From NCBI RefSeq assembly GCF_039525035.1, contig NZ_BAAAHE010000026.1, positions 62,001-126,000 on the forward strand: a stretch of 64,000 nt of DNA. Direction: 5' to 3'. Each line of letters begins with the position of its first letter. Position 1 is the stretch's first letter. This document shows positions 1 through 64,000 of this stretch, piece after piece. Below the pieces are notes generated by a model. That model saw nothing but the letters and a program-made list of their open reading frames with translations. It was not told the DNA's origin and ran no database searches. A program made the position numbers and the translations under genes. This stretch comes from Sporichthya brevicatena. Lineage in GTDB: Bacteria > Actinomycetota > Actinomycetes > Sporichthyales > Sporichthyaceae.

Positions 1-447
1 GACGAGCTGCTCGCCGCGCTGCGCGGCTACACCGTGTCGGTCGCGGGCCCGGCCGGGCCGGTGCCGCTGCTGGTGAAGATCGCACCGGATCTCACCGACT
101 CCGCGATCGCCGAGGTGCTCGAGGTCTGCACCGCCCGCGGCGTCGCCGGGATCATCGCCACGAACACCACGATCTCCCGGGACGGGCTCGCCCCCGCCGA
201 CCGGCACCTCGCCGAGGAGGCCGGCGGCCTGTCGGGTCGGCCGGTCCACGCGATGTCGGTCCGCACGGTGGCGTTCGTCGTGAAGGAGGCCGGCGAGTCG
301 CTGCCGGTCGTCGGGGTGGGCGGCATCCTCGACCCCGACGACGCGAGCCGCATGTTCGACGCCGGGGCCAAGCTGGTCCAGCTCTACACCGGCTTCGTCT
401 ACCGGGGCCCCGGGCTGATCCGCGGGATCGTCAAGCGCGCTCGCTGA
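1..447 (+). CDS. pyrD: Dihydroorotate dehydrogenase (quinone), C-terminal part
   Basis: The frame is open from the first base of the window, so this is the last 148 codons of the gene. The product oxidises dihydroorotate to orotate at the membrane, the fourth step of de novo UMP synthesis. The visible half carries the end of the FMN-binding barrel: a VGVGGI strand-loop typical of the flavin phosphate site and the closing [14 protein letters not shown] segment that is characteristic of the family. The stop codon lies inside the tail of the convergent peptidase gene, with 17 bp shared. pyrF, which often follows closely in actinobacteria, is displaced here to 7179. The start and catalytic Ser/Cys region are outside the window, so class 2 assignment rests on the C-terminal pattern. 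Confidence 0.93.
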
Positions 448-3148
448 CGAGCGCCCGGCCGTCCGCGTCCACCTCGACGAACTCGCCGAGCGCGAGTTCG
501 TCGAGCTGCGGCGTGACCGTCGCGCGGTCCCCGACCACGACCAGCACCATCTCGTCCAGGGTGAGGAAGTCGGCCAGGAGCTGCCGCAGGGATTCCGGCG
601 TCAGGTCGGCGACCCGGCCGGGCAGGCCGTCGTAGAAGTCCGTCGACAGGCCGCACTGGAAGAGCCCGGCCGTCGTGCGCGCGGCCGCGGACGTGGTCGG
701 GAACAGCTGCGCGATCGAGGCGACCAGCGACTGCCGCGCCTTGGTCAGCTCCTCGTCGGTGACCGGCTCGGCGCAGATGCGCTCGAGCTCGACGAAGATC
801 TCCCGGATCGCCGGCCCGGTCTGGCGGGCGTCGACCGCGGTGTCGATGAGGAACGGGGTCGGGCCGCGGCCGCCGGTGAAGAACGAGAAGGCGCCGTAGG
901 TGTAGCCCTTGTCCTCACGCAGGTTGCCGTTGAGCCGGCTCGTGAACAGACCGCCGAGCACGAGGTTTCCGACCGCCAGCCGGTCGAACCGCGCGTCGCC
1001 GCGGGGGAGTCCGGGCAGACCGAGCCGGAGCGCGGTCTGCGTCGCGCCCGGCATCTCGACGAAGGCGAGGCGCGGCCCGGAACGCTGTGCCGGCCCCGGC
1101 GTCGGAGGCGTCTCGCCGTCCCCGGCCCAGGAGCCGAACGCGGACTGCGCGAGCTCGTGCGCCCGCGCCTGCTCCACGTCGCCGGTGAGGATCAGCGCGC
1201 ACGTCGCCGGGGTGAAGGTCCGCCGGTGAAGCTCCGTCAGGTCCTCGACGGTCACCCGGCCCACGCCGTCGGGGTTGCCGACCGACCGGTGGTCGTACGG
1301 GTGCGCCGGCCCGTAGATCAGCGGGAGGATGGCCGACCGCGCCACCTCGCCCACGTCCGCGCGGGCGCCGCGGATCTCGTCCTGCTGCTGCTTGCGCAGC
1401 CGGGCGACGTCGTCCTCGCGCAGGCCGGGGCGCTGGACGAGGTCGGCGAGCAGGTGCAGGCCCTCCGACGCCTTGTCCGAGAGCAGGTTGATGCTCAGGG
1501 TGAGGGCGTCCATCTCGGCGATCGAGCGCAAGCTGGCCCCGAGGGCGGACACCTCCGCGGCGGTCCGGTCGGAGGTGCGGCTCACGTCGCCCTCGCGGAG
1601 GACGCGCCCGAGCAACTCGGTGGCGCCGGCCCGGTCGGTCGGGTCGGCCGCACTGCCGCCCAGGGCGACGACCGAGGCCGTCACGAGGGGGAGCCGCCCC
1701 ATCGGGACGGTGAGGACCCGCAGCCCGTTCGGCAGGGTGAACTCGCCGATGCGGGGGAGCGTGGTGGGCACCTGCGGTCCGGGGCCGGGCACCGCGTCGC
1801 GCCAGGGTTCGGCCGAGACGACCGGTTCGGACTCCGCCGGGAGGTCGGTCGGCTCGGGCGGGTCCGGCGGGAGGTGCCGCGGGCCCGGCTGAGTCTCGAT
1901 CACGAGCCGACGGTCCGTCAGATAGCGGTTCGCGAACTCCCGCAGACTCTCGGCCGTCACGGCCCGGTAGGCCGCCAGGTCCTGAGCCAGGTAGTCCGGC
2001 GTGCCCGTGTAGTGGTTGTAGAGGTTGAGCTTGTCGGCACGGTCGCCGAACCCGCCGATCGCCTCGACGGAGCGGACCGTCGACACCAGCGCGTTCGTCC
2101 GCGCCGCCTCGACCCGGTCGGGGTCGAGGTCCGCGGCGCGCACCCGCGCGAGGACGTCGTCGATCTCCGCCAGCAGTTCGGCGGTCGTGTGCCCGGACGC
2201 GGCGACCGCCTCGATCTGGAACGCCGACCCCTGCCCGTGCGAGTCCTGGTAGGCGTAGACCGACGTCGCCAGCTTGAGCTCGCGGATCAGGCGCGTCCGC
2301 AGCAGGCTGTGCGCGTCGCCGGCGAGGACGTGGGCGAGCACGTCGGCGTCGGCGTCACCGTCCGCGAAGGCAAGGGCGGACGGCCAGGCGAGCGTCAGCT
2401 TCGGCAGCACGACGTCGTCGGTGAGGGTGAGCCGGCGCTCCTCGGTCAGCTCCGGGGCGCGGTGCACCTGGCGCGGGACGTCCGCGCCGCGCGGGATCGT
2501 CGCGAAGTACTTCTCGACCAGCTCGCGGGCGCGCGCCGGGTCGAAGTTGCCCGTGATGGCCAGCGTCGCGTTGTTGGGGACGTAGTAGGTCCGGAAGAAG
2601 TCGCGGACGTCGTCGAGCTGCGTGGAGGCAATGTCGGTGTGCGAGCCGATGATCGACGCGTGGTACGGGTGGGGCGCCGGGAAGAGGATCTCGTTGACGG
2701 CCTGGTAGGTCAGGGCGTACGGAGCCTGCTCCCAGTTCTGCCGCCGTTCGTTGCGGACGACGGCGATCTGGTTGGCGAGGTTGCGGGCGTCCAGGCAGTC
2801 GAGGAGGTAGCCCATGCGGTCGCTCTCGATCCAGAGTGCGAGCTCGAGCTGCTCGGGCGGCAGGTTCGGGATGACGTAGTTCGTGTAGTCGTTGTGCGTC
2901 GAGGCGTTCGTGTACGCCCCGACCGACTCGGTGAGGATGTCGATCAGCTCGCCCGGCACGTGTCCGGAACCCTCGAACATCATGTGCTCGAAGAGGTGGG
3001 CGAACCCGGTCCGGCCGGGGCGTTCGTCGACCGCGCCGACGTGGTACCAGAGGTTCGTCGCCACCGTCGCCGCCGCCGGCTCGGGGGAGAGGATCACTTC
3101 GAGACCGTTGTCGAGGACGTACTTCTCGACCGGGATCGAGATCTCCAC
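431..3148 (-). CDS. M16 family zinc metallopeptidase, two-domain fusion
   Basis: About 905 residues with two M16 (pitrilysin/processing-peptidase-like) halves in one chain. The N-terminal half has the inverted zinc site [10 protein letters not shown] (HxxEH) near residue 57. The C-terminal half lacks HxxEH ([13 protein letters not shown] in its place) but keeps the R/Y substrate-binding segment [12 protein letters not shown], so only the first half should be catalytic and the second should close the clam-shell chamber. I chose GTG at 3148 because GGGGGG lies 4 nt upstream and the family similarity starts there ([15 protein letters not shown]); an in-frame start at 3205 would add 19 residues unlike the family. 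No signal peptide is seen. Many actinobacteria encode the halves as two adjacent genes. The substrate is unknown. Confidence 0.88.
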
Positions 3149-3261
3149 CAAACCCCCCAGGGCGTCAGACCGGCACGGCGCCGGCCGGCGCCCTTTCGCG
3201 GTCACACCCTAGGTCCGGACCGGTCGCGCCGACGCGGGAGCGGGCACGCCGGCGGACGGCG

Positions 3262-3300
3262 CTGGACATGTCCAGACATTTTGCACTCCGAGTCTGGACA
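3262..3300. promoter_or_regulatory. Overlapping palindromes in the divergent promoter region before cysP
   Basis: CTGGACATGTCCAG (3262-3275) is a perfect 14-bp palindrome. Its right half also pairs with a second site: TGTCCAGAC (3269-3277) and GTCTGGACA (3292-3300) form a perfect 9-bp inverted repeat with a 14-bp spacer. A third half-site, GCTGGACAT, occurs at 3261-3269 and again at 3335-3343. The block sits between the divergent peptidase and sulfate-transporter genes, about 100 bp before the latter. Repeated half-sites of this kind suggest a dimeric repressor or activator. Sulfur-responsive control is inferred only from the neighbour; no specific regulator motif is recognised. Confidence 0.45.
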
Positions 3301-3402
3301 GGAACCCGAGTGAGATGACAATCTCTAGCGAGTTGCTGGACATTGAAGACCAGTAACTCGATACTTCATGTCATGTTTACCGCCCGCCCGCGTGGCTCCG
3401 TC

Positions 3403-4449
3403 ATGTCCCGCCGTCAGTTCACGGCCCTCTTCACCGGCACCGCGGGAGCCGTCCTCCTCTCCGCGTGCGGGGGTGGCTCCGACGACACCGTCGGCGGCTC
3501 CGCCGGCACCGAGGGGTCCTCGGCACCCCAGAGCGGGGGCAGCAAGGCCACGCTCTCGCTGGTCGCCTTCGCCGTGCCGAAGGTCGGCTTCGACAAGGTG
3601 ATCCCCGCGTTCAACGCGACCGAGGCCGGCTCCGGTGTCTTCTTCTCCCAGTCCTACGGCGCCTCCGGCGACCAGTCCCGCAAGGTCGAGTCGGGGCTGC
3701 CGACCGACATCGTCCTGTTCTCCCTCGAGCCCGACATCACCCGCCTGGTCAAGGCCGGCCTGATCGACGCGAACTGGAAGGAGGACGAGTACCACGGCGT
3801 CCCGGCCAGCTCCGTCGTCACGCTCGTGGTCCGCAAGGGCAACCCGAAGAACATCAAGAACTGGGACGACCTGCTCCGCGACGACATCACGATCGTGAGC
3901 CCGAACCCGCTCTCGTCCGGCTCCGCGAAGTGGAACCTGCTCGCGCCGTACCTCTGGAAGAGCAACGGGGGCACGGACCAGCAGGCCGGCCTGGACCTGG
4001 TGAAGGGGCTCGTCAAGAACCTCAAGGGTCAGCCGAAGTCCGGCCGCGAGGCCTCCGAGCTGTTCACCGGCGGCACCGGCGACGTGCTGATCAGCTACGA
4101 GAACGAGGCGATCCTGCTCGAGAACGACGGCGAGGACGTCGAGTACGTCACGCCGCCGTCGACGCTGCTGATCGAGAACCCGTTCGCGATCATCAACAAG
4201 ACCAAGAACCGGGCCGCCGCCGAGGCGTTCCGCGACTTCCTCTACTCCGACGAGGGTCAGCGCCTGTGGGGCCAGGCCGGCTTCCGCCCGGTCAAGGCGA
4301 ACATCTTCTCCGAGTTTCAGGACAAGTACCCGAGCCCGGAGAAGCTCTGGAAGATCGACGAGCAGGGTGGCTGGGACAAGATCAACGCCGAACTCTTCGA
4401 CGCCGACAACGGCCTGATCACCAAGATCTACACCGAGATCAACGCGTGA
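3403..4449 (+). CDS. cysP: Sulfate/thiosulfate ABC transporter substrate-binding lipoprotein
   Basis: About 348 residues. The N-terminus MSRRQFTALFTG carries a twin-arginine motif, followed by a hydrophobic stretch and a lipobox ending in LLSAC, so it should be exported, probably by Tat, and anchored to the outer membrane face as a lipoprotein. The mature domain has the sulfate-binding-protein pattern SYGASGDQSRKV near the front and PTDIVLFSLEPDI, the ligand-loop region of Sbp/CysP. In-frame ATG at 3373 and TTG at 3343 would add non-signal sequence; none of the starts has a convincing ribosome site, so the start is open. The stop overlaps the cysT start by 3 nt, placing it first in a four-gene operon. 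Homologue of mycobacterial SubI. Confidence 0.9.
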   Translation: MSRRQFTALFTGTAGAVLLSACGGGSDDTVGGSAGTEGSSAPQSGGSKATLSLVAFAVPKVGFDKVIPAFNATEAGSGVFFSQSYGASGDQSRKVESGLPTDIVLFSLEPDITRLVKAGLIDANWKEDEYHGVPASSVVTLVVRKGNPKNIKNWDDLLRDDITIVSPNPLSSGSAKWNLLAPYLWKSNGGTDQQAGLDLVKGLVKNLKGQPKSGREASELFTGGTGDVLISYENEAILLENDGEDVEYVTPPSTLLIENPFAIINKTKNRAAAEAFRDFLYSDEGQRLWGQAGFRPVKANIFSEFQDKYPSPEKLWKIDEQGGWDKINAELFDADNGLITKIYTEINA

Positions 4450-5315
4450 GCCTGACCGTCGACTCTCCGGGAACGCCGGCGCCCTCCTCGGCGCCGGCGC
4501 CTCGGCGTTCCTGGCGGCGCGCGTTCTCGCCGCCGGTCGGCGGCGTCGGTCCGGTGGGGCTCGGCGTCGCCACGCTGTGGCTCTCCCTCATCGTCCTGCT
4601 GCCGCTCGCCGCCGTCGCGACGAAGTCGTTCGAGAAGGGTCCGGACGGGTTCTGGGACGCGGTCACCGCGCCGTCGGCCAAGTCGGCGCTGACGTTCACC
4701 CTCGGCGTCTCGGTGCTGGTCGCTCTGATCAACGTCGTCGTCGGCACCCTGATCGCGTGGGTGCTCGTCCGGGACGAGTTCCCCGGCAAGGGCGTGGTCA
4801 ACGCCCTCATCGACCTGCCGTTCGCGCTGCCGACGATCGTCGCGAGCATCGTCCTGCTCAGCCTCTACGGCCCGCGCAGCCCGATCAACGTCAACCTGGT
4901 CGCGACCAAACCGGCCGTCGTGCTCGCGCTGCTGTTCGTCACGCTGCCGTTCGTGGTGCGCACGGTGCAGCCGGTCCTGATGGAGCTCGACGCCGAGGCC
5001 GAGGAGGCCGCGGCCTCGCTGGGGGCGAGCAACGTCGTCATCTTCCGCCGGGTTCTCCTCCCGGCGCTGGCCCCCGCGCTGCTCTCGGGCGCGGGTCTCG
5101 CCTTCGCCCGCGCGATCGGCGAGTTCGGCTCGGTGGTGCTCATCGGTGGCGGCATCCCGCGCGACACCGAGGTCGCGTCGCAGTACATCGCCACGCAGAT
5201 CGAGGTCGACCGCCCGGTGAACGCCGCGGCGGTGTCCGTCGCGCTCCTCGCGATCTCGTTCCTGGTCCTGCTGGTCCTGCGGGTCGTCGGCGCCCGCGCG
5301 GCGCGGAGGCACTGA
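4446..5315 (+). CDS. cysT: Sulfate ABC transporter permease CysT
   Basis: 289 residues, beginning at GTG in a GTGA overlap with the cysP stop. After a 35-residue Pro/Ala-rich cytoplasmic tail come about six membrane segments. The binding-protein-dependent permease signature lies late in the chain, with the coupling (EAA) loop DAEAEEAAASLGASNVV preceding FRRVLLPALAPALLSG. The sequence SLYGPRSPIN in the middle is typical of CysT. It forms the heterodimeric channel with CysW and is driven by CysA. Length and order match the mycobacterial subI-cysT-cysW-cysA operon. Confidence 0.93.
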   Translation: MSLTVDSPGTPAPSSAPAPRRSWRRAFSPPVGGVGPVGLGVATLWLSLIVLLPLAAVATKSFEKGPDGFWDAVTAPSAKSALTFTLGVSVLVALINVVVGTLIAWVLVRDEFPGKGVVNALIDLPFALPTIVASIVLLSLYGPRSPINVNLVATKPAVVLALLFVTLPFVVRTVQPVLMELDAEAEEAAASLGASNVVIFRRVLLPALAPALLSGAGLAFARAIGEFGSVVLIGGGIPRDTEVASQYIATQIEVDRPVNAAAVSVALLAISFLVLLVLRVVGARAARRH

Positions 5316-5319
5316 CGCC

Positions 5320-6126
5320 GTGCAGACCAAGACCTCCACGAAGCTGACGCTGCGTCTGCTCGCGCTGGGCTACCTCGGGGTCCTGCTCGCGGTGCCGCTG
5401 GGCATGATCTTCTGGCGCACGTTCGAGAACGGCTTCGGCCCGTTCTGGGACTCGGTCACGACGCCCGCGGCCCAGTCCGCGGTCCAGCTCTCACTGCTGA
5501 TCGTGGCGATTGTCGTCCCGATCAACGTCGTGTTCGGCGTGATCACGGCGTTGGCCCTGGCCCGGGGGAAGTTCCCCGGCCGCGGCGTCGTCCAAGCGAT
5601 CGTCGACCTGCCGTTCGCCGTGTCGCCGGTGGTCGTCGGCGTCTCGTTGATCCTGCTGTGGGGCGTCAACGGCTGGTTCGGCGCACTCGCCGAGAACGGC
5701 TTCCGGATCATCTTCTCGCTGCCCGGCATGATCCTGGCGACGATCTTCGTGACGTTGCCGTTCGTCGTGCGCGAGGTCGAGCCCGTCCTCCACGAGATCG
5801 GCGACGAGCAGGAGCAGGCCGCCGCGACCCTCGGTGCCTCGCGGTGGCAGACGTTCTGGCGCATCACGCTGCCGGCGATCCGTTGGGGTCTGGTCTACGG
5901 CGTCGTGCTCACGGTCGCGCGCTCGCTGGGGGAGTTCGGCGCGCTGACGGTCGTCGCGGGTGGTGTCCCCGGGGAGTCGCAGACCCTGACGCTGCTCGTG
6001 CACGCCCGCTACACCGACGACCGCAACACGTTCGGGGCGTACTCGGCCGCGACCGTGCTGATGGCCCTGGCCCTGCTCACCCTGCTCCTGATGACCCTCG
6101 TCAACCGCCGGAGGGCGAAGCAGTGA
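5320..6126 (+). CDS. cysW: Sulfate ABC transporter permease CysW
   Basis: 268 residues, GTG start 4 nt after the cysT stop with GGAGG at 5305-5309. Six membrane segments are evident and the EAA loop reads [20 protein letters not shown], the site that docks on the ATPase. The signature [15 protein letters not shown] near residue 205 is characteristic of CysW. It pairs with CysT to form the sulfate channel in the cytoplasmic membrane. Its stop overlaps the start of cysA by the GTGA arrangement, so translation of the two is probably coupled. The N-terminus is unusually short and basic ([12 protein letters not shown]). Confidence 0.93.
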
Positions 6127-7106
6127 TCACCGTCTCCAACGTCACCAAGTTCTACTCGGACTTCAAGGCTCTCGACGACGTCTCCCTCGTCATCCCGGAC
6201 GGGTCGCTGACGGCGCTGCTCGGCCCGTCGGGCTCGGGCAAGACGTCGCTGCTGCGCGTCATCGCCGGGCTCGAGGAGCCGGACGCGGGGACGGTCGTGA
6301 TCTCCGGCCAGGACGTCACCCACGTCCGCCCGCAGGGCCGCAACATCGGCTTCGTCTTCCAGCACTACGCGGCGTTCAAGCACATGACGGTGCGGGACAA
6401 CGTCGCGTTCGGTCTGACGATCCGCAAGAAGCCGAAGGCGCAGATCGACGCCCGGGTCGACGAACTGCTCGGCATCGTCGGCCTCGCCGGCTACCACGAC
6501 CGGTACCCGAACCAGCTCTCCGGCGGCCAGCGCCAGCGCATGGCGCTCGCCCGGGCGCTGGCGGTCGACCCGAAGGTGCTGCTGCTCGACGAACCGTTCG
6601 GGGCCCTCGACGCGAAGGTGCGCGAGGAGCTGCGGGCGTGGCTGCGTCGCCTCCACGACGAGGTGCACGTCACCACCGTCCTGGTCACCCACGACCAGGA
6701 GGAGGCGATGGACGTCGCCGGGCACATCGTGGTGATGAACGCCGGCCGCATCGAGCAGGTCGGCACGCCCCGCGAGGTCTACGAGAACCCGCAGACCGAG
6801 TTCGTCCTGCGCTTCCTCGGGCCGGTGGCGACCCTGCGCGGCCGCCTCGTCCGGCCGCACGACCTCGTCCTGTCCCGCCTGCCGGCGCCGGGGTCCGTCG
6901 CGGGCAAGGTCAACCGCGTCACGCACCTCGGGTTCGAGGTGCGCGTCGAGGTGCGGACCCACGACGACGAGCTCGTGACCGCCCAGCTGACCCGCGGCGA
7001 GGCGTGGCACCTCGGGATCGAGGCGGGGGACGAGGTGCACATCACCGCCGAGTCCTCGCCGCGACGGCCCGGCGCCGGAGCGGTGGACCCGATCGCGGCG
7101 CGGTGA
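6123..7106 (+). CDS. cysA: Sulfate ABC transporter ATP-binding protein CysA
   Basis: 327 residues. Walker A is GPSGSGKTS (about residue 36), the signature is [15 protein letters not shown], Walker B is [12 protein letters not shown] and the switch is [13 protein letters not shown], so it is a complete ATPase. Residues from about 235 on ([11 protein letters not shown] and later beta-rich sequence) form the CysA-type regulatory TOBE-like extension. It powers import of sulfate, and probably thiosulfate, through CysT/CysW. GTG start within the cysW stop. It is the last gene of the operon, with 72 bp to pyrF and no sulfur-assimilation enzyme beside it. Confidence 0.95.
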
Positions 7107-7178
7107 TCGCCGGGCTCGCGGTGAGCCCCGGTATCGCTGTCAATCTGCCTGTCACAGCCGAGGCGTAGGGTCGAGGGC

Positions 7179-8009
7179 ATGACGGAACCCTTCGGCCAGC
7201 GGCTCTGGAACGCGGTCGCGGCGCACGGTCCGCTGTGCGTCGGCATCGACCCCCACGCCTCGCTCCTGGAGTCCTGGGGGCTCCCGGACGACGCCGCGGG
7301 GGCGGAGCGGTTCGGCCGTACCGTCGTCGAGGCACTGGCCGGTCGCGTCGCCGTGGTGAAACCGCAGTCGGCGTTCTTCGAGCGGTTCGGGGCGGCCGGG
7401 GTCGCCGCCCTGGAGCGCACCGTCGCGGACGCCCGGGCGGCCGGGCTGCTGGTCCTGCTCGACGTCAAGCGCGGCGACATCGGGACCACCGCCGCCGCCT
7501 ACGCGCAGGCCTATCTTGACCCCACCAGCCCGCTGTGCGCCGACGCGCTGACCGTCTCGCCCTACCTGGGCTTCGGTTCGCTGCAGCCCTTCCTGGACGC
7601 CGCGACGGCCCACGGGGGCGGTGTCTTCGTGCTCGCCCTGACCTCGAACCCGGAGGGCCCGCAGGTCCAGCACGCGCGGACCGCCGAGGGACGCACCGTG
7701 GCCGGCAGCATGCTCTCCGCAGTCGCGGCGGTGAACGCCGGCCAGAGCCCCCAGGGCTCGATCGGCGTCGTCGTGGGCGCCACGATCGGTGACACCGCGG
7801 AGGACCTGGCGATCAACGGACCGCTGCTCGTGCCCGGCCTCGGCGCCCAGGGCGGCGGCGCGGACGACCTGCGCCGGCTCTTCGGTCCCGTCGCGCCGCA
7901 CGTCCTGCCGAGCGTCTCGCGGGAGATCCTCGGGGCAGGCCCGGACCCGGCCGCGCTGGCGGATGCCGCCGCCCGGGCCGGTGACCTGTACGCAGCCGTT
8001 TTGCGGTAG
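7179..8009 (+). CDS. pyrF: Orotidine 5'-phosphate decarboxylase (type 2)
   Basis: 276 residues; converts OMP to UMP, the last step of pyrimidine synthesis, in the cytoplasm. The long actinobacterial type 2 form is shown by VVKPQSAFFERFG near residue 60 and the catalytic loop LLDVKRGDIGTT near residue 88, with the Asp-Lys-Asp triad of the active site. The ATG at 7179 has GTAGGG about 8 nt upstream. It starts the run pyrF-mihF-gmk-rpoZ-coaBC, all on one strand with short gaps. pyrD lies 6.7 kb away, separated by the M16 peptidase and the sulfate transporter. Confidence 0.95.
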   Translation: MTEPFGQRLWNAVAAHGPLCVGIDPHASLLESWGLPDDAAGAERFGRTVVEALAGRVAVVKPQSAFFERFGAAGVAALERTVADARAAGLLVLLDVKRGDIGTTAAAYAQAYLDPTSPLCADALTVSPYLGFGSLQPFLDAATAHGGGVFVLALTSNPEGPQVQHARTAEGRTVAGSMLSAVAAVNAGQSPQGSIGVVVGATIGDTAEDLAINGPLLVPGLGAQGGGADDLRRLFGPVAPHVLPSVSREILGAGPDPAALADAAARAGDLYAAVLR

Positions 8010-8081
8010 CGTCGCCGCTGGTGGCACGGCGGATGCCATCACGAAGTCGAGTCCGAACGAGTAAGTCGAGGTGACCCTGCC

Positions 8082-8399
8082 GTGGCCCTTCCCCCGCTGA
8101 CTCCCGAGCAGCGCGCCGCAGCACTTGAGAAGGCCGCCATTGCCCGGCGGGAGCGCGCTGAGGTGAAGAACCGGCTCAAGCACTCCGGGGCCTCCCTCGC
8201 TCAGGTGATCAAGGAGGGGCAGGAGAACGAGATCATCGGCAAGATGAAGGTCTCGGCCCTGCTCGAGTCCATGCCGGGTGTCGGCAAGGTGCGCGCGAAG
8301 CAGATCATGGAGCGCCTGGGCATCTCCGAGACGCGCCGCGTCCGTGGCCTCGGGACGAACCAGATCGCGGCGCTCGAGCGCGACTTCGGCTCGAGCTGA
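8082..8399 (+). CDS. mihF: Actinobacterial integration host factor
   Basis: 105 residues, a small basic nucleoid protein found in actinobacteria and unrelated in fold to the E. coli IHF subunits. The helix-two-turn-helix DNA-binding core is visible as [22 protein letters not shown] near residue 60 to 80 (given here in the order LLESMPG then [15 protein letters not shown]), followed by the RVRGLG turn. The GTG start at 8082 has GAGGTGA 7 nt upstream. Position between pyrF and gmk is diagnostic. It bends and compacts DNA without sequence specificity and is essential in mycobacteria. The stop is 2 nt from the gmk start. Confidence 0.94.
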
Positions 8400-8401
8400 G
8401 G

Positions 8402-8998
8402 TTGTCCGCATCTGACGGGGCGTCGGTTTCGGCGCCGCGCTTGATCGTGCTCTCCGGGCCCTCGGGTGTGGGGAAGTCCACGCTCCTGGCCTACCTGCGC
8501 ACACACAACCCGGAGTGGTGGCTGTCGGTCTCCGCGACGACGCGTTTCCCGCGTCCGGGGGAGCGGCACGGCGTCGAGTACTACTTCGTCAGCCGCGCCG
8601 AGTTCGAGGCGATGGCGGCCGCCGGCGACCTGCTGGAGTGGGCGGAGTTCGCGGGCAACCTCTACGGCACGCCGCGGCTGCCGGTCGAGGATCAGTTGGC
8701 CGCCGGCCGGTCGGTCCTCCTGGAGCTGGAGCTCGAGGGCGCGCGTCAGGTCCGCCAGGCGATGCCGGAGGCCCTGCTGGTCTTCCTCAAGCCGCCGAGC
8801 TGGGAGGAACTGGTGCGCCGGCTCACCCACCGGGGCACCGAGCCGCAGGACGTCATCGACGCCCGCCTGGCCCGTGCGCGCGAGGAACTCGCGGCCGAGT
8901 CCGAGTTCGACGTGTCGCTGGTCAACACGTCGGTCGAGGAGGTTGCCGCCGAACTGGTAGCCTTGACCCGGGCGCCGAGTCCACGACCCGCCCCCTGA
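8402..8998 (+). CDS. gmk: Guanylate kinase
   Basis: 198 residues; phosphorylates GMP to GDP with ATP. The P-loop [10 protein letters not shown] is near residue 18, followed by the GMP-binding segments [11 protein letters not shown] and [10 protein letters not shown] and the lid region. The start is TTG at 8402, 2 nt after the mihF stop, with GAGCTGAGG just upstream and overlapping that stop; the first dozen residues are a variable extension before the conserved LIVLSGPSG strand. Co-transcription with mihF and rpoZ is likely. Nothing unusual otherwise. Confidence 0.95.
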
Positions 8999-9052
8999 CC
9001 TGCATCGTTGTGGGTCCGATGATCGCCACAGACCCCTGCTGAAAGGCACCAC

Positions 9053-9328
9053 GTGTCCGCTTCCGCCACCGGCGAGGGCATCACCAACCCGCCGATCGAC
9101 GAGCTGCTCGAGGCCACCGACTCCAAGTACAGCCTGGTGTCGTACGCCGCCAAGCGGGCCCGGCAGATCAACGCCTACTACTCGCAGCTCGGCGAGGGTC
9201 TGCTCGAGTACGTCGGTCCGCTGGTCGAGACCCACGTCCACGAGAAGCCGCTGTCGATCGCGCTGCGCGAGATCAACGCCGGCCTGCTGACCTCCGAGCC
9301 GCTCGAGCCGGCCCCGACCGCGGTCTGA
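9053..9328 (+). CDS. rpoZ: DNA-directed RNA polymerase omega subunit
   Basis: 91 residues. The omega fold is recognised by the early [20 protein letters not shown] segment (read as [10 protein letters not shown] then [10 protein letters not shown]) and the helix [18 protein letters not shown], which contains the A-KRARQI signature. It clamps the beta' subunit and aids polymerase assembly. GTG start at 9053 with AAAGG upstream. The C-terminal 20 residues are the acidic and Pro/Ala tail common in actinobacteria. It lies 55 bp after gmk and 14 bp before coaBC. Confidence 0.95.
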
Positions 9329-9342
9329 CGCACCCGCCGGCC

Positions 9343-10581
9343 ATGCCCGACGCGCAGGGTCGTCCCCGGGTCGTCCTCGGGGTCAGCGGCGGCATCGCCG
9401 CGTACAAGGCCTGCGAACTGCTGCGTCGCCTCACCGAGGGGGGCGCGTCGGTGCGCGTCGTGCCGACCGAGGCGGCCCTGAAGTTCGTCGGGGCCGCCAC
9501 CTGGGCCGCCCTGTCCGGGCAGCCCGTCTCGACGTCGGTGTTCGACGACGTCCACGAGGTTCCGCACGTGCGCATCGGCCAGCAGGCCGATCTCGTCGTG
9601 GTCGCGCCGGCGACGGCGGACCTGCTCGCGAAGGCCGCCCACGGGCAGGCCGACGACCTGCTGACCGGGACGCTGCTCACCGCCCGGTGCCCGGTGCTCT
9701 ACGCACCCGCGATGCACACCGAGATGTGGGAGCACCCCGCCACCGTCGAGAACGTGGCGACGCTGCGCCGGCGCGGGGCGATCGTGCTCGACCCGGCCTC
9801 CGGCCGGCTCACCGGCGCGGACACCGGCCCCGGCCGGCTGCCCGAGCCGGCCCAGATCCACGCCGCCGCGCTCCGACTGCTCGAGCGCGGCCCGGCCGTG
9901 CCCGACCTCGCCGGCCGTCGCGTCGTGATCTCCGCCGGCGGGACGCGCGAACCGCTCGACCCCGTTCGGTTCCTCGGGAACCGCTCGACGGGGCTTCAGG
10001 GCTACGCCCTCGCCGAGACCGCCCTCGCCCGCGGGGCCGAGGTCGTCCTCGTGTCGGCGAACGTCGAACTGCCCGACCCCGCCGGGGCGAAGGTCGTGCG
10101 CGTCGGCACCGCGGAGGAACTGCGCACCGCGGTCTTCGAGGCGGCGTCCGACGCCGACGTCGTCGTGATGGCCGCCGCGGTCGCCGACTTCCGTCCGGCG
10201 CAGCGGGTCGAGGCCAAGATCAAGAAGAGCGACTCCGAACCCGAGCCGCTCGCGCTCGTCCGTAACCCCGACGTGCTCGCGGAACTGTGCGCCGACCGGC
10301 CGCGCCCGGGTCAGGTCGTCGTCGGGTTCGCCGCCGAGACCGGCGACGCCGACGGCACGGTCCTCGACCACGGCCGCGCCAAGCTCGCCCGCAAGCGCTG
10401 CGACCTGCTCGTGGTCAACGACGTCGGTGCCGACGCCGACGGCCGCAGCAAGGCGTTCGGGTCACCGGACAACGCCGCCGTGATCCTCGGCTCCGACGGC
10501 ACCGAGACCCCCGTCGCCCGCGGCCCCAAGACCGTCCTCTCCGACGCGATCTGGGATCAGGCCCTCGCCCGCCTGCGTTGA
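9343..10581 (+). CDS. coaBC: Bifunctional phosphopantothenoylcysteine decarboxylase/synthetase CoaBC
   Basis: 412 residues carrying two coenzyme A steps. The N-terminal flavodoxin-like CoaC half has VSGGIAAYK at the FMN site, the catalytic-region motif PAMHTEMWEHPAT near residue 122 and ADLVVVAPATADLLAK. The CoaB half starts near residue 185 with VVISAGGTREPLDPVRFLGN and contains the nucleotide and dimer segments AAAVADFRPA and the lysine-bearing KIKKSD. It joins 4'-phosphopantothenate with cysteine using CTP and then decarboxylates the product. ATG start at 9343, with no clear ribosome site, 14 bp after rpoZ. If the neighbouring HNH gene is read without its frameshift repaired, its tail would run antisense into the last 167 bp of this gene. 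Confidence 0.95.
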   Translation: MPDAQGRPRVVLGVSGGIAAYKACELLRRLTEGGASVRVVPTEAALKFVGAATWAALSGQPVSTSVFDDVHEVPHVRIGQQADLVVVAPATADLLAKAAHGQADDLLTGTLLTARCPVLYAPAMHTEMWEHPATVENVATLRRRGAIVLDPASGRLTGADTGPGRLPEPAQIHAAALRLLERGPAVPDLAGRRVVISAGGTREPLDPVRFLGNRSTGLQGYALAETALARGAEVVLVSANVELPDPAGAKVVRVGTAEELRTAVFEAASDADVVVMAAAVADFRPAQRVEAKIKKSDSEPEPLALVRNPDVLAELCADRPRPGQVVVGFAAETGDADGTVLDHGRAKLARKRCDLLVVNDVGADADGRSKAFGSPDNAAVILGSDGTETPVARGPKTVLSDAIWDQALARLR

Positions 10582-10679
10582 ACCGGCCGATGGCGTCGCC
10601 GATTCGCCGGCCGTACTGACCCCGTCGCCCCGGACCAGGTGCGCGTGGAGAGCCACGCCACTGAGTGCGCTCACGGCCC

Positions 10680-11980
10680 CTAGCACCGCAGGACGTCCCA
10701 GTAGGTGTTGCGGACGGGGGTGCGGTTCGGGTCGTCCAGTCGGGCGGGCGGAGCCAGGGGCGGCGGTCGGGGGCGAGGAAGATCTCCCAGGCGCCGTGGT
10801 GGATGAGGTCGTGGTGCCGGCGGCAGAGCAGGGCGAGGTTGTCGTCGTCGGTGAAGCCGACATCGCCCCAGTGCTTGAGGTGGTGGCCTTCGCAGTAGGT
10901 GACCGGGCGGGTGCAGCCGGGGAAGACGCAGCCGGTGTCGCGGACGCAGATCGCGATCCATTGGGCGGGGGAGATGGTGCGGCGGCGACGGCCGAGCTTG
11001 AGCGGGGCGCCGTGCTCGGTCATCAGCAGGGCGTAGACGTCGGCGTCGCAGCCGATCCGGCGGACGGCTTCGCCGGAGAGGTCCTCGCCGGTGCTGGTGC
11101 GGCCGAGTCCGGTGCGCAGGGTCTCGGCGGTGGCGGTGATGATCAGCCGGGGGCGTTCGCCGTGGGCGGTGGGCATGGCGCCGTGGCTGATGGCCTGGTG
11201 GACGATCTCGCGCATGGCGTCGGCCCGGCGGATCTGCGGGGTGCGCGGGTCGGGGTCGCCGTTCTCGCCGGGGCGGGGTGCGTCCAGGGCGGTCATCGCG
11301 GCCTTGAGTTCGGCGATGACCTCGTCGGTGTCGCGCCAGGTCAGGGTCTGGGTGCCGTCGTGGTGGTTGCGGATGTTGGCGGCGCGGCGTTCGGCGGCGA
11401 CCTCCTCCCGGGGGAGGTTGCCGTCGGGGTTGATGGCGTCGTCGATGCGCTTGGAGAGCAGGCCCAGGTCCTCGGCGTTGAACACCTTGGCCTGCTCGAG
11501 CAGGAACTCCTCGGCCCAGGTGCGCTGCTCGGCGGTCGCGATCGAGGGCAGGCCGCGCACGACCTTGGCGATCACGCCGGCTTGTTCGAAGTTCACCGTC
11601 CCGTCGGCCAGCGCGGTGGCGGTCGCCGAGCAGTCTTGGCCGAGTGTTCCCGCCAGGCGGGTCAGCCGACCGGCTTCTCGGGGTGAGAGGCGCAGGGCGC
11701 CGGAGACGAACGCACGCAGCGACGGGGCGCCCATGGTCGCGGCGACGCCGCGGGTGTCGAGCTCCTGGATCGTCCGCACCCCGAGCCCTTGGGCCTTGGA
11801 GGTGACCGCGTGCAGGCGCCGGGTGAGTTCGACGGCCTCGGTGTCGGACAGCTGCCAGACCCCGTCCTCGACCCGCTTGGCCAGGTCGGCCAGCGCCGCC
11901 TCGACGGCGGCGAGCGAGTCCAGCAGGTCCTCTCCCACACCGGTATCCCAGCACCCGCCACCGACAGTCCTCACCAGCAC
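10680..11980 (-). pseudogene. DUF222-HNH endonuclease-domain protein (13E12-type) with a C-terminal frameshift
   Basis: A long DUF222 region (residues about 20-300) is followed by an HNH nuclease motif with zinc-type cysteines: CVFPGCTRPVTYCEGHHLKHW, then LLCRRHHDLIHHG. The family normally ends with W-[IL]-D-P-x-R-x-P-R-x-N-x-Y/W. Here the main frame gives PPDW and then nonsense, while the next frame gives DPNRTPVRNTYW and stops at 10680. Inserting one base between 10734 and 10735 would restore PPDWIDPNRTPVRNTYW, so a single T appears to be missing. Left as is, the frame would run to 10415 inside coaBC on the other strand. GTG at 11980 is taken as start; GTG at 11938 is possible. Multi-copy family in actinobacteria; function not established. 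The break may be real or a read error. Confidence 0.8.
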
Positions 11981-12101
11981 CGGTGACCCCAGAAACCCCT
12001 AGAATTACGGGGTTCTGACGATGAATCACTGCGAACAAGTGGGCGCTGCCGCTAGGTCGGGATTCAGCCCGCAGAACCGAGGGAAACAGCCCGGCGCGTG
12101 G

Positions 12102-12557
12102 TCACCGCGACCGGATCGACTCCGTGAGGCGGAAGTCGGCGAAGTCGAAACCCGGGACGACGACGCACGACACGAGCACCTCGGCGTCGCCGGCCGGTCG
12201 GGCGGACTGCCAGACCCCGGGCGGAACGAGGAGCGCGGGGAGTTGGCCGGTCTCGACGTCCGCGCCGAGGAGGTGCTCGACGGGGTCGGTCGGAACGTCC
12301 CCGTCCCCACCGAGGGTGAGGACGAGCGGGCCGCCCCGGTGCCAGAACCAGAGCTCGGCGGAGCGGACCTGGTGCCAGGCCGAGGACTCGCCGGGGCCGA
12401 GCAGGTAGTGGATCGCGGTGCCGGCGCTCCGCGGCCCGGCGTACCCGGGCAGCCCGGTCAGTTCCAGCGGCGAGCGCCAGGTCTCCCGGTACCAGCCGCC
12501 TTCCGGGTGCGGGGCGAGGTCGAGCAACGCGGCCAGCGGCGGGCGTAATCCGGTCAT
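12102..12557 (-). CDS. Cupin-fold protein, DUF985 family
   Basis: 151 residues. The family signature PHPEGGWYRETW lies at residue 16, followed by cupin strands with AIHYLLGPGESSAWHQVRS and LLVPPGVWQSARP. These are the features of DUF985/Cupin_5, a compact double-stranded beta-helix that binds a metal or small ligand; no reaction is established. The ATG at 12557 is directly before the conserved start (MTGLRPPLAALLDL) and has no strong ribosome site. It is divergent from the PAP2 phosphatase gene, with about 100 bp between them. No functional link to neighbours is apparent. Confidence 0.85.
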   Translation of the reverse strand: MTGLRPPLAALLDLAPHPEGGWYRETWRSPLELTGLPGYAGPRSAGTAIHYLLGPGESSAWHQVRSAELWFWHRGGPLVLTLGGDGDVPTDPVEHLLGADVETGQLPALLVPPGVWQSARPAGDAEVLVSCVVVPGFDFADFRLTESIRSR

Positions 12558-12659
12558 GTCGGGCAGCGTCGCAGAGTCGGTGATCCAATTACCCACCACG
12601 GGGCGTGGGCGCGCGCCATGCTGGGACGGGACGCCGAGGGGGCTGAGGGTGGACGCGGC

Positions 12660-13217
12660 ATGAACACGGATCTGCTGCTCGAGATCAACGGGTGGTCGGG
12701 CAACTCGGTCGTCGACGCGATCATGAAGTTCGCCGCCGGGACGATGATCTACGGCGTCTTCGCCGTGCTCGCCGTGTTGTGCGTCCTGCAGGTGATGGCC
12801 CGTCGCCTGGACCGTCTGATCCTGGTCGGGACCTCGCTGGTGCTGGCGCTCGCGCTCGGTCGCGGCGCCGCCGCGCTGTTCCCGAACGAGCGGCCCTTCA
12901 TCGAGCACCCCGAGGTTCACCAACTCGTCCACCACGAGCCCGGCCAGTCGTTCCCGAGCGACCACTCGCTGGCCGCGTTCGGGATCGCGTTCGCGATCGC
13001 GGCGTTCGTCTCGATGCGCTGGGGCCTCGCTCTCCTCCCCGTGGCGGCGCTCGTCGGGTTCTCCCGCATCTACGTCGGCGTGCACTACCCGGCCGACATC
13101 GTCGGCGCCGCCGTCCTCGCCGGGATCGCGGTCGGCGCAGTCGCGCTGGCGGCCCGCTCCGGGCCGGTGGCGCGGCTGCTCGCGGCCCGCTTCCCGGTCG
13201 ACGCCCGGGCGGCGTGA
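12660..13217 (+). CDS. PAP2 family phosphatase (undecaprenyl-diphosphatase-like, membrane)
   Basis: 185 residues with about five membrane segments. The three phosphatase motifs are present in order: NERPF (near residue 78), PSDHS (near residue 101) and SRIYVGVHYPADIVG (near residue 137). The His in motif 2 forms the phospho-enzyme and the His in motif 3 activates water. Small bacterial PAP2 proteins of this size often recycle undecaprenyl pyrophosphate outside the membrane (BcrC type), which is the likely role but not proven. ATG at 12660 is preferred over an upstream GTG because membrane sequence starts soon after. The gene is followed 33 bp later by the MDMPI/SCP2 gene. Confidence 0.88.
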   Translation: MNTDLLLEINGWSGNSVVDAIMKFAAGTMIYGVFAVLAVLCVLQVMARRLDRLILVGTSLVLALALGRGAAALFPNERPFIEHPEVHQLVHHEPGQSFPSDHSLAAFGIAFAIAAFVSMRWGLALLPVAALVGFSRIYVGVHYPADIVGAAVLAGIAVGAVALAARSGPVARLLAARFPVDARAA

Positions 13218-13250
13218 CCCGGGCCGATCGGGTCCGGAATCATCGGCGGC

Positions 13251-14066
13251 GTGAGCGCCCCCGAGCACGCCCCGCCGCCCATCGACCTGCCGACCGTCGT
13301 CGAGGCCGCCGACCGCGCCCTGGACCGGGTCGCCGAGCTCGTCCGCAGCATCCCTGAGCAGAGCGGCCAGGCGCTGCCGGAGTGGACGATCGCGCAGACC
13401 GCCGCGCACCTGGTGGGCGTCGTCGGCGCCTACATCGACGTCGCCGCGGGCCGGGGCTCGCCGTACACGGACATCCGGGCCGCGGCGCGGACGAACGACG
13501 AGATGCTCGCCCGCGTCACCGACCGGACGCCGTTCCTGCTCGCCGAGCAGATCCAGGCCCTCCGCCCGGCGCTGGCCGCGGCGATCGGCGAGGAGCCCGA
13601 CGGCTACCGCCCCGGTCACGAGGGGGTCCCCCTGCTGCGCTCGACGGCGGTGGCGCGGATCCTCGGCGAGGCGGTCGTCCACGGCTGGGACATGGCCACC
13701 GCGGCCCAGCGGATGTGGTGGATCGAGCCGTCCGACGCGGCGCTGATCTTCCGGTCCTTCCTGCCGTTCCTGCCGTTGTTCGTCCACCCCGAGAACGCCA
13801 CAGGGGTGAACGCGCGGTTCGACGTCCGCGTCCGGAAGTTCCCCGAGGCCCGAGCGGTCTTCGCGTTCCGGGACGGGCAGCTGACCGTCGAGGGGGAGCC
13901 GCAGGGCCGTGTGGACTGCACGATCGTCGGTGCGCCCGCGTCGATGATCCTCGTCATCCATCGCCGGATCAGCCTGTGGAACCCGATCGCGCGGGGGCAG
14001 ATGGTGGCGTGGGGCACGAAGCCGTGGCTCGCGTTTCGGCTGGTGAACCTGTTCGACCCGCCCTGA
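13251..14066 (+). CDS. Maleylpyruvate isomerase N-terminal-fold protein with SCP2-like C-terminus
   Basis: 271 residues. The first two thirds match the DinB/MDMPI four-helix fold: WTIAQTAAHLVGVVGAY supplies one metal-ligand His and VVHGWDMATA supplies the His/Asp pair. Residues from about 185 onward (VRVRKFPEARAVFAFRDGQL onward) resemble the SCP2 sterol-carrier sandwich that follows in many actinobacterial members. Such proteins are mostly metal-dependent thiol (mycothiol) transferases or isomerases, but most members have no assigned substrate and I give none. GTG start at 13251. The gene lies 33 bp after PAP2 and 63 bp before metK. Confidence 0.78.
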   Translation: MSAPEHAPPPIDLPTVVEAADRALDRVAELVRSIPEQSGQALPEWTIAQTAAHLVGVVGAYIDVAAGRGSPYTDIRAAARTNDEMLARVTDRTPFLLAEQIQALRPALAAAIGEEPDGYRPGHEGVPLLRSTAVARILGEAVVHGWDMATAAQRMWWIEPSDAALIFRSFLPFLPLFVHPENATGVNARFDVRVRKFPEARAVFAFRDGQLTVEGEPQGRVDCTIVGAPASMILVIHRRISLWNPIARGQMVAWGTKPWLAFRLVNLFDPP

Positions 14067-14070
14067 CCGA

Positions 14071-14076
14071 TAAGAT
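14071..14076 (+). promoter_or_regulatory. Candidate -10 box for metK
   Basis: TAAGAT lies 54 bp before the metK start, just after the stop of the preceding gene, and fits the actinobacterial housekeeping -10 consensus TANNNT. No good -35 element is seen at the usual 16-19 bp distance. The gap of 63 bp is too short for any of the known SAM riboswitch classes plus a terminator. Confidence 0.3.
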
Positions 14077-14129
14077 CTCCGGGTTGTCGGCCCGCGGATC
14101 GGGCCAGCCCCGCCAGTCTGGAGTGTGCC

Positions 14130-15323
14130 GTGTCGCGTCGTCTGTTCACCTCGGAATCCGTCACCGAGGGCCACCCGGACAAGATCGCGGACCAGATCAG
14201 TGACTCCATCCTCGACGCGCTCCTCAAGGAGGACCCGCGCAGCCGGGTCGCCGTCGAGACCCTCATCACCACCGGCCAGGTCCACGTGGCAGGCGAGGTC
14301 ACCACCCAGGGCTACGCCGACATCCCGACGATCGTCCGCGACCGCGTCCTGGAGATCGGGTACGACTCGTCGAAGAAGGGCTTCGACGGCGCGTCCTGCG
14401 GCGTCTCGGTCTCGATCGGCTCGCAGTCGCCCGACATCGCGCAGGGCGTCGATGCCGCCTACGAGGCCCGCGAGGGCGAGGGCACCGACGAGCTCGACAA
14501 GCAGGGCGCCGGCGACCAGGGCCTGATGTTCGGCTACGCCTGCGACGACACCCCCGAGTTCATGCCGCTGCCAATCCAGCTGGCGCACCGGCTCGCGCAG
14601 CGCCTCACCGCCGTCCGCAAGTCGGGCACGGTTCCCTACCTCCGTCCGGACGGCAAGACCCAGGTCACCATCGAGTACGACGGCGACCGGCCGGTGCGTC
14701 TCGACACCGTCGTCGTGTCCTCGCAGCACGCCGACGACATCGACCTCAAGACCCTGCTGGCGCCGGACGTCGCCGACCACGTCGTCGCGCCCGAGCTCGC
14801 GAACATCGACATCGACACCGCCGGCTACCGACTGCTGGTGAATCCGACCGGCAAGTTCGTCGTCGGTGGCCCGATGGGCGACGCCGGTCTGACCGGTCGC
14901 AAGATCATCGTCGACACCTACGGCGGCATGGCCCGCCACGGCGGTGGCGCCTTCTCCGGCAAGGACCCGTCCAAGGTCGACCGCTCGGCCGCGTACGCGA
15001 TGCGCTGGGTCGCCAAGAACGTCGTCGCCGCCGGACTCGCCCGCCGCTGCGAGGTCCAGGTCGCCTACGCCATCGGCAAGGCGCACCCGGTCGGCGTCTT
15101 CGTCGAGACCTTCGGCACCGAGAACGTCGACCCGGCCAAGATCCAGTCGGCCGTGACGACGGTGTTCGACCTGCGCCCGGCCGCGATCATCCGTGACCTC
15201 GACCTGCTCCGCCCGATCTACACGCCGACCGCGGCGTACGGGCACTTCGGCCGCGACCTCCCGGACTTCACCTGGGAGCGCACCGACCGCGTCGACGCCC
15301 TCCGCAGCGCCTGCGGCATCTGA
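14130..15323 (+). CDS. metK: S-adenosylmethionine synthetase
   Basis: 397 residues, the full family length. It condenses methionine and ATP into SAM. Signature residues are seen in order: [20 protein letters not shown] at the N-terminus (methionine and ATP site), [12 protein letters not shown] near residue 127, and [19 protein letters not shown] near residue 272, the P-loop-like lid signature. The C-terminal [13 protein letters not shown] and YGHFGR segments are intact. GTG start at 14130 with GGAGTG upstream. It ends 23 bp before a long palindrome that separates it from the convergent hydrolase gene. metK before priA is a common actinobacterial order. Confidence 0.97.
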
Positions 15324-15345
15324 CGCGACCCCAGCGGCGCCGCGT

Positions 15346-15417
15346 CCCGCCTTGTCAAAAAAGGGTGACACCCCTTACTGCGCAGTAAGGGGTGTCACCC
15401 TTTCTTGACACGGCGGG
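15346..15417. terminator. 72-bp near-perfect palindrome, probable bidirectional terminator
   Basis: Two 36-nt arms meet with no loop at 15381/15382 and pair throughout except at two internal positions (15359/15404 and 15352/15411). The innermost arm reads AAAGGGTGACACCCCTTACT and continues to the centre; the outer part is GTC followed by an A-run, matched by TTTCTTGAC on the other side. It fills almost exactly the gap between the convergent metK and hydrolase stops. The A/T runs give U-rich tracts on both transcripts. The core GGGTGWCACCC recurs at 34460 and 54086-54123, so this is also a member of a dispersed palindrome family. Confidence 0.8.
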
Positions 15418-16341
15418 TCAGGGCGTGAGGCCCTTCGCCTGCTGGTTCTGCCAGCGGGGGTTCCGGCGGAACTCGGTCTGCTTCGGGTCGACGCCGACGA
15501 ACGCGGACGCGGCGTAGGCGTCGTCGAGCAGGTGCCAGCGCAGCCAGGCGGTGAGGTAGCCGAGGTAGCCGCTCTTGTTCCGCTGGATCGCGAGGTGGTC
15601 GGCCCCGCGCAGGACGCCGAGCGCGCCGTGCGGGACGCGTTGGTAGTACCCGCGCAGGCCGCCCGGGGTGGAGATCAGGCCGTCGGTACCGCCGCCGAGG
15701 AAGAACGTCGGCGTCGTCAGTTCCGTGACGGAGAACCGGCCCCGCTGCTCGACGTAGCGGGCGTCGGGCAGGTTGATCGGCACGACGGTGTCGACGAGTC
15801 CGCCGGAACCGTTCGCGGCGTTGATCGCCCCGCCGGCGCCCTGGGAGTGGCCGAGGGCCCCGACGCGCGTCGGGTCGAGGACGCCGAAGAACGGACTCGC
15901 GGCGTCAAGGTTCGCCCCGAGCAGGTGGCGCAGCGCGGCCAACATCGAACGGCCGTCGGCCTGCTGGGTGTCCGAGGAACCGATGACGACGAAGCCCCAC
16001 GACGCGAGGTGGCGGAACACCCCGGCGTACTGGTCGGGCCTGGCGTTGGTCCCGTTGCCCCAGATGAGGATCGGGTGCCGCGTCCCGTCACGACCGAGGG
16101 CGCGGGGAGAGGCGACAGTGAACGTGAGCCCGTCCGGGATGTCGACCGTCCGGGTCGCGACCGCCCACGGCCCGGCGCCGCGGTAGCGGTCCTCGACCGG
16201 GTGCTGCGGTTCGACCTCCGACGTCGCGGGCGCGGCCGGGGCGGTCGGGGCGGCGGCGCCCGGAGTGACGACCGGCCCGGCCACGGCCAGGACCAACCCC
16301 ACCGTGAGCATGTGCGCGGCGCGCGAGACCGACAGCGGCAC
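15418..16341 (-). CDS. Exported alpha/beta hydrolase (cutinase/PET-hydrolase-like)
   Basis: 307 residues. A Sec-type signal peptide (hydrophobic residues about 10-30, with Ala-rich cleavage region) precedes an alpha/beta-hydrolase domain. The nucleophile elbow is GHSQGAGG near residue 165; the Asp and His are probably in FLGGGTDGLI and in RGADHLAIQ. The pattern PILIWGNGT near residue 93 is the oxyanion region of chlorophyllase/cutinase-type proteins. GTG at 16341 has GGGGGGAT upstream. It is convergent with metK and about 150 bp from priA on the other side. Probably an extracellular esterase; the substrate is not predictable from sequence. Confidence 0.83.
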   Translation of the reverse strand: MPLSVSRAAHMLTVGLVLAVAGPVVTPGAAAPTAPAAPATSEVEPQHPVEDRYRGAGPWAVATRTVDIPDGLTFTVASPRALGRDGTRHPILIWGNGTNARPDQYAGVFRHLASWGFVVIGSSDTQQADGRSMLAALRHLLGANLDAASPFFGVLDPTRVGALGHSQGAGGAINAANGSGGLVDTVVPINLPDARYVEQRGRFSVTELTTPTFFLGGGTDGLISTPGGLRGYYQRVPHGALGVLRGADHLAIQRNKSGYLGYLTAWLRWHLLDDAYAASAFVGVDPKQTEFRRNPRWQNQQAKGLTP

Positions 16342-16495
16342 CAGATCCCCCCCGAGATCACCGACCGCCGCCGTTTCTAGCAGCGATCACGGGTGCGCGG
16401 GCCGGATTCCGCCCGATCGGCGCTGACCGTTCGGGAAGGCCGGCCTGTCCACAGCGGCCGCCGGGGCGGTGGGGCGTCTCTGGTAGGACAGGCGG

Positions 16496-18550
16496 GTGAG
16501 CTCCGCAGGGGGACCGCCCGAGGCGGCGGTCGAGCAGCTGGAGCTCGTGCGCGAGACCGCGCGGCGCACGACGAAGGCGGTCCGGAAGAAGGAACGCGAG
16601 CCGGCCCCGGTCGCCGCGGAGCGGCCGGTCGCCCGCGTCGCCGTCGACGTCCCGTTCCCGCACCTGGACCGGCCGTTCGACTACCTCGTCCCGGCCGAGC
16701 TCGACGCGGACGCCGCGCCCGGGGCGCGCGTGCGCGTCCGGTTCGCCGGCCAGCTCGTCGACGGGTTCGTCCTCGCGCGGGAGGACCGCAGCGAGCACAC
16801 CGGTTCGCTGGCCCGGCTGCCGAAGGTCGTGTCCCCGGAACCGGTGCTCGCCCCCGAGATCGCAGACCTCGCCCGGGCCGTCGCGAACCGCTACGCGGGG
16901 ACGGTGGCGGACGTGCTGCGCCTGGCCGTCCCGCCCCGACACGCCCGCGTCGAGGCCGAGCCGCCCCCGGAACCGCCCCGCCCCACCGGGGGCGTCGATC
17001 CCAGGTCCTGGGAGGTCTACCCCGACGGGCCGACGTTCCTGGCCGCCCTGGCGGACGGACGCCCCGCTCGTGCCGTCTGGGCGGCCCTGCCGGGGGCGCC
17101 GTGGGCTCCGGCCGTCGCCGCGGCGGTCGCGGCCACCCTCGCCGGCGGCCGCGGGGCGCTGGTCGTCGTGCCGGACGCCCGCGACCTGCAGCGGCTCGGC
17201 GCGGCCCTGGACGCCGCCCTCGGCCCCGGCGGCCACGTCGAACTGACCGCCGACCTCGGCCCGGCCGAGCGGTACCGCCGCTGGCTGGCCGTGCGCCGGG
17301 GTGCCGCCCGCGCGGTGATCGGGACCCGCGCCGCGATGTTCGCCCCCGTCGCCGATCTCGGCCTCGTCGTCGTCTGGGACGACGGGGACGACCTGCATGC
17401 CGAGCCCCGCGCCCCGTACCCGCACGTGCGGGAGGTGCTCTGCCTGCGCGCGCACCTCGCCGGCGCCGCGGCGCTGATCGGCGGGTACGCGGTGACGGCG
17501 GAGGGTGCCGCCCTCGTGGAGAGCGGCTGGGCCCGGGCCCTGGCCGCGCCCCGGGAGACGGTGCGCGCCCGCGGCCCCCGGGTCGCGCCGGCCGGGACCG
17601 ACACCGATCTCGAACGGGATCCCGCCGCCCGGGCCGCGCGTCTGCCGAGCGTCGCCTGGCAGACGGCCCGGGCGGCGCTGGCGTCCGGGCCCGTCCTGCT
17701 GCAGGTGCCGCGGCGCGGGTACCTGCCGATCCTCGCCTGCGTCCGCTGCCGCGACGTCGCGCGCTGCCGGGCCTGCTCGGGTCCGCTGGGGCTCGCGGCG
17801 GGGGAGCGCACCGCCACGTGCCGGCTCTGCGCCCAGGCCGCCGGCGACTGGGCCTGCCCGGCCTGTGGTGCGACGGCGTTCCGCTCCGTCGTCGTCGGGG
17901 TCGCGCGGACGGCCGAGGAGATCGGCCGCGCGTTCCCCAACGTGCCCGTACGGCACTCCAGCGCGGACGGCACCGTGCTGGCCGTCGTGGACGACACCCC
18001 TGCCCTGATCCTCGCGACACCGGGTGCGGAGCCCGAGGCTGCGCACGGCTACGCCGCGGCCCTGCTGCTCGACGGCGACGCCCTGCTCGCCCGCGCCGAC
18101 CTCCGGGCCGCGGAGGAGACCGTGCGCCGGTGGGCGAACGCCGCGGCACTCGTCCGGCCCGGCGGATCCGTGGTGCTGATGGCCGACCCCGCCGCGCCGG
18201 CCGTGCAGGCGCTGGTGCGTTGGGACCCGTTCGGCTTCGCCGAACGCGAACTGACGGATCGTCAGGAGCTGGGTTTCCCGCCCGCCGTCCGGCTGGCGGT
18301 CCTGACCGGTCCGGCGGCGGCGATCGAGGAGCTGCTCGAGGCGGCGCGACTGCCGGCCGCGGCCTCACGCCTCGGCCCGGTGCCGACCGGTCGCGACGGG
18401 AGCGACGAGACCGCCCGGGCCGTCGTCCGCGTCCCGCGGGCGCAGGGGAGTGATCTCGCCGCCGCGCTCCGGGCCGGCGCCGGCGTCCGGAGCGCCCGCA
18501 AGGCCGCCGGGTCCGTCCGGATCCAGATCGACCCCGCCGCCCTCGGCTGA
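16496..18550 (+). CDS. priA: Primosomal protein N' (PriA), ATPase motifs lost
   Basis: 684 residues. The N-terminal 3'-DNA-binding domain (VDVPFPHLDRPFDYLVPAEL, near residue 48) is clear, and the zinc-binding cysteines of PriA are present as CVRCRDVARCRAC and CRLCAQAAGDWACPAC near residues 417-460. The helicase core is degenerate: no Walker A GxxGSGKT is found, and the DEAH position reads VVWDDGDDLH. This loss is known for actinobacterial PriA, which is annotated as probable replication-restart protein without ATPase function. GTG start at 16496. It lies between metK and def, with 65 bp to def. Confidence 0.93.
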   Translation: MSSAGGPPEAAVEQLELVRETARRTTKAVRKKEREPAPVAAERPVARVAVDVPFPHLDRPFDYLVPAELDADAAPGARVRVRFAGQLVDGFVLAREDRSEHTGSLARLPKVVSPEPVLAPEIADLARAVANRYAGTVADVLRLAVPPRHARVEAEPPPEPPRPTGGVDPRSWEVYPDGPTFLAALADGRPARAVWAALPGAPWAPAVAAAVAATLAGGRGALVVVPDARDLQRLGAALDAALGPGGHVELTADLGPAERYRRWLAVRRGAARAVIGTRAAMFAPVADLGLVVVWDDGDDLHAEPRAPYPHVREVLCLRAHLAGAAALIGGYAVTAEGAALVESGWARALAAPRETVRARGPRVAPAGTDTDLERDPAARAARLPSVAWQTARAALASGPVLLQVPRRGYLPILACVRCRDVARCRACSGPLGLAAGERTATCRLCAQAAGDWACPACGATAFRSVVVGVARTAEEIGRAFPNVPVRHSSADGTVLAVVDDTPALILATPGAEPEAAHGYAAALLLDGDALLARADLRAAEETVRRWANAAALVRPGGSVVLMADPAAPAVQALVRWDPFGFAERELTDRQELGFPPAVRLAVLTGPAAAIEELLEAARLPAAASRLGPVPTGRDGSDETARAVVRVPRAQGSDLAAALRAGAGVRSARKAAGSVRIQIDPAALG

Positions 18551-18615
18551 GCCCGCCGCGTGGCACCTAGACTGACGGCGGCCCTCCGCACCAACAGAAC
18601 CGGGAGCTTCACCGC

Positions 18616-19161
18616 GTGGCGATCCAGCCCATCCGCCTGTTCGGCGACCCCGTCCTCCGTACCCCGGCGGCGCCGGTCACCGAGTTCGATCGCGAGCTCC
18701 GGCAGCTGGTCGCAGACCTGACCGAGACCATGCGGGACGCGCCCGGGGCCGGCCTGGCGGCCCCCCAGATCGGCGTCAGCCTCCGCGTGTTCACGTACTG
18801 GGTGGACAACGAGCTCGGCCACCTGGTGAACCCGGTCCTCGACCTCTCCGACGAGGAGCAGGACGGCGAGGAGGGGTGCCTCTCGCTCCCGGGCCTCAGC
18901 TTCCCGACCACGCGGGCGCTGCGGGTCGTCGCCAAGGGCCAGAACATGTACGGGGAGCCGGTGGAGCTCGTCGGCTCCCACCTGCTGGCCCGCTGCGTGC
19001 AGCACGAGACCGATCACCTCGACGGGATCCTGTTCGTCGACCGCCTGGACGACGAGACCCGCCGTGCCGCCCTGCGCGCGATCCGGGAGTCCGCGTGGGC
19101 CGACGGCACCCCGCCCCAGATCAAGATCTCGCCGCACGCCACCGCCGGCCGCGCGATCTGA
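18616..19161 (+). CDS. def: Peptide deformylase
   Basis: 181 residues; removes the formyl group from the N-terminal Met of new proteins. All three motifs are intact: GAGLAAPQIGVS (near residue 43), EEGCLSLPG (near residue 91, metal-ligand Cys) and QHETDHLDGILF (near residue 133, HExxH metal site). GTG start at 18616. The gene precedes fmt by 9 bp, so formylation of initiator tRNA and deformylation of products are encoded together, as in many bacteria. Confidence 0.96.
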   Translation: MAIQPIRLFGDPVLRTPAAPVTEFDRELRQLVADLTETMRDAPGAGLAAPQIGVSLRVFTYWVDNELGHLVNPVLDLSDEEQDGEEGCLSLPGLSFPTTRALRVVAKGQNMYGEPVELVGSHLLARCVQHETDHLDGILFVDRLDDETRRAALRAIRESAWADGTPPQIKISPHATAGRAI

Positions 19162-19170
19162 CGGCTCCTC

Positions 19171-20109
19171 ATGCGTCTGGTCTTCGCCGGTACTCCGGAG
19201 GTCGCGCTCCCCAGCCTGCGCGCCCTGCTCGACTCCCACCACGACGTCGTCGCCGTCGTGACCCGTCCCGACGCCCCGACCGGGCGTGGCCGCACCCTGC
19301 GCCCCAGCCCGGTAGCTGAGGTCGCGGCGGAGGCGGGACTCGAGATCCTGCGGCCGCCGTCGCCGAAGGACCCCGAGTTCCTCGACCGGCTCACGCAGAT
19401 CGCGCCGGACTGCGCGCCGGTCGTGGCCTACGGCGGTCTGCTGCCGGACGACGCGCTCGCGATCCCGCCGCACGGCTGGGTGAACCTGCACTTCTCCCTG
19501 CTGCCCGCGTGGCGCGGCGCCGCCCCGGTGCAGCGCGCCGTCCTCGCCGGTGACGAGATCACCGGCGCGACGACGTTCCGGATCGTCCGTGAGCTCGACG
19601 CCGGGCCGGTCTTCGGCGTCCTCACCGAGACGATCCGCCCGACCGACACCAGCGGCGATCTGCTCGGCCGGCTCGCCGAGGCCGGCGCGGGCCTGCTGCT
19701 CGCCACCCTCGACGGCATCGAGGCGGGGTCGGTCGAGGCCGTGCCGCAGCCGGCCGACGGCGTCTCGCTCGCCCCGAAGCTCAACCCCGCCGACGCCGAG
19801 GTCGACTGGCGGGCACCCGCGATGCACGTCGACCGCCTGATCCGGGCGTGCACCCCAGCCCCGGCGGCGTGGACGCTCTTCCGCGGCGAGCGCGTGCGCC
19901 TCGGTCCCGTGACGCTCCGTCAGGACAGTCGCGGCCTCGCGCCGGGGGAGCTGCTCGTCGAGAAGAACGCGGTTCTGGTCGGGACCGGGACGCACGGCGT
20001 GGCCCTCGGCGATGTGACGGCGCCGGGCAAGAAGCCGATGCGCGCCGCCGACTGGGCCCGCGGTGCCCGCCCGTCCTCCGGGGAGCTGCTCGGCGGCGAG
20101 GCGTCGTGA
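19171..20109 (+). CDS. fmt: Methionyl-tRNA formyltransferase
   Basis: 312 residues; transfers formyl from 10-formyl-THF to Met-tRNA. The hydrolase-like domain has [16 protein letters not shown] at the start and the catalytic [20 protein letters not shown] near residue 105, with Asn and His of the active site, followed by ELDAGPVF with the catalytic Asp. The C-terminal tRNA-binding domain begins near residue 205 ([16 protein letters not shown]). ATG start 9 bp after def. Its stop overlaps the rsmB GTG start, indicating coupled translation. Confidence 0.96.
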
Positions 20110-21563
20110 ACGACGACCCCCGCGGACGCTCGCGGCGGGGTGGCCGACCGGCATCGCGGTCCGGTGACCGAGCCCGTCAGCGCAACCCCCGCAGCGAGCC
20201 GGCCGACCCCGCGCGCCGGGCGGCGTTCGACCTGCTGCGGGCGGTGGCGGACCGGGACGCGTACGCCAACCTCGTCCTGCCCGGCCTGCTGCGCGAGCGT
20301 GGCCTGACCGGGCGCGACGCCGCCTTCGCCACCGAGCTCGGCTACGGCACCCTGCGCGCCCAGGGCACCTACGACGCGATCCTGGCCGCCTGCGTCGACC
20401 GTCCGCTGGAGAAGCTCGACCCCGGGGTCGTCGAGGTGCTGCGCCTGGGTGCGCACCAGTTGCTCGGCCTGCGGACGCCGCCCCACGCCGCCGTCTCGGC
20501 GACCGTCGCGCTGTGCCGGGCCGCCGTCGGCCCCGGACCGGCCGGTCTGGTGAACGCCGTGCTCCGCAAGGTCTCCGCCCACGACCTGGACGCCTGGGCC
20601 GCCGAGCTCGGCCCGGCCCGGGACGCCGACCCCGCCGGACACCTCGCCCTGCGGCACGCCCACCCGCGTTGGGTCGTCTCCGCCGTCGCGGACGCCCTCG
20701 GCGCCGGGGGACGGGCCGACTGGGACGAGGTCGAGGCCGCCCTCGCCGCGAACAACGCCCCGCCGCGCGTCACGCTCGTCGCCCGCCCGGGGCGAGCCGC
20801 CGTCGACGACCTGGTCGCGGCCGGCGCGCAGGCGGCCCCGTACTCGCGGGTCGGTGCGATCCTGCCCGGCGGCGACCCGGGCGGGCTGTCGCTCGTGCGC
20901 TCCGGCGCGGCCGGTGTGCAGGACGAGGGCAGCCAACTCGTCACCCTCGCGCTCGCCGACGCGCCCCTCGACGGACCCGACGCCCGCTGGCTCGACATGT
21001 GCGCCGGTCCCGGCGGCAAGGCCGCGCTGCTGGCCGGGCTGGCCGGCGAACGCGGTGCCTGGCTCGTGGCGGCCGAGGTCGCCCCGCACCGCGCGCGTCT
21101 GGTCGCCGCCGCGCTCGGGTCCGAACGCGCGGCGGCACCGGTGGTGGCCGACGGCCGCGCGCCGGCGTGGCCCGCCGACACGTTCGACCGCGTCCTCGTC
21201 GACGCCCCGTGCACCGGCCTCGGCGCGCTGCGCCGGCGTCCGGAGAGCCGGTGGCGCCGCGAACCCGGCGACGTCGGCCGGTTGTTCGACCTGCAGCGCG
21301 AACTGCTGCTCTCGGCCATCGGCTCCGCCCGGCCCGGGGGACTCGTCGCCTACGTCACCTGCTCGCCGCACCCGGGGGAGACCCGCGGGGTCGTCGCCGC
21401 CGCGACCGCCGACTCGGCCCGGTCCGGCCGCCCCGTCGAGCCCGTCGACGCCCGGTCCCTGTTCCCCCGTGTCCCCGACCTCGGCGACGGCCCCCACGTC
21501 CAGCTCTGGCCCCACCGCCACGGCACCGACGCGATGTTCCTCGCGCTGCTCCGCCGCTCCTGA
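20106..21563 (+). CDS. rsmB: 16S rRNA (cytosine-967-C5)-methyltransferase RsmB/Sun family
   Basis: 485 residues. An N-terminal NusB-like RNA-binding domain ([20 protein letters not shown], near residue 37) is followed by a SAM-dependent methyltransferase: the SAM site is [10 protein letters not shown] near residue 298 and the two cysteines are in [16 protein letters not shown] and [11 protein letters not shown]. The PCTG Cys is the release base and the TCS Cys the nucleophile in this family. GTG at 20106 overlaps the fmt stop (GTGA). The first 35 residues are an Arg-rich tail. The stop codon is inside a 15-bp tandem duplication (unit CCGCCGCTCCTGACC at 21551 and 21566), just before the palindromic repeat block. 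Confidence 0.94.
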
Positions 21564-21595
21564 CCCCGCCGCTCCTGACCCCGCCGCGCCGACCC

Positions 21596-21738
21596 CTGCG
21601 GGATGACGTCCCGCAGTGATGCCCTGTCAGCCCGGGCTAAGGCTGACACCCCCACCCTCCGGGACCTCATCCCGCAGAGATGCCCTGTCAGCCCGGGCTA
21701 GGGCTGACACCCCCACCCTGCGGGACGTCATCCCGCAG
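21596..21738. repeat. Intergenic palindrome block, family A: 61-bp tandem duplication bounded by inverted arms
   Basis: Two 61-bp units (21617-21677 and 21678-21738) differ at only a few positions. Each contains TGCCCTGTCAGCCCGGGCTA, a GTCAGCC/GGCTGAC hairpin, a CCCCCACCC stretch and a copy of CGGGAC[C/G]TCATCCCGCA. The last copy, at 21718-21738, is the exact reverse complement of 21596-21616, so the block is bounded by 21-bp inverted arms. A related block with the same arms and the same 15-mer in opposite orientation lies at 40404-40480. It is non-coding, in the 267-bp gap after rsmB, and can fold into several hairpins, so it may also end transcription. Confidence 0.85.
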
Positions 21739-21829
21739 GAGAGGGGCGGGGGGGTACGCAGGATTTCGTAGGGGCGGAGCCGCTCAGGGGAGGACGCGGG
21801 AGAGCGGCGGGGTAGGGACTCTGGTGATC

Positions 21830-22348
21830 ATGAGTACCCAGACCTCCCCCCCGGCCCGCGTGGCCCTGTCGCGCCCCGCGCGGCGGGTGGCGCTGGTCGT
21901 GCACATCGTCGCGTCGGGGGCGTGGCTCGGGCTCGAGATCGCGCTCGGGGCGCTGGTCCTCGCCGCACTCGCGACGGACGACCCGATGCGGGAGGCGGCG
22001 GTGCTGCAGGCGATCGAGGTCGTCGCCGTCGGGCCGATGATCGCCGCCGGGGCGCTGACGCTGGTCTCCGGGATCGTGCTCGGCCTCGGGACGAAGTGGG
22101 GCCTGCTGCGCTACCGCTGGGTCGCGGTGAAGCTGGTGCTCAACGTGGTCCTGCTGGTGCTCGTCCTCGTGGCGCTGCGCCCCGGGGCGGCCGAGGTCGC
22201 GGAGACGGGCCGGGCCCTGGCCGCGGGGACGGCGAGCGAGCGCGGCCCCGGCGACCTGGTCTTCCCGCCGATCGTCTCGACGATCGCTCTGTCGTTCGCG
22301 ATCACCCTGTCGGTGGTCAAGCCGTGGGGTCGCCTGCGCCGCGGGTGA
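21830..22348 (+). CDS. Small integral membrane protein (DUF2269-like)
   Basis: 172 residues with four membrane helices: around residues 22-42 (HIVASGAWLGLEIALGALVL), 55-80, 95-115 and 145-165. The first helix begins with a conserved His and ends before a short loop, the pattern of DUF2269-like predicted membrane proteins. No catalytic motif is evident and no function is established. ATG at 21830 is preferred; GTG at 21824 is in frame two codons upstream. It follows the repeat block and precedes the first potassium permease by 22 bp, so it may be co-transcribed with that locus. Confidence 0.65.
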   Translation: MSTQTSPPARVALSRPARRVALVVHIVASGAWLGLEIALGALVLAALATDDPMREAAVLQAIEVVAVGPMIAAGALTLVSGIVLGLGTKWGLLRYRWVAVKLVLNVVLLVLVLVALRPGAAEVAETGRALAAGTASERGPGDLVFPPIVSTIALSFAITLSVVKPWGRLRRG

Positions 22349-22370
22349 GCGGTCGTGTTCCATTCTCCCC

Positions 22371-24338
22371 GTGAGTTTCGCCCGGGTCCCCAAGCGGATC
22401 CTGCTGGGGACCCCGATGCGCAGCGACAGGCTCGGGGACACCCTGCTGCGGAAGCGGGTCGGCCTGGCGATCTTCGCCTCCGGCCCGCTGTCGTCGGTCG
22501 CCTACGCGCCGCAGGAGATCTTCCTGGTGCTCTCGGTCGCCGGGGCGGCGTACTTCCAGGAGGCGGCCTGGTTCGGGCTCGCGATCGGCGTCCTGATGGT
22601 CGTCGTCATCTCCTCCTACCGGCAGAGCGTGCGGGAGTACCCCGGCGGCGGCGGTGACTACGACGTCGCGATGGACAACCTCGGCCGCACCGGCGGTCTC
22701 ACGGTCGCCAGCGCCCTGATCGTCGACTACGTCGTCACCGTCGCGGTCTCGGTCTCCGCCGGCGTCGACAACCTCGGCGCCGCCGTCCCCTTCGTGGCCG
22801 AGCACCGCGTGCCGACGGCGCTGGCGGTCATCGCCGTCCTGATGCTGCTCAACCTGCGGGGTATGGCCGAGTCGGGTTTCTGGTTCGCGATCCCCGCCTA
22901 CACCTTCGTGGTCGGCGTCCTGGCCCTGATCGGCGTCGGCCTGTTCCGCATCCTCGTCCTCGACGACGACGTCAAGGCACCCACCGCCGACTACGAGGTG
23001 GTGGCGAGCTCCAGCGGCGTCACGGGTCTCGCGCTCGCGTTCCTGCTCGTCCGCGCGTTCTGCGCCGGCAGCGTCGCCCTCGCCGGCGTCGAGCAGTCGG
23101 CCAACGGCGTCCCCGCGTTCCGCGAGCCCAAGGGCCGCAACGCCGCGACCGTCCTGCTGTTCATGGGCGGCATGGCGATCACGATGTTCGCCGGCCTCGT
23201 GACGCTGGCCGCCCTGACGGACTTCAAGGTCGCGGACGACCCGGCCACCGAGATCCTCATCGACGGGCAGCCGGCCGGACCCGACTACGAGCAGGACCCG
23301 ATCATCGCCCAGATGGCCGAGGCGGTCTTCGGGGACGGGTCCTGGCCGTTCCTGGCCCTCGCCGTCACCACGACGCTGATCCTGTTCTTCGCCGCGAACA
23401 CCTCGTTCAACGGTTTCCCGCAACTCGGGTCGATCCTGGCGCGGGACCGCTGGCTGCCGGGGCAGCTGCGCCAGCGCGGGGACCGGCTCAGCTACAGCAA
23501 CAGCATCGTCGCCCTGGCGATCGCCGCGGGCGTGCTCGTCTACCTCGTGGACGTGAACGTGTCGAGCCTGGTCGGCATGTACATCGTCGCGGTCTTCATC
23601 TCCCTGACGCTGGGTCAGGTCGGGCTCGCGAAGCATTGGACGACGTTGCTGCGGTCCGGCGCCGAGTCCGTCCCGCGGCGCCGGCTCCACCGCGACCGGG
23701 CGGTCAACGTCGTCGGAGCGGTGTGCACCGGAGCGGTCCTCGGAGTCGTCCTGGTCTCCGACTTCCTCGACGGCGCCTGGGTCGTCGTCGCCGCGGTCCC
23801 GGTCTTCTTCGCGATGATGCACAAGATCGCGAAGCACTACGACCAGCTCAACGCCGAGCTGACCCCGACCAAGGGCGGGGTCACCCTGCCCAGCCGGATC
23901 CACGGGATCGTGCTCGTCTCCAAGCTGCACACCCCGACCCTGCGCGCGCTCGCCTTCGCCCGGGCGACCCGGCCGGACACCCTCGTCGCGCTCACGGTGC
24001 AGACCTCGCCGGAGAGCACCGCCGAGCTGCTGCGCGAGTGGGCCGAGCACGACATCGAGGTGCCGCTCACGGTGCTCGACTCCCCGTACCGCGAGGTGAC
24101 GCGGCCGGTGCTCGAGTACGTCCGCAACGTGCGCGTCGCGAGCCCGCGCGACGTCATCTGCGTCTTCGTCCCGGAGTACGTCGTCGGCAAGTGGTGGGAG
24201 CAGCTGCTCCACAACCAGACCCCGCTACGCCTGAAGGCGAGGCTGCTCTTCCAGCCCGGGGTGATGGTCACCAGCGTCCCGTGGCAGCTCGGCTCGGCCG
24301 AGCAGCTCGAGGCCCGGCGGACCTACAAGCCGCGCTGA
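22371..24338 (+). CDS. KimA-type potassium/proton symporter (APC superfamily), first copy
   Basis: 655 residues: about 12 membrane helices to residue 480 and a cytosolic domain after it. It follows Bacillus KimA (YdaO) closely in its signatures: ASGPLSSVAYAPQEIFLVLS at residue 37, YPGGGGDYDVAMDNLG at residue 87, LIVDYVVTVAVSVSAGVDNL after it, and FFAANTSFNGFPQL in the C-terminal bundle. KimA imports K+ with high affinity. A generic annotation would say amino acid permease. In the second half FCAGSVALAGVEQSANG replaces the KimA-like GVEAIANG found in the next gene, so the two copies are not equivalent. GTG start at 22371 with no strong ribosome site. No room for a c-di-AMP riboswitch upstream. 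Confidence 0.8.
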   Translation: MSFARVPKRILLGTPMRSDRLGDTLLRKRVGLAIFASGPLSSVAYAPQEIFLVLSVAGAAYFQEAAWFGLAIGVLMVVVISSYRQSVREYPGGGGDYDVAMDNLGRTGGLTVASALIVDYVVTVAVSVSAGVDNLGAAVPFVAEHRVPTALAVIAVLMLLNLRGMAESGFWFAIPAYTFVVGVLALIGVGLFRILVLDDDVKAPTADYEVVASSSGVTGLALAFLLVRAFCAGSVALAGVEQSANGVPAFREPKGRNAATVLLFMGGMAITMFAGLVTLAALTDFKVADDPATEILIDGQPAGPDYEQDPIIAQMAEAVFGDGSWPFLALAVTTTLILFFAANTSFNGFPQLGSILARDRWLPGQLRQRGDRLSYSNSIVALAIAAGVLVYLVDVNVSSLVGMYIVAVFISLTLGQVGLAKHWTTLLRSGAESVPRRRLHRDRAVNVVGAVCTGAVLGVVLVSDFLDGAWVVVAAVPVFFAMMHKIAKHYDQLNAELTPTKGGVTLPSRIHGIVLVSKLHTPTLRALAFARATRPDTLVALTVQTSPESTAELLREWAEHDIEVPLTVLDSPYREVTRPVLEYVRNVRVASPRDVICVFVPEYVVGKWWEQLLHNQTPLRLKARLLFQPGVMVTSVPWQLGSAEQLEARRTYKPR

Positions 24339-24435
24339 GCGGGCTCCCGCGACCGGCCGGTGTCAAGAACCCGTCAGGATCCGCGGCCCACCCGCCAGGG
24401 AGCCGTCAAGGCCGACCATCCGGGGCGAGCACCGG

Positions 24436-26415
24436 ATGTTGGTTGAGGACGTGACCATTCTCCATTCCCCGAAGCGGCTCCTGCTCGGGTCGCCTCTGCG
24501 ATCGGACCGCCTCGGGGAGACGCTGCTGCGCAAACGCATCGCGTTGCCGATCTTCGCCTCGGACCCTCTGTCGTCGGTCGCGTACGCGCCGCAGGAGATC
24601 TTCCTCGTGCTCTCGGTCGCGGGCGTGACCTACTACTCGTACAGCTTCTGGTTCGCGGTCGCGGTGGCGGTCCTGATGGGTACCGTCGTCGCCTCCTACC
24701 GCCAGAACGTCCACGCTTATCCCGGCGGCGGGGGCGACTACGAGGTGGCGACCCGCAACCTCGGGGAGGCCGGCGGACTGACCGTCGCGAGTGCACTGCT
24801 CGTCGACTACGTCCTCACCGTGGCGGTGTCGGTCGCGGCCGGCGTCGACAACCTGGCCTCCGCCGTCGGGGTCGTGGGCGCGCACAAGGTCGCTGTGGCG
24901 CTCAGTGTGATCACCCTGCTGACCCTGGTGAACCTGCGCGGCGTCAAGGAGGCCGGCGTCGCGTTCGCGCTCCCGACCTACGCCTTCGTCGTCGGGGTCC
25001 TGACGCTGATCGCGGTCGGGCTGACGAAGGTCTTCGTCCTCGGCGACGATCTGCGGGCGCCGACGGCGGGGTACGAGATCGTCGCCGAGCACAGCGACCT
25101 GACCGGCCTGGCGCTCGTGTTCCTCCTCATGCGCACCTTCGCCTCCGGCTGCGCGGCCCTGACCGGCGTGGAGGCCATCGCCAACGGCGTGCCCGCGTTC
25201 CGGGAGCCGAAGAGCCGGAACGCGGCGACCACCCTGCTGGTGATGGGCGCGCTCGCGGTCTCGATGTTCGGGGGGCTGATCCTGCTCGGGCAGCAGTCGG
25301 ACCTGCGGGTCGCCGAGCGCCCGGCGACCGAGATCCTCATCGACGGCGTGCCCGCCGGGCCGGACTACCACCAGGACCCGATCATCGCCCAGGTCGCGGC
25401 GGCCGTCTTCGGCGACGGCTCGTTCGCCTTCGTCTACCTCGCGGCCGTGACGGCGCTGATCCTGTTCTTCGCCGCGAACACGGCCTACAACGGCTTCCCG
25501 CTGCTCGCGTCGGTCCTGGCACACGATCACTACCTGCCGCGCCAGCTCCGCCAGCGCGGGGACCGCCTCGCGTACAGCAACGGCATCGTCCTGCTCGCGG
25601 TGGCCGCCGGGGCCCTGGTCTACGCGTTCGACGCCGAGGTCACGCGCCTGATCCAGCTGTACATCATCGGGGTCTTCGTCTCGTTCACCCTCGGCCAGAC
25701 CGGGATGGTGCGGCACTGGACGCGGCTGCTCCGCACCGAGACCAAGCCGGCCCGCCGGTCACGGATGATCCGGGCGCGGGTGATCAACTCCGTCGGTCTG
25801 TTCTTCACCGGGGCGGTGCTCGTCATCGTGCTCGTCACGAAGTTCACCCACGGGGCGTACCTGGTGCTGATCGCGATGCCGATCCTGTTCGCCGGGATGA
25901 AGGGCATCCGGCGCCACTACGACCGACTGGTCGACGAGCTCACGCCCCCGCCCGCCGGCGTGACGCTCCCCAGCCGGATCCACAGCATCGTGCTGATCTC
26001 GCGGCTCCACACACCCGCGCTGCGCGCTCTCGCCTTCGCCCGCGCCACCCGGCCGGACACGCTGACGGCGCTGACCGTGCAGATCTCTCCGACCGCCACG
26101 CGGGCGCTGCTCGAGGACTGGGCGCGCCGGGACATCCCGGTCCCGCTCACGGTGGTCGACTCGCCGTACCGGGACGTCATCGGGTCCATCGTGGAGTACG
26201 TGCGCACGCAGCGCCGGGAGAGTCCGCGTGACGTCGTGTGCGTGTTCATCCCGGAGTACGTCGTCGGACACTGGTGGGAGCAGTTGCTGCACAACCAGAC
26301 GGCGCTGCGGCTCAAGGCGCGGCTGCTGTTCCAACCGGGGGTGATGGTCACCAGCGTCCCCTGGCAGATCGGGTCCGCGGCGGGCCGCGAGTCACGCCGT
26401 ACGCCGGTCGCCTGA
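24436..26415 (+). CDS. KimA-type potassium/proton symporter (APC superfamily), second copy
   Basis: 659 residues, paralogue of the preceding gene along its full length. It is closer to Bacillus KimA in the transport core: ASDPLSSVAYAPQEIFLVLS, YPGGGGDYEVATRNLGE, ASGCAALTGVEAIANGVPAF and VFVSFTLGQTGMVRHW. The cytosolic part after residue 500 (LPSRIHSIVLISRLHTPALR onward) matches the first copy and resembles the regulatory domain of KimA. It should import K+ in the cytoplasmic membrane. ATG at 24436 is used; GTG at 24451 is possible. It is 97 bp after copy one and 6 bp before the sensor kinase, whose likely role is to control it. Confidence 0.82.
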   Translation: MLVEDVTILHSPKRLLLGSPLRSDRLGETLLRKRIALPIFASDPLSSVAYAPQEIFLVLSVAGVTYYSYSFWFAVAVAVLMGTVVASYRQNVHAYPGGGGDYEVATRNLGEAGGLTVASALLVDYVLTVAVSVAAGVDNLASAVGVVGAHKVAVALSVITLLTLVNLRGVKEAGVAFALPTYAFVVGVLTLIAVGLTKVFVLGDDLRAPTAGYEIVAEHSDLTGLALVFLLMRTFASGCAALTGVEAIANGVPAFREPKSRNAATTLLVMGALAVSMFGGLILLGQQSDLRVAERPATEILIDGVPAGPDYHQDPIIAQVAAAVFGDGSFAFVYLAAVTALILFFAANTAYNGFPLLASVLAHDHYLPRQLRQRGDRLAYSNGIVLLAVAAGALVYAFDAEVTRLIQLYIIGVFVSFTLGQTGMVRHWTRLLRTETKPARRSRMIRARVINSVGLFFTGAVLVIVLVTKFTHGAYLVLIAMPILFAGMKGIRRHYDRLVDELTPPPAGVTLPSRIHSIVLISRLHTPALRALAFARATRPDTLTALTVQISPTATRALLEDWARRDIPVPLTVVDSPYRDVIGSIVEYVRTQRRESPRDVVCVFIPEYVVGHWWEQLLHNQTALRLKARLLFQPGVMVTSVPWQIGSAAGRESRRTPVA

Positions 26416-26421
26416 CGGGGT

Positions 26422-27873
26422 GTGAGACTGATACCCGTGCCGGACGACGAACCCTCGAGCGCGGGCGCGGGACTGCCCCGAACGCGGCGCTGGGCGGCCC
26501 TCGGCACCGCGGCCGCGGTGCTCCCGGCGATGACGGTGGTCATGGTCGGGGTGCGCGAGAACCTGGACCTCGAAAGCGTGCTCCTGCTCTACGTCCTCGC
26601 CGTCGTGCTGATCTCACTGCTCGGAGGCGTGCTGCCCGCGGTGGTCGCTGCGGCCGCCGCTCTGCTGCTCGCGACGCACTGGTTCACCGAACCCTACGGC
26701 GACTGGGACGTCACCCACCGGCTGGACGCCATCGCCCTCGTCACCTTCGGGCTCGTCGCGGTCGGGGTCAGCGTCACCGTCGAGCTCGCGGCACGGGCGC
26801 GGGTGGCGGCCGCGCGCGAACGGGTCGAGGCGGACCTGCTCTCGCGGGTCACCTCCGGCCCCGTGCGCGAGACCTCGCTGGCCGACGTGCTCACGCAGGT
26901 CCGGGACGCCTTCGGCATGACCTCGGTCGCTTTGCTCGCGGATGCTTCGACCGGGTCGCCCCGCACCGTGGGCCGGGTCGGCCCGCCGCTCACCGAGGCG
27001 CCGGTAATCTCGGCCGATGCCGGGGACGGGCTGCGGCTCGTGGCCGTGGGCCCCGAGCACCTCGCGGCCGACCGGCGGCTCTTCGGTCGCCTCGCCGGAG
27101 CGGCCGCCCGGGCCTGGGACGCGCAGCGCCTGGCCGAGGCGGCCGCGCAGGAGGCGGCGCGGGCGGCGGACCTCGCCGAGGTCGACCGGCTGCGATCGGC
27201 TCTGCTCGCCGCGGTCGGACACGACCTGCGCACGCCGCTGGCCGGGATCAAGGCCGCGGTGTCCAGCCTGCGGGCACCCGACGTCGCCTTCGCGGAGGCG
27301 GACCGCGCGGAACTGCTGGCCCAGATCGAGAACTCCGCCGACCGACTCGACGAACTGGTGGCGAACCTGCTCGCGATGAGCCGGCTCCAGGCCGGTGTGC
27401 TCTCGGTGCAGATCGCCCCGGTCGCGCTCGACGAGGTCGTCGCGCGTGTGCTCCTCGAAGGGTCCCGCGACACCCCCGTCGAGGTCGACGTCCCCGACGA
27501 CCTGCCCCATGCCCGCACCGACGGCGGACTGCTCGAGCGTGTGGTGGCGAACGTGGTCGACAACGCGTGCCGGTTCGCCCCGGCGGGGACCGTCGTGCGC
27601 ATCGTCGGACGCGCGACGGCCGACGGGCGGGCCCTGCGCCTGGCGGTGACCGACCGCGGCCCCGGCGTTCCGCCGGAGCAGTGGGAGGAGATGTTCACCC
27701 CGTTTCAGCGGCTCGACGATCGCAGCGGGCCCGGGGTCGGCCTCGGTCTCGCGATCGCGCGGGGCTTCACGACCGCGGTCGGCGGCACCCTGACTCCGTC
27801 CGCGACCGAGGGTGGCGGTCTGACGATGACGCTGACGCTCCCGCTCGAGCCGGATTCGGCGGGCCGCACATGA
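26422..27873 (+). CDS. KdpD-like sensor histidine kinase without the N-terminal KdpD/Usp domain
   Basis: 483 residues. A four-helix DUF4118 membrane domain (residues about 28-120, containing LLLYVLAVVLISLLGG and HWFTEPYGDW) is the one found in the middle of KdpD. A GAF-like stretch follows, then the kinase: H-box VGHDLRTPLAGIKA (His near 267), N-box VVDNACRFAP, G1 DRGPGVP and G2 GVGLGLAIARG. The long cytosolic sensor region of true KdpD is absent. Next to two KimA-type transporters, a potassium-linked sensor is likely; the ligand is not known. GTG start 6 bp after the permease; its stop overlaps the regulator ATG (ATGA). Confidence 0.83.
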   Translation: MRLIPVPDDEPSSAGAGLPRTRRWAALGTAAAVLPAMTVVMVGVRENLDLESVLLLYVLAVVLISLLGGVLPAVVAAAAALLLATHWFTEPYGDWDVTHRLDAIALVTFGLVAVGVSVTVELAARARVAAARERVEADLLSRVTSGPVRETSLADVLTQVRDAFGMTSVALLADASTGSPRTVGRVGPPLTEAPVISADAGDGLRLVAVGPEHLAADRRLFGRLAGAAARAWDAQRLAEAAAQEAARAADLAEVDRLRSALLAAVGHDLRTPLAGIKAAVSSLRAPDVAFAEADRAELLAQIENSADRLDELVANLLAMSRLQAGVLSVQIAPVALDEVVARVLLEGSRDTPVEVDVPDDLPHARTDGGLLERVVANVVDNACRFAPAGTVVRIVGRATADGRALRLAVTDRGPGVPPEQWEEMFTPFQRLDDRSGPGVGLGLAIARGFTTAVGGTLTPSATEGGGLTMTLTLPLEPDSAGRT

Positions 27874-28589
27874 CGCAGCGTCAGAATTTCGACGGTCGCG
27901 CGTGTGTGCTCGTGGTCGACGACGACGCGACGCTGCGCCGGGCGCTCGGCATCAACCTGCGCACCCGGGGGTACGAGGTGCTCGACGCGGCCGACGGCGC
28001 GACCGCCCTCGCCGTCGCGGCCCGGCGGTCGCCGGACGTGGTGATCCTCGACCTCGGCCTCCCGGACCTCGACGGCGTCGAGGTGATCCACGGCCTCCGC
28101 GGCTGGTGCTCCGCGCCGATCGTCGTGCTGTCCGCCCGGGAGGACCAGGCGCAGAAGGTCGCAGCCCTCGACGCCGGGGCGGACGACTACGTCACCAAGC
28201 CGTTCGGCATGGACGAGCTGCTCGCCCGCATCCGGGTCGCTCTGCGCCGCGCCGTCGTGCCGACGGAGGAGAGCACACCGGTCGTCACCACCCCGGACTT
28301 CACCGTCGACCTCGCCGCCCGGCGGGTGACCACCGCGAGCGGCGAGGTCCGCCTGACCCCGACCGAATGGGCCCTGCTGGAGGTCCTGGTCCGGCACGCC
28401 GGCCGGCACGTCCCGTCCCGGACGCTGCTGCAGGAGGTCTGGGGTCCGGCGTACGGGACCGAGACCAACTACCTGCGCGTGTACGTCGCGCAGCTACGCC
28501 GCAAGCTCGAGCCGGACCCGGCCCGGCCGCGCTACCTCATCACCGACCCGGGGATGGGGTACCACTTCGTGCCCGCCGACCCGCGCTGA
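27870..28589 (+). CDS. KdpE-like OmpR-family response regulator
   Basis: 239 residues. The receiver domain has VLVVDDDATLR, the phospho-acceptor Asp61 in VVILDLGLPDLDG and the switch Lys in DYVTKPFG. The winged-helix OmpR/PhoB output domain follows from residue 135 (VRLTPTEWALLEVLVRHAG, ETNYLRVYVAQLRRKLE). The pattern is that of KdpE. Starting within the stop of the kinase gene, it is its obvious partner. No kdpFABC genes are in the window, so the two permeases upstream are the likely targets. Its last 50 bp overlap the tail of the convergent glycine-rich gene. Confidence 0.88.
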   Translation: MTQRQNFDGRACVLVVDDDATLRRALGINLRTRGYEVLDAADGATALAVAARRSPDVVILDLGLPDLDGVEVIHGLRGWCSAPIVVLSAREDQAQKVAALDAGADDYVTKPFGMDELLARIRVALRRAVVPTEESTPVVTTPDFTVDLAARRVTTASGEVRLTPTEWALLEVLVRHAGRHVPSRTLLQEVWGPAYGTETNYLRVYVAQLRRKLEPDPARPRYLITDPGMGYHFVPADPR

Positions 28590-29697
28590 CACGGCTCTTC
28601 GCTCCGCTCGTCGTCGCGCTGTCCCGGGTCTTCGTTGCCGGAAGAGTGAAGGAGATCGCGATCTCGCCCGGTCCGGAGACCGAGCCGGGCCCGATCTCGG
28701 CCTTGCTCAGCCGGACGCCGGGGCCCGCGCTGGCGACGAATCCGCTGCCGCCGCCCCCGCCGCCGCTGACCATGTGGAGGTCCGTGGCCGGGGCGATCGC
28801 GTCGGTCGGGACGCTCGTCCCGCCCCCGCCACCGCCGAAGAAGCCGCCCCCGCCACCGCCCCCGCCGCCGGGGGCACTGAGCGACGCCGCACCGAGACCA
28901 CCGACGCCCTGCTCTCCGTCGCCCGCGCCGGGACCGCCGGCGCCACCGTTGGTCACCAGGCCGCCGAGACCGCGGTTGGGCCCGCCGGAGCCCGGGTCGC
29001 CCTCGGGCCCGCCGCCGGCCCCGCCGGCACCACCGGGCGTCCCGCTGTACGTCCCGCCGCCACCACCGCCGCCGCCCGCCGCGAGCAGCGGCACCGCGAC
29101 CTGCGGGAGCGTGTTGTGTGCCATGACGAACGTCCCGCCGCCGCCACCGCCGCCACCGCCGCCGAACTGGTTGAACGGGTCGCAGACGTCGGTGCTCGGG
29201 TCGAGCTGCACGGTGCCGCCGGGCGCGCCGCCGTTCACCCCGCCGGCCCCGCCGGTGATGCCGTTCGCGGACGACCCCATCCCGCCGACGTAGAGGTCGA
29301 GCACCTGACCGGGCTCGACGTTGAGGACCGCCCGCGCCGTGCCGCCGAGACCGCCGAGGGCACCGGTCACGGAGCGGGCGCGGGGGAGGGACAGGGTGCC
29401 GTCGGTGCAGTCGCTCTGCTGGTCCGCGTCCCCGGGTCCGCCGGAACCACCGCGGGCACTGACGACGAGGTTGACCACGCCGGCGGGGACGGTGAAGACC
29501 GTCGCGATCGCCGAGGGTTGGGTGAACAGGCACTGGACGGCCCGGCCGCTCGTCGAGCACTCGGCGGGCAACGGCGCGCCGGGTACGGCACCGGCCGGGG
29601 GAGCGGTGGTGGTCACGAGGAGCGGTGCCAGCAGCGGACCGAGAATCCACGGCCGGCGTGGGCCGACGACCCTTCCCCGCATCACCCGCTGTGCCAT
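28540..29697 (-). CDS. Exported glycine-rich protein
   Basis: 385 residues. A signal peptide with a basic front (MAQRVMRGRVVGPRR) and hydrophobic core is cleaved near AVPGAPLP. A short beta-rich segment (residues about 60-80) precedes roughly 220 residues dominated by Gly, including repeated runs of 6-9 Gly separated by Ala, Thr, Ser or Asn, and a closing SGPGEIAISFTLPA strand. The layout resembles Pfam Gly_rich domains of secreted or surface proteins, not the PE_PGRS family (no PE domain). Four cysteines occur near the front. The ATG at 29697 has GGGGAGGA upstream, a strong ribosome site. The basic tail overlaps the end of the response regulator antisense. Function unknown. Confidence 0.72.
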   Translation of the reverse strand: MAQRVMRGRVVGPRRPWILGPLLAPLLVTTTAPPAGAVPGAPLPAECSTSGRAVQCLFTQPSAIATVFTVPAGVVNLVVSARGGSGGPGDADQQSDCTDGTLSLPRARSVTGALGGLGGTARAVLNVEPGQVLDLYVGGMGSSANGITGGAGGVNGGAPGGTVQLDPSTDVCDPFNQFGGGGGGGGGGTFVMAHNTLPQVAVPLLAAGGGGGGGGTYSGTPGGAGGAGGGPEGDPGSGGPNRGLGGLVTNGGAGGPGAGDGEQGVGGLGAASLSAPGGGGGGGGGFFGGGGGGTSVPTDAIAPATDLHMVSGGGGGGSGFVASAGPGVRLSKAEIGPGSVSGPGEIAISFTLPATKTRDSATTSGAKSRVSAGRRARSGTPSPGR

Positions 29698-29901
29698 GGC
29701 GATCCTCCCCGGTCCGGGCGTTCAAATTAGTCGAGACGTGCCCGTGGGATCAGGGTCCACACGAGCGATTCGCCACCAGGAAAAGGCATTTCCGGTTAAG
29801 AAGTCCGCACGGCGATCCAGCGGGGAAGTGAGATCGCGTCCGTGGTCGCGGTGTCGGCGATGCGTCGGCGGTGCGAGGGCTGCCGATACGCTCCCGGTCT
29901 C

Positions 29902-30585
29902 ATGGGTGTGCAGATCTCGCCGAGCATCCTCTCGGCCGACTTCTCCCGGCTGGCCGAGGAGTGCGACCGCGTCGCGGGAGCCGCGGACTGGCTCCACGTC
30001 GACGTCATGGACAACCACTTCGTGCCGAACCTGACGCTCGGGCTGCCGATCGTCGAGTCGTTGCTGAAACGCGTCAGCACGCCGGTCGACTGTCATCTGA
30101 TGATCGCCGACCCGGACCGGTGGGCCCCCGGGTACGCCGAGGCCGGCGCCGGCTCGGTGACCTTCCACGTCGAGGCCGCCCACGCCCCCATCCGCCTGGC
30201 TCGCGCGATCCGGGCCGCGGGCGCCCGGGCCGGGATGGCGCTCAAGCCCGCCACCGACGTCGAGGGGTACGCGGACCTGCTGCCCGAGATCGACATGCTC
30301 CTGATCATGACCGTCGAGCCCGGCTTCGGCGGCCAGGCGTTCCTCGACGTCGTCCTGCCGAAGATCCGCCGGGCCCGCGAGCTCATCGCGGGCCGCGCCC
30401 TCGACCTGTGGCTGCAGGTCGACGGCGGCGTCTCGGCCGGCACGATCGAACGGTGCGCCGAGGCCGGCGCGGACGTCTTCGTCGCCGGGTCCGCCGTGTA
30501 CGGCGCGGACGACCCGGCCGAGGCCGTGCGCCGCCTGCGGGCCCAGGCCGAGGCGGCCACCGCGGCCGCGCCCTGGGCGAAGTAG
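29902..30585 (+). CDS. rpe: Ribulose-phosphate 3-epimerase
   Basis: 227 residues; interconverts ribulose-5-phosphate and xylulose-5-phosphate, feeding the pentose pathway. TIM-barrel motifs are [13 protein letters not shown] at the start, [15 protein letters not shown] (metal His and Asp), [20 protein letters not shown] (metal Asp replaced by the usual family segment) and QVDGGVS near the phosphate site. ATG at 29902 gives the standard N-terminus [10 protein letters not shown]; upstream in-frame codons give non-family sequence. It leads the riboflavin genes, 5 bp before ribD, and supplies ribulose-5-phosphate, a riboflavin precursor, from the same transcript. Confidence 0.95.
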
Positions 30586-30590
30586 GACCG

Positions 30591-31721
30591 ATGGCGTCCC
30601 AGGCCGAGTACGCGGCGATGCGCCGTGCCCTGGCCCTCGCCGGTCGCGGGCTCGGCACGACCAGTCCCAATCCGGTCGTCGGAGCCGTGGTGCTCGACAT
30701 CGTCGGCACCGTGGTCGGCGAGGGCTTCCACGTGAAGGCCGGCGGTCCGCACGCCGAGGTCCTCGCGCTGGCCGCCGCCGGGCCGCGGGCCCAGAACGGC
30801 ACCTGCGTCGTCACGCTCGAGCCCTGCAACCACACCGGCCGGACGCCGCCGTGCGTCCAGGCCCTGCTCGACGCCGGCATCGCCCGCGTCGTCGTCGCCG
30901 TGCGGGACCCGTTCGGACCGGCGGCCGGGGGAGTCGAGGCCCTGCGCGCGGCCGGGCTCGAGGTCGAGGTCGGTGTCCTCGCGGCCGAGGCCGAGCGGGT
31001 CAACGAGGCCTGGCTGACCTCGGTCCGCACCGGCCGGCCGTTCGTCACCTGGAAGTACGCCGCGAGCCTCGACGGTCGCTCCGCCGCCGTCGACGGCACC
31101 AGCCAGTGGATCACCGGCCCCGCGGCCCGTGCCGACGTCCACCGGCTCCGCGCCGAGTGCGACGCCGTGATCGTCGGCTCCGGGACCGTCCTCGCCGACG
31201 ACCCCGCCCTCACCGTCCGCGACGCCCCGGTCCGCCACGGCCAACCGCTGCGGGTGGTCCTCGACTCCGGCCTGCGCACCCCGCCGACCGCACGCGTCCT
31301 CGACGACACGGCCCCGACCCTGATCTTCAAGGCCCCGGGGGCGGTGGACGGCGACCCGCGCCTCTACGAGGGCGCCAAGATCGTGACGGTCCCTCAGGCC
31401 GCGGACGGCACCGGTGTCGACCTGCACGCCGTCCTGGCCGAGCTGCACTCCCGCCAGGTGGTCTCCGTGCTGCTCGAGGGCGGCCCGCGCCTCGCCGGGT
31501 CGTTCCTGGCGGCCGGTCTGGTCGACCGGGTGGTCGGCTACGTCGCCCCGGTGCTGATCGGCGGCGACGGGCTCCCCGCCCTCGCCGGTCCCGGCGCCCC
31601 GACGATCGAGGCCGCCCGCCGATTCCGACTCGACGAGATCACCCCGGTCGGCCCGGACGTTCGCCTCGTGGCCCGACCGGTGGTCCCGAGCGCGCCCCGC
31701 GAACCGGCAGTGGAGAATTGA
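30591..31721 (+). CDS. ribD: Riboflavin biosynthesis deaminase/reductase RibD
   Basis: 376 residues with two catalytic domains. The N-terminal deaminase has the zinc site GGPHAEVLAL (HAE, near residue 52) and EPCNHTGRTPPC (PCxxxGxxPPC, near residue 79). The reductase begins near residue 150 (FVTWKYAASLDGRSA) and includes SQWITG and VLLEGGPRLAGSF, the NADPH fold. It performs steps 2 and 3 of riboflavin synthesis. ATG start 5 bp after rpe with TAGGA upstream; ribE follows 3 bp downstream. No FMN riboswitch is possible in such a short gap. Confidence 0.96.
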   Translation: MASQAEYAAMRRALALAGRGLGTTSPNPVVGAVVLDIVGTVVGEGFHVKAGGPHAEVLALAAAGPRAQNGTCVVTLEPCNHTGRTPPCVQALLDAGIARVVVAVRDPFGPAAGGVEALRAAGLEVEVGVLAAEAERVNEAWLTSVRTGRPFVTWKYAASLDGRSAAVDGTSQWITGPAARADVHRLRAECDAVIVGSGTVLADDPALTVRDAPVRHGQPLRVVLDSGLRTPPTARVLDDTAPTLIFKAPGAVDGDPRLYEGAKIVTVPQAADGTGVDLHAVLAELHSRQVVSVLLEGGPRLAGSFLAAGLVDRVVGYVAPVLIGGDGLPALAGPGAPTIEAARRFRLDEITPVGPDVRLVARPVVPSAPREPAVEN

Positions 31722-31724
31722 GCG

Positions 31725-32368
31725 ATGTTCACGGGCATCGTCGAGGAACTCGGTGAGGTTCTCGGCCTCGAAAACTTGAGCGAGGACGCGGCGCGGCTGA
31801 CGCTGCGCGGCCCGCTGGTCTGCGGCGACGCCCGGCACGGGGACTCCATCGCGGTCAACGGCGTCTGCCTGACGGTCGTCGACGTCGTCGACGGCGCGTT
31901 CACCGCCGACGTCATGAAGGAGACCCTCGACCGGTCCGCGCTGGGCGGCCTGGGCCCGGGCTCGCCGGTGAACCTGGAGCGGGCGGTCACGATGGCGACC
32001 CGGCTCGGCGGCCACCTCGTCCAGGGCCACGTGGACGGCGTCGGTCAGGTCCTGTCCCGTACGCCGGCCGAGCACTGGGAGCTGGTCGAGATCAGCCTTC
32101 CGGCCGCGCTGGAGCGCTACGTCGTGGAGAAGGGCTCGATCGCGGTCGACGGGGTCTCGCTGACCGTGGCCGCCCTCGGCCCGGGCTCGTTCACCGTCAG
32201 CCTGATCCCCACCACCCTGGGGGCGACTACGCTGGGCCGACGAGCGCCCGGCGACCAGGTCAATCTCGAGGTCGACGTGCTCGCCAAGCACGTCGAGCGG
32301 TTGCTCCACCTCGACCAGGCGGTCGAGGACCGGGTCGACGGCACGGTTTCTGGACGCGGAGGTGACCG

Positions 32369-32372
<4 letters not shown>
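31725..32372 (+). CDS. ribE: Riboflavin synthase alpha chain
   Basis: 215 residues made of two similar lumazine-binding barrels. Each starts with the family signature: [12 protein letters not shown] at residue 1 and [14 protein letters not shown] near residue 93; the repeats also share NGVCLTV and DGVSLTV. It makes riboflavin by dismutation of 6,7-dimethyl-8-ribityllumazine, the product of RibH downstream. ATG start 3 bp after ribD. Its stop lies over the ATG of ribBA (4-bp overlap), so the two are translated together. Confidence 0.95.
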
Positions 32373-33676
<1,304 letters not shown>

Positions 33677-33686
33677 GCGAGTCGGC

Positions 33687-34172
33687 ATGAGCGGAGCAGG
33701 AGCACCCAAGCTCGACCCGACCGAGCTCGGCGACGTCGCCGGCCTGCGGGTCGCGATCGTGGCCGCGCAGTGGCACGCCGAGGTGATCGACGGCCTGCTC
33801 GACGGCACCCACCGTGCCCTCAAGGAGGCCGGTCTGGAGGCAACGACGCTGCTGCGCGTCCCGGGCGCCTTCGAGCTGCCGGTGGCGGCGCGCCGCCTCG
33901 CGGCCACTCACGACGCGGTCGTGGCCCTCGGGGTCGTGGTTCGCGGTGGCACCCCGCACTTCGAGTACGTCTGCCAGGCGGCGACTCTGGGCCTCACCCA
34001 GGTCGCCGTCGAGACCGGCGTGCCGATCGGTTTCGGGCTCCTGACCACGGACAACGACGAGCAGGCCTTCGCCCGCAGCGGTCTGCCGGGCTCGTCCGAG
34101 GACAAGGGTTACGAGGCCGCCCAGGCGGCCGTGCAGACCGCGGCGGCGCTGCGCGCCCACCCGCTCCCGTAG
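33687..34172 (+). CDS. ribH: 6,7-dimethyl-8-ribityllumazine synthase
   Basis: 161 residues. Family features are [19 protein letters not shown] at residue 22, [15 protein letters not shown] near residue 54 (ribityl binding), [16 protein letters not shown] near residue 80 (catalytic-loop His) and [15 protein letters not shown]. It condenses the pyrimidine from RibD with the butanone phosphate from RibBA; the subunit builds pentamers or icosahedral shells. ATG start 10 bp after ribBA, ending the riboflavin cluster 11 bp before hisE. Confidence 0.96.
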
Positions 34173-34183
34173 CCTGTTCCCCC

Positions 34184-34447
34184 GTGAAGACGTTCGAGGG
34201 GCTGTTCGCAGAGCTCACCGCGAAGGCCGCCCAGGGTGACCCCGCGTCAGGGACGGTGCAGGCCCTGGAGCGTGGCGTGCACTTCATCGGCAAGAAGGTC
34301 GTCGAGGAGGCCGCCGAGTCCTGGATGGCCGCCGAGCACGAGGGTGCCGACCGCGCCGCCGAGGAGATCTCGCAGCTGCTCTACCACGTCCAGGTGCTGA
34401 TGTTGGCCACGGGCCTGTCGCTGGACGACGTATACGCTCATCTGTGA
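34184..34447 (+). CDS. hisE: Phosphoribosyl-ATP pyrophosphatase
   Basis: 87 residues, a MazG-like all-alpha hydrolase for step 2 of histidine synthesis. The metal-binding helix [18 protein letters not shown] near residue 36 and [15 protein letters not shown] near residue 60 are diagnostic. GTG start at 34184, 11 bp after ribH. hisG normally follows directly; here a palindrome (34453-34481) lies in the 75-bp gap. Histidine genes follow riboflavin genes in this order in many actinobacteria. Confidence 0.95.
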
Positions 34448-34452
34448 GCGCC

Positions 34453-34481
34453 GTAAGAAAAGGGTGTCACCCTTTTCTTAC
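34453..34481. repeat. 29-bp palindrome between hisE and hisG, family B
   Basis: GTAAGAAAAGGGTG (34453-34466) and CACCCTTTTCTTAC (34468-34481) pair perfectly around a single T. It shares the core AAAGGGTGTCACCC with the elements at 15346-15417 and 54085-54124. The right arm ends in a T-rich stretch, so an RNA hairpin here could cause partial termination between hisE and hisG. It starts 5 bp after the hisE stop. Confidence 0.75.
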
Positions 34482-34522
34482 ATCGCCCCCGTCGTTCGAT
34501 CCCCGGAAAGGGGCCGTTTCCC

Positions 34523-35371
34523 ATGCTCCGCGTCGCCGTGCCGAACAAGGGCTCGCTGTCCGAGCCCGCGGCCGCCATGCTGCGCGAGGCCGGTTACCGG
34601 CAGCGCGGCGACGGCCGTGAGCTGGTCCTCCAGGACCCGGACAACGGCGTCGAGTTCTTCTTCCTCCGTCCGCGGGACATCGCGGTCTACGTCGGTTCCG
34701 GCCGCCTGGACGTCGGGATCACCGGCCGTGACCTGCTGCTCGACTCCGGCGCCCCCGCCGAGGAGGTCCTCGAGCTCGGCTTCGGCGGGTCGACCTTCCG
34801 CTTCGCGGCGCTGCCCGGCACCGCCGACGCCGGCGTCAGCGCCCTCGGCGGCCTGCGCGTGGCGACCTCGTTCCCGGGCCTGGTGGCCAAGCACCTCGCC
34901 GAGGCCGGCGTCAGCGCCGAAGTGATCCGCCTCGACGGCGCCGTCGAGACCTCGATCCAGCTCGGGGTCGCGGACGTCATCGCCGACGTCGTCGAGACCG
35001 GCACCACGCTGCGCCAGGCGGGCCTGGTCGTCGTCGGGGACCCGATCCTGCGCTCGGAGGCGGTGCTCGTCCGCCGGATCGGCGCCGGCGCCGAGGCGGG
35101 CTACGAGCAGCTGGTGCGCCGCCTGCAGGGCGTCCTCGTCGCCCGCCGCTACGTGCTGATGGACTACGACTGCCCGGTGGAGGCGGTCGAGGCCGCGGTC
35201 GCGATCACCCCCGGCTTCGAGTCGCCCACCGTGTCGCCGCTGCGCGACAAGGCCTGGGTCGCGGTGCGCGCCATGGTTCCCAAGCGCGACGCCCAGCGGC
35301 TGATGGACGACCTCTGGGAGGTCGGCGCGCGCGCCATCCTCGTGACGGACATCCACGCCTGCCGACTCTGA
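34523..35371 (+). CDS. hisG: ATP phosphoribosyltransferase, long form
   Basis: 282 residues; catalyses the first, committed step of histidine synthesis and is feedback-inhibited by histidine. The catalytic domain begins [19 protein letters not shown] and contains [16 protein letters not shown] and the PRPP loop [16 protein letters not shown] near residue 155. The C-terminal regulatory ACT-like domain is present (about residue 210 onward, [19 protein letters not shown]), so this is the long type that needs no HisZ. ATG start; a GAAAGGGG stretch lies about 11 nt upstream. Confidence 0.96.
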
Positions 35372-35402
35372 CTTCGCGTCAGATCTTTTCGGGTTCCTGT
35401 CG

Positions 35403-35867
35403 ATGAGCACACCGTTGCCGCACACCTGGCGGCCCCGCAAGACACGCGTCTGGTGCTACGCGATCGCGGCGTTCATGCTCGTCGTCCTCGCCGTCATCGC
35501 GGTGATCCTGCCCGACGACGGGGCCCGCGCCTGGAACCTGCCGTCCCGCATCGGAGTCTTCGCGGTCGGGGTGGGGCTGGCTGCGTTCCTGCACCGGCAC
35601 GCGAACGTGCGCATCCTCGCCACCGACGCGGGCCTGGAGGTCGTCAACCTCTTCCGCCGGCACCAGCTCGCCTGGGGCGAGGTGCTCGGCGTCCGGCTGC
35701 ACCGCGGCGACCCGTGGGTGTACCTCGACCTCGCGAACGGCGAGACGATCGCCGCGATGGGCATCCAGAACTCCGACGGCCCCGCCGCCCCCGCGGCCGC
35801 GCGGGCCCTCGCGGAACTGGTGCACGAACGCTCCGGCGAGACCGGGGCGTCGTCCCCGCCGCGCTAA
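35403..35867 (+). CDS. PH-domain membrane protein
   Basis: 154 residues. Two membrane helices at about residues 19-38 and 47-64 are followed by a small beta-rich domain (ILATDAGLEVVNLFRRHQLA, then WGEVLGVRL and YLDLANGETIAAMGIQ), the pattern of bacterial PH-like (bPH2/PH_6) domains. These proteins are common next to hisG in actinobacteria; no role is established. ATG at 35403, 31 bp after hisG. The tail is Pro/Ser-rich and non-conserved. Confidence 0.8.
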   Translation: MSTPLPHTWRPRKTRVWCYAIAAFMLVVLAVIAVILPDDGARAWNLPSRIGVFAVGVGLAAFLHRHANVRILATDAGLEVVNLFRRHQLAWGEVLGVRLHRGDPWVYLDLANGETIAAMGIQNSDGPAAPAAARALAELVHERSGETGASSPPR

Positions 35868-35876
35868 TCTCGCGCG

Positions 35877-36572
35877 GTGCAGCGCTCCATCCCTGACCCC
35901 GGATTCGCCGGCGACGACGGCTCCGCCGACCCGACGCTGGCCGTGGCCCTCTCCGCCTGGGCGGCCGGGGGTCCGCCCGGCCCCGTCTACGCGGCGCTCG
36001 TCGGCGGTCGCGTGATGGTCCCCGTCGTCGCCCGCGCGGTAAACGTCGACGTGATCACCGGGGCGGACAAGGAGACCGACATGATGCTGGTCACCATCCA
36101 GGGGGAGGACGGGCGCACCGCGCTCCCGGCGTTCACCAGCCTCGCCGCCCTCGTGGACTGGAACCCCGAGGCGCGCCCGGTCCCCGTCGCCGCCACCACG
36201 GCCTGCCTGTCGACCGTCGCCGAGCAGGGCGACCTGCTGGTGCTCGACCCCGGCGGCCCGGTGACGTTCCCGGTCGAGGGTCCCGCCCTGCGCGCGATCG
36301 CCCAGGGCCGCGTGCCCGTCCCGCCGCTGGAGGACCCCGAGGTCACAGCCGCCGTGGCGGCCGTCGTCGGCGCCGAACCCGCGGTGACGCGGTTCCGCCT
36401 CGCCCCGTCCGCGAGCGCCGACGCCGTGCTCGTCTTCGCGGTGACCGCGGGTACCGACCCGGTCACCGTCGCCCAGGGTCTGGCCGGTGCCCTCGCCGAG
36501 CACCCGATCCTGCGCGAGCGGCTCGACCTCGGCCTGGAACTCGCCCTCGCGGCGCCAGGACGGGACCAGTGA
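35877..36572 (+). CDS. SseB-like domain protein
   Basis: 231 residues, no signal or membrane segment. The SseB N-terminal-like fold is suggested by LAVALSAWAAGGPPGPVYAA, MVPVVARAVNV, MMLVTIQGEDGRTALPAFTS and the repeated beta-alpha pattern after it. Actinobacterial members lie between hisG and infC with no known biochemical role. GTG start at 35877 (MQRSIPDPGFAGDDG is the typical front). It ends 257 bp before infC, in the region that carries the infC leader. Confidence 0.78.
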   Translation: MQRSIPDPGFAGDDGSADPTLAVALSAWAAGGPPGPVYAALVGGRVMVPVVARAVNVDVITGADKETDMMLVTIQGEDGRTALPAFTSLAALVDWNPEARPVPVAATTACLSTVAEQGDLLVLDPGGPVTFPVEGPALRAIAQGRVPVPPLEDPEVTAAVAAVVGAEPAVTRFRLAPSASADAVLVFAVTAGTDPVTVAQGLAGALAEHPILRERLDLGLELALAAPGRDQ

Positions 36573-36828
36573 TCGCGCAGTGCTAGGCTGACCTCGACCC
36601 ACCGGTCCTGTTTCGGCAGGTCCGGAGCACAAGTGGAGCCCGACTCCCACCCGCATCGACCGCCTCAGGTCGTCGGGTCCCGGTCAGAACAGCCCTTCGG
36701 GGCTGTTTGCGCACGATCCCGCTCCAACGGGGACGTGTGCCGGGTCGTCGGCTTCCGCGAGTGCGCGGAAGCCTTTTTTGTGCCTTTCGCCCCGGGTCGC
36801 AGACGAGAAGTTTTTCCGAGGAGGCACT
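36573..36828 (+). promoter_or_regulatory. 5' leader of infC-rpmI-rplT with attenuator-like hairpins
   Basis: A 256-bp non-coding stretch with two hairpins ahead of infC. The first, AACAGCCC-TTCG-GGGCTGTT (36688-36707), has a stable UUCG loop. The second (36750-36779) is a classic intrinsic terminator. A leader terminator before infC is expected for autoregulation of this operon by ribosomal protein L20 or by transcription attenuation, as known in other bacteria; which applies here cannot be told from sequence. A TAGGCT box near 36584 could be a -10 element, without a clear -35. Confidence 0.6.
36750..36779 (+). terminator. Intrinsic terminator (attenuator) 50 bp before infC
   Basis: GGCTTCCGCG (36750-36759), loop AGTG and CGCGGAAGCC (36764-36773) form a perfect 10-bp stem, followed directly by six T. 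It lies inside the infC leader and not after a gene, so it probably acts as a conditional attenuator. A UUCG hairpin lies 42 bp upstream. Confidence 0.85.
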
Positions 36829-37455
36829 ATCAGCGCAGAGCCGCGCATCAACGACCGGATCCGCGTGCCGGAGGTCCGGCTGGTCGGCCCCAACGGCGAG
36901 CAGGTCGGCATTGTGCCGATCCAGAAGGCCATGGAGCTGGCCCGCGAGGCTGATCTCGACCTGGTCGAGGTCGCCCCGATGGCCCGACCGCCCGTCGCCA
37001 AGCTCATGGACTACGGCAAGTTCAAGTACGAGTCCGCCATGAAGGCACGCGAGGCCCGGCGCAACCAGGCGCAGACCATCGTCAAGGAGATGAAGCTGCG
37101 CCCGAAGATCGACCCCCACGACTACGAGACCAAGAAGGGCCATGTCGTCCGGTTCCTCAAGGCCGGCGACAAGGTCAAGATCACGATCATGTTCCGCGGA
37201 CGCGAGCAGTCGCGGCCGGAGCTCGGTTACCGCCTCCTGCAGCGCCTGGCGGAGGACGTGACGGAGCTCGGCTTCGTCGAGTTCGCGCCGCGGCAGGACG
37301 GCCGCAACATGATCATGGTTCTGGCCCCGACGAAGAAGAAGTCCGAGGCGATGGCCGAGGCTCGTGCCGAGCGCGCGGCGAAGAAGGACCGCGACGGCGA
37401 GTCCGATGCGCCGGAGGCGACCGAGACCGAGGTGGACACCGCTCCGGCGGAGTGA
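36829..37455 (+). CDS. infC: Translation initiation factor IF-3
   Basis: 208 residues. The N-terminal domain has [16 protein letters not shown] and [20 protein letters not shown]; the linker [19 protein letters not shown] and the C-terminal domain with [19 protein letters not shown] follow. I place the start at ATC (36829), giving [16 protein letters not shown] lies 4 nt upstream, and there is no ATG, GTG or TTG at the conserved N-terminus. Rare start codons are known for infC and let IF-3 control its own synthesis. An upstream GTG at 36778 is in frame but lies in the terminator tail. The last 45 residues are a charged tail rich in Lys then Glu/Asp. Confidence 0.93.
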
Positions 37456-37568
37456 GACGCCACCGGCAGCACGCGGGTCGGACCCGTTCCGACCCGCGTC
37501 CCGCACGACCCGCCCGGCCGGGCATCCTGCCTGGCTGAGTACGGCTGAGATCGAGGAGAGACGGCACC

Positions 37569-37763
37569 ATGCCGAAGGTCAAGACGCACAGCGGCGCGAG
37601 CAAGCGCTTCAAGATCACCGGGACCGGCAAGGTCATGCGCGAGCGTGCGAACCGCCGTCACCTGTTCGAGTACAAGTCCTCGCGGCGCACCCGTCGCCTC
37701 GCGATGGAGGCCGAGATGGTCTCCGGCGACGCCAAGCGCATCAAGAAGATGCTCAAGAAGTAG
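37569..37763 (+). CDS. rpmI: 50S ribosomal protein L35
   Basis: 64 residues, strongly basic: [20 protein letters not shown] opens the protein and [13 protein letters not shown] lies in the middle, both typical of bL35. ATG at 37569 with GAGGAGAG upstream. It is the second gene of infC-rpmI-rplT, 113 bp after infC and 105 bp before rplT. Both gaps are longer than usual for this operon, and I see no hairpin in them with a clear T-run. Confidence 0.97.
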
Positions 37764-37868
37764 CGCCCCGCGCACTTCGGCATCCCCGCGAGACGTACTC
37801 GCACCCTCGACCCCACCGACCCGGGACTGCGCCCCGCAGGCAGTCCCTCGCATGAGGAGTAATTCGAC

Positions 37869-38249
37869 GTGGCACGCGTGAAGCGGGCGGTCAACGCCCA
37901 GAAGAAGCGTCGCGAGGTTCTCGAGCAGGCCAGCGGTTACCGCGGCCAGCGCTCGCGCCTGTACCGCAAGGCCAAGGAGCAGGTCACCCACTCGCTCGTC
38001 TACGCCTACCGCGACCGCAAGAAGCGCAAGGGCGACTTCCGTCAGCTGTGGATCCAGCGGATCAACGCGGCCTCCCGCGCCAACGGCCTGACCTACAACC
38101 GCCTCATCCAGGGCCTCAAGCTCGCCGGCGTCGAGGTCGACCGCCGCATGCTCGCCGAGCTCGCCGTCAACGACCCGCCCGCGTTCGCGGCGCTCGTCGA
38201 GGTCGCGAAGAACGCCCTGCCCGAGGACCGGAACGCCCCGGCCGCCTGA
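37869..38249 (+). CDS. rplT: 50S ribosomal protein L20
   Basis: 126 residues. The bL20 signature [20 protein letters not shown] opens the chain, then [31 protein letters not shown] and [20 protein letters not shown]. It binds 23S rRNA early in 50S assembly and represses its own operon in several bacteria. GTG start with GAGGAG upstream. It ends 16 bp before the proposed start of the methyltransferase gene. Confidence 0.97.
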
Positions 38250-38265
38250 TCGACGGCCGATCCCG

Positions 38266-39078
38266 CTGTCCGAGATCACGAACGTCCGCGCGGCGCCCGT
38301 CAATGCCGCGCGCCGGCTGGCCAAGCGCAGCTTCCGGAACTCCGACCGACGGTTCCTCGCCGAGGGACCGCAGGCCGTCCGGGAGGCGCTCGGCCGGCCC
38401 GGCAGCGTCGTCGAGCTGTTCGCCACCGCCGAGGCGGGGGAGCGGCATCCCGACCTGCTGAAGGGCGCCGCCGCGGCCGACCTGCCCATCCACCGGGTCT
38501 CCGGCTCGGTGATGGCGTCGATCGCGCAGACCGTCACCCCGCAGGGTCTGGTGGCCGTCTGCCGGTTCCTCGACGTCCCGCTCGCGCTCGACCCCGCGCC
38601 CCGACTGGTGGCGCTGCTGGCCGAGGTCCGCGACCCCGGCAACGCCGGCACGGTCATCCGCGTCGCCGACGCGGCCGGGGCCGACGCTGTCGTCCTGACG
38701 CGCAGTTCGGTCGACGTCTACAACCCCAAGTGCGCCCGCGCGTCCGCCGGCAGCGTGTTCCACCTGCCGGTGACCGTCGAGGCGGACCTGCCCGCGACCG
38801 TCGACGCGCTCCGCGCCGCCGGGGTGCAGATCCTCGCCGCCGACGGTGCCGGTCCGGACGACCTCGACACCCTCGAGGACGCCGGCACCCTCGCCGCCCC
38901 GACGGCCTGGCTGTTCGGCAACGAGGCCTGGGGCCTCCCACCCGCCCTGCGCGCCCTCGCCGACCGCGTCGTCCGCGTCCCCATCCACGGCCGGGCCGAG
39001 AGCCTCAACCTCGCCACCGCCGCCGCGGTCTGCCTGTACGCCTCCGCCCGCGCCCACCGTCGCCCCCCGTCACGCTGA
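38266..39078 (+). CDS. TrmH/SpoU-family RNA 2'-O-methyltransferase (CTG start proposed)
   Basis: About 270 residues. An N-terminal substrate-binding domain (NAARRLAKRSFRNSDRRFLA, EGPQAVREAL) precedes a SpoU knot with its three motifs: EVRDPGNAGTVIRVADAAGA near residue 127, the middle LFGNEAWGLPP, and the C-terminal RVPIHGRAESLNLATAAA. It methylates a ribose in rRNA or tRNA; neighbours suggest 23S rRNA, as for RlmB/TsnR types. Conservation extends back to LSEITNVRA, but no ATG, GTG or TTG occurs in frame between the rplT stop and 38506. CTG at 38266 sits exactly where the family has M-S-E; starting at 38506 would delete the substrate domain. Confidence 0.85.
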   Translation: MSEITNVRAAPVNAARRLAKRSFRNSDRRFLAEGPQAVREALGRPGSVVELFATAEAGERHPDLLKGAAAADLPIHRVSGSVMASIAQTVTPQGLVAVCRFLDVPLALDPAPRLVALLAEVRDPGNAGTVIRVADAAGADAVVLTRSSVDVYNPKCARASAGSVFHLPVTVEADLPATVDALRAAGVQILAADGAGPDDLDTLEDAGTLAAPTAWLFGNEAWGLPPALRALADRVVRVPIHGRAESLNLATAAAVCLYASARAHRRPPSR

Positions 39079-39150
39079 CGGTCGCGCCTGCCGGTCCGTG
39101 GGGCTGCCGGGTCGCGGCTGCCGGTCGGGGGGCTGCCGGCCGCGCCCGCT

Positions 39151-39164
39151 GCTCATGCATGAGC
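39151..39164. repeat. Palindrome GCTCATGCATGAGC, first copy
   Basis: A perfect 14-bp palindrome, GCTCATGCATGAGC, 181 bp before the PAS histidine kinase start. A second copy begins exactly 60 bp downstream at 39211. The even spacing (close to six helical turns) and symmetric form suggest paired operator sites. The DNA just before it, 39080-39145, has imperfect repeats of GGCTGCCGG. Confidence 0.6.
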
Positions 39165-39208
39165 GGGTGGCGATACGAATCGGGGCAAATCGGACATCAA
39201 TCGACTAC

Positions 39209-39226
39209 CTGCTCATGCATGAGCAG
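39209..39226. repeat. Palindrome with the same core, second copy (18 bp)
   Basis: CTGCTCATGCATGAGCAG is a perfect 18-bp palindrome containing the GCTCATGCATGAGC core found at 39151. It lies 106 bp before the PAS histidine kinase gene. Both copies are in a non-coding stretch after the rRNA methyltransferase gene. Confidence 0.65.
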
Positions 39227-39331
39227 AATGCGGTCACAACTGACTGTCAGAAACCGGCTTTCCTGGGCAGAACCGAGTTGCGGTAACGCAAAAAGCTCTC
39301 GCGATGTAGATCGCTCCGAGATCCTGACGAG

Positions 39332-40396
39332 GTGATGTTGAGCGCGCCGGGGGACGCACAAGACGGCCGGATCCCGTACGACGACCTCCCGGACGGGGTC
39401 GTCGTCGCGGATGACACCGGTGCCGTCGTGATCGTCAACGTCGCCGCCGAGCGCCTCCTGGGCCTGCCCGCGGACGAGCTCATCGGCAAGGACCTCGGCA
39501 GCGTCCTGCCGCTGGTCGACCGCAACAACTGCGACTGGTGGGAGCTCTGCGACCCCTACGGGGGCCTCGCCATCCGCACCGGCCACCCCGAGCGCGCCCT
39601 CACGCTGCTCGGGGGCCGCGAGGTGCTCGTCTCCGCCCGCTACCTGCGCGCCGCGCGGCTCGGCCGGGTCGTCCGTGTCGTCGTGACGCTGCGCAGCGGC
39701 GCTGCCCGCGAGCGCTGGGACCGCGACCGCGCCGAGCTCGTCGCGATGGTCGCCCACGAGCTGCGCAGCCCGCTCACCGGCGTCAAAGGCTTCACCTCGA
39801 CGCTGCTCAACCGCTGGGACCGGTTCACCGACGCCCAGCGCAAGGAGATGCTCGCGACCGTCGACGCGGACGCGGACAAGCTCGCGCGCCTGATCACCGA
39901 ACTGCTCGACATCGCCCGCATCGACTCCGGCCGGCTCGAGCTCTACCGCCGCCCCACCGACCTCGCTGCCGCGCTCCGGCGCCATGTGGCGACCCGGGTG
40001 GCCGCCGGCGCCGCGCCCCAGGACTTCCGGATCGAGCTGCCGGCGCCGGTGCCGGAGATGTGGGTCGACGCCGACAAGGTCGACCAGGTCATCGGCAACC
40101 TGCTGGAGAACGCGCAGCGGCACGGGGACGGCGTCACGACGCTGCGCCTGGAGCCGACCGCGAACGGCGTCGCCATCACCGTCAGCGATCAGGGACCCGG
40201 CGTCCCGACCGAACTCGTCGGCCAGATCTTCGACCGGTTCTGGCGCGACCGCCGTCACGGCGGCACGGGCCTCGGCCTCTACATCGCCAAGGGCTTGGTC
40301 GAGGCGCACGGCGGCACCATCGGCGTCGGCCGGGCCCCCGGCGGCGGCGCGGCGTTCCGCTTCACCCTCCCCGAGTTCGTCCCCGAGGGCGCCTGA
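39332..40396 (+). CDS. PAS-domain sensor histidine kinase, soluble
   Basis: 354 residues, no membrane segment. A PAS domain at residues about 15-110 (LPDGVVVADDTGAVVIVNVA, ERLLGLPADELIGKDL) contains RNNCDWWELCD, a pair of Cys in its core that is unusual and could bind a metal or redox group. The kinase follows: H-box VAHELRSPLTGVKG (His near 142), N-box NLLENAQRHG, G1 VSDQGPGVP and G2 GGTGLGLYIAKG. No response regulator is adjacent. GTG at 39332 or ATG at 39335; GACGAGG is upstream. An orphan kinase between the rRNA methyltransferase gene and pheS is frequent in actinobacteria. Signal unknown. Confidence 0.88.
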   Translation: MMLSAPGDAQDGRIPYDDLPDGVVVADDTGAVVIVNVAAERLLGLPADELIGKDLGSVLPLVDRNNCDWWELCDPYGGLAIRTGHPERALTLLGGREVLVSARYLRAARLGRVVRVVVTLRSGAARERWDRDRAELVAMVAHELRSPLTGVKGFTSTLLNRWDRFTDAQRKEMLATVDADADKLARLITELLDIARIDSGRLELYRRPTDLAAALRRHVATRVAAGAAPQDFRIELPAPVPEMWVDADKVDQVIGNLLENAQRHGDGVTTLRLEPTANGVAITVSDQGPGVPTELVGQIFDRFWRDRRHGGTGLGLYIAKGLVEAHGGTIGVGRAPGGGAAFRFTLPEFVPEGA

Positions 40397-40403
40397 CCCT
40401 CCC

Positions 40404-41655
<1,252 letters not shown>

Positions 41656-41656
<1 letters not shown>

Positions 41657-44169
41657 TGCGCGCACCCCTGTCCTGGATCCGGGAGTTCGTGCCGGCCCTG
41701 CCCGCTGACGTGACGGGTCGTCAGGTCGCGGAGCGCATCATCGCGGCCGGCCTCGAGGTCGAGACCGTCGACGCGCCCGGCGAGGCCGTCACCGGCCCAC
41801 TGGTGGTCGGTCGTGTGCTCTCGATCGTCGAGCTCCAGGAGAAGCTGAAGCTCAAAAAGCCGATCCGCTACTGCCGGGTCGACGTCGGGCCGGAGCACAA
41901 CGAGACCGAGGGCGACGGCGCGGGTTCGCGCGGCATCGTCTGCGGTGCGCGCAACTTTGCCGAGGGCGACGTGGTCGTCGTCGCGCTGCCCGGCGCCGTC
42001 CTCCCCGGAGGCTTCGCGATCGCGGCGCGTAAGACCTACGACCACATCTCCGACGGGATGATCTGCTCCGAGGCCGAGCTCGGCATCGCCGGCGACGCGA
42101 GCGGCATCATCGTGCTGCCCGAGAGCACGCCGATCGGCGCGGACGCGAAGGGCGTCCTCGGTCTCGACGACGAGGTGCTCGACATCGCCGTCACCCCGGA
42201 CCGCGGGTACGCCCTCTCGATCCGCGGCGTCGCCCGCGAGGTCGCGACCGCTTACGACGTCGAGTTCGTCGACCCCGCGGCGCGAGGCGCGATGACGGCG
42301 GGCGAGGGCTACGAGATCCGCCTCGAGGACCCGGCCTGCGACCGGTTCGCCGCGCTCGCGATCACCGGCGTCGACCCCGCGGCGCCGTCCCCGGACTGGT
42401 TGCGGCAGCGGCTGCAGCAGTGCGGCATGCGGCCGATCTCGCTCGCCGTCGACATCTCGAACTACGTGATGCTCGAGCTCGGGCAGCCCACCCACGCCTA
42501 CGACCTCGCGAAGCTGCGCGGCCCGATCGTGGTGCGCCGGGCGCGCGCGGGGGAGAAGCTCGAGACCCTCGACGGCGCGACCCGGGACCTCGACCCCGAG
42601 GACCTGCTCATCACCGACGACTCCGGCCCGATCGGGCTCGCCGGCGTGATGGGTGGCGCCTCCACCGAGATCTCCGGCACGACCACCGACGTCCTGCTCG
42701 AGGCGGCGCACTTCGACCCGGTCGCGATCGCCCGCGCGGCCCGTCGGCACAAGCTGCCGTCCGAGGCGTCGCGGCGGTTCGAGCGCGGGGTGGACCCGGC
42801 CCTCGGCCCGGTCGCGGCGCTGCGGTTCGCCCAGCTGCTCGCCGAGCTCGGCGGCGGCACCGCGGCGGCGACCGGCACGGACGCGGGCGGCCTTCCCGCG
42901 CCCACCACGATCACGCTCGCCGTCGACTACCCGACGCGCGTCGCCGGCCGGAACCTCGACGAGGCCACGGTGTTGCGCCGCCTGGCGCAGGTCGGCGCCG
43001 AGACCGCCGTCGACGGGACCACGCTCACCGTGACCGCCCCGACCTGGCGGCCGGACCTCACCGACCCGGCCGACGTGGCCGAGGAGGTCCTCCGGCTCGA
43101 GGGCTACGACTCGATCCCCGCCGCCCTGCCCGCCGCCCCGGCCGGCCGCGGTCTGACGGTGGCTCAGCAGCAGCGGCGCCGCGTCGGCCGCGCCCTCGCG
43201 GGCGCCGGTCTGGTCGAGGTGCTCTGCTACCCGTTCGTGGCGCCCGGGGTGTGGGACCAGCTGGGTCTGGAGGCCGACGACCCGCGTCGCTTCGCGGTGC
43301 GTCTCGCGAACCCGCTCTCCGACGCCGAGCCGGACATGCGCACCTCGCTGTTGCCCGGCCTGTTCGCCGTCACCCGGCGCAACCTGGGCCGCGGCTCGGC
43401 CGACCTCGCCGTGTACGAGATCGGGCGCGTCTACCTGCCCACGCGCGGTGCGCCCCCGGCTCCCCGGCCGCCCGTCACCCGCCGGGCGACGCCCGACGAG
43501 CTCGCCGCCACCGAGGCGGCGCTGCCGGCGCAGCCGCGGCACCTCGCGGCGGTGCTCACCGGTCTGCGTGAGCCCGCCGGCTGGTGGGGCCCGGGCCGGG
43601 CCGCGGGGTGGGAGGACGCGATCGAGACCGCCCGCATCGCCGCCGCGGCCGCCGGAGCGGATCTGATCGTCCGGCAGGGCGCGCTGGCGCCGTGGCACCC
43701 GGGGCGGTGCGCCGCCCTGGCCGTGCGCACCCCGGGCGGGGAGCAGGTCGTCGGCCACGCCGGAGAGCTGCACCCCCGCGTGATCGGTGCGCTCGAGCTC
43801 CCGGCCCGGACCGTCGCCCTCGAACTCGACCTCGACGCGCTGCTGGACGCCGGGGGCGGGGTCGTCGAGGCCCCCGCGATCTCCTCCTTCCCGCTCGCGA
43901 GCCAGGACGTGGCGCTCGTCGTCGACGCGGCCGTCCCGGCCGCCGAGGTGGAGGCCGCGCTGCGGGCCGGCGCCGGCGATCTGCTGGAGTCGATCCGGCT
44001 GTTCGACGTGTACGCGGGGGAGCGGATCGGCGAGGGCCGCAAGTCGCTCGCGTTCGCCCTGCGCTTCCGGGCACCGGACCGGACACTCACCGTGGAGGAG
44101 GCGACTGCAGCGCGTGACGCCGCCGTCGCGGCCGCCACCGCCGCGACCGGAGCCACGCTCCGCGGCTGA
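41656..44169 (+). CDS. pheT: Phenylalanyl-tRNA synthetase beta subunit
   Basis: 837 residues. Domains in order: B1/EMAP-like tRNA-binding (about residues 40-155, with [20 protein letters not shown]), B3/B4 editing (residues 210-400, [20 protein letters not shown]), B5 DNA-binding fold (about 410-480, [17 protein letters not shown]), catalytic-like core and the C-terminal ferredoxin-fold anticodon-binding domain (about 745-837, [20 protein letters not shown]). It forms the alpha2-beta2 enzyme with PheS and edits mischarged Tyr. ATG overlaps the pheS stop. Full length, no defect. Confidence 0.96.
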
Positions 44170-44303
44170 GGCTCGCGAGCCCACGCGACACGCCCGTCGG
44201 GTTGCCCGATTCGCGGAAAAGGCCGTCAGGACCCGGTCAAGTGTGAGTCTCATCGCACGGATCCTGCGCACCTTTCCACGATCGACCACGGAACCTGGAC
44301 GGG

Positions 44304-45182
44304 ATGGACGGACGCCCACCCACCCGGCACGCCGCCCCCCGCCGACGCCGGTTCGGCGCGCGGGTCGGGCGGATGGTGCTGACCGGGGGCGCCGCGATCG
44401 TCTGTGCGCTGGGGGTCACCGGGGCGCTGGACCCGTCCACGCACGTCACCGAGGCCACCGCGATCACGCCGACGACGTTCGGTGTTCAACCGGGCCCCCT
44501 CAAGGCCTCCGTGGCCAAGGGTGCCCGGGACGCCGCGGCAGCAGCTCCGGCCTGGGCGAAGGGCCTCCCGGAGGACACCACCCAGGTTCTGCGGACCGTC
44601 CGGACCGACCGCTGGTGCAAGCAGGTCTGGTGCGCGCGGACCGAGGCCTGGGAGCGGGTCGACGGCATCTGGCGGATCGCCACCCGCGGCAGCAGGGAGA
44701 ACGCCCGTCCGATGGTCGTGCGCTCCCAGATCGGCCAGAACGGCTTCGCCTCGCCCGGGGTGCGGCGCCAGGGAGACATGCGCACCCCGAGCGGGATCTA
44801 CGGCATCGTCACCACGTTCTCCACGACCAAGGAGAGCCCGACCGCGATGCCGTGGCGCCGCCGGCTGCCGACGTCGGTGGTCAGCGACGCCCGGGGCAGG
44901 ACGTACAACACCTGGATCGAGGTCAAGGGCGCCCGCGGCGGCGACCGGCGGATGATGAGCTGGGGCCTCTGGATCGACTGGAACAACCCGCGCCTGTCGG
45001 TCGGCGAGGGTCTGGCACCGGTGCCCGGCCGCGGGAGCGGCATCTTCATGCACACCTCGAACGCCGGCGCCCCCTGGGTCCCGACCGCCGGGTGCGTCCA
45101 GCTCGGCAACCCCGCGGACATGGAGTGGGTCGTCCGCTGGCTGAAGCCCGAGGCGAACCCGCGAATCGTCAACAACCGCTAG
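44304..45182 (+). CDS. Exported L,D-transpeptidase (YkuD-like)
   Basis: 292 residues. A basic front and one hydrophobic helix (residues about 22-42) act as signal or anchor. The catalytic domain carries GDMRTPSGIYGIVTTF near residue 157 and the active-site segment GIFMHTSNAGAPWVPTAGCV with His and Cys near residues 250-264, as in YkuD/ErfK enzymes that crosslink peptidoglycan by 3-3 bonds. The usual S-x-GC-x-R is replaced by TAGCVQL, lacking Arg, so specificity may differ. Two Cys (WCKQVWC) lie before the domain. ATG at 44304, 134 bp after pheT. No Ig-like domain as in Ldt(Mt2). Confidence 0.78.
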   Translation: MDGRPPTRHAAPRRRRFGARVGRMVLTGGAAIVCALGVTGALDPSTHVTEATAITPTTFGVQPGPLKASVAKGARDAAAAAPAWAKGLPEDTTQVLRTVRTDRWCKQVWCARTEAWERVDGIWRIATRGSRENARPMVVRSQIGQNGFASPGVRRQGDMRTPSGIYGIVTTFSTTKESPTAMPWRRRLPTSVVSDARGRTYNTWIEVKGARGGDRRMMSWGLWIDWNNPRLSVGEGLAPVPGRGSGIFMHTSNAGAPWVPTAGCVQLGNPADMEWVVRWLKPEANPRIVNNR

Positions 45183-45215
45183 GTCCGGCGGCCCGCAAGA
45201 TGGCACGCTGCCCCC

Positions 45216-45584
45216 ATGGCGTCGCTGCCCCTCTTCTCGGTCACCGAGGCCCGTGAGGTCCTCCTCGAGCTGCACCCGACGATCCAGCGGTTCATCGCGC
45301 TCCGCGCGGACGCCGCCGAGCTGGGTGCGTCGATCCGCGGGCACTCGATCGGCGGCGCGATGGAGCTGCGCGACCTCAACGCCCAGCTCGAGGAGCTCAT
45401 GCGCACCATCCAGGAGACCGGTGTGCAGGTGAAGGGCTGGGCCCCGGTGCTGCTGGACTTCCCGGCCGACCTCGACGGCGAGCACGTCCTGCTCTGCTGG
45501 CTGGAGGGCGACCTCGGGCTCGCCTGGTACCACCGCGCCGACGCGGGGTTCGCCGGCCGCCGCCCGCTGCGCTTCGACGCCTGA
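45216..45584 (+). CDS. DUF2203 family protein
   Basis: 122 residues. The DUF2203 layout is seen: an early FSVTEAREVLLELHPTIQ, a helical middle with ELRDLNAQLEELMRTIQETG, and the closing VLLCWLEGDLGLAWYHRADAGFAGR. The last segment is the family hallmark. No biochemical role is known. ATG at 45216, 33 bp after the transpeptidase. Its stop is 10 bp before the operator-like repeat of the zinc transporter, so it is outside that operon. Confidence 0.85.
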   Translation: MASLPLFSVTEAREVLLELHPTIQRFIALRADAAELGASIRGHSIGGAMELRDLNAQLEELMRTIQETGVQVKGWAPVLLDFPADLDGEHVLLCWLEGDLGLAWYHRADAGFAGRRPLRFDA

Positions 45585-45593
45585 CCGTCCGCC

Positions 45594-45616
45594 TTGTTGC
45601 GACCAGTTCGCAACAA
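45594..45616. promoter_or_regulatory. 23-bp inverted repeat before the zinc/manganese ABC operon
   Basis: TTGTTGCGA (45594-45602) and TCGCAACAA (45608-45616) are exact reverse complements around CCAGT. It lies 28 bp before the substrate-binding gene, at a place where a bound repressor would block transcription. Length and AT-rich ends fit a metal-responsive repressor such as Zur, or a DtxR/MntR-type protein. It does not match the mycobacterial Zur box closely, so the regulator is open. Confidence 0.6.
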
Positions 45617-45643
45617 CAACGCGATGGGGATTAAGGTGGCGAC

Positions 45644-46660
45644 ATGCGCCGCCTCTCCGCCCTGCTCGTGTCCGCCCTGCTCGTCCTCCCGCTCGCCGCG
45701 TGCGGGGACGACGACGCCACCGCGGCCCCGGCCGGCACCTCCGCCGCGGAGCCGGTTCTGCGGCTCGTGACCACCGTCGCCCCGATCACCTCGATCGTCG
45801 CCGCCGTCGCGGGGGACCGGGCCCGGATCGACGGCCTGGTGCCCGAGGGCACCAACTCGCACACGTTCGAGCCCCCGCCCAGCGCCGCCAAGGTGCTGTC
45901 GGAGGCCGACGTCGTCTTCATCAACGGCCTCAAGCTCGAGGAGCCGACGAAGAAGCTGGCCGAGCGGAACCTGGCGGACGACGCGCGCCTGGTCGAGCTC
46001 GGCGACGAGGTTCTGCCCGAGTCGGACTGGATCTTCGACTTCTCGTTCCCGGAGAAGGACGGCAAGCCGAATCCGCACCTGTGGACCGACCCGACCTACG
46101 CGATCAAGTACGCCGAGGTCGTCCGCGACACCCTCGTCGACGTCGACGCCGACGGCCGCTCGACGTACGAGGCGAACTACACCGCGTTCTCCGAGCAGGC
46201 GACGGCCCTCTCGGACGCCCTGAAGAAGGATCAGGAGAGCCTCGCCCCGGACGAGCGCGAGCTGCTGACCTACCACGACGCCTACGCCTACTTCGCGAAG
46301 ACGTACGGCTGGAAGGTCGTCGGCGCGATCCAGCCGAGCGACTTCGCCGAGCCGACCCCGAAGGACATCGCGCGGCTGATCGACCAGATTCAGGCCGAGA
46401 AGGTGAAGGCGATCTTCGGCTCCGAGGTGTTCCCCTCCGACGCGCTCGCCGAGATCGGGAAGGCGACCGGCGTGCACTGGGAGGACACCCTGCGCGACGA
46501 CGACCTGCCGGGCGCGCCCGGCGAGCCCGAGCACTCCTGGCTCGGGCTGATGCGCAGCAACTACGTCACGATCCTCACCCGGCTCGGGGGCACGGCCGAC
46601 GCGCTGAAGGCGCTCGACACGACGCCGGCGGTGCCCGACACGGCGAGCTATCCCCAATGA
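45644..46660 (+). CDS. znuA: Zinc/manganese ABC transporter substrate-binding lipoprotein
   Basis: 338 residues, cluster A-I metal-binding protein. The signal MRRLSALLVSALLVLPLAAC ends in a lipobox Cys at residue 20. Metal ligands appear to be His in GTNSHTFEPPPSA, His in NPHLWTDPTYA, His in LLTYHDAYAYFAKTYG and Glu in AIFGSEVFPSDAL; His-His-His-Glu as in AdcAII/ZnuA argues for zinc, whereas Mn proteins usually have Glu at the third site. A His-rich loop is absent. ATG with AAGGTGG upstream. Its stop overlaps the ATPase start by 4 bp. Zinc preference is an inference. Confidence 0.88.
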   Translation: MRRLSALLVSALLVLPLAACGDDDATAAPAGTSAAEPVLRLVTTVAPITSIVAAVAGDRARIDGLVPEGTNSHTFEPPPSAAKVLSEADVVFINGLKLEEPTKKLAERNLADDARLVELGDEVLPESDWIFDFSFPEKDGKPNPHLWTDPTYAIKYAEVVRDTLVDVDADGRSTYEANYTAFSEQATALSDALKKDQESLAPDERELLTYHDAYAYFAKTYGWKVVGAIQPSDFAEPTPKDIARLIDQIQAEKVKAIFGSEVFPSDALAEIGKATGVHWEDTLRDDDLPGAPGEPEHSWLGLMRSNYVTILTRLGGTADALKALDTTPAVPDTASYPQ

Positions 46661-47427
46661 GCGCCCTGCTCCGGCTCTCCGACGTCGTCCACTCCTACGG
46701 CGACGACCGCGTCCTGTCGGGCGTGGACCTGACGGTAGGCCGGGGTGACTTCGTCGGCGTCGTCGGGCCCTCCGGCTCGGGGAAGACGACGCTGCTGAAG
46801 ATCCTGCTCGGGACGATCCGGCCGATCGGCGGGGTGGTCGACCGGGCGCCCGACGTGCGGATCGGATACGTCCCGCAGCTCGAGACCGTCGACTGGAACT
46901 TCCCGGTGACGGTGGCGGAGTGCGTCCTGATGGCGCGCCGGGGCCGCGGTCTCCCGTGGCCGACGCGAGCCGAGCGCCGGGACGTGGCCCGGGTACTGGA
47001 CCGACTCGGTATCGGTCATCTGGCGCATCGTCACATCCGTGCGCTCTCGGGCGGCCAGCAGCAGCGGATGTTCCTCGCCCGCGCCCTGCTGGGCGAGCCG
47101 GACCTGCTGCTCATGGACGAGCCCACCACCGGCGTCGACTTCACCAGCCGCCACGAGGTGCTCCACCTGCTCGGCGACCTCAACGCCGACGGCACGACGA
47201 TCCTGCTCACCACCCACGACCTGAACGGTGTGGCGGCGCACCTGCCGAAGCTGGTCGCCCTCAACGGCACGGTGATCGCGGCGGGCTCGCCGGTCGAGGT
47301 CATCTCGGGGCCGGTGCTCGAACGCACCTTCGGCGCGCCGATGGAGGTCCTCCAGCACCTCGGTCTGCCGGTCGTCCTCGATCCCGGGCCGCACCTGGCT
47401 GTCGCGCGCGGGCACCGCGCGGGCTGA
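46657..47427 (+). CDS. znuC: Zinc/manganese ABC transporter ATP-binding protein
   Basis: 256 residues. Walker [12 protein letters not shown] near residue 38, signature LSGGQQQRMFLARAL near residue 130, Walker B LLLMDEPTTGVD and the switch His in LLTTHDLNG are intact. The Q-loop segment IGYVPQLETVDWNFPVTVAE is typical of metal-importer ATPases of the ZnuC/MntB group. ATG overlaps the previous stop; the permease gene follows 12 bp later. It energises import through the next gene product. Confidence 0.93.
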   Translation: MSALLRLSDVVHSYGDDRVLSGVDLTVGRGDFVGVVGPSGSGKTTLLKILLGTIRPIGGVVDRAPDVRIGYVPQLETVDWNFPVTVAECVLMARRGRGLPWPTRAERRDVARVLDRLGIGHLAHRHIRALSGGQQQRMFLARALLGEPDLLLMDEPTTGVDFTSRHEVLHLLGDLNADGTTILLTTHDLNGVAAHLPKLVALNGTVIAAGSPVEVISGPVLERTFGAPMEVLQHLGLPVVLDPGPHLAVARGHRAG

Positions 47428-47439
47428 CGGAGGCGCGCC

Positions 47440-48315
47440 GTGTGGGACCTGCTGGACCCCTACTCCTACGAGTTCTTCGTCAAGGGGGTCGTCGCCGCGA
47501 CGCTCGCCGGCGCGTTGTGCGGGCTGGTCGGCGTCTTCATCGTCCTGCGCGGGATGAGCTACATCGGCCACGGTCTCTCCCACGCCATCTTCGGCGGCTT
47601 CGCGGCGTGCTCGGTGGTCGGCGCGAACTACTACGTCGGCGCGGGAGCGTGGGGGCTGGGCTCGGCCCTGGCGATCAACGCAATCTCCCGCAGCCGGCGG
47701 ATCGGGGCCGACGCCGCGATCGGCGTCGTCACCACGGCGTCCTTCGCCCTCGGGGTCGCGATGATCTCGATCTGGGGGTCGCGAGGGGCGAGCTTCGACG
47801 CCGCGCTGTTCGGCAGCATCCTCGGCATCTCGCCGACCGACCTGTGGGTGCTGACCGGCGTCACGGTCTTCACCGTCGGCGTCGTCGTCCTGCGGTACCG
47901 CGCCCTGCTGTTCACCACGTTCGACCCCGAGGTCGCGGGGGCCAGCGGCGTGAAGGTCGCGCGGACCGACGCCCTGCTCATGCTCGTGCTGTCGTTGTCG
48001 ATCCTCACCACCCTCAACGTCATCGGCGTGACGCTGGTGGCCGCGACGCTGGTGATCCCGGCCGTCGTGGCTCGGATGCTCACCAACTCGTTCGCGCACA
48101 TGCTCGTGCTGTCGACGGCGATCGGCGCGACGTGCGGGTTCGTCGGCATGAACCTGAGCTACCACCTCGACGTCCCGTCCGGCACGACGATCGTCCTCAC
48201 GGGCGCGGCGGTGTTCCTCCTCGTCCTCGCGGGCACCGGGGGCCGCCGGCTGTCCCGGACCGCACGCAGCGCTCCGGCCCCGGTCCGACCGGAGGAGACC
48301 GTCAGCCTGCCGTGA
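47440..48315 (+). CDS. znuB: Zinc/manganese ABC transporter permease
   Basis: 291 residues with about eight membrane helices. Early GVFIVLRGMSYIGHGLSHA (residue 31) and the coupling region DPEVAGASGVKVARTDALL are the signatures of the metal-type ABC-3 permease family; a later helix has VTLVAATLVIPAVVARMLT. Its homodimer forms the channel. GTG start at 47440. The C-terminal Pro/Ala/Glu-rich tail overlaps the convergent DUF1697 gene by 14 bp. Confidence 0.92.
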   Translation: MWDLLDPYSYEFFVKGVVAATLAGALCGLVGVFIVLRGMSYIGHGLSHAIFGGFAACSVVGANYYVGAGAWGLGSALAINAISRSRRIGADAAIGVVTTASFALGVAMISIWGSRGASFDAALFGSILGISPTDLWVLTGVTVFTVGVVVLRYRALLFTTFDPEVAGASGVKVARTDALLMLVLSLSILTTLNVIGVTLVAATLVIPAVVARMLTNSFAHMLVLSTAIGATCGFVGMNLSYHLDVPSGTTIVLTGAAVFLLVLAGTGGRRLSRTARSAPAPVRPEETVSLP

Positions 48316-48850
48316 GCTCGGCGAGCGCGACGACGGTGTTCCAGTTCCGGACCGTCACGACGGCGCCGGGACTCGACCGGAATGCCTCCCGGCACACCAC
48401 GTCCGCCAGCCGGCTGCGACCCGGAGAGGTCGCGACGTAGCGCAGGTACACGCACCGGTCGCCGAGCGACCACTCGTCCGGTGCCCAGGCCGCCGGGTCG
48501 AGGTCGGCCTTCGGGTCCGGGGCGGCGGAGGCGTAGGCGACATTGAGGAGCTTCGGCTCCGCGACCGCCTCGGGCCAGGGGTTGGCCGCGACGACGGCGG
48601 CGAGCTCCGCGCCGGTACGCACGACGAACTCCGGCGTCCAGGGCAGATGCTCGGCGATGGCCGCGCGGGCCCGCTGGGCGACCTTGCCGGCGTTGGCTCG
48701 CCCCGGCGCAGCCACGACCGCATTGCCGCTCTGCAGGTAGGTGCTGACGTCGGAGAAGCCCGCGCCCTCGAGGGCGGTGCGGAGGTCGGCCATCGGGAAC
48801 CGGGTCTTCCCGCCGACGTTCACCCCGCGGAACAGCAGCGCGTACTTCAT
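48302..48850 (-). CDS. DUF1697 family protein
   Basis: 182 residues. The DUF1697 start is clear: MKYALLFRGVNVGGKTRFPM, then LRTALEGAGFSDVSTYLQSG near residue 25, and the family end NWNTVVALAELT. The fold is a small alpha/beta sandwich with no established function. ATG at 48850 overlaps the stop of the dehydrogenase gene by 4 bp (ATGA), making this the last gene of a four-gene coupled operon. The 3' end overlaps znuB antisense. Confidence 0.87.
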   Translation of the reverse strand: MKYALLFRGVNVGGKTRFPMADLRTALEGAGFSDVSTYLQSGNAVVAAPGRANAGKVAQRARAAIAEHLPWTPEFVVRTGAELAAVVAANPWPEAVAEPKLLNVAYASAAPDPKADLDPAAWAPDEWSLGDRCVYLRYVATSPGRSRLADVVCREAFRSSPGAVVTVRNWNTVVALAELTAG

Positions 48851-49845
48851 CGGCGCCGCCGGATCACGGGGTCGAGGCCGTTGACGACGTCGATCACCGG
48901 CTCGCCGGCCAGGACGCGGCGCAGATTCGCGACCGATTTCTCGACGATGCGCGCGACCGACTGCCGCGTCGCGCCCGCGGCGTGCGGGGAGAGCAGGATC
49001 CGGTCGTGCCGGCGCAGGGGGTCGTCGGCCGGGAGCGGCTCGACGGGGAAGACGTCGAGCGCGGCGCCGCCGAGGTGGCCGGAGTCGAGCGCCGCGACCA
49101 GGGCGTCGCTGTCGAGCAGGTTCCCGCGGCCGACGTTGATCACGTACGCCCCGGCGGGCAGGGCAGCGAGGAGGTCGGCTGAGATCAGGTGGTGCGTGTC
49201 CGGGGTGAGGGGGAGGGCGAGCACGAGGATGTCCGAACGCGCGCACAACGCCGCGGGTTCCAGCCAGGCGTAGGGCACCTCGCGCGGCGTCCGCGACCAG
49301 TAGGCGACGTCGCAGCCGAACGCCGCGAACAGGTCCGCGGCGATCGCGCCGACCGGGCCGAAGCCGAGGATGCCGACGCGCAGTCCGCCGATCTCGCCGT
49401 GCCCGCGCCGGACCACGTCCATCTGCGGCCAGCCGCCGGCGCGCACCCCGCCGTCCGCGAACGGGATCGAGCGCGACAGCGCCAGCGCAGCCCCGACCGT
49501 CCACTCCGCGACGCCGCGCGCGTTCGCCCCGGCCGCGTTCGCCACCGGGATCCCGCGGGCCGTCAGGCCGGGCACGTCGAGGACGTCGACACCGGCGCTC
49601 GGCTGCTGCACGAACACCAGGTCGGGGCCGGTGGCCGCGACCGCGGCGGTGTCGACGTGTTGGGCGCCGGCACTCTGCCAGGCCCCGAGCACGATCTCCG
49701 CGTCGGCGAGGGCCGCGTGCAGGTCCTCCACCGAGGACGCGGGGAGCAGCGTCAGCTTCATCCGCTCCGCGACGTCGCCGAGTGCAGCGAGCGTCGCGTC
49801 GTTCGGGAGCGGCAGGAGCGAGAGCAACCGCCACGGTTCGCTCAT
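48847..49845 (-). CDS. D-isomer-specific 2-hydroxyacid dehydrogenase
   Basis: 332 residues. The NAD-binding site is VGILGFGPVGAIAADLF near residue 155, and the catalytic Arg, Glu and His are visible in VINVGRGNLLDSD, LDVFPVEPLP and LLSPHAAGAT. The N-terminal third is the usual flexible catalytic lobe, ending in VQQPSAGVDVLDVP. It should reduce a 2-keto acid or oxidise a D-2-hydroxyacid, but the substrate cannot be assigned. ATG overlaps the upstream stop (ATGA), so it is coupled both to the PEP-mobilising protein before it and to DUF1697 after it. Confidence 0.88.
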   Translation of the reverse strand: MSEPWRLLSLLPLPNDATLAALGDVAERMKLTLLPASSVEDLHAALADAEIVLGAWQSAGAQHVDTAAVAATGPDLVFVQQPSAGVDVLDVPGLTARGIPVANAAGANARGVAEWTVGAALALSRSIPFADGGVRAGGWPQMDVVRRGHGEIGGLRVGILGFGPVGAIAADLFAAFGCDVAYWSRTPREVPYAWLEPAALCARSDILVLALPLTPDTHHLISADLLAALPAGAYVINVGRGNLLDSDALVAALDSGHLGGAALDVFPVEPLPADDPLRRHDRILLSPHAAGATRQSVARIVEKSVANLRRVLAGEPVIDVVNGLDPVIRRRR

Positions 49846-51470
49846 GCGGACCCTCCGTCGCGGACGGCGTCACCGGCCTGAAGCACCGTCACGGTCCCCG
49901 CGGAGCCGTCCACCTCGATAAGGTCGCCGTCGGCGATCCGGGCCGTGCCGTCGCGGGTGCCGATGACGCACGGGATCCCGAGCTCGCGGGCGACGATCGC
50001 CCCGTGGCTGATCGGTCCGCCGATGTCGATCACCAGCGCGGCCGACACGATGAGCACGGCCGCCCAACTCGGGTCGGTCGTCCGGCAGACCAGGACCTCG
50101 CCGGGGGCGGGACCTTCGTCGACCTCGGGGTCGCGCACGACGCGGGCCACGCCGCGAGCGACGCCGGGGGTGACGGGGATGCCGGTGACGACCACCGGGC
50201 CCTCGACCGCGGCCGGCGGTGTCGTCACCGGCTCGGGGGAACCGAGCCAGAACTCCGGGAGTTCGATCGCCCGGTACCGCTCGTGGAGCTCCCGGCGCGA
50301 GGCGACCAGGTCGCCGACCCCGGCGGGCAGTTGCGGCGCCGCCAGCTCCTCGACGGTCAGGTGGAAGACTTCCTCGGGGGCGGAGAGCGCGCCCGCCTCG
50401 GTGTGCAGGACACCCAACCGCAGCGCCGAGGCGCGGGCGGCGTCCACGCACTGCAGGAACGCACCCTTGCCGATCCCGCGCAGCGGGAAGAAGCGCCGCG
50501 CGACCTTGAGCACGATGCCCGCCGGTGTGCGCGCTCCCCGCGGGGAGGCGGCGAGCAATTCCTGCTCGGCGGCCTCGCGCTCGGCGGCGCGGGCCGTCTC
50601 CAGCGCCCGCGGGCCCGCGCTCTCCGCCATGGCCGCGTAGTGGCCCAGCAGCTTCTCCAGCGGCGTCGGGTCCAGCCGCCAGACGCGCGCGGCCAGTTCA
50701 CCCTCGTTGGGGCCGTGGTACCCGTGCCGGGCCAGGAACTCCACCAGCTCGAGGCGGCCGCGCGAGACGTCCCACAGGTCACCGACGAACGCGGTCTCGG
50801 CCATCTCGCCGTACCCGGTGAGGACGGCGATCTCCAGCCCCGGCCGGTTCGCCCGCTCCGCCGCGGCGCGCACCTGCTCGTAGACGCCCTGGCACAGCAT
50901 CGAGGCCACGATGTGCGGCCGCATGACGCCGGCGAACTTGCGCATCGCCGCGTCGAGGGAGCCTCGGGCCTGATCGGCCGTCATCCCGGGCGCGGCCGCG
51001 ACGGTGTTCCGCCACCACGGGGCGATGTGCTCGGCGGCGCGCTCGAGCCGCCCGGCCACGCCCCACATCGCCATCGGCGCCTTGGCCGCGACGACGGGGT
51101 AGCGCTGGTAGCGGGGCCGACTCGACACCCCGGGGCGCACCGTGCCGAACAACTGCGACTCCATCGCGTCGCCGCTGGTCCCCGGCATGCGGTCGGCGAG
51201 GGAGCGGAACGTCTCCAGGTTCGCGGCGGCCCGACCGTAGAAGATGTCCCAGACGCGGTCGTCCGGACGGGCCGGACGCGCGACCTGAGCCTCCGTCAGA
51301 ACTCCGAGGTCGGCGAAGGCGCCGCGCAGACCACGCTCGGTGCGCTCGCCGAACACGCTCCACGTCAGGGTCGTCACGACACCGGGAATCGCTTCCCCGG
51401 CGTTGATCGTCGACCAGGCCACCGCCGGCGAGGAGCCGCCGCAGTGCAGGACGTTCGCCGGCTCTCTCAC
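49842..51470 (-). CDS. PEP-utilising enzyme mobile-domain protein lacking an ATP-grasp domain
   Basis: 542 residues. The C-terminal swivelling domain is clear: ISHGAIVARELGIPCVIGTR near residue 485 holds the phospho-carrier His of PPDK/PEP synthase-type enzymes. The part before it resembles the central region of rifampin phosphotransferase and PEP synthase-like proteins (SSPAVAWSTINAGEAIPGVV at the front, FLARHGYHGPNEGELAARVW near residue 240). The N-terminal ATP-grasp domain that charges the His is missing and no such gene is adjacent. GTG at 51470 lies in the stop of the upstream gene (GTGA). The reaction is not known; a partner ATP-grasp protein or a non-phosphotransfer role is possible. 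Confidence 0.78.
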   Translation of the reverse strand: MREPANVLHCGGSSPAVAWSTINAGEAIPGVVTTLTWSVFGERTERGLRGAFADLGVLTEAQVARPARPDDRVWDIFYGRAAANLETFRSLADRMPGTSGDAMESQLFGTVRPGVSSRPRYQRYPVVAAKAPMAMWGVAGRLERAAEHIAPWWRNTVAAAPGMTADQARGSLDAAMRKFAGVMRPHIVASMLCQGVYEQVRAAAERANRPGLEIAVLTGYGEMAETAFVGDLWDVSRGRLELVEFLARHGYHGPNEGELAARVWRLDPTPLEKLLGHYAAMAESAGPRALETARAAEREAAEQELLAASPRGARTPAGIVLKVARRFFPLRGIGKGAFLQCVDAARASALRLGVLHTEAGALSAPEEVFHLTVEELAAPQLPAGVGDLVASRRELHERYRAIELPEFWLGSPEPVTTPPAAVEGPVVVTGIPVTPGVARGVARVVRDPEVDEGPAPGEVLVCRTTDPSWAAVLIVSAALVIDIGGPISHGAIVARELGIPCVIGTRDGTARIADGDLIEVDGSAGTVTVLQAGDAVRDGGSA

Positions 51471-52081
51471 TCCGTCTCGCCCGAGATCGCACCCGGGTCG
51501 GTGCCGGTGTCGTCGGCGTCGCCGTTCTTGTTGCGCTGGAACATCTTCCGCACCTTCTGGCCGTTGACGACGGCCTTCTCCGGGTCGACGAGGTACGTGA
51601 CGTCCTCGACCAGCCGGGCGAGCGAGTCCGAGATCCGCTTCTGGTCGATCCGGCTGCCGGCGACCTCGACGACGCTGGTCACACCCTCGGCAATACGGCC
51701 GACCGTCTCGGTCACGACCTCGTCGAACGACTTCTCGTGCTCCGGGCACGGGGGCAGCGTCGACGGCGTCGGGCGCACGAGCTTGTGGCGGGTCTTCCAG
51801 CGCGGGTCGTGGAGGTACGGGCGGCCCCCGACCTCGTAACGGCAGATCAGCCCGGACTCGGCCAGTGCGGCCAGGTCGCGGTCCATCGCCGCCGTCGGGT
51901 GCGCGTCCGCGCGCAACGGCCAGAGGAACCCGTTGAGCACGGCGGGGGAGTCCTTCGCCCGTCCCTCGTCGTCCAGCACCGTCGGGAGGTAGGCGTAGGT
52001 GTACGCGGTCTCCAGGTCGAGCGCCGCGAGTCGCTCGTCCTGCGCGTCGTCCGGGTGGATGCTGCGGGGCTTCTGCGGCAT
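51467..52081 (-). CDS. Hypothetical winged-helix-like protein, first gene of a coupled operon
   Basis: 204 residues, not assigned to a named family by eye. The first half looks like a small winged-helix fold: YLPTVLDDEGRAKDSPAVLN, LRADAHPTAAMDRDLAALAE, SGLICRYEVGGRPYLHDPRW. It ends in a Pro-rich PTPSTLPPCPEHEKS link of the kind seen in replication-type proteins of actinobacteria and their phages. The second half is helical and charged, with VVEVAGSRIDQKRISDSL, and an acidic tail (DADDTGTD). ATG at 52081. It overlaps the PEP-domain gene by GTGA and diverges from the SRAP gene 60 bp away, so a DNA-related role is possible but unproven. Confidence 0.7.
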   Translation of the reverse strand: MPQKPRSIHPDDAQDERLAALDLETAYTYAYLPTVLDDEGRAKDSPAVLNGFLWPLRADAHPTAAMDRDLAALAESGLICRYEVGGRPYLHDPRWKTRHKLVRPTPSTLPPCPEHEKSFDEVVTETVGRIAEGVTSVVEVAGSRIDQKRISDSLARLVEDVTYLVDPEKAVVNGQKVRKMFQRNKNGDADDTGTDPGAISGETE

Positions 52082-52141
52082 GACGGCAGTATCCCGCGCT
52101 GGGGCCCGGAACGGTCGGTGGCGGCGGCTACCGTGGCAGGC

Positions 52142-52900
52142 GTGTGCGGAAGGTACGGAGCGAGCTGGGGGGTCGACGACCTCGTCGCCGAGTTCGACCT
52201 GGACTCGGTCGACGTGCCGGTGGAAGAGCGCCTGGAGTCCGACTGGAACGTCGCGCCGACGAAGCCGGTGTACGCCGTGGTGACGCGCCGCGGGCGCGAC
52301 GAGCCGGCCGAGGCGGAGGCCACGCGGCGGCTGGTGACGTTGCGCTGGGGCCTGGTGCCGTTCTGGGCCAAGGACCCGAAGGGCGGCGCCCGCATGATCA
52401 ACGCCCGGGTCGAGACGGCGGCCGAGAAGCCGGCGTTCCGGGAGGCCTTCGCGAAGCGGCGCTGCGTGCTCCCGGCCGACGGGTACTACGAGTGGTACAC
52501 CCCGAAGGACGGAGCGGCGCGCAAGCAGCCGTTCTTCATCCGCCGCCGCGGCGGGGGCGTGCTCGCGATGGCCGGCCTCTACGAGTTCTGGCGCGACCCC
52601 AACAAGGACCGGGACGACCCCGACGCGTGGTGGCGGACCTGCACCGTCATCACGACCACGGCCGGCGACGCGATCGGTGAGATCCACGACCGGCAGCCGA
52701 TGTTCGTCGAACCCGCCGCCTGGGCGGACTGGCTGAACCCCGAGCACTCGGACCCGGACGCCCTCCGCGGGCTGCTCGTCCCCAGCCCGGCCGACGGGCT
52801 CGAGGCGTACCCGGTCTCGACCGCGGTCAACAACCACCGCAACAACGGCCCGGAGCTGATCGCTCCGCTCGAGCACGCCGAGCCGCAGACCCTGTTCTGA
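52142..52900 (+). CDS. SRAP-family protein (abasic-site DNA-protein crosslink sensor, YedK/HMCES)
   Basis: 252 residues. Cys2 directly after the start (VCGRYGASW) is the catalytic residue that bonds to abasic sites in single-stranded DNA after Met removal. Other conserved residues are in WNVAPTKPVYAV (Asn), LRWGLVPFWAKDP, INARVETAAEKPAF, RRCVLPADGYYEW (Glu) and IHDRQPMFV (His). The GTG at 52142 is fixed by the need for Cys at position 2. Acts in protection of abasic sites during replication. An insertion NKDRDDPDAWWRT lies before the middle of the domain. Divergent from the winged-helix gene. Confidence 0.94.
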   Translation: MCGRYGASWGVDDLVAEFDLDSVDVPVEERLESDWNVAPTKPVYAVVTRRGRDEPAEAEATRRLVTLRWGLVPFWAKDPKGGARMINARVETAAEKPAFREAFAKRRCVLPADGYYEWYTPKDGAARKQPFFIRRRGGGVLAMAGLYEFWRDPNKDRDDPDAWWRTCTVITTTAGDAIGEIHDRQPMFVEPAAWADWLNPEHSDPDALRGLLVPSPADGLEAYPVSTAVNNHRNNGPELIAPLEHAEPQTLF

Positions 52901-52906
52901 CGGCCC

Positions 52907-53956
52907 GTGCGGGACCATGACCGGGTGCGAACGAAAGCCTCTGCCCTCGCGGCCCTGCTGACGGCCGGCCTGGTGCTGACCGCCTGCGCCGACGACGCCG
53001 ACTCCGATTCCGACGCCCGCACCCCGGCCGGCTCGACGACCGCGTCGGCCGCTCCGACGGCGAGCGCGCGCCCGACCCCCGACGCCGCGCAGCTCGCGAC
53101 CCTCGGGGTCAACGAGCTCGGCGCGATCCCGGTCTTCATGTACCACCAGCTCGTCGAGAAGCCCCGCCGCATCTACGACATGAGCCCGGCCGCGTTCCGG
53201 GAACAGCTGCAGACGCTGTACGACGCGGGCTACCGCCCGATCACCGCAGCTGCCCTCGCAGCGGGGGAGATCGACCTGCCCGCGGGTCGGCACCCGGTGG
53301 TGCTCACCTTCGACGACTCCACCTGGGACCAGGCCCGGCTGCTGCCCGACGGCACGATCGACCCGAAGTCCGCGGCGGGCATCCTCGAGGCCTTCGAGCG
53401 GGAGCACCCCGACTTCCGCGCCACTGCCACGTTCTTCGTCAACTCCACCCCGGAACCGTTCACGGACCGCCGGGTGCTGACCTGGCTCGCCGAGAACGGC
53501 TACGAGATCGCCGCCCACACGTGGTCGCACGCGGACCTCGGCAAGCTCGACGACGCCGGCGTGCAGGCCGAGATCGGCCGCGACGTCGCGTGGCTGGAGG
53601 AGGCCGTGCCCGGCCTGACGGTCCGGACGCTCGCGGTGCCCTTCGGCGTGCACCCCCGCAACCGCGAGCTGCTCCGCGCCGGCACTTTCGAGGGCGTGCC
53701 CTACCGGCTCGAGGCGGTGTTCGGGGTCTCGGAGATCGCGTCGCCGTCGCCGTACTCGCTCCGCTTCGACCTCTTCGACATCCCGCGCCTCGACACCGGC
53801 CTCGGCGTGCGCGACGCCCAGGACGCCCTCGAGCGCCTCGCCGCGGACCCGACCCTGCGCTACACCTCCGACGGGGACCCGGAACGGATCACCTTCCCCG
53901 CCGACCGCGCCGACCGACTGAACCCGGACTTCGCCGACCGCGCCCAGCCGTACTGA
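52907..53956 (+). CDS. Polysaccharide deacetylase-family lipoprotein
   Basis: 349 residues. A lipoprotein signal RTKASALAALLTAGLVLTAC ends in the lipobox Cys, then a 50-residue Ser/Thr/Ala/Pro-rich linker leads to a NodB domain. Motif 1 is VVLTFDDSTWDQ (catalytic base and metal Asp) and motif 2 AAHTWSHADL (metal His pair). It should deacetylate an N-acetylated sugar polymer on the outer membrane face; FMYHQLVEKPRR is the typical entry of such extracellular enzymes. GTG at 52907 is used; GTG at 52925 gives a cleaner signal peptide. The stop codon is inside the first unit of the 12-bp minisatellite. Confidence 0.87.
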   Translation: MRDHDRVRTKASALAALLTAGLVLTACADDADSDSDARTPAGSTTASAAPTASARPTPDAAQLATLGVNELGAIPVFMYHQLVEKPRRIYDMSPAAFREQLQTLYDAGYRPITAAALAAGEIDLPAGRHPVVLTFDDSTWDQARLLPDGTIDPKSAAGILEAFEREHPDFRATATFFVNSTPEPFTDRRVLTWLAENGYEIAAHTWSHADLGKLDDAGVQAEIGRDVAWLEEAVPGLTVRTLAVPFGVHPRNRELLRAGTFEGVPYRLEAVFGVSEIASPSPYSLRFDLFDIPRLDTGLGVRDAQDALERLAADPTLRYTSDGDPERITFPADRADRLNPDFADRAQPY

Positions 53957-54060
53957 CCGCCGTCCTGACCGCCGTCCTGACCGCCGTCCTGACCGCCGTC
54001 CTGACCGCCGTCCTGACCGCCGTCCTGACCGCCGTCCTGACCGCCGTCCTGACCGCCGCC
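53953..54060. repeat. 12-bp minisatellite, nine units, spanning a stop codon
   Basis: The unit CTGACCGCCGTC is repeated eight times without change (53953-54048); a ninth copy ends GCC (54049-54060). The first unit contains the TGA stop of the deacetylase gene, so each unit carries the same TGA in that frame. It lies just before a double hairpin (54071-54124). Copy number is likely to vary between strains by slippage; since stop codons recur in every unit, the protein would not change. Confidence 0.9.
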
Positions 54061-54070
54061 TCTCTCGTCC

Positions 54071-54124
54071 CACCCCTACCAGTAGGGGTGACACCCTTTC
54101 TGGCGCCGGAAAGGGTGTCACCCC
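54071..54124. terminator. Overlapping hairpins after the minisatellite, family B palindrome
   Basis: CACCCCTAC-CA-GTAGGGGTG (54071-54090) is a perfect 9-bp stem. It shares GGGGTG with a longer palindrome: GGGGTGACACCCTTTC (54085-54100) and GAAAGGGTGTCACCCC (54109-54124), separated by TGGCGCCG, of which GGCGCC is itself a palindrome. The two stems cannot form together. The long one shares the core with elements at 15346 and 34453. Likely a terminator for the deacetylase gene. Confidence 0.72.
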
Positions 54125-54161
54125 CTTGGGATTCTCAGCGTCGTGATCTAGGTTGCGCGCC

Positions 54162-55085
54162 ATGGCGATGCGCGAGTACCTGGTGGGCGAGGTTGCCGAG
54201 GAGTACGCGGAGGGGCTGCTGAGCCGCCGGGAGGCGGTGCGGCGACTCGGCCTGCTCGGCGTCGGGCTGCCCGGCGCGACGGCGCTGCTGGCGGCGTGCG
54301 GCGGGGACGATGACGACGACGCGACGCAGGCCCCGCCGGCGACCCCGACCGGCCCGGTGGCCCCCGCGGCGACGCCTCCGCCGGGCAAGGACGTCGGCAA
54401 GCTCATCACCTACACCGCGAACGGCCAGCGCTTCCGCGCGGCGTACAAGGCCGCGGCGAAGCCCAAGGCCGCGGTGCTCGTCATCCACGAGAACAAGGGC
54501 CTCACGACCCACTTCTTCGAGCTCGTCGGGCGTATGGCGGCCAACGGGTACAGCGCGCTGTGCGTCGACCTCCTCTCGCGCGAGGGCAAGGACGGCCTCG
54601 CCGGCTTCGACGACCAGGCGGCCGCGACCGCCGCGCTGTCCGCGATGCCGGCCGAGCAGTTGCTCGGCGACCTCAAGTCGGGGGTCGACGAGCTGCTCGA
54701 ACGCGCGGGCGACGACCTGAAGCTCGGCGCGATGGGCTTCTGCTTCGGCGGCGGGATGACCTGGAACCTGCTGCAGAAGGGCCCCGGCCAGGAGCGGCGG
54801 CTGCGCGCCGCGATCCCGTTCTACGGACCGGCCCCGGCCAACCCGGACTTCACCGGTTCCAAGGCGGCCGTCCTCGGCATGTACGCCGGCGAGGACGAGC
54901 GGGTCAACGGCACGAGGGCCGCCGCCGAAGCAGCTCTGAAGGCCGCGAAGCTCACCTACGAGATCAAGGTCTGGGACGGCGCCCAGCACGCGTTCTTCAA
55001 CGACACGGGGGAGCGGTACGACGAGACCGCGGCCACCGCCGCCCAGAAGCAGCTGCTCGCCTGGTTCGACAAGCACCTGACCTGA
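54162..55085 (+). CDS. Exported dienelactone-hydrolase-family lipoprotein
   Basis: About 307 residues. A twin-arginine-like start (LSRREAVRRLGLLGVGLPG) runs into a lipobox LLAAC near residue 46, then an acidic and Pro-rich linker. The alpha/beta hydrolase domain has the DLH nucleophile elbow GFCFGGGM with Cys instead of Ser, Glu in IHENKGL, Asp in YAGEDERV and His in GAQHAFFND, a Cys-Asp-His triad. DLH enzymes are usually cytoplasmic and cleave lactone rings; here the enzyme appears to be exported. ATG at 54162 is used, with ATG at 54168 and TTG at 54153 as alternatives. Confidence 0.85.
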   Translation: MAMREYLVGEVAEEYAEGLLSRREAVRRLGLLGVGLPGATALLAACGGDDDDDATQAPPATPTGPVAPAATPPPGKDVGKLITYTANGQRFRAAYKAAAKPKAAVLVIHENKGLTTHFFELVGRMAANGYSALCVDLLSREGKDGLAGFDDQAAATAALSAMPAEQLLGDLKSGVDELLERAGDDLKLGAMGFCFGGGMTWNLLQKGPGQERRLRAAIPFYGPAPANPDFTGSKAAVLGMYAGEDERVNGTRAAAEAALKAAKLTYEIKVWDGAQHAFFNDTGERYDETAATAAQKQLLAWFDKHLT

Positions 55086-55103
55086 CGCACCGTCAGCCCT
55101 GGG

Positions 55104-56066
55104 TCAGGAACCCCGCACCACGTCCACGTGGATGTGGTCGAGGTGACGCAACGTCACATTGGTCGTGTTGCCCGACGGGTGCACGTAGGGGTGCCAGCCG
55201 AGGTGTGAATTGGTGTTCGACCACACCTGGTCGTCGAAGATCAGCGTGGCGATCTGGTAGTAGTCCGCGTTCGCGACGAGCCAGTGCGCGAGCAGCCAGC
55301 CCCGGGCCTTGTTGTCCGGGTCGTCGAGGCTGAAGAAGATGTCGACCGCACGGCCGTCGTAGTGCGCCGAGTTCTCGATGTGGCCGCTGGACACCCCGCC
55401 CGGCGCGAAGCCCCCGATGGGCCGGCCGCCGTACGCCTCGGCCCAGCCGCGGATCAGCGCGAGCGAACGCATCGTGAGGCCGGTCGTCGTCATCGGCTGC
55501 GCGGGCATGTAGCGCTGCGGCGTCACGCAGGTCAGGGCGTGCGGGCGGAACAACGCGTAGACGGCGTCGAGGGAGGTCGTGCGCGGCGCCGGGTCCTTGC
55601 GCTTGCGCTTGATCTCCTCGACGGCCTGGTCGGGCCGGAGCGGGACCCGGCCCTCCTTCTGCAGCGAGCGGTCGAAGGCGCGCGCGGCCCGGACGTAGTT
55701 GCGTCCGTCGCGGTAGGCCACGGCGGTCAGCATGGTGAGCGTCCGCGCCGCGGTCATGTCGATCTCCCAGACCCCGTAGCCGAGGTCCAGGCGGCACTCC
55801 GCGTCCTTGGTGGTCGGGGCGGGGACGACCCGCGGGCCCTTGGTCCGCACCGCCGAGCGGGTCGCGATCGGGCGGTCGCGGCCGGACATGTCGAGCAGGC
55901 TGTTCGACCCGGCGGGCGCCGCGGGAGCCGCCTGCGTGGCGGACCCGTCACTGCGCGTGGCCTGCACGGTGACAGCGCCGGCCGCCAGCAGGATCGCGGC
56001 GAGGCCGACGCCGAGGAACCGGTTTGCGGCCTGGCCGGGCGGGCGGTGCTTGCTCATCCCCACCAT
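55104..56066 (-). CDS. Exported M15-like zinc peptidase-fold protein
   Basis: 320 residues. One hydrophobic helix (residues about 18-37) acts as signal or anchor. The second half carries SAHYDGRAVD near residue 232, which fits the M15 zinc motif S-x-H-x-x-G-x-A-x-D exactly, and the C-terminal LDHIHVDVVRG that would supply the last metal His. M15 enzymes cut D-Ala bonds in peptidoglycan, so a wall-peptide hydrolase is likely; the exact bond is not predicted. A conserved paired segment ARGWLLAHWLVANADYYQIA follows the metal motif. ATG at 56066 or 56057. The next gene upstream is a paralogue with the motif destroyed. Confidence 0.72.
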   Translation of the reverse strand: MVGMSKHRPPGQAANRFLGVGLAAILLAAGAVTVQATRSDGSATQAAPAAPAGSNSLLDMSGRDRPIATRSAVRTKGPRVVPAPTTKDAECRLDLGYGVWEIDMTAARTLTMLTAVAYRDGRNYVRAARAFDRSLQKEGRVPLRPDQAVEEIKRKRKDPAPRTTSLDAVYALFRPHALTCVTPQRYMPAQPMTTTGLTMRSLALIRGWAEAYGGRPIGGFAPGGVSSGHIENSAHYDGRAVDIFFSLDDPDNKARGWLLAHWLVANADYYQIATLIFDDQVWSNTNSHLGWHPYVHPSGNTTNVTLRHLDHIHVDVVRGS

Positions 56067-56138
56067 TCTCTCAGATTTCCCGGAAACTGTCGGGGCCCGC
56101 GCGTTTCGCGCGGTACTCCGGGAGGACCTGACAGACGG

Positions 56139-57104
56139 TCAGGACTTCTTGCTCTTGCTCGACTTCTTGGTCGAATCGGACTTCTTGGCGTCCTTGGCGG
56201 ACGAGCCGGCCACGACCGAGACGAACAGGCGACCCGGCCGCGCCGGCGAGGCGGCGGTGGCGGGGTCCGGCGTCCGCCAGCCGGCGGTCGGGGCCCAGAT
56301 CAAATCGCCGTAGGCGATGGTGTCGAGCTTGTAGTCGGCGCCCCGGGCGGTCAGCCAGTGCGCCACGACCCAGCCCGCGTTGGCCTCGGGCGACGTCACC
56401 GGCGACGAGACGGGGGAGGCGACCGGGGAAATCGTGTCGGGGACCGTCACGCTGAGCGCGCGTCCCGCCGCGCCGGCCGGGTTGTCCTTGGCCTTGGGCC
56501 CGAAGGTGCTCATGGTCAGCTTGCCGAAGGCGTCGACGATCCCCTGGCGCATGACGTCGGCCCGCGGGGTGAGCCCCGACCTGCCGCGACTCTCCTCCGA
56601 CGCCACGGGCGCGGCGAACGCGCACGTGAGGCCGCCCGGCTCGGCCAGGGCCCGCAGCTTGGCGACCGACGCCGCGGTCGGCGCCGCGGAGTCCTCACGG
56701 GTGAACAGGTCGAGGGCCTCCGTGACCGACGGCGACTTGCCCGGCTTGCCGGCGGCGACGTCGAGGACCCGGGCGACCATCTCCTCCGGCGCCTTGACCT
56801 GCCAGCCGACGGCGGCGATCTGGGTCAGCGTGCGGGCGTCCGCGAGCGTGGTCGCCAGCGGCTTGCCGTCGACGCGGAGGAAGCACGTGTTCACCGGCGG
56901 CGTGCTGATCGGGTCGGACGCCGACATCGCCTGCACGACGCCCTTGTCCGGGCCGTCGGTGGTGGAGGAGGAATTCCCACCCCCGAGGGTCACCACGGCG
57001 GTCAGGGCCGCCACGCCGACGCAGACGCCCACCAGGGGCACGACGGGCCCGCCGCGCAGCGACAGGCGTGAGCCCGCCCGTGGGCTCCGCTCTCGTGCCG
57101 CCAT
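56139..57104 (-). CDS. Exported paralogue of the M15-like protein, metal motif lost
   Basis: 321 residues. The ATG at 57104 has GAGGAG upstream, and one membrane helix follows (residues about 24-45). Shared landmarks with the downstream gene are ARTLTQIAAVGWQVKAPEEM (front), MRQGIVDAFGKL (middle) and NAGWVVAHWLTARGADYKLD (back). At the place of SAHYDGRAVD it reads AGAAGRALS, so zinc His and Asp are replaced, and the C-terminal HIH is replaced by a Lys/Ser-rich tail (KKSDSTKKSSKSKK). It probably has no catalytic activity and may bind a wall ligand or regulate its neighbour. The two genes are 72 bp apart on one strand. Confidence 0.7.
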   Translation of the reverse strand: MAARERSPRAGSRLSLRGGPVVPLVGVCVGVAALTAVVTLGGGNSSSTTDGPDKGVVQAMSASDPISTPPVNTCFLRVDGKPLATTLADARTLTQIAAVGWQVKAPEEMVARVLDVAAGKPGKSPSVTEALDLFTREDSAAPTAASVAKLRALAEPGGLTCAFAAPVASEESRGRSGLTPRADVMRQGIVDAFGKLTMSTFGPKAKDNPAGAAGRALSVTVPDTISPVASPVSSPVTSPEANAGWVVAHWLTARGADYKLDTIAYGDLIWAPTAGWRTPDPATAASPARPGRLFVSVVAGSSAKDAKKSDSTKKSSKSKKS

Positions 57105-57393
57105 CGCGTTCTCCTCGACGTACTGCGCCAGGTTCGGCGCACTGACAGGTACAGAGTGCGGTGTAACCGGTCGCCGTGTCCGCACGCTGAGAAATCGTTG
57201 GTCCGATCAGGCGACGAGAAACCGTACAAAACCGGACGAGGTGGTCCACGCCACCTCGGCGCCCCCGAGCACCCCGGTTTGAAGTCGGCCGCGGCGGGGA
57301 ATCCCCACCGGCTGCTCTCGTGCCCGCCTTGCTCCGTTCTTCCGTTCCCACCCCGGGGCCGACCCGACGTCGTCGTGGAGTCGGCCGGCTGCC

Positions 57394-59253
57394 TCACGAC
57401 GCCGCGGCAGCCTCCGCTCCAAGGTACGTGGCGATGACCGTGGGGTCGGACAGCACCTCGTCCGGCGGACCCTGCGCGACCACGCGCCCGGACTCCAGGG
57501 CGATGATCCGGTCGCAGGTCCGCCGCAGCAGCCCGACGTCGTGCTCGACGATCACCAGGGCCCCGCCGGTGGCCTCCCGGATGCGCTTCATCAGGGGCCC
57601 CATCAGCTCGGCCTCGGCCCGCGCCAGGCCGGCCGCCGGCTCGTCCAGCAGGAGCACGTCGGGCTCCTGGGCGAGCAGACAACCGAACTCCACGAGGCGG
57701 CGGGAACCGGTCGAGAGCTCACTGGCGAACCGGTCCTGGAAGACCCCGAGCCCGAGCAGCGTGATGATGCGGTCGACCCGCTCGGCGACGTCGATCTCCG
57801 AGAGCAGCGAGGCCGGCAGGCGCAGCGCGGCCGCCAGGGGCTCCCGGGAGGTCACCCAGCGTTCGCAGGACACCGCGATGGTCTCGGTGACCGTGAGGCC
57901 CGGGAAGAGCTTCGCGTCCTGGAACGAGCGGCCCAGGCCCAGGTGCGCCCGCGCCTGCGGGGTCAGGTCCGTGACGTCGCTGCCGTTGAAGTACACCCGA
58001 CCCGTGTCCGGGACCAGGAACCCCGACATCGCGTCGAGGATCGTGGTCTTGCCCGCGCCGTTCGGGCCCATCAGGCCGACGATCTCGCCGGCGCAGATGT
58101 CGATGTCCACCCCGGCGATCGCCGCGACGCCGCCGAAGGTCTTCCGCAGGTTCCGGGTCGCGATCGCCACCTTCGGCGTCGGGGCCGCGTCCGCGGCCGC
58201 GTCGAGCGCCTCCACGATGTCGGCGAGGTCCTCGTCCTCGTCCTCGCCGGTGGACACCGGCCGCTCGGGCCGGTCCCGCACGATCCGCGGCAGTTCCCCG
58301 GTCTCGTCGTCGACCTCGTCCGCGTCGGTCCGGGCGCCGGTGACGTTCACCGGCCGGGCCCCGCCGTCCGCACTGGAGATGTCATCTTCAGTGCTGGGGT
58401 CGGCGGGGGAGTCGTCGAGGTGGCGGCGGGCCTCGTGGACCGCCTCGGGGTCGATCTCGGGAACCTCGAGCCCGTCGATGTGCGGGAGCTTCTCGTCGGC
58501 CTGCTCGAGAGCACCGGCGAGGAACACCGAGCGGATCAGGTCGCCGCGGTCGAGGATCTCCTGGGCCGGGCCGGAGAAGCGGACCTCGCCCTTCTCCAGG
58601 AACATCGCGCGGTCGGAGACCTTGAGCACGAGCTCGGCGGACTGCTCGACGAGCAGGATGCCCAGGCCCTCGTCGCGCAGGTGGCGGACGACGTCGAGGA
58701 GCTCGCTGACGATCGCCGGGGCGAGGCCGAGGGAGAGCTCGTCGATCAGCAGCACCCGCGCGCCGGGCTTGCCGTCCGTGCCCGCCGGCCCCTGCACGAG
58801 CGCCTGCGCGAGCGCGAGCATCTGCTGCTGGCCGCCGGAGAGCAGACCGGCGCGGTCCTCCATGCGGGTCGTCAGTGCAGGGAACAGCTCGATCGCGCGG
58901 CCGACGGCGGCGGCGCAGTAGTCCTTGTCCTTGCGCGTGACCCAGGTGGCCATGCGCAGGTTCTCCGCGACCGACAGGTCCGGGAAGATGCCCCGGCCGC
59001 CGGGCATGTAGGCGAGGCCGAGCCGCGCCATCTTCATCGGCGACCAGCCGGTGGTGTCCTTGCCGTCGAAGCGGACCTTGCCGTGGCGGGGCGGGGTCAG
59101 GCCGGAGATCGCCCGCAGCAGCGTGGACTTGCCGGCGCCGTTGGTCCCGAGCAGGCCGAGGACCTCGCCGGCGTCCACGCGGACGTCGACCCCGTGGAGC
59201 ACCTTGTTGCGGCCGTACGAGACCTGCAGGCCCGTGCACTCGAGAAGGCTCAT
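57394..59253 (-). CDS. Fused branched-chain-amino-acid-type ABC ATPase (LivF-LivG in one chain)
   Basis: 619 residues with two complete nucleotide-binding domains. The first (residues 1-245) is LivF-like: Walker A GTNGAGKST, signature LLSGGQQQMLALAQAL, Walker B LLIDELSLGLAP. An acidic linker of about 110 residues (DEVDDETGE, STGEDEDED) leads to a LivG-like domain (365-619): Walker A GPNGAGKTT near residue 395, Q-loop GRSFQDAKLFPG, signature STGSRRLVEFGCLLAQ, Walker B VLLLDEPAAGL. The second signature is STGSRR instead of SGGQ, common in LivG. ATG at 59253 overlaps the permease stop (4 bp). In most bacteria livF and livG are separate genes. Substrate not known. Confidence 0.9.
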   Translation of the reverse strand: MSLLECTGLQVSYGRNKVLHGVDVRVDAGEVLGLLGTNGAGKSTLLRAISGLTPPRHGKVRFDGKDTTGWSPMKMARLGLAYMPGGRGIFPDLSVAENLRMATWVTRKDKDYCAAAVGRAIELFPALTTRMEDRAGLLSGGQQQMLALAQALVQGPAGTDGKPGARVLLIDELSLGLAPAIVSELLDVVRHLRDEGLGILLVEQSAELVLKVSDRAMFLEKGEVRFSGPAQEILDRGDLIRSVFLAGALEQADEKLPHIDGLEVPEIDPEAVHEARRHLDDSPADPSTEDDISSADGGARPVNVTGARTDADEVDDETGELPRIVRDRPERPVSTGEDEDEDLADIVEALDAAADAAPTPKVAIATRNLRKTFGGVAAIAGVDIDICAGEIVGLMGPNGAGKTTILDAMSGFLVPDTGRVYFNGSDVTDLTPQARAHLGLGRSFQDAKLFPGLTVTETIAVSCERWVTSREPLAAALRLPASLLSEIDVAERVDRIITLLGLGVFQDRFASELSTGSRRLVEFGCLLAQEPDVLLLDEPAAGLARAEAELMGPLMKRIREATGGALVIVEHDVGLLRRTCDRIIALESGRVVAQGPPDEVLSDPTVIATYLGAEAAAAS

Positions 59254-61442
59254 CCCGCACCTGCCGGTCGCTGGGTCGGCCGCGGGCCGGGCCCCTCCTC
59301 GGGCACGGCCAGCGGGTCGGGGCCGGCGGCGGACAGGCGCCCGCCGATGGACGCCAGGTCGACGTCGGTCGCGCCGGTCTCCCCTCCGGGACCGGCGAGA
59401 GTGATGCCGCGCATCCGCGCGACGGTGCGGAACCAGAACCCGCGCGCGGAGATGACCACGCGGGCCAGACCGCCGGGCAGGACGAGCAGGACGAACAGCA
59501 CGCCCGCGCCGGTGACGAACAGCTGCATGCCGCCGGAGAGGTTGTACTTCGCGACGGCGAGGAAGATCGCGCCGAGCAGGGCGCCGGTCACCGACGTCGC
59601 GCCGCCGAGCACGACCATCGTGAACGCCTCGAAGGAGATCGCGGGGGAGTACGTACCCGCCCGGACGCCGTCGAGCGCGATGACGTGCATCGAGCCGGCC
59701 AGCCCGGCGAGCGCGCCGCTGACGGCGAAGGCCGCGAGCTTGATCTTCGTCGGGCTCAGGCCACGGGCGGCCGCCGCACGCTCGTTGTCGCGCACCGCGA
59801 TCATCGCCCGGCCGGTGCGGCTGTGCCGGATGCCGTGCACGAGCACGAGCGCCAGGGCCAGCACCGTCAGGCAGAACCAGTAGAGCGTCTTCTCGTTGTA
59901 GAGGTCGAAGCGCTCGAGGACCAGCGGCCGGTCGACCTGCGTCGGGATGGCCTCGGGGAAGTTCGCCGGGTTCAGGAAGAACGTCGAGAGCGGCACCGCG
60001 AACGCGAGCGTGGTGACGCCGAGGAACAGACCCCGGATCCGCAGGGCGGGGATGCCGATCGCGACGGCCGTCAGCATGCCGGCGCCCATGCCCGCGAGCA
60101 TGGCGATCAGCAGGTCCGCCCCGGTCTTCGCGACGAGGTCACCGGCGACCACGGCACCGACACCGGCGATCGCGAACTGGCCGAGGCTGATCTGCCCGGC
60201 CCAGCCGGTGAGGACGACGAGCGAGACCGCGACCAGACCGTAGATCACCGTCACGGTGCCGAGCAGACTGATCTGACTGGGGCTCAGCTGGTACGGAAGC
60301 GCGATGGCGGCCGCGATGACACCGGCGAGCAGCAGACGCCGCCCCCAGATGATCTCCGGCAGGTGCCGGATCTCCTTCGGCACCGGCGGCATCTCGTCGG
60401 CGGTGTTCCAGCCCGCGGTGTTCGCGTCCGCGGCGCGGGTGAGCTGGTGACGCTGCAGCAGCAGCGCGATGAGGACCGCGACGAGCAGGAAGACGTCGAC
60501 GTAGCTCGAGCGTGACGTGTTCCAGAACACCGCCTGTTGGAAGACACCGACGCCGATGCCGGCGAACACGGCACCCGGGAGGCTCTCCATGCGCGCGATG
60601 ACCGCGGCCGCGAGGGCGGGCAGCAGGAGCGCCGGGCCGCCGGCGATCTCACCACCTTGACCGACGAGCGGGGCCGAGAGCATTGCCGCGAGGGCGGAGA
60701 GCGCGCCGGCCAGCGCCCAGACCAGCGTCGAGAGGCGGCGCACCGGAATGCCGAGCAGCATCGCGCGCTCGGCGTTCGACGAGGTGGCGCGGATGCCGAC
60801 ACCGACCGCGGAGTTGCGCAGGAAGAACGCGAACAGGGCCAGGACGATCGGCACCGTCACGAGGATCATCACGTGCGCGCCGGTGAAGACCAGGCCCTCG
60901 AAGGTGAACTTGATGTCGAGCGGCGTACGGAACGACCCCTGCAGGCCGCCGAAGCCGCCCCCGGACCCGACGATGCTCGGCACCGCGAACTGCAGCGCCG
61001 CCAGGATCTGTGCGAGACCGATGGTGGCGACGGTCAGGATCAGGCGCGGGGCCCAGAACAGGCGCTGCACCACGAGCCGGTCGCACAGCGCGCCGATCAC
61101 CGCCGCGACCACGAGGCCCACGCCGAGGGCCACGTAGTAGTTCCACCCCTTGACGAGGAAGAGCTGGACGGCGAGGAACGACGCCGCCGACCCCAGCGCG
61201 GCCTGCGCGAAGTTGATGATCCGCGACGACCGGTAGACCAGCACCAGCCCGAGGGCGGACAGGCCGGTCAGCGACCCGAGGACCACGCCCTGCAGCACGA
61301 CGCCCAGAGGGAGGCCGGACGGGAGGACGGCGTTCAGCACCACCCAGACCAGCGGGGCGGCGGCCACCATCGCGACCGCGCGCTTGCGCTTGTCGGCCAG
61401 TGCGGCGGGCACGGCGGCAGGAACGGCGGGCAGCGGGCTCAC
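59250..61442 (-). CDS. Fused branched-chain-amino-acid-type ABC permease (LivH-LivM in one chain)
   Basis: 730 residues, about 18 membrane helices. The LivH half (40-330) has LVYRSSRIINFAQAALGSAA and the later RNSAVGVGIRATSSNAERAM coupling loop. After a short hydrophilic bridge (AADANTAGWNTADEMPPVP, about 345) the LivM half (365-670) has GQISLGQFAIAGVGAVVAG, LRIRGLFLGVTTLAFAVPL and GRAMIAVRDNERAAAARGLS. The two halves would form the transmembrane pore without a second subunit. GTG at 61442 with no clear ribosome site; 34 bp after the binding protein. C-terminal tail is Pro/Gly-rich. Confidence 0.9.
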   Translation of the reverse strand: MSPLPAVPAAVPAALADKRKRAVAMVAAAPLVWVVLNAVLPSGLPLGVVLQGVVLGSLTGLSALGLVLVYRSSRIINFAQAALGSAASFLAVQLFLVKGWNYYVALGVGLVVAAVIGALCDRLVVQRLFWAPRLILTVATIGLAQILAALQFAVPSIVGSGGGFGGLQGSFRTPLDIKFTFEGLVFTGAHVMILVTVPIVLALFAFFLRNSAVGVGIRATSSNAERAMLLGIPVRRLSTLVWALAGALSALAAMLSAPLVGQGGEIAGGPALLLPALAAAVIARMESLPGAVFAGIGVGVFQQAVFWNTSRSSYVDVFLLVAVLIALLLQRHQLTRAADANTAGWNTADEMPPVPKEIRHLPEIIWGRRLLLAGVIAAAIALPYQLSPSQISLLGTVTVIYGLVAVSLVVLTGWAGQISLGQFAIAGVGAVVAGDLVAKTGADLLIAMLAGMGAGMLTAVAIGIPALRIRGLFLGVTTLAFAVPLSTFFLNPANFPEAIPTQVDRPLVLERFDLYNEKTLYWFCLTVLALALVLVHGIRHSRTGRAMIAVRDNERAAAARGLSPTKIKLAAFAVSGALAGLAGSMHVIALDGVRAGTYSPAISFEAFTMVVLGGATSVTGALLGAIFLAVAKYNLSGGMQLFVTGAGVLFVLLVLPGGLARVVISARGFWFRTVARMRGITLAGPGGETGATDVDLASIGGRLSAAGPDPLAVPEEGPGPRPTQRPAGAG

Positions 61443-61476
61443 CCTTCGACTCGGCTTCCGGGATCCGACCGGGCCG

Positions 61477-63222
61477 CTACGGCGCCACGGCCGGCGGTGT
61501 CGGCATGGTCACCCGCGCCGGCCAACTCGCCCCGACGTAGCGCCTGCCGCCGTTGAGGGGCACGCACCGGCCGGGCCGGTTGTTGAACGGCGAGAGTGCC
61601 TTCGGGTCGTAGTAGAACTCCCGGGCGTCGTCGGTACTGGTGAAGTCGTTCGGGCCGAAGCTCCACTGGCCGTAGTCGCCGGTCCGTTTGCCGTAGCTGA
61701 ACATGCCCTGGGCGAACGTCGCGGGGGTCAGGTTCGGCCCGGCCTGCTGCAGACCGATGAACAGCATCATCAGCGTCTGGTAGGTCAGGTCGACCAGCGA
61801 GGTCGGCTTGCCGTTCTTCATCGTGGCGAAGGCCTTGTACGCCTCGGTGTTCTTGCCACCGCCGAAGCCGGTGAGGTAGCTCTGCCCGAGCGCGAACTGC
61901 CACTGGTCACTGTCGTAGAACTGACCGGCGACGTCGGCGTCGGTGCCGATGGTCCCGGAGACGAACCACTCCGGGTAGAAGTCCTGCTGCGTCGCCGAAC
62001 CCGTGAGGAAGAACGGCAGCAGCGGGTCGGTGACGAGCACCAGCGTCGTGACCCCGGCCGCCTTGAGCTGCGCGGCCATGTTCGGCGCCTCCTGCTGCAG
62101 CTTGGCGAACTGCAGCGCGTAGCGGATCTCCTTCGCGAAGGAGATGCCCGCCGCCTTCAGCTTCGGGCGCGCCTCGTTGATGCACTGGGAGTAGACGGCG
62201 TCGTCCGGGAAGATCAGGCCGTACTTGCGCGGCTTCTGCCGCAGGCTCGCGCTGCCCGCGCGGGTCGCGTTCTCGTTCGCCGGCAGGCGCTTGGCGATCA
62301 GGTCGACGGCGGAGTTCATCAGCGTCGTGCAGTCGACCAGCTGGCCCCAGGCGAACGGCGCGCGCTGGCGGTAGTAGCTCTGCGGCATGTGCAGGCCGCC
62401 GATGGCGAGGACCTTCTGCCGCACGAGCGCGTCCATGTACGGCTGCGTCAGTGCGGAGATGTCGGCGAAGGCCTTGATCTCCTGCGCCACCTTGACCGCG
62501 TCGGCGTTCGCACCCTCCTGGCCGCCGCCGGCGATCTCGGCCTGGCCGTCGCCGCGCCCGGTGTACCGGACCAGCTTCACCTTGCGGCCGTAGAGCTCGT
62601 AGTTCTTGTTGAAGTAGTCGACGAGGGTATCCAGCTCGCGCTTGCGGTCGGCGGGGCTGGCGGAGATGCCGGCCTCCTCGGCCTTCTTCTCCAGCTCGCT
62701 GTCCTTGTCGTCCTCCTGCTCACGCTGGTCGGACGCACTGCTCTCGCGGATGGCGATCGTGATCGTGTCCGCGGTGACGCCGCGGTAGGTCGCCCCACCG
62801 TTGTCACCGGTGAAGTGCACGCAGGCGGGGGAGTAGGCGCTCCCGGCGACCTGCAGGGCGCCGCCCGCACAGTCGGCGGCGGGCACGACGCCCTGGGCGC
62901 GCGGTGCACTGCCGGCCTGCGCGCTGGTCACGACCTTGCCGCCCTTGCCGGGCTTCGCACCCGGCGCGGCGGCCGTGGTGCCCGTCGCGGCGGCCGTCGT
63001 CCCCGGGGCACCGGCGACGACGGGCGCACCGGCCGCGTCGACGCCCATCCCCCCGAGCTCCGGGCTGGTCGCGGCGTACGGGTCCGGGCCCGCCACGGCG
63101 AGCTCGTTCGTGTCGCCCGGGGCCTTGCTGGGCACGGTGACCGTGACGATGAGCAGGACCGCGATGACGCCGGCCAGCGGGCCGTAGCCCGACAGGATCA
63201 GCCGGTTCGGCCGGGGCTTCAT
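61477..63222 (-). CDS. Membrane-anchored periplasmic-type binding protein of the fused ABC system
   Basis: 581 residues, much longer than a typical 370-residue Leu/Ile/Val-binding protein. A hydrophobic helix (residues 12-31) is not followed by a lipobox, so it is probably a transmembrane anchor. A low-complexity Ala/Gly/Thr-rich stretch (about 65-105, with AGAPGTTAAATGTTAAAP) leads to the ligand-binding domain from residue 145 (VTADTITIAIRESSASDQRE). Signatures of the Peripla_BP_6 class include KYGLIFPDDAVYSQCINEAR and QQEAPNMAAQLKAAGVTTLV. ATG overlaps the stop of the upstream gene (ATGA). It is expected to deliver ligand to the LivHM fusion; ligand unknown. Confidence 0.83.
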   Translation of the reverse strand: MKPRPNRLILSGYGPLAGVIAVLLIVTVTVPSKAPGDTNELAVAGPDPYAATSPELGGMGVDAAGAPVVAGAPGTTAAATGTTAAAPGAKPGKGGKVVTSAQAGSAPRAQGVVPAADCAGGALQVAGSAYSPACVHFTGDNGGATYRGVTADTITIAIRESSASDQREQEDDKDSELEKKAEEAGISASPADRKRELDTLVDYFNKNYELYGRKVKLVRYTGRGDGQAEIAGGGQEGANADAVKVAQEIKAFADISALTQPYMDALVRQKVLAIGGLHMPQSYYRQRAPFAWGQLVDCTTLMNSAVDLIAKRLPANENATRAGSASLRQKPRKYGLIFPDDAVYSQCINEARPKLKAAGISFAKEIRYALQFAKLQQEAPNMAAQLKAAGVTTLVLVTDPLLPFFLTGSATQQDFYPEWFVSGTIGTDADVAGQFYDSDQWQFALGQSYLTGFGGGKNTEAYKAFATMKNGKPTSLVDLTYQTLMMLFIGLQQAGPNLTPATFAQGMFSYGKRTGDYGQWSFGPNDFTSTDDAREFYYDPKALSPFNNRPGRCVPLNGGRRYVGASWPARVTMPTPPAVAP

Positions 63223-64000
63223 CGCGCGCTCGCGGCCATCCGCAGCCGATCGCCGAGCGCCAGCACGACGACGGCGGCGAGTCCCAGCGCGAGGGCGAGG
63301 ACGGCGAGGCCGTTGTTCGTGTCCCCGGAGGATCCGAGGGCGGCGTTCTGGGTGGCGGGCGACTGTGCGGGGACCAGGTTGGTGTCGGCCGGGACGTCAC
63401 TGGCGGGGACGTCACCGATGCCGGCGGAGACGGAGTCGACGGCCGGGGCGGACCCGGTCGAGCTGGGGACGACCGAGTTCGTGGACGGCAGCAGCGGGGC
63501 GATCGCGTTCGTCGCGGCGTCGAGGCCGTCCTCGAGCTCGACCAGCGCGGAGCGGGCGCTCACGCCGCCGATCTCGAGGCGACCGCCGCTGCGACCGCCG
63601 GCCCCGCCCACGAGGGCGTTGGCGACGATCTGGGCGGCCGCGGCGTCCGGGTTGGCGGCGATGACCGCCTCCATCAGCTGGGTGACCACCGGCGCGAGGG
63701 CGGCCGAGGCCTGGTTCGTCGGCTCGACGAGGGCCTCGGGGTTGCGGATCTGCAGGACGAGCGGGGCGACGGAGCCGCCGCCGGCGTCGGCGAGGTTGGT
63801 CGGGGCGTCGAGCACGAGGCCGAGCGGGGCCAGCTGCTGGTTGGCCTGGGCGAGGCTCGCGGCGAGCTCGGCGGGACTGTCGACCGGCAGGCTCTGACCC
63901 GCGACGGTCAGGGAGCCGATCGAGAAGCCCGAGGTGGCGCTCGCCTTGTTCTTCTGGTCGGCGACCCACCGCAGTCCGGTGAGGACGACCTGCCCGGCGC
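63219..64000 (-). CDS. Exported, C-terminally anchored protein of unknown function (5' end outside window)
   Basis: At least 260 residues; the frame is open to the right edge of the window. The visible part has a beta-rich segment (FSIGSLTVAGQSLPVD), a Gly-rich stretch (LVGGAGGRSGGRLEIGGVSA), a Ser/Thr/Pro/Ala-rich region, and one C-terminal membrane helix (LAVLALALGLAAVVVLALGD) followed by a basic tail RLRMAASAR. That fits a protein held on the outer face by its C-terminal anchor, without an LPXTG sortase site. It overlaps the binding protein by 4 bp, so it is the preceding gene of the same operon and probably part of the transporter. No named family recognised. Confidence 0.72.
   Translation of the reverse strand, partial: AGQVVLTGLRWVADQKNKASATSGFSIGSLTVAGQSLPVDSPAELAASLAQANQQLAPLGLVLDAPTNLADAGGGSVAPLVLQIRNPEALVEPTNQASAALAPVVTQLMEAVIAANPDAAAAQIVANALVGGAGGRSGGRLEIGGVSARSALVELEDGLDAATNAIAPLLPSTNSVVPSSTGSAPAVDSVSAGIGDVPASDVPADTNLVPAQSPATQNAALGSSGDTNNGLAVLALALGLAAVVVLALGDRLRMAASAR

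Follow-up and report, generated by a model that had tools for sequence, protein, structure and literature searches.

A fused Liv-type ABC importer operon of Sporichthya brevicatena and a family of membrane-anchored proteins encoded beside such operons

Liv-type ABC importers are among the best-studied importers, and a binding protein with two permeases and two ATPases is considered to make up the whole system. The HAAT importers (LivJ/K-LivHMGF and UrtABCDE) are like the operon described here in their type I binding protein, LivH/LivM-type permeases and LivF/LivG-type ATPases, whereas this operon differs from them in having its permeases and ATPases fused pairwise (in relatives, all four are in one chain), in the signature LSTG(S/T)RR of its G half, in a very divergent binding protein that has no Pfam match of its own, and in an extra anchored companion. 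The HmuTUV and znu transporters are not of the HAAT type. HtaA/ChtA, which work with HmuTUV in Corynebacterium diphtheriae, and ZnuE/ZnuF, which work with the znu ABC transporter, are exported, ligand-binding importer helpers anchored by a C-terminal helix (PMC12494546, PMC12445094). These helpers, whose ligands are hemin and zinc, are the closest working analogues of the companion, being actinobacterial and C-terminally anchored like it; the likeness is drawn at the level of function.

The DNA analysed here (the window) is a stretch of 64,000 nucleotides on contig C26 of the genome of the host, a soil/water actinobacterium; this genome comprises 5.2 Mb in 89 contigs. A minus-strand operon in the window contains four open reading frames, which encode the partner, the binding protein, LivH-LivM and LivF-LivG. 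The features are as follows, the first of them lying beyond the window:

C26:126674-130122 (L009:14674-18122), opposite strand to the operon: MarR-type regulator and MmpL transporter, between two binding-protein genes
63219..64000, minus strand: anchored partner, of which the C-terminal 259 of 474 aa are inside the window
61477..63222, minus strand: substrate-binding protein, 581 aa, with N-terminal membrane helix, disordered linker and type I PBP fold
59250..61442, minus strand: fused permease LivH-LivM, 730 aa, with matches to Pfam and curated families
~60423-61322, minus strand: LivH-like half
~59433-60317, minus strand: LivM-like half
57394..59253, minus strand: fused ATPase LivF-LivG, 619 aa, with asymmetric ATP-site motifs
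~58504-59253, minus strand: LivF-like half
~57409-58167, minus strand: LivG-like half

The operon is translationally coupled, and two of its junctions, partner/binding protein and LivHM/LivFG, are 4-bp ATGA overlaps. The LivH-LivM chain contains two BPD_transp_2 stretches (Pfam PF02653, E 7e-59) and matches the curated families UrtB, UrtC, LivH and LivM, while the LivF-LivG chain contains two ABC_tran domains (Pfam, E 8e-57) and a BCA_ABC_TP_C tail, with UrtE as its curated match above cut-off (307 bits), UrtD and LivG next, below their cut-offs, and LivF also among the matches. From these sequences the operon is identified as encoding a putative binding-protein-dependent ABC importer of HAAT (Liv/Urt) type (TC 3.A.1.4), for which an amino acid, an amide, or an aromatic or acyl-type small molecule is the candidate substrate; the genes around the operon gave no pointer to the substrate, and an Rfam scan of the 64-kb window gave no match. 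The earlier note had described a coupled branched-chain-type importer operon with the two ATPases joined in one chain, the two permeases in another, and an anchored partner. The open reading frames, at the coordinates it gave, the ATGA overlaps and the domain matches agree with this description, each half of either fusion matching its own family in Pfam; the transmembrane anchor that it assigned to the binding protein and the 4-bp overlap with the partner at 63219-63222 were both seen as well.

Two exported/anchored proteins (55104-56066 and 56139-57185) are encoded downstream of LivFG on the same strand, keep this position in related genomes and have no Pfam match. The former contains the pattern HYDGRAVDI...HIHVDV, which we take to recall M15-type peptidases. 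In addition, a short tandem repeat (~53956-54070) lies between two genes of the window, with VLTA units in one frame and SGRR in another.

In some 60 fused relatives, LSGGQ/E is conserved in the F half, where glutamine takes the place of the switch histidine (VEQS); the G half retains this histidine, but its signature reads LSTG(S/T)RR rather than LSGGQ. Nearly all of these relatives share the two deviations, which thus represent a family trait rather than decay. The other Liv systems of the host genome also contain the F-half glutamine, and their G half mostly contains LSTGQRR. One of the two composite ATP sites is predicted to be canonical and its counterpart to be degenerate, the degeneracy being greater in the window lineage than elsewhere among the Liv systems of the host; we infer that the two sites would be functionally asymmetric. 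Each fusion had been said to keep the full motifs of both halves; this needs correcting, as VEQS in the F half and the altered signature in the G half indicate.

A search of the host genome with the fused permease gave 50 matches, the majority of which cover both halves in a single frame. The genome contains about 44 Liv-type transporter loci, mostly with fused LivHM, and the LivHM fusion occurs in about 35 operons. The paralogous operon at C8:117123-124149 encodes a partner, a binding protein and one 1,264-aa chain comprising LivH, LivM, LivF and LivG, and a four-domain chain of the same kind (1,267 aa) is open in the related genome G001, a single 5.5-Mb contig. For a wider survey, loci were fetched with the binding-protein profile from Acidimicrobiia, Nitriliruptoria and other Actinomycetota; 43 of the 63 scored actinomycetotal operons encode the four domains in one chain of ~1,200-1,450 aa; the window operon belongs to the split (HM + FG) type. 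These 43 single-chain and 20 split rows were placed on a quick tree of the permease part (SH-aLRT support only), on which the architecture switches at least 6 times, indicating that fusion is a labile trait. That faulty annotation or assembly has made fusions out of an ordinary four-gene Liv system is vanishingly improbable, as the fused frames are open in G001, in G002-G004 and in many further genomes and nothing was found in favour of such an error; the assembly artefact, which the earlier note had named as a refutation, is thereby ruled out. The fixed 1:1 domain order without free subunit mixing is plausible from the anatomy of the chains. The fusions can no longer be regarded as a special feature of this locus, given their frequency among the host operons and the fully fused chain at C8 and in many relatives. 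A search of mainly open literature gave no relevant paper on fused or single-chain Liv systems and nothing on the gene architecture of Rhodococcus PatDABC. The single-chain LivH-M-F-G relatives would provide a handy one-gene construct for structural study of this importer class.

The predicted structure of the binding protein (pLDDT 80) has the type I periplasmic-binding-protein fold, and its best fold matches are Liv-type (LivJ-type) and aromatic-acid-binding proteins (Foldseek E 3e-15). Residues 29-109, which are modelled with low confidence, are probably disordered. No lipobox was seen in this protein, Pfam and NCBIfam gave no significant match to it, and a sequence search of the PDB gave no match, while 5 of 15 relatives match Pfam Peripla_BP_6. 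In the sister genus (loci L054 and L056), the gene order is binding protein, partner, LivHM and LivFG. In Sporichthya, the MarR regulator and the MmpL transporter separate the upstream binding protein (C26:130059-131804) from the partner, and a second binding protein lies between the partner and the permease; the upstream protein is 69% and 66% identical to the L054 and L056 copies, respectively, and 60% identical to the window copy. In a genome of the same genus (G002), the partner locus has no MmpL gene and the window-type binding protein is a 101-aa C-terminal remnant (L053:10953-11258), with the upstream paralogue intact. Both binding proteins of the window host may serve the one importer. 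The C terminus of the MmpL transporter contains a possible carboxypeptidase-regulatory/Ig-like domain. Turning back to binding-protein genes: Two such genes in tandem, or one of them with a fragment of another, also precede a single importer in other Actinomycetota (L083:5142-8715 and L076:5168-7167).

The partner, to which the earlier note gave too little weight, is a more surprising part of the operon than the fusions. Its gene runs ~643 bp past the window edge to a likely start at C26:126643, and the full protein comprises a signal sequence, a beta-rich exported domain, an Ala/Pro/Gly-rich linker, one C-terminal membrane helix and a basic tail, so that the export and C-terminal anchoring attributed to it at first reading are corroborated. 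The structure model, made on a 79%-identical Sporichthya homologue in L072, is beta-rich with an overall pLDDT of 66 and is confident in the core only; a fold search against the PDB gave weak outer-membrane-barrel rows (Z <= 5.6, TM-score <= 0.25, Foldseek E >= 0.007), which are within background. The partner was rejected as a second binding protein, as a profile comparison of its companion homologues (described below) with the binding-protein alignment gave no similarity (0.6% probability) and the model is beta-rich, and also as a member of a described family, as it has no significant match in Pfam or the NCBI families.

Neither the partner nor its 10 aligned homologues match the choice-of-anchor P model (NF040603) at E<=1. 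In profile-profile comparison, the partner aligns with choice-of-anchor P at 86.8% (E 4e-6) directly and at 95-97% via intermediates encoded beside Liv genes, and with the bridging Liv-adjacent set at 97.1% (E 5e-11). Two of the intermediates score above the curated choice-of-anchor P cut-off. The partner and choice-of-anchor P proteins are therefore likely, as judged from these profiles, to form a related superfamily, alike in distant beta-domain similarity, export and a C-terminal anchor, and membership of the partner in NF040603 is not claimed. The sampled typical members of choice-of-anchor P are not beside Liv genes, unlike the window partner. A search of mainly open literature gave no paper naming this family, and novelty is judged here from the lack of a curated family and of an open paper.

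Among 396 genomes across the phylum, the partner profile gave seven strong matches, all seven of which lie directly upstream of the family binding protein. The loci fetched with the binding-protein profile contain the partner in the same place through most of one clade, with apparent absences at L092, L097 and L103 inside it, and no partner was detectable in a sister clade of similar, mostly single-chain importers. Weak matches in other lineages (L172 and L174-L176) are exported, C-terminally anchored proteins beside more ordinary Liv operons, and are the intermediates in the profile comparisons above. Another match, L173, was discarded, as the profile seems to have hit by chance the C-terminal membrane helix of a hydrolase-like protein with no relation to the partner.

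In 40 stretches around the Liv loci of the host genome, a 400-550-aa exported, C-terminally anchored protein, here termed the companion, is encoded beside nearly every fused-LivHM operon, either upstream of LivHM or directly after LivF. These companions are homologous to one another, with 20-38% identity to one reference, and at profile level to the partner (96.9%, E 1.8e-10). A companion profile, whose seeds were picked beside Liv genes, was searched against the whole host genome without that restriction and gave 33 matches at E<=0.001, every one of them next to a Liv locus and none elsewhere. Together with the 2 partners, these make 35 proteins paired 1:1 with 35 distinct Liv loci, on the same strand and 0.1-1.9 kb off. 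Other genomes of the family encode 14-26 companions each (adjacency sampled); of 40 companions sampled from three related species, 39 have a Liv gene no more than 1.8 kb away, 33 of these on the same strand, and the remaining one is near a contig end. Both the phylum search and the whole-genome search thus place the homologues beside transporters; the opposite outcome, homologues mainly away from them, is what the earlier note had named as a refutation. Nine host Liv loci, mostly with separate LivH and LivM genes, have no companion, and none was detectable in the sister lineage, which indicates that these importers can run their core transport cycle without it.

Small membrane proteins with two helices, singly or in pairs, are also encoded just upstream of LivHM in about 23 host Liv operons of the companion type. 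These 36 sequences (e.g. L250:6633-7405, L263:8557-9386 and L272:8722-9725) form one similarity cluster, and one type contains the conserved pattern QWDR...LPYxxSGG...ADLRDEWREL; they gave no Pfam match over cut-off and were not found in the window operon.

Across 28 paralogous operons of the host genome, the distances of companion and permease are correlated with r = 0.92 (0/2000 shuffles), and as all these operons lie within one genome, there is no species tree to confound the correlation. For 22 operons every part could be identified, and there the correlations of 0.90 for companion-HM and 0.875 for companion-SBP are on a par with 0.868 for HM-SBP, while those of LivF are lower (0.53-0.66; HM-LivF 0.66); in the partner clade of the window they are 0.849 for PAR-SBP, 0.798 for PAR-HM and 0.836 for HM-SBP. 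The companion thus moves and diverges together with the recognition/translocation part of the importer. Since operons duplicate as units, the tree correlation represents shared history and is no proof of contact. Linkage and interaction are inseparable by such correlation alone, and the wider choice-of-anchor P family lies mostly away from Liv genes, both of which would suit a companion that is an unrelated surface protein, one that became linked to the operons and was duplicated along with them; this explanation is nevertheless improbable, as 33 of 33 host homologues are beside Liv loci, both gene orders are found, and other lineages show the same linkage in distantly related Liv operons. A sensor or regulator would be expected to pair as strictly and to co-diverge as well; in such a role the anchored companion, instead of aiding capture, would signal whether the binding protein is loaded or would hold transport back, for example as a brake or an input to signalling. 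A single membrane helix with a short basic tail, and no cytoplasmic signalling domain in any alignment, make this improbable.

The main rival, which is rather unlikely, is a structural tether, where the companion would be a cell-wall/membrane spacer that sets the height and place of the binding protein for docking to the permease. Its C-terminal membrane helix, long disordered linker and lack of a clear ligand-binding fold would fit such a spacer, as would the binding protein being likewise on a long linker and the co-divergence of the companion with permease and binding protein, but the strong divergence among the companion paralogues goes beyond the apparent need of a generic spacer, and other host Liv importers work without one. 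The preferred reading, with the chances about evenly balanced, is that the partner would be a genuine extracytoplasmic subunit of the importer, acting as a co-receptor or docking factor. This role is assigned by analogy with HtaA/ChtA and ZnuE/ZnuF, as the partner model, confident in its core only, has no reliable known fold. In such an importer, the membrane helix and linker of the partner would keep its beta-domain close to the permease, where this domain would present ligand to the tethered binding protein or bring that protein into position; the binding protein, held by its N-terminal helix and linker, would then deliver the ligand to LivHM in the usual ATP-driven cycle. The fused chains would fix the pairing of subunits; with about 44 related transporters in the same cell, this would be of consequence, as subunits might otherwise be exchanged among them.

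It is possible, at somewhat less than an even chance, that in Sporichthyaceae, and in some further Actinomycetota, Liv-type importers contain an unrecognised extracytoplasmic subunit from a diverse family of membrane-tethered beta-domain co-receptors, of which one genome encodes 35 paralogues, each serving a transporter of its own, and that many of these importers, together with the conserved two-helix proteins, are five- to seven-part machines. If this is true, a dedicated, co-diverging anchored companion at 35 importers of one genome would be a component so far overlooked in a common bacterial phylum, and the 35 companions provide a ready set of paralogues for finding its role.
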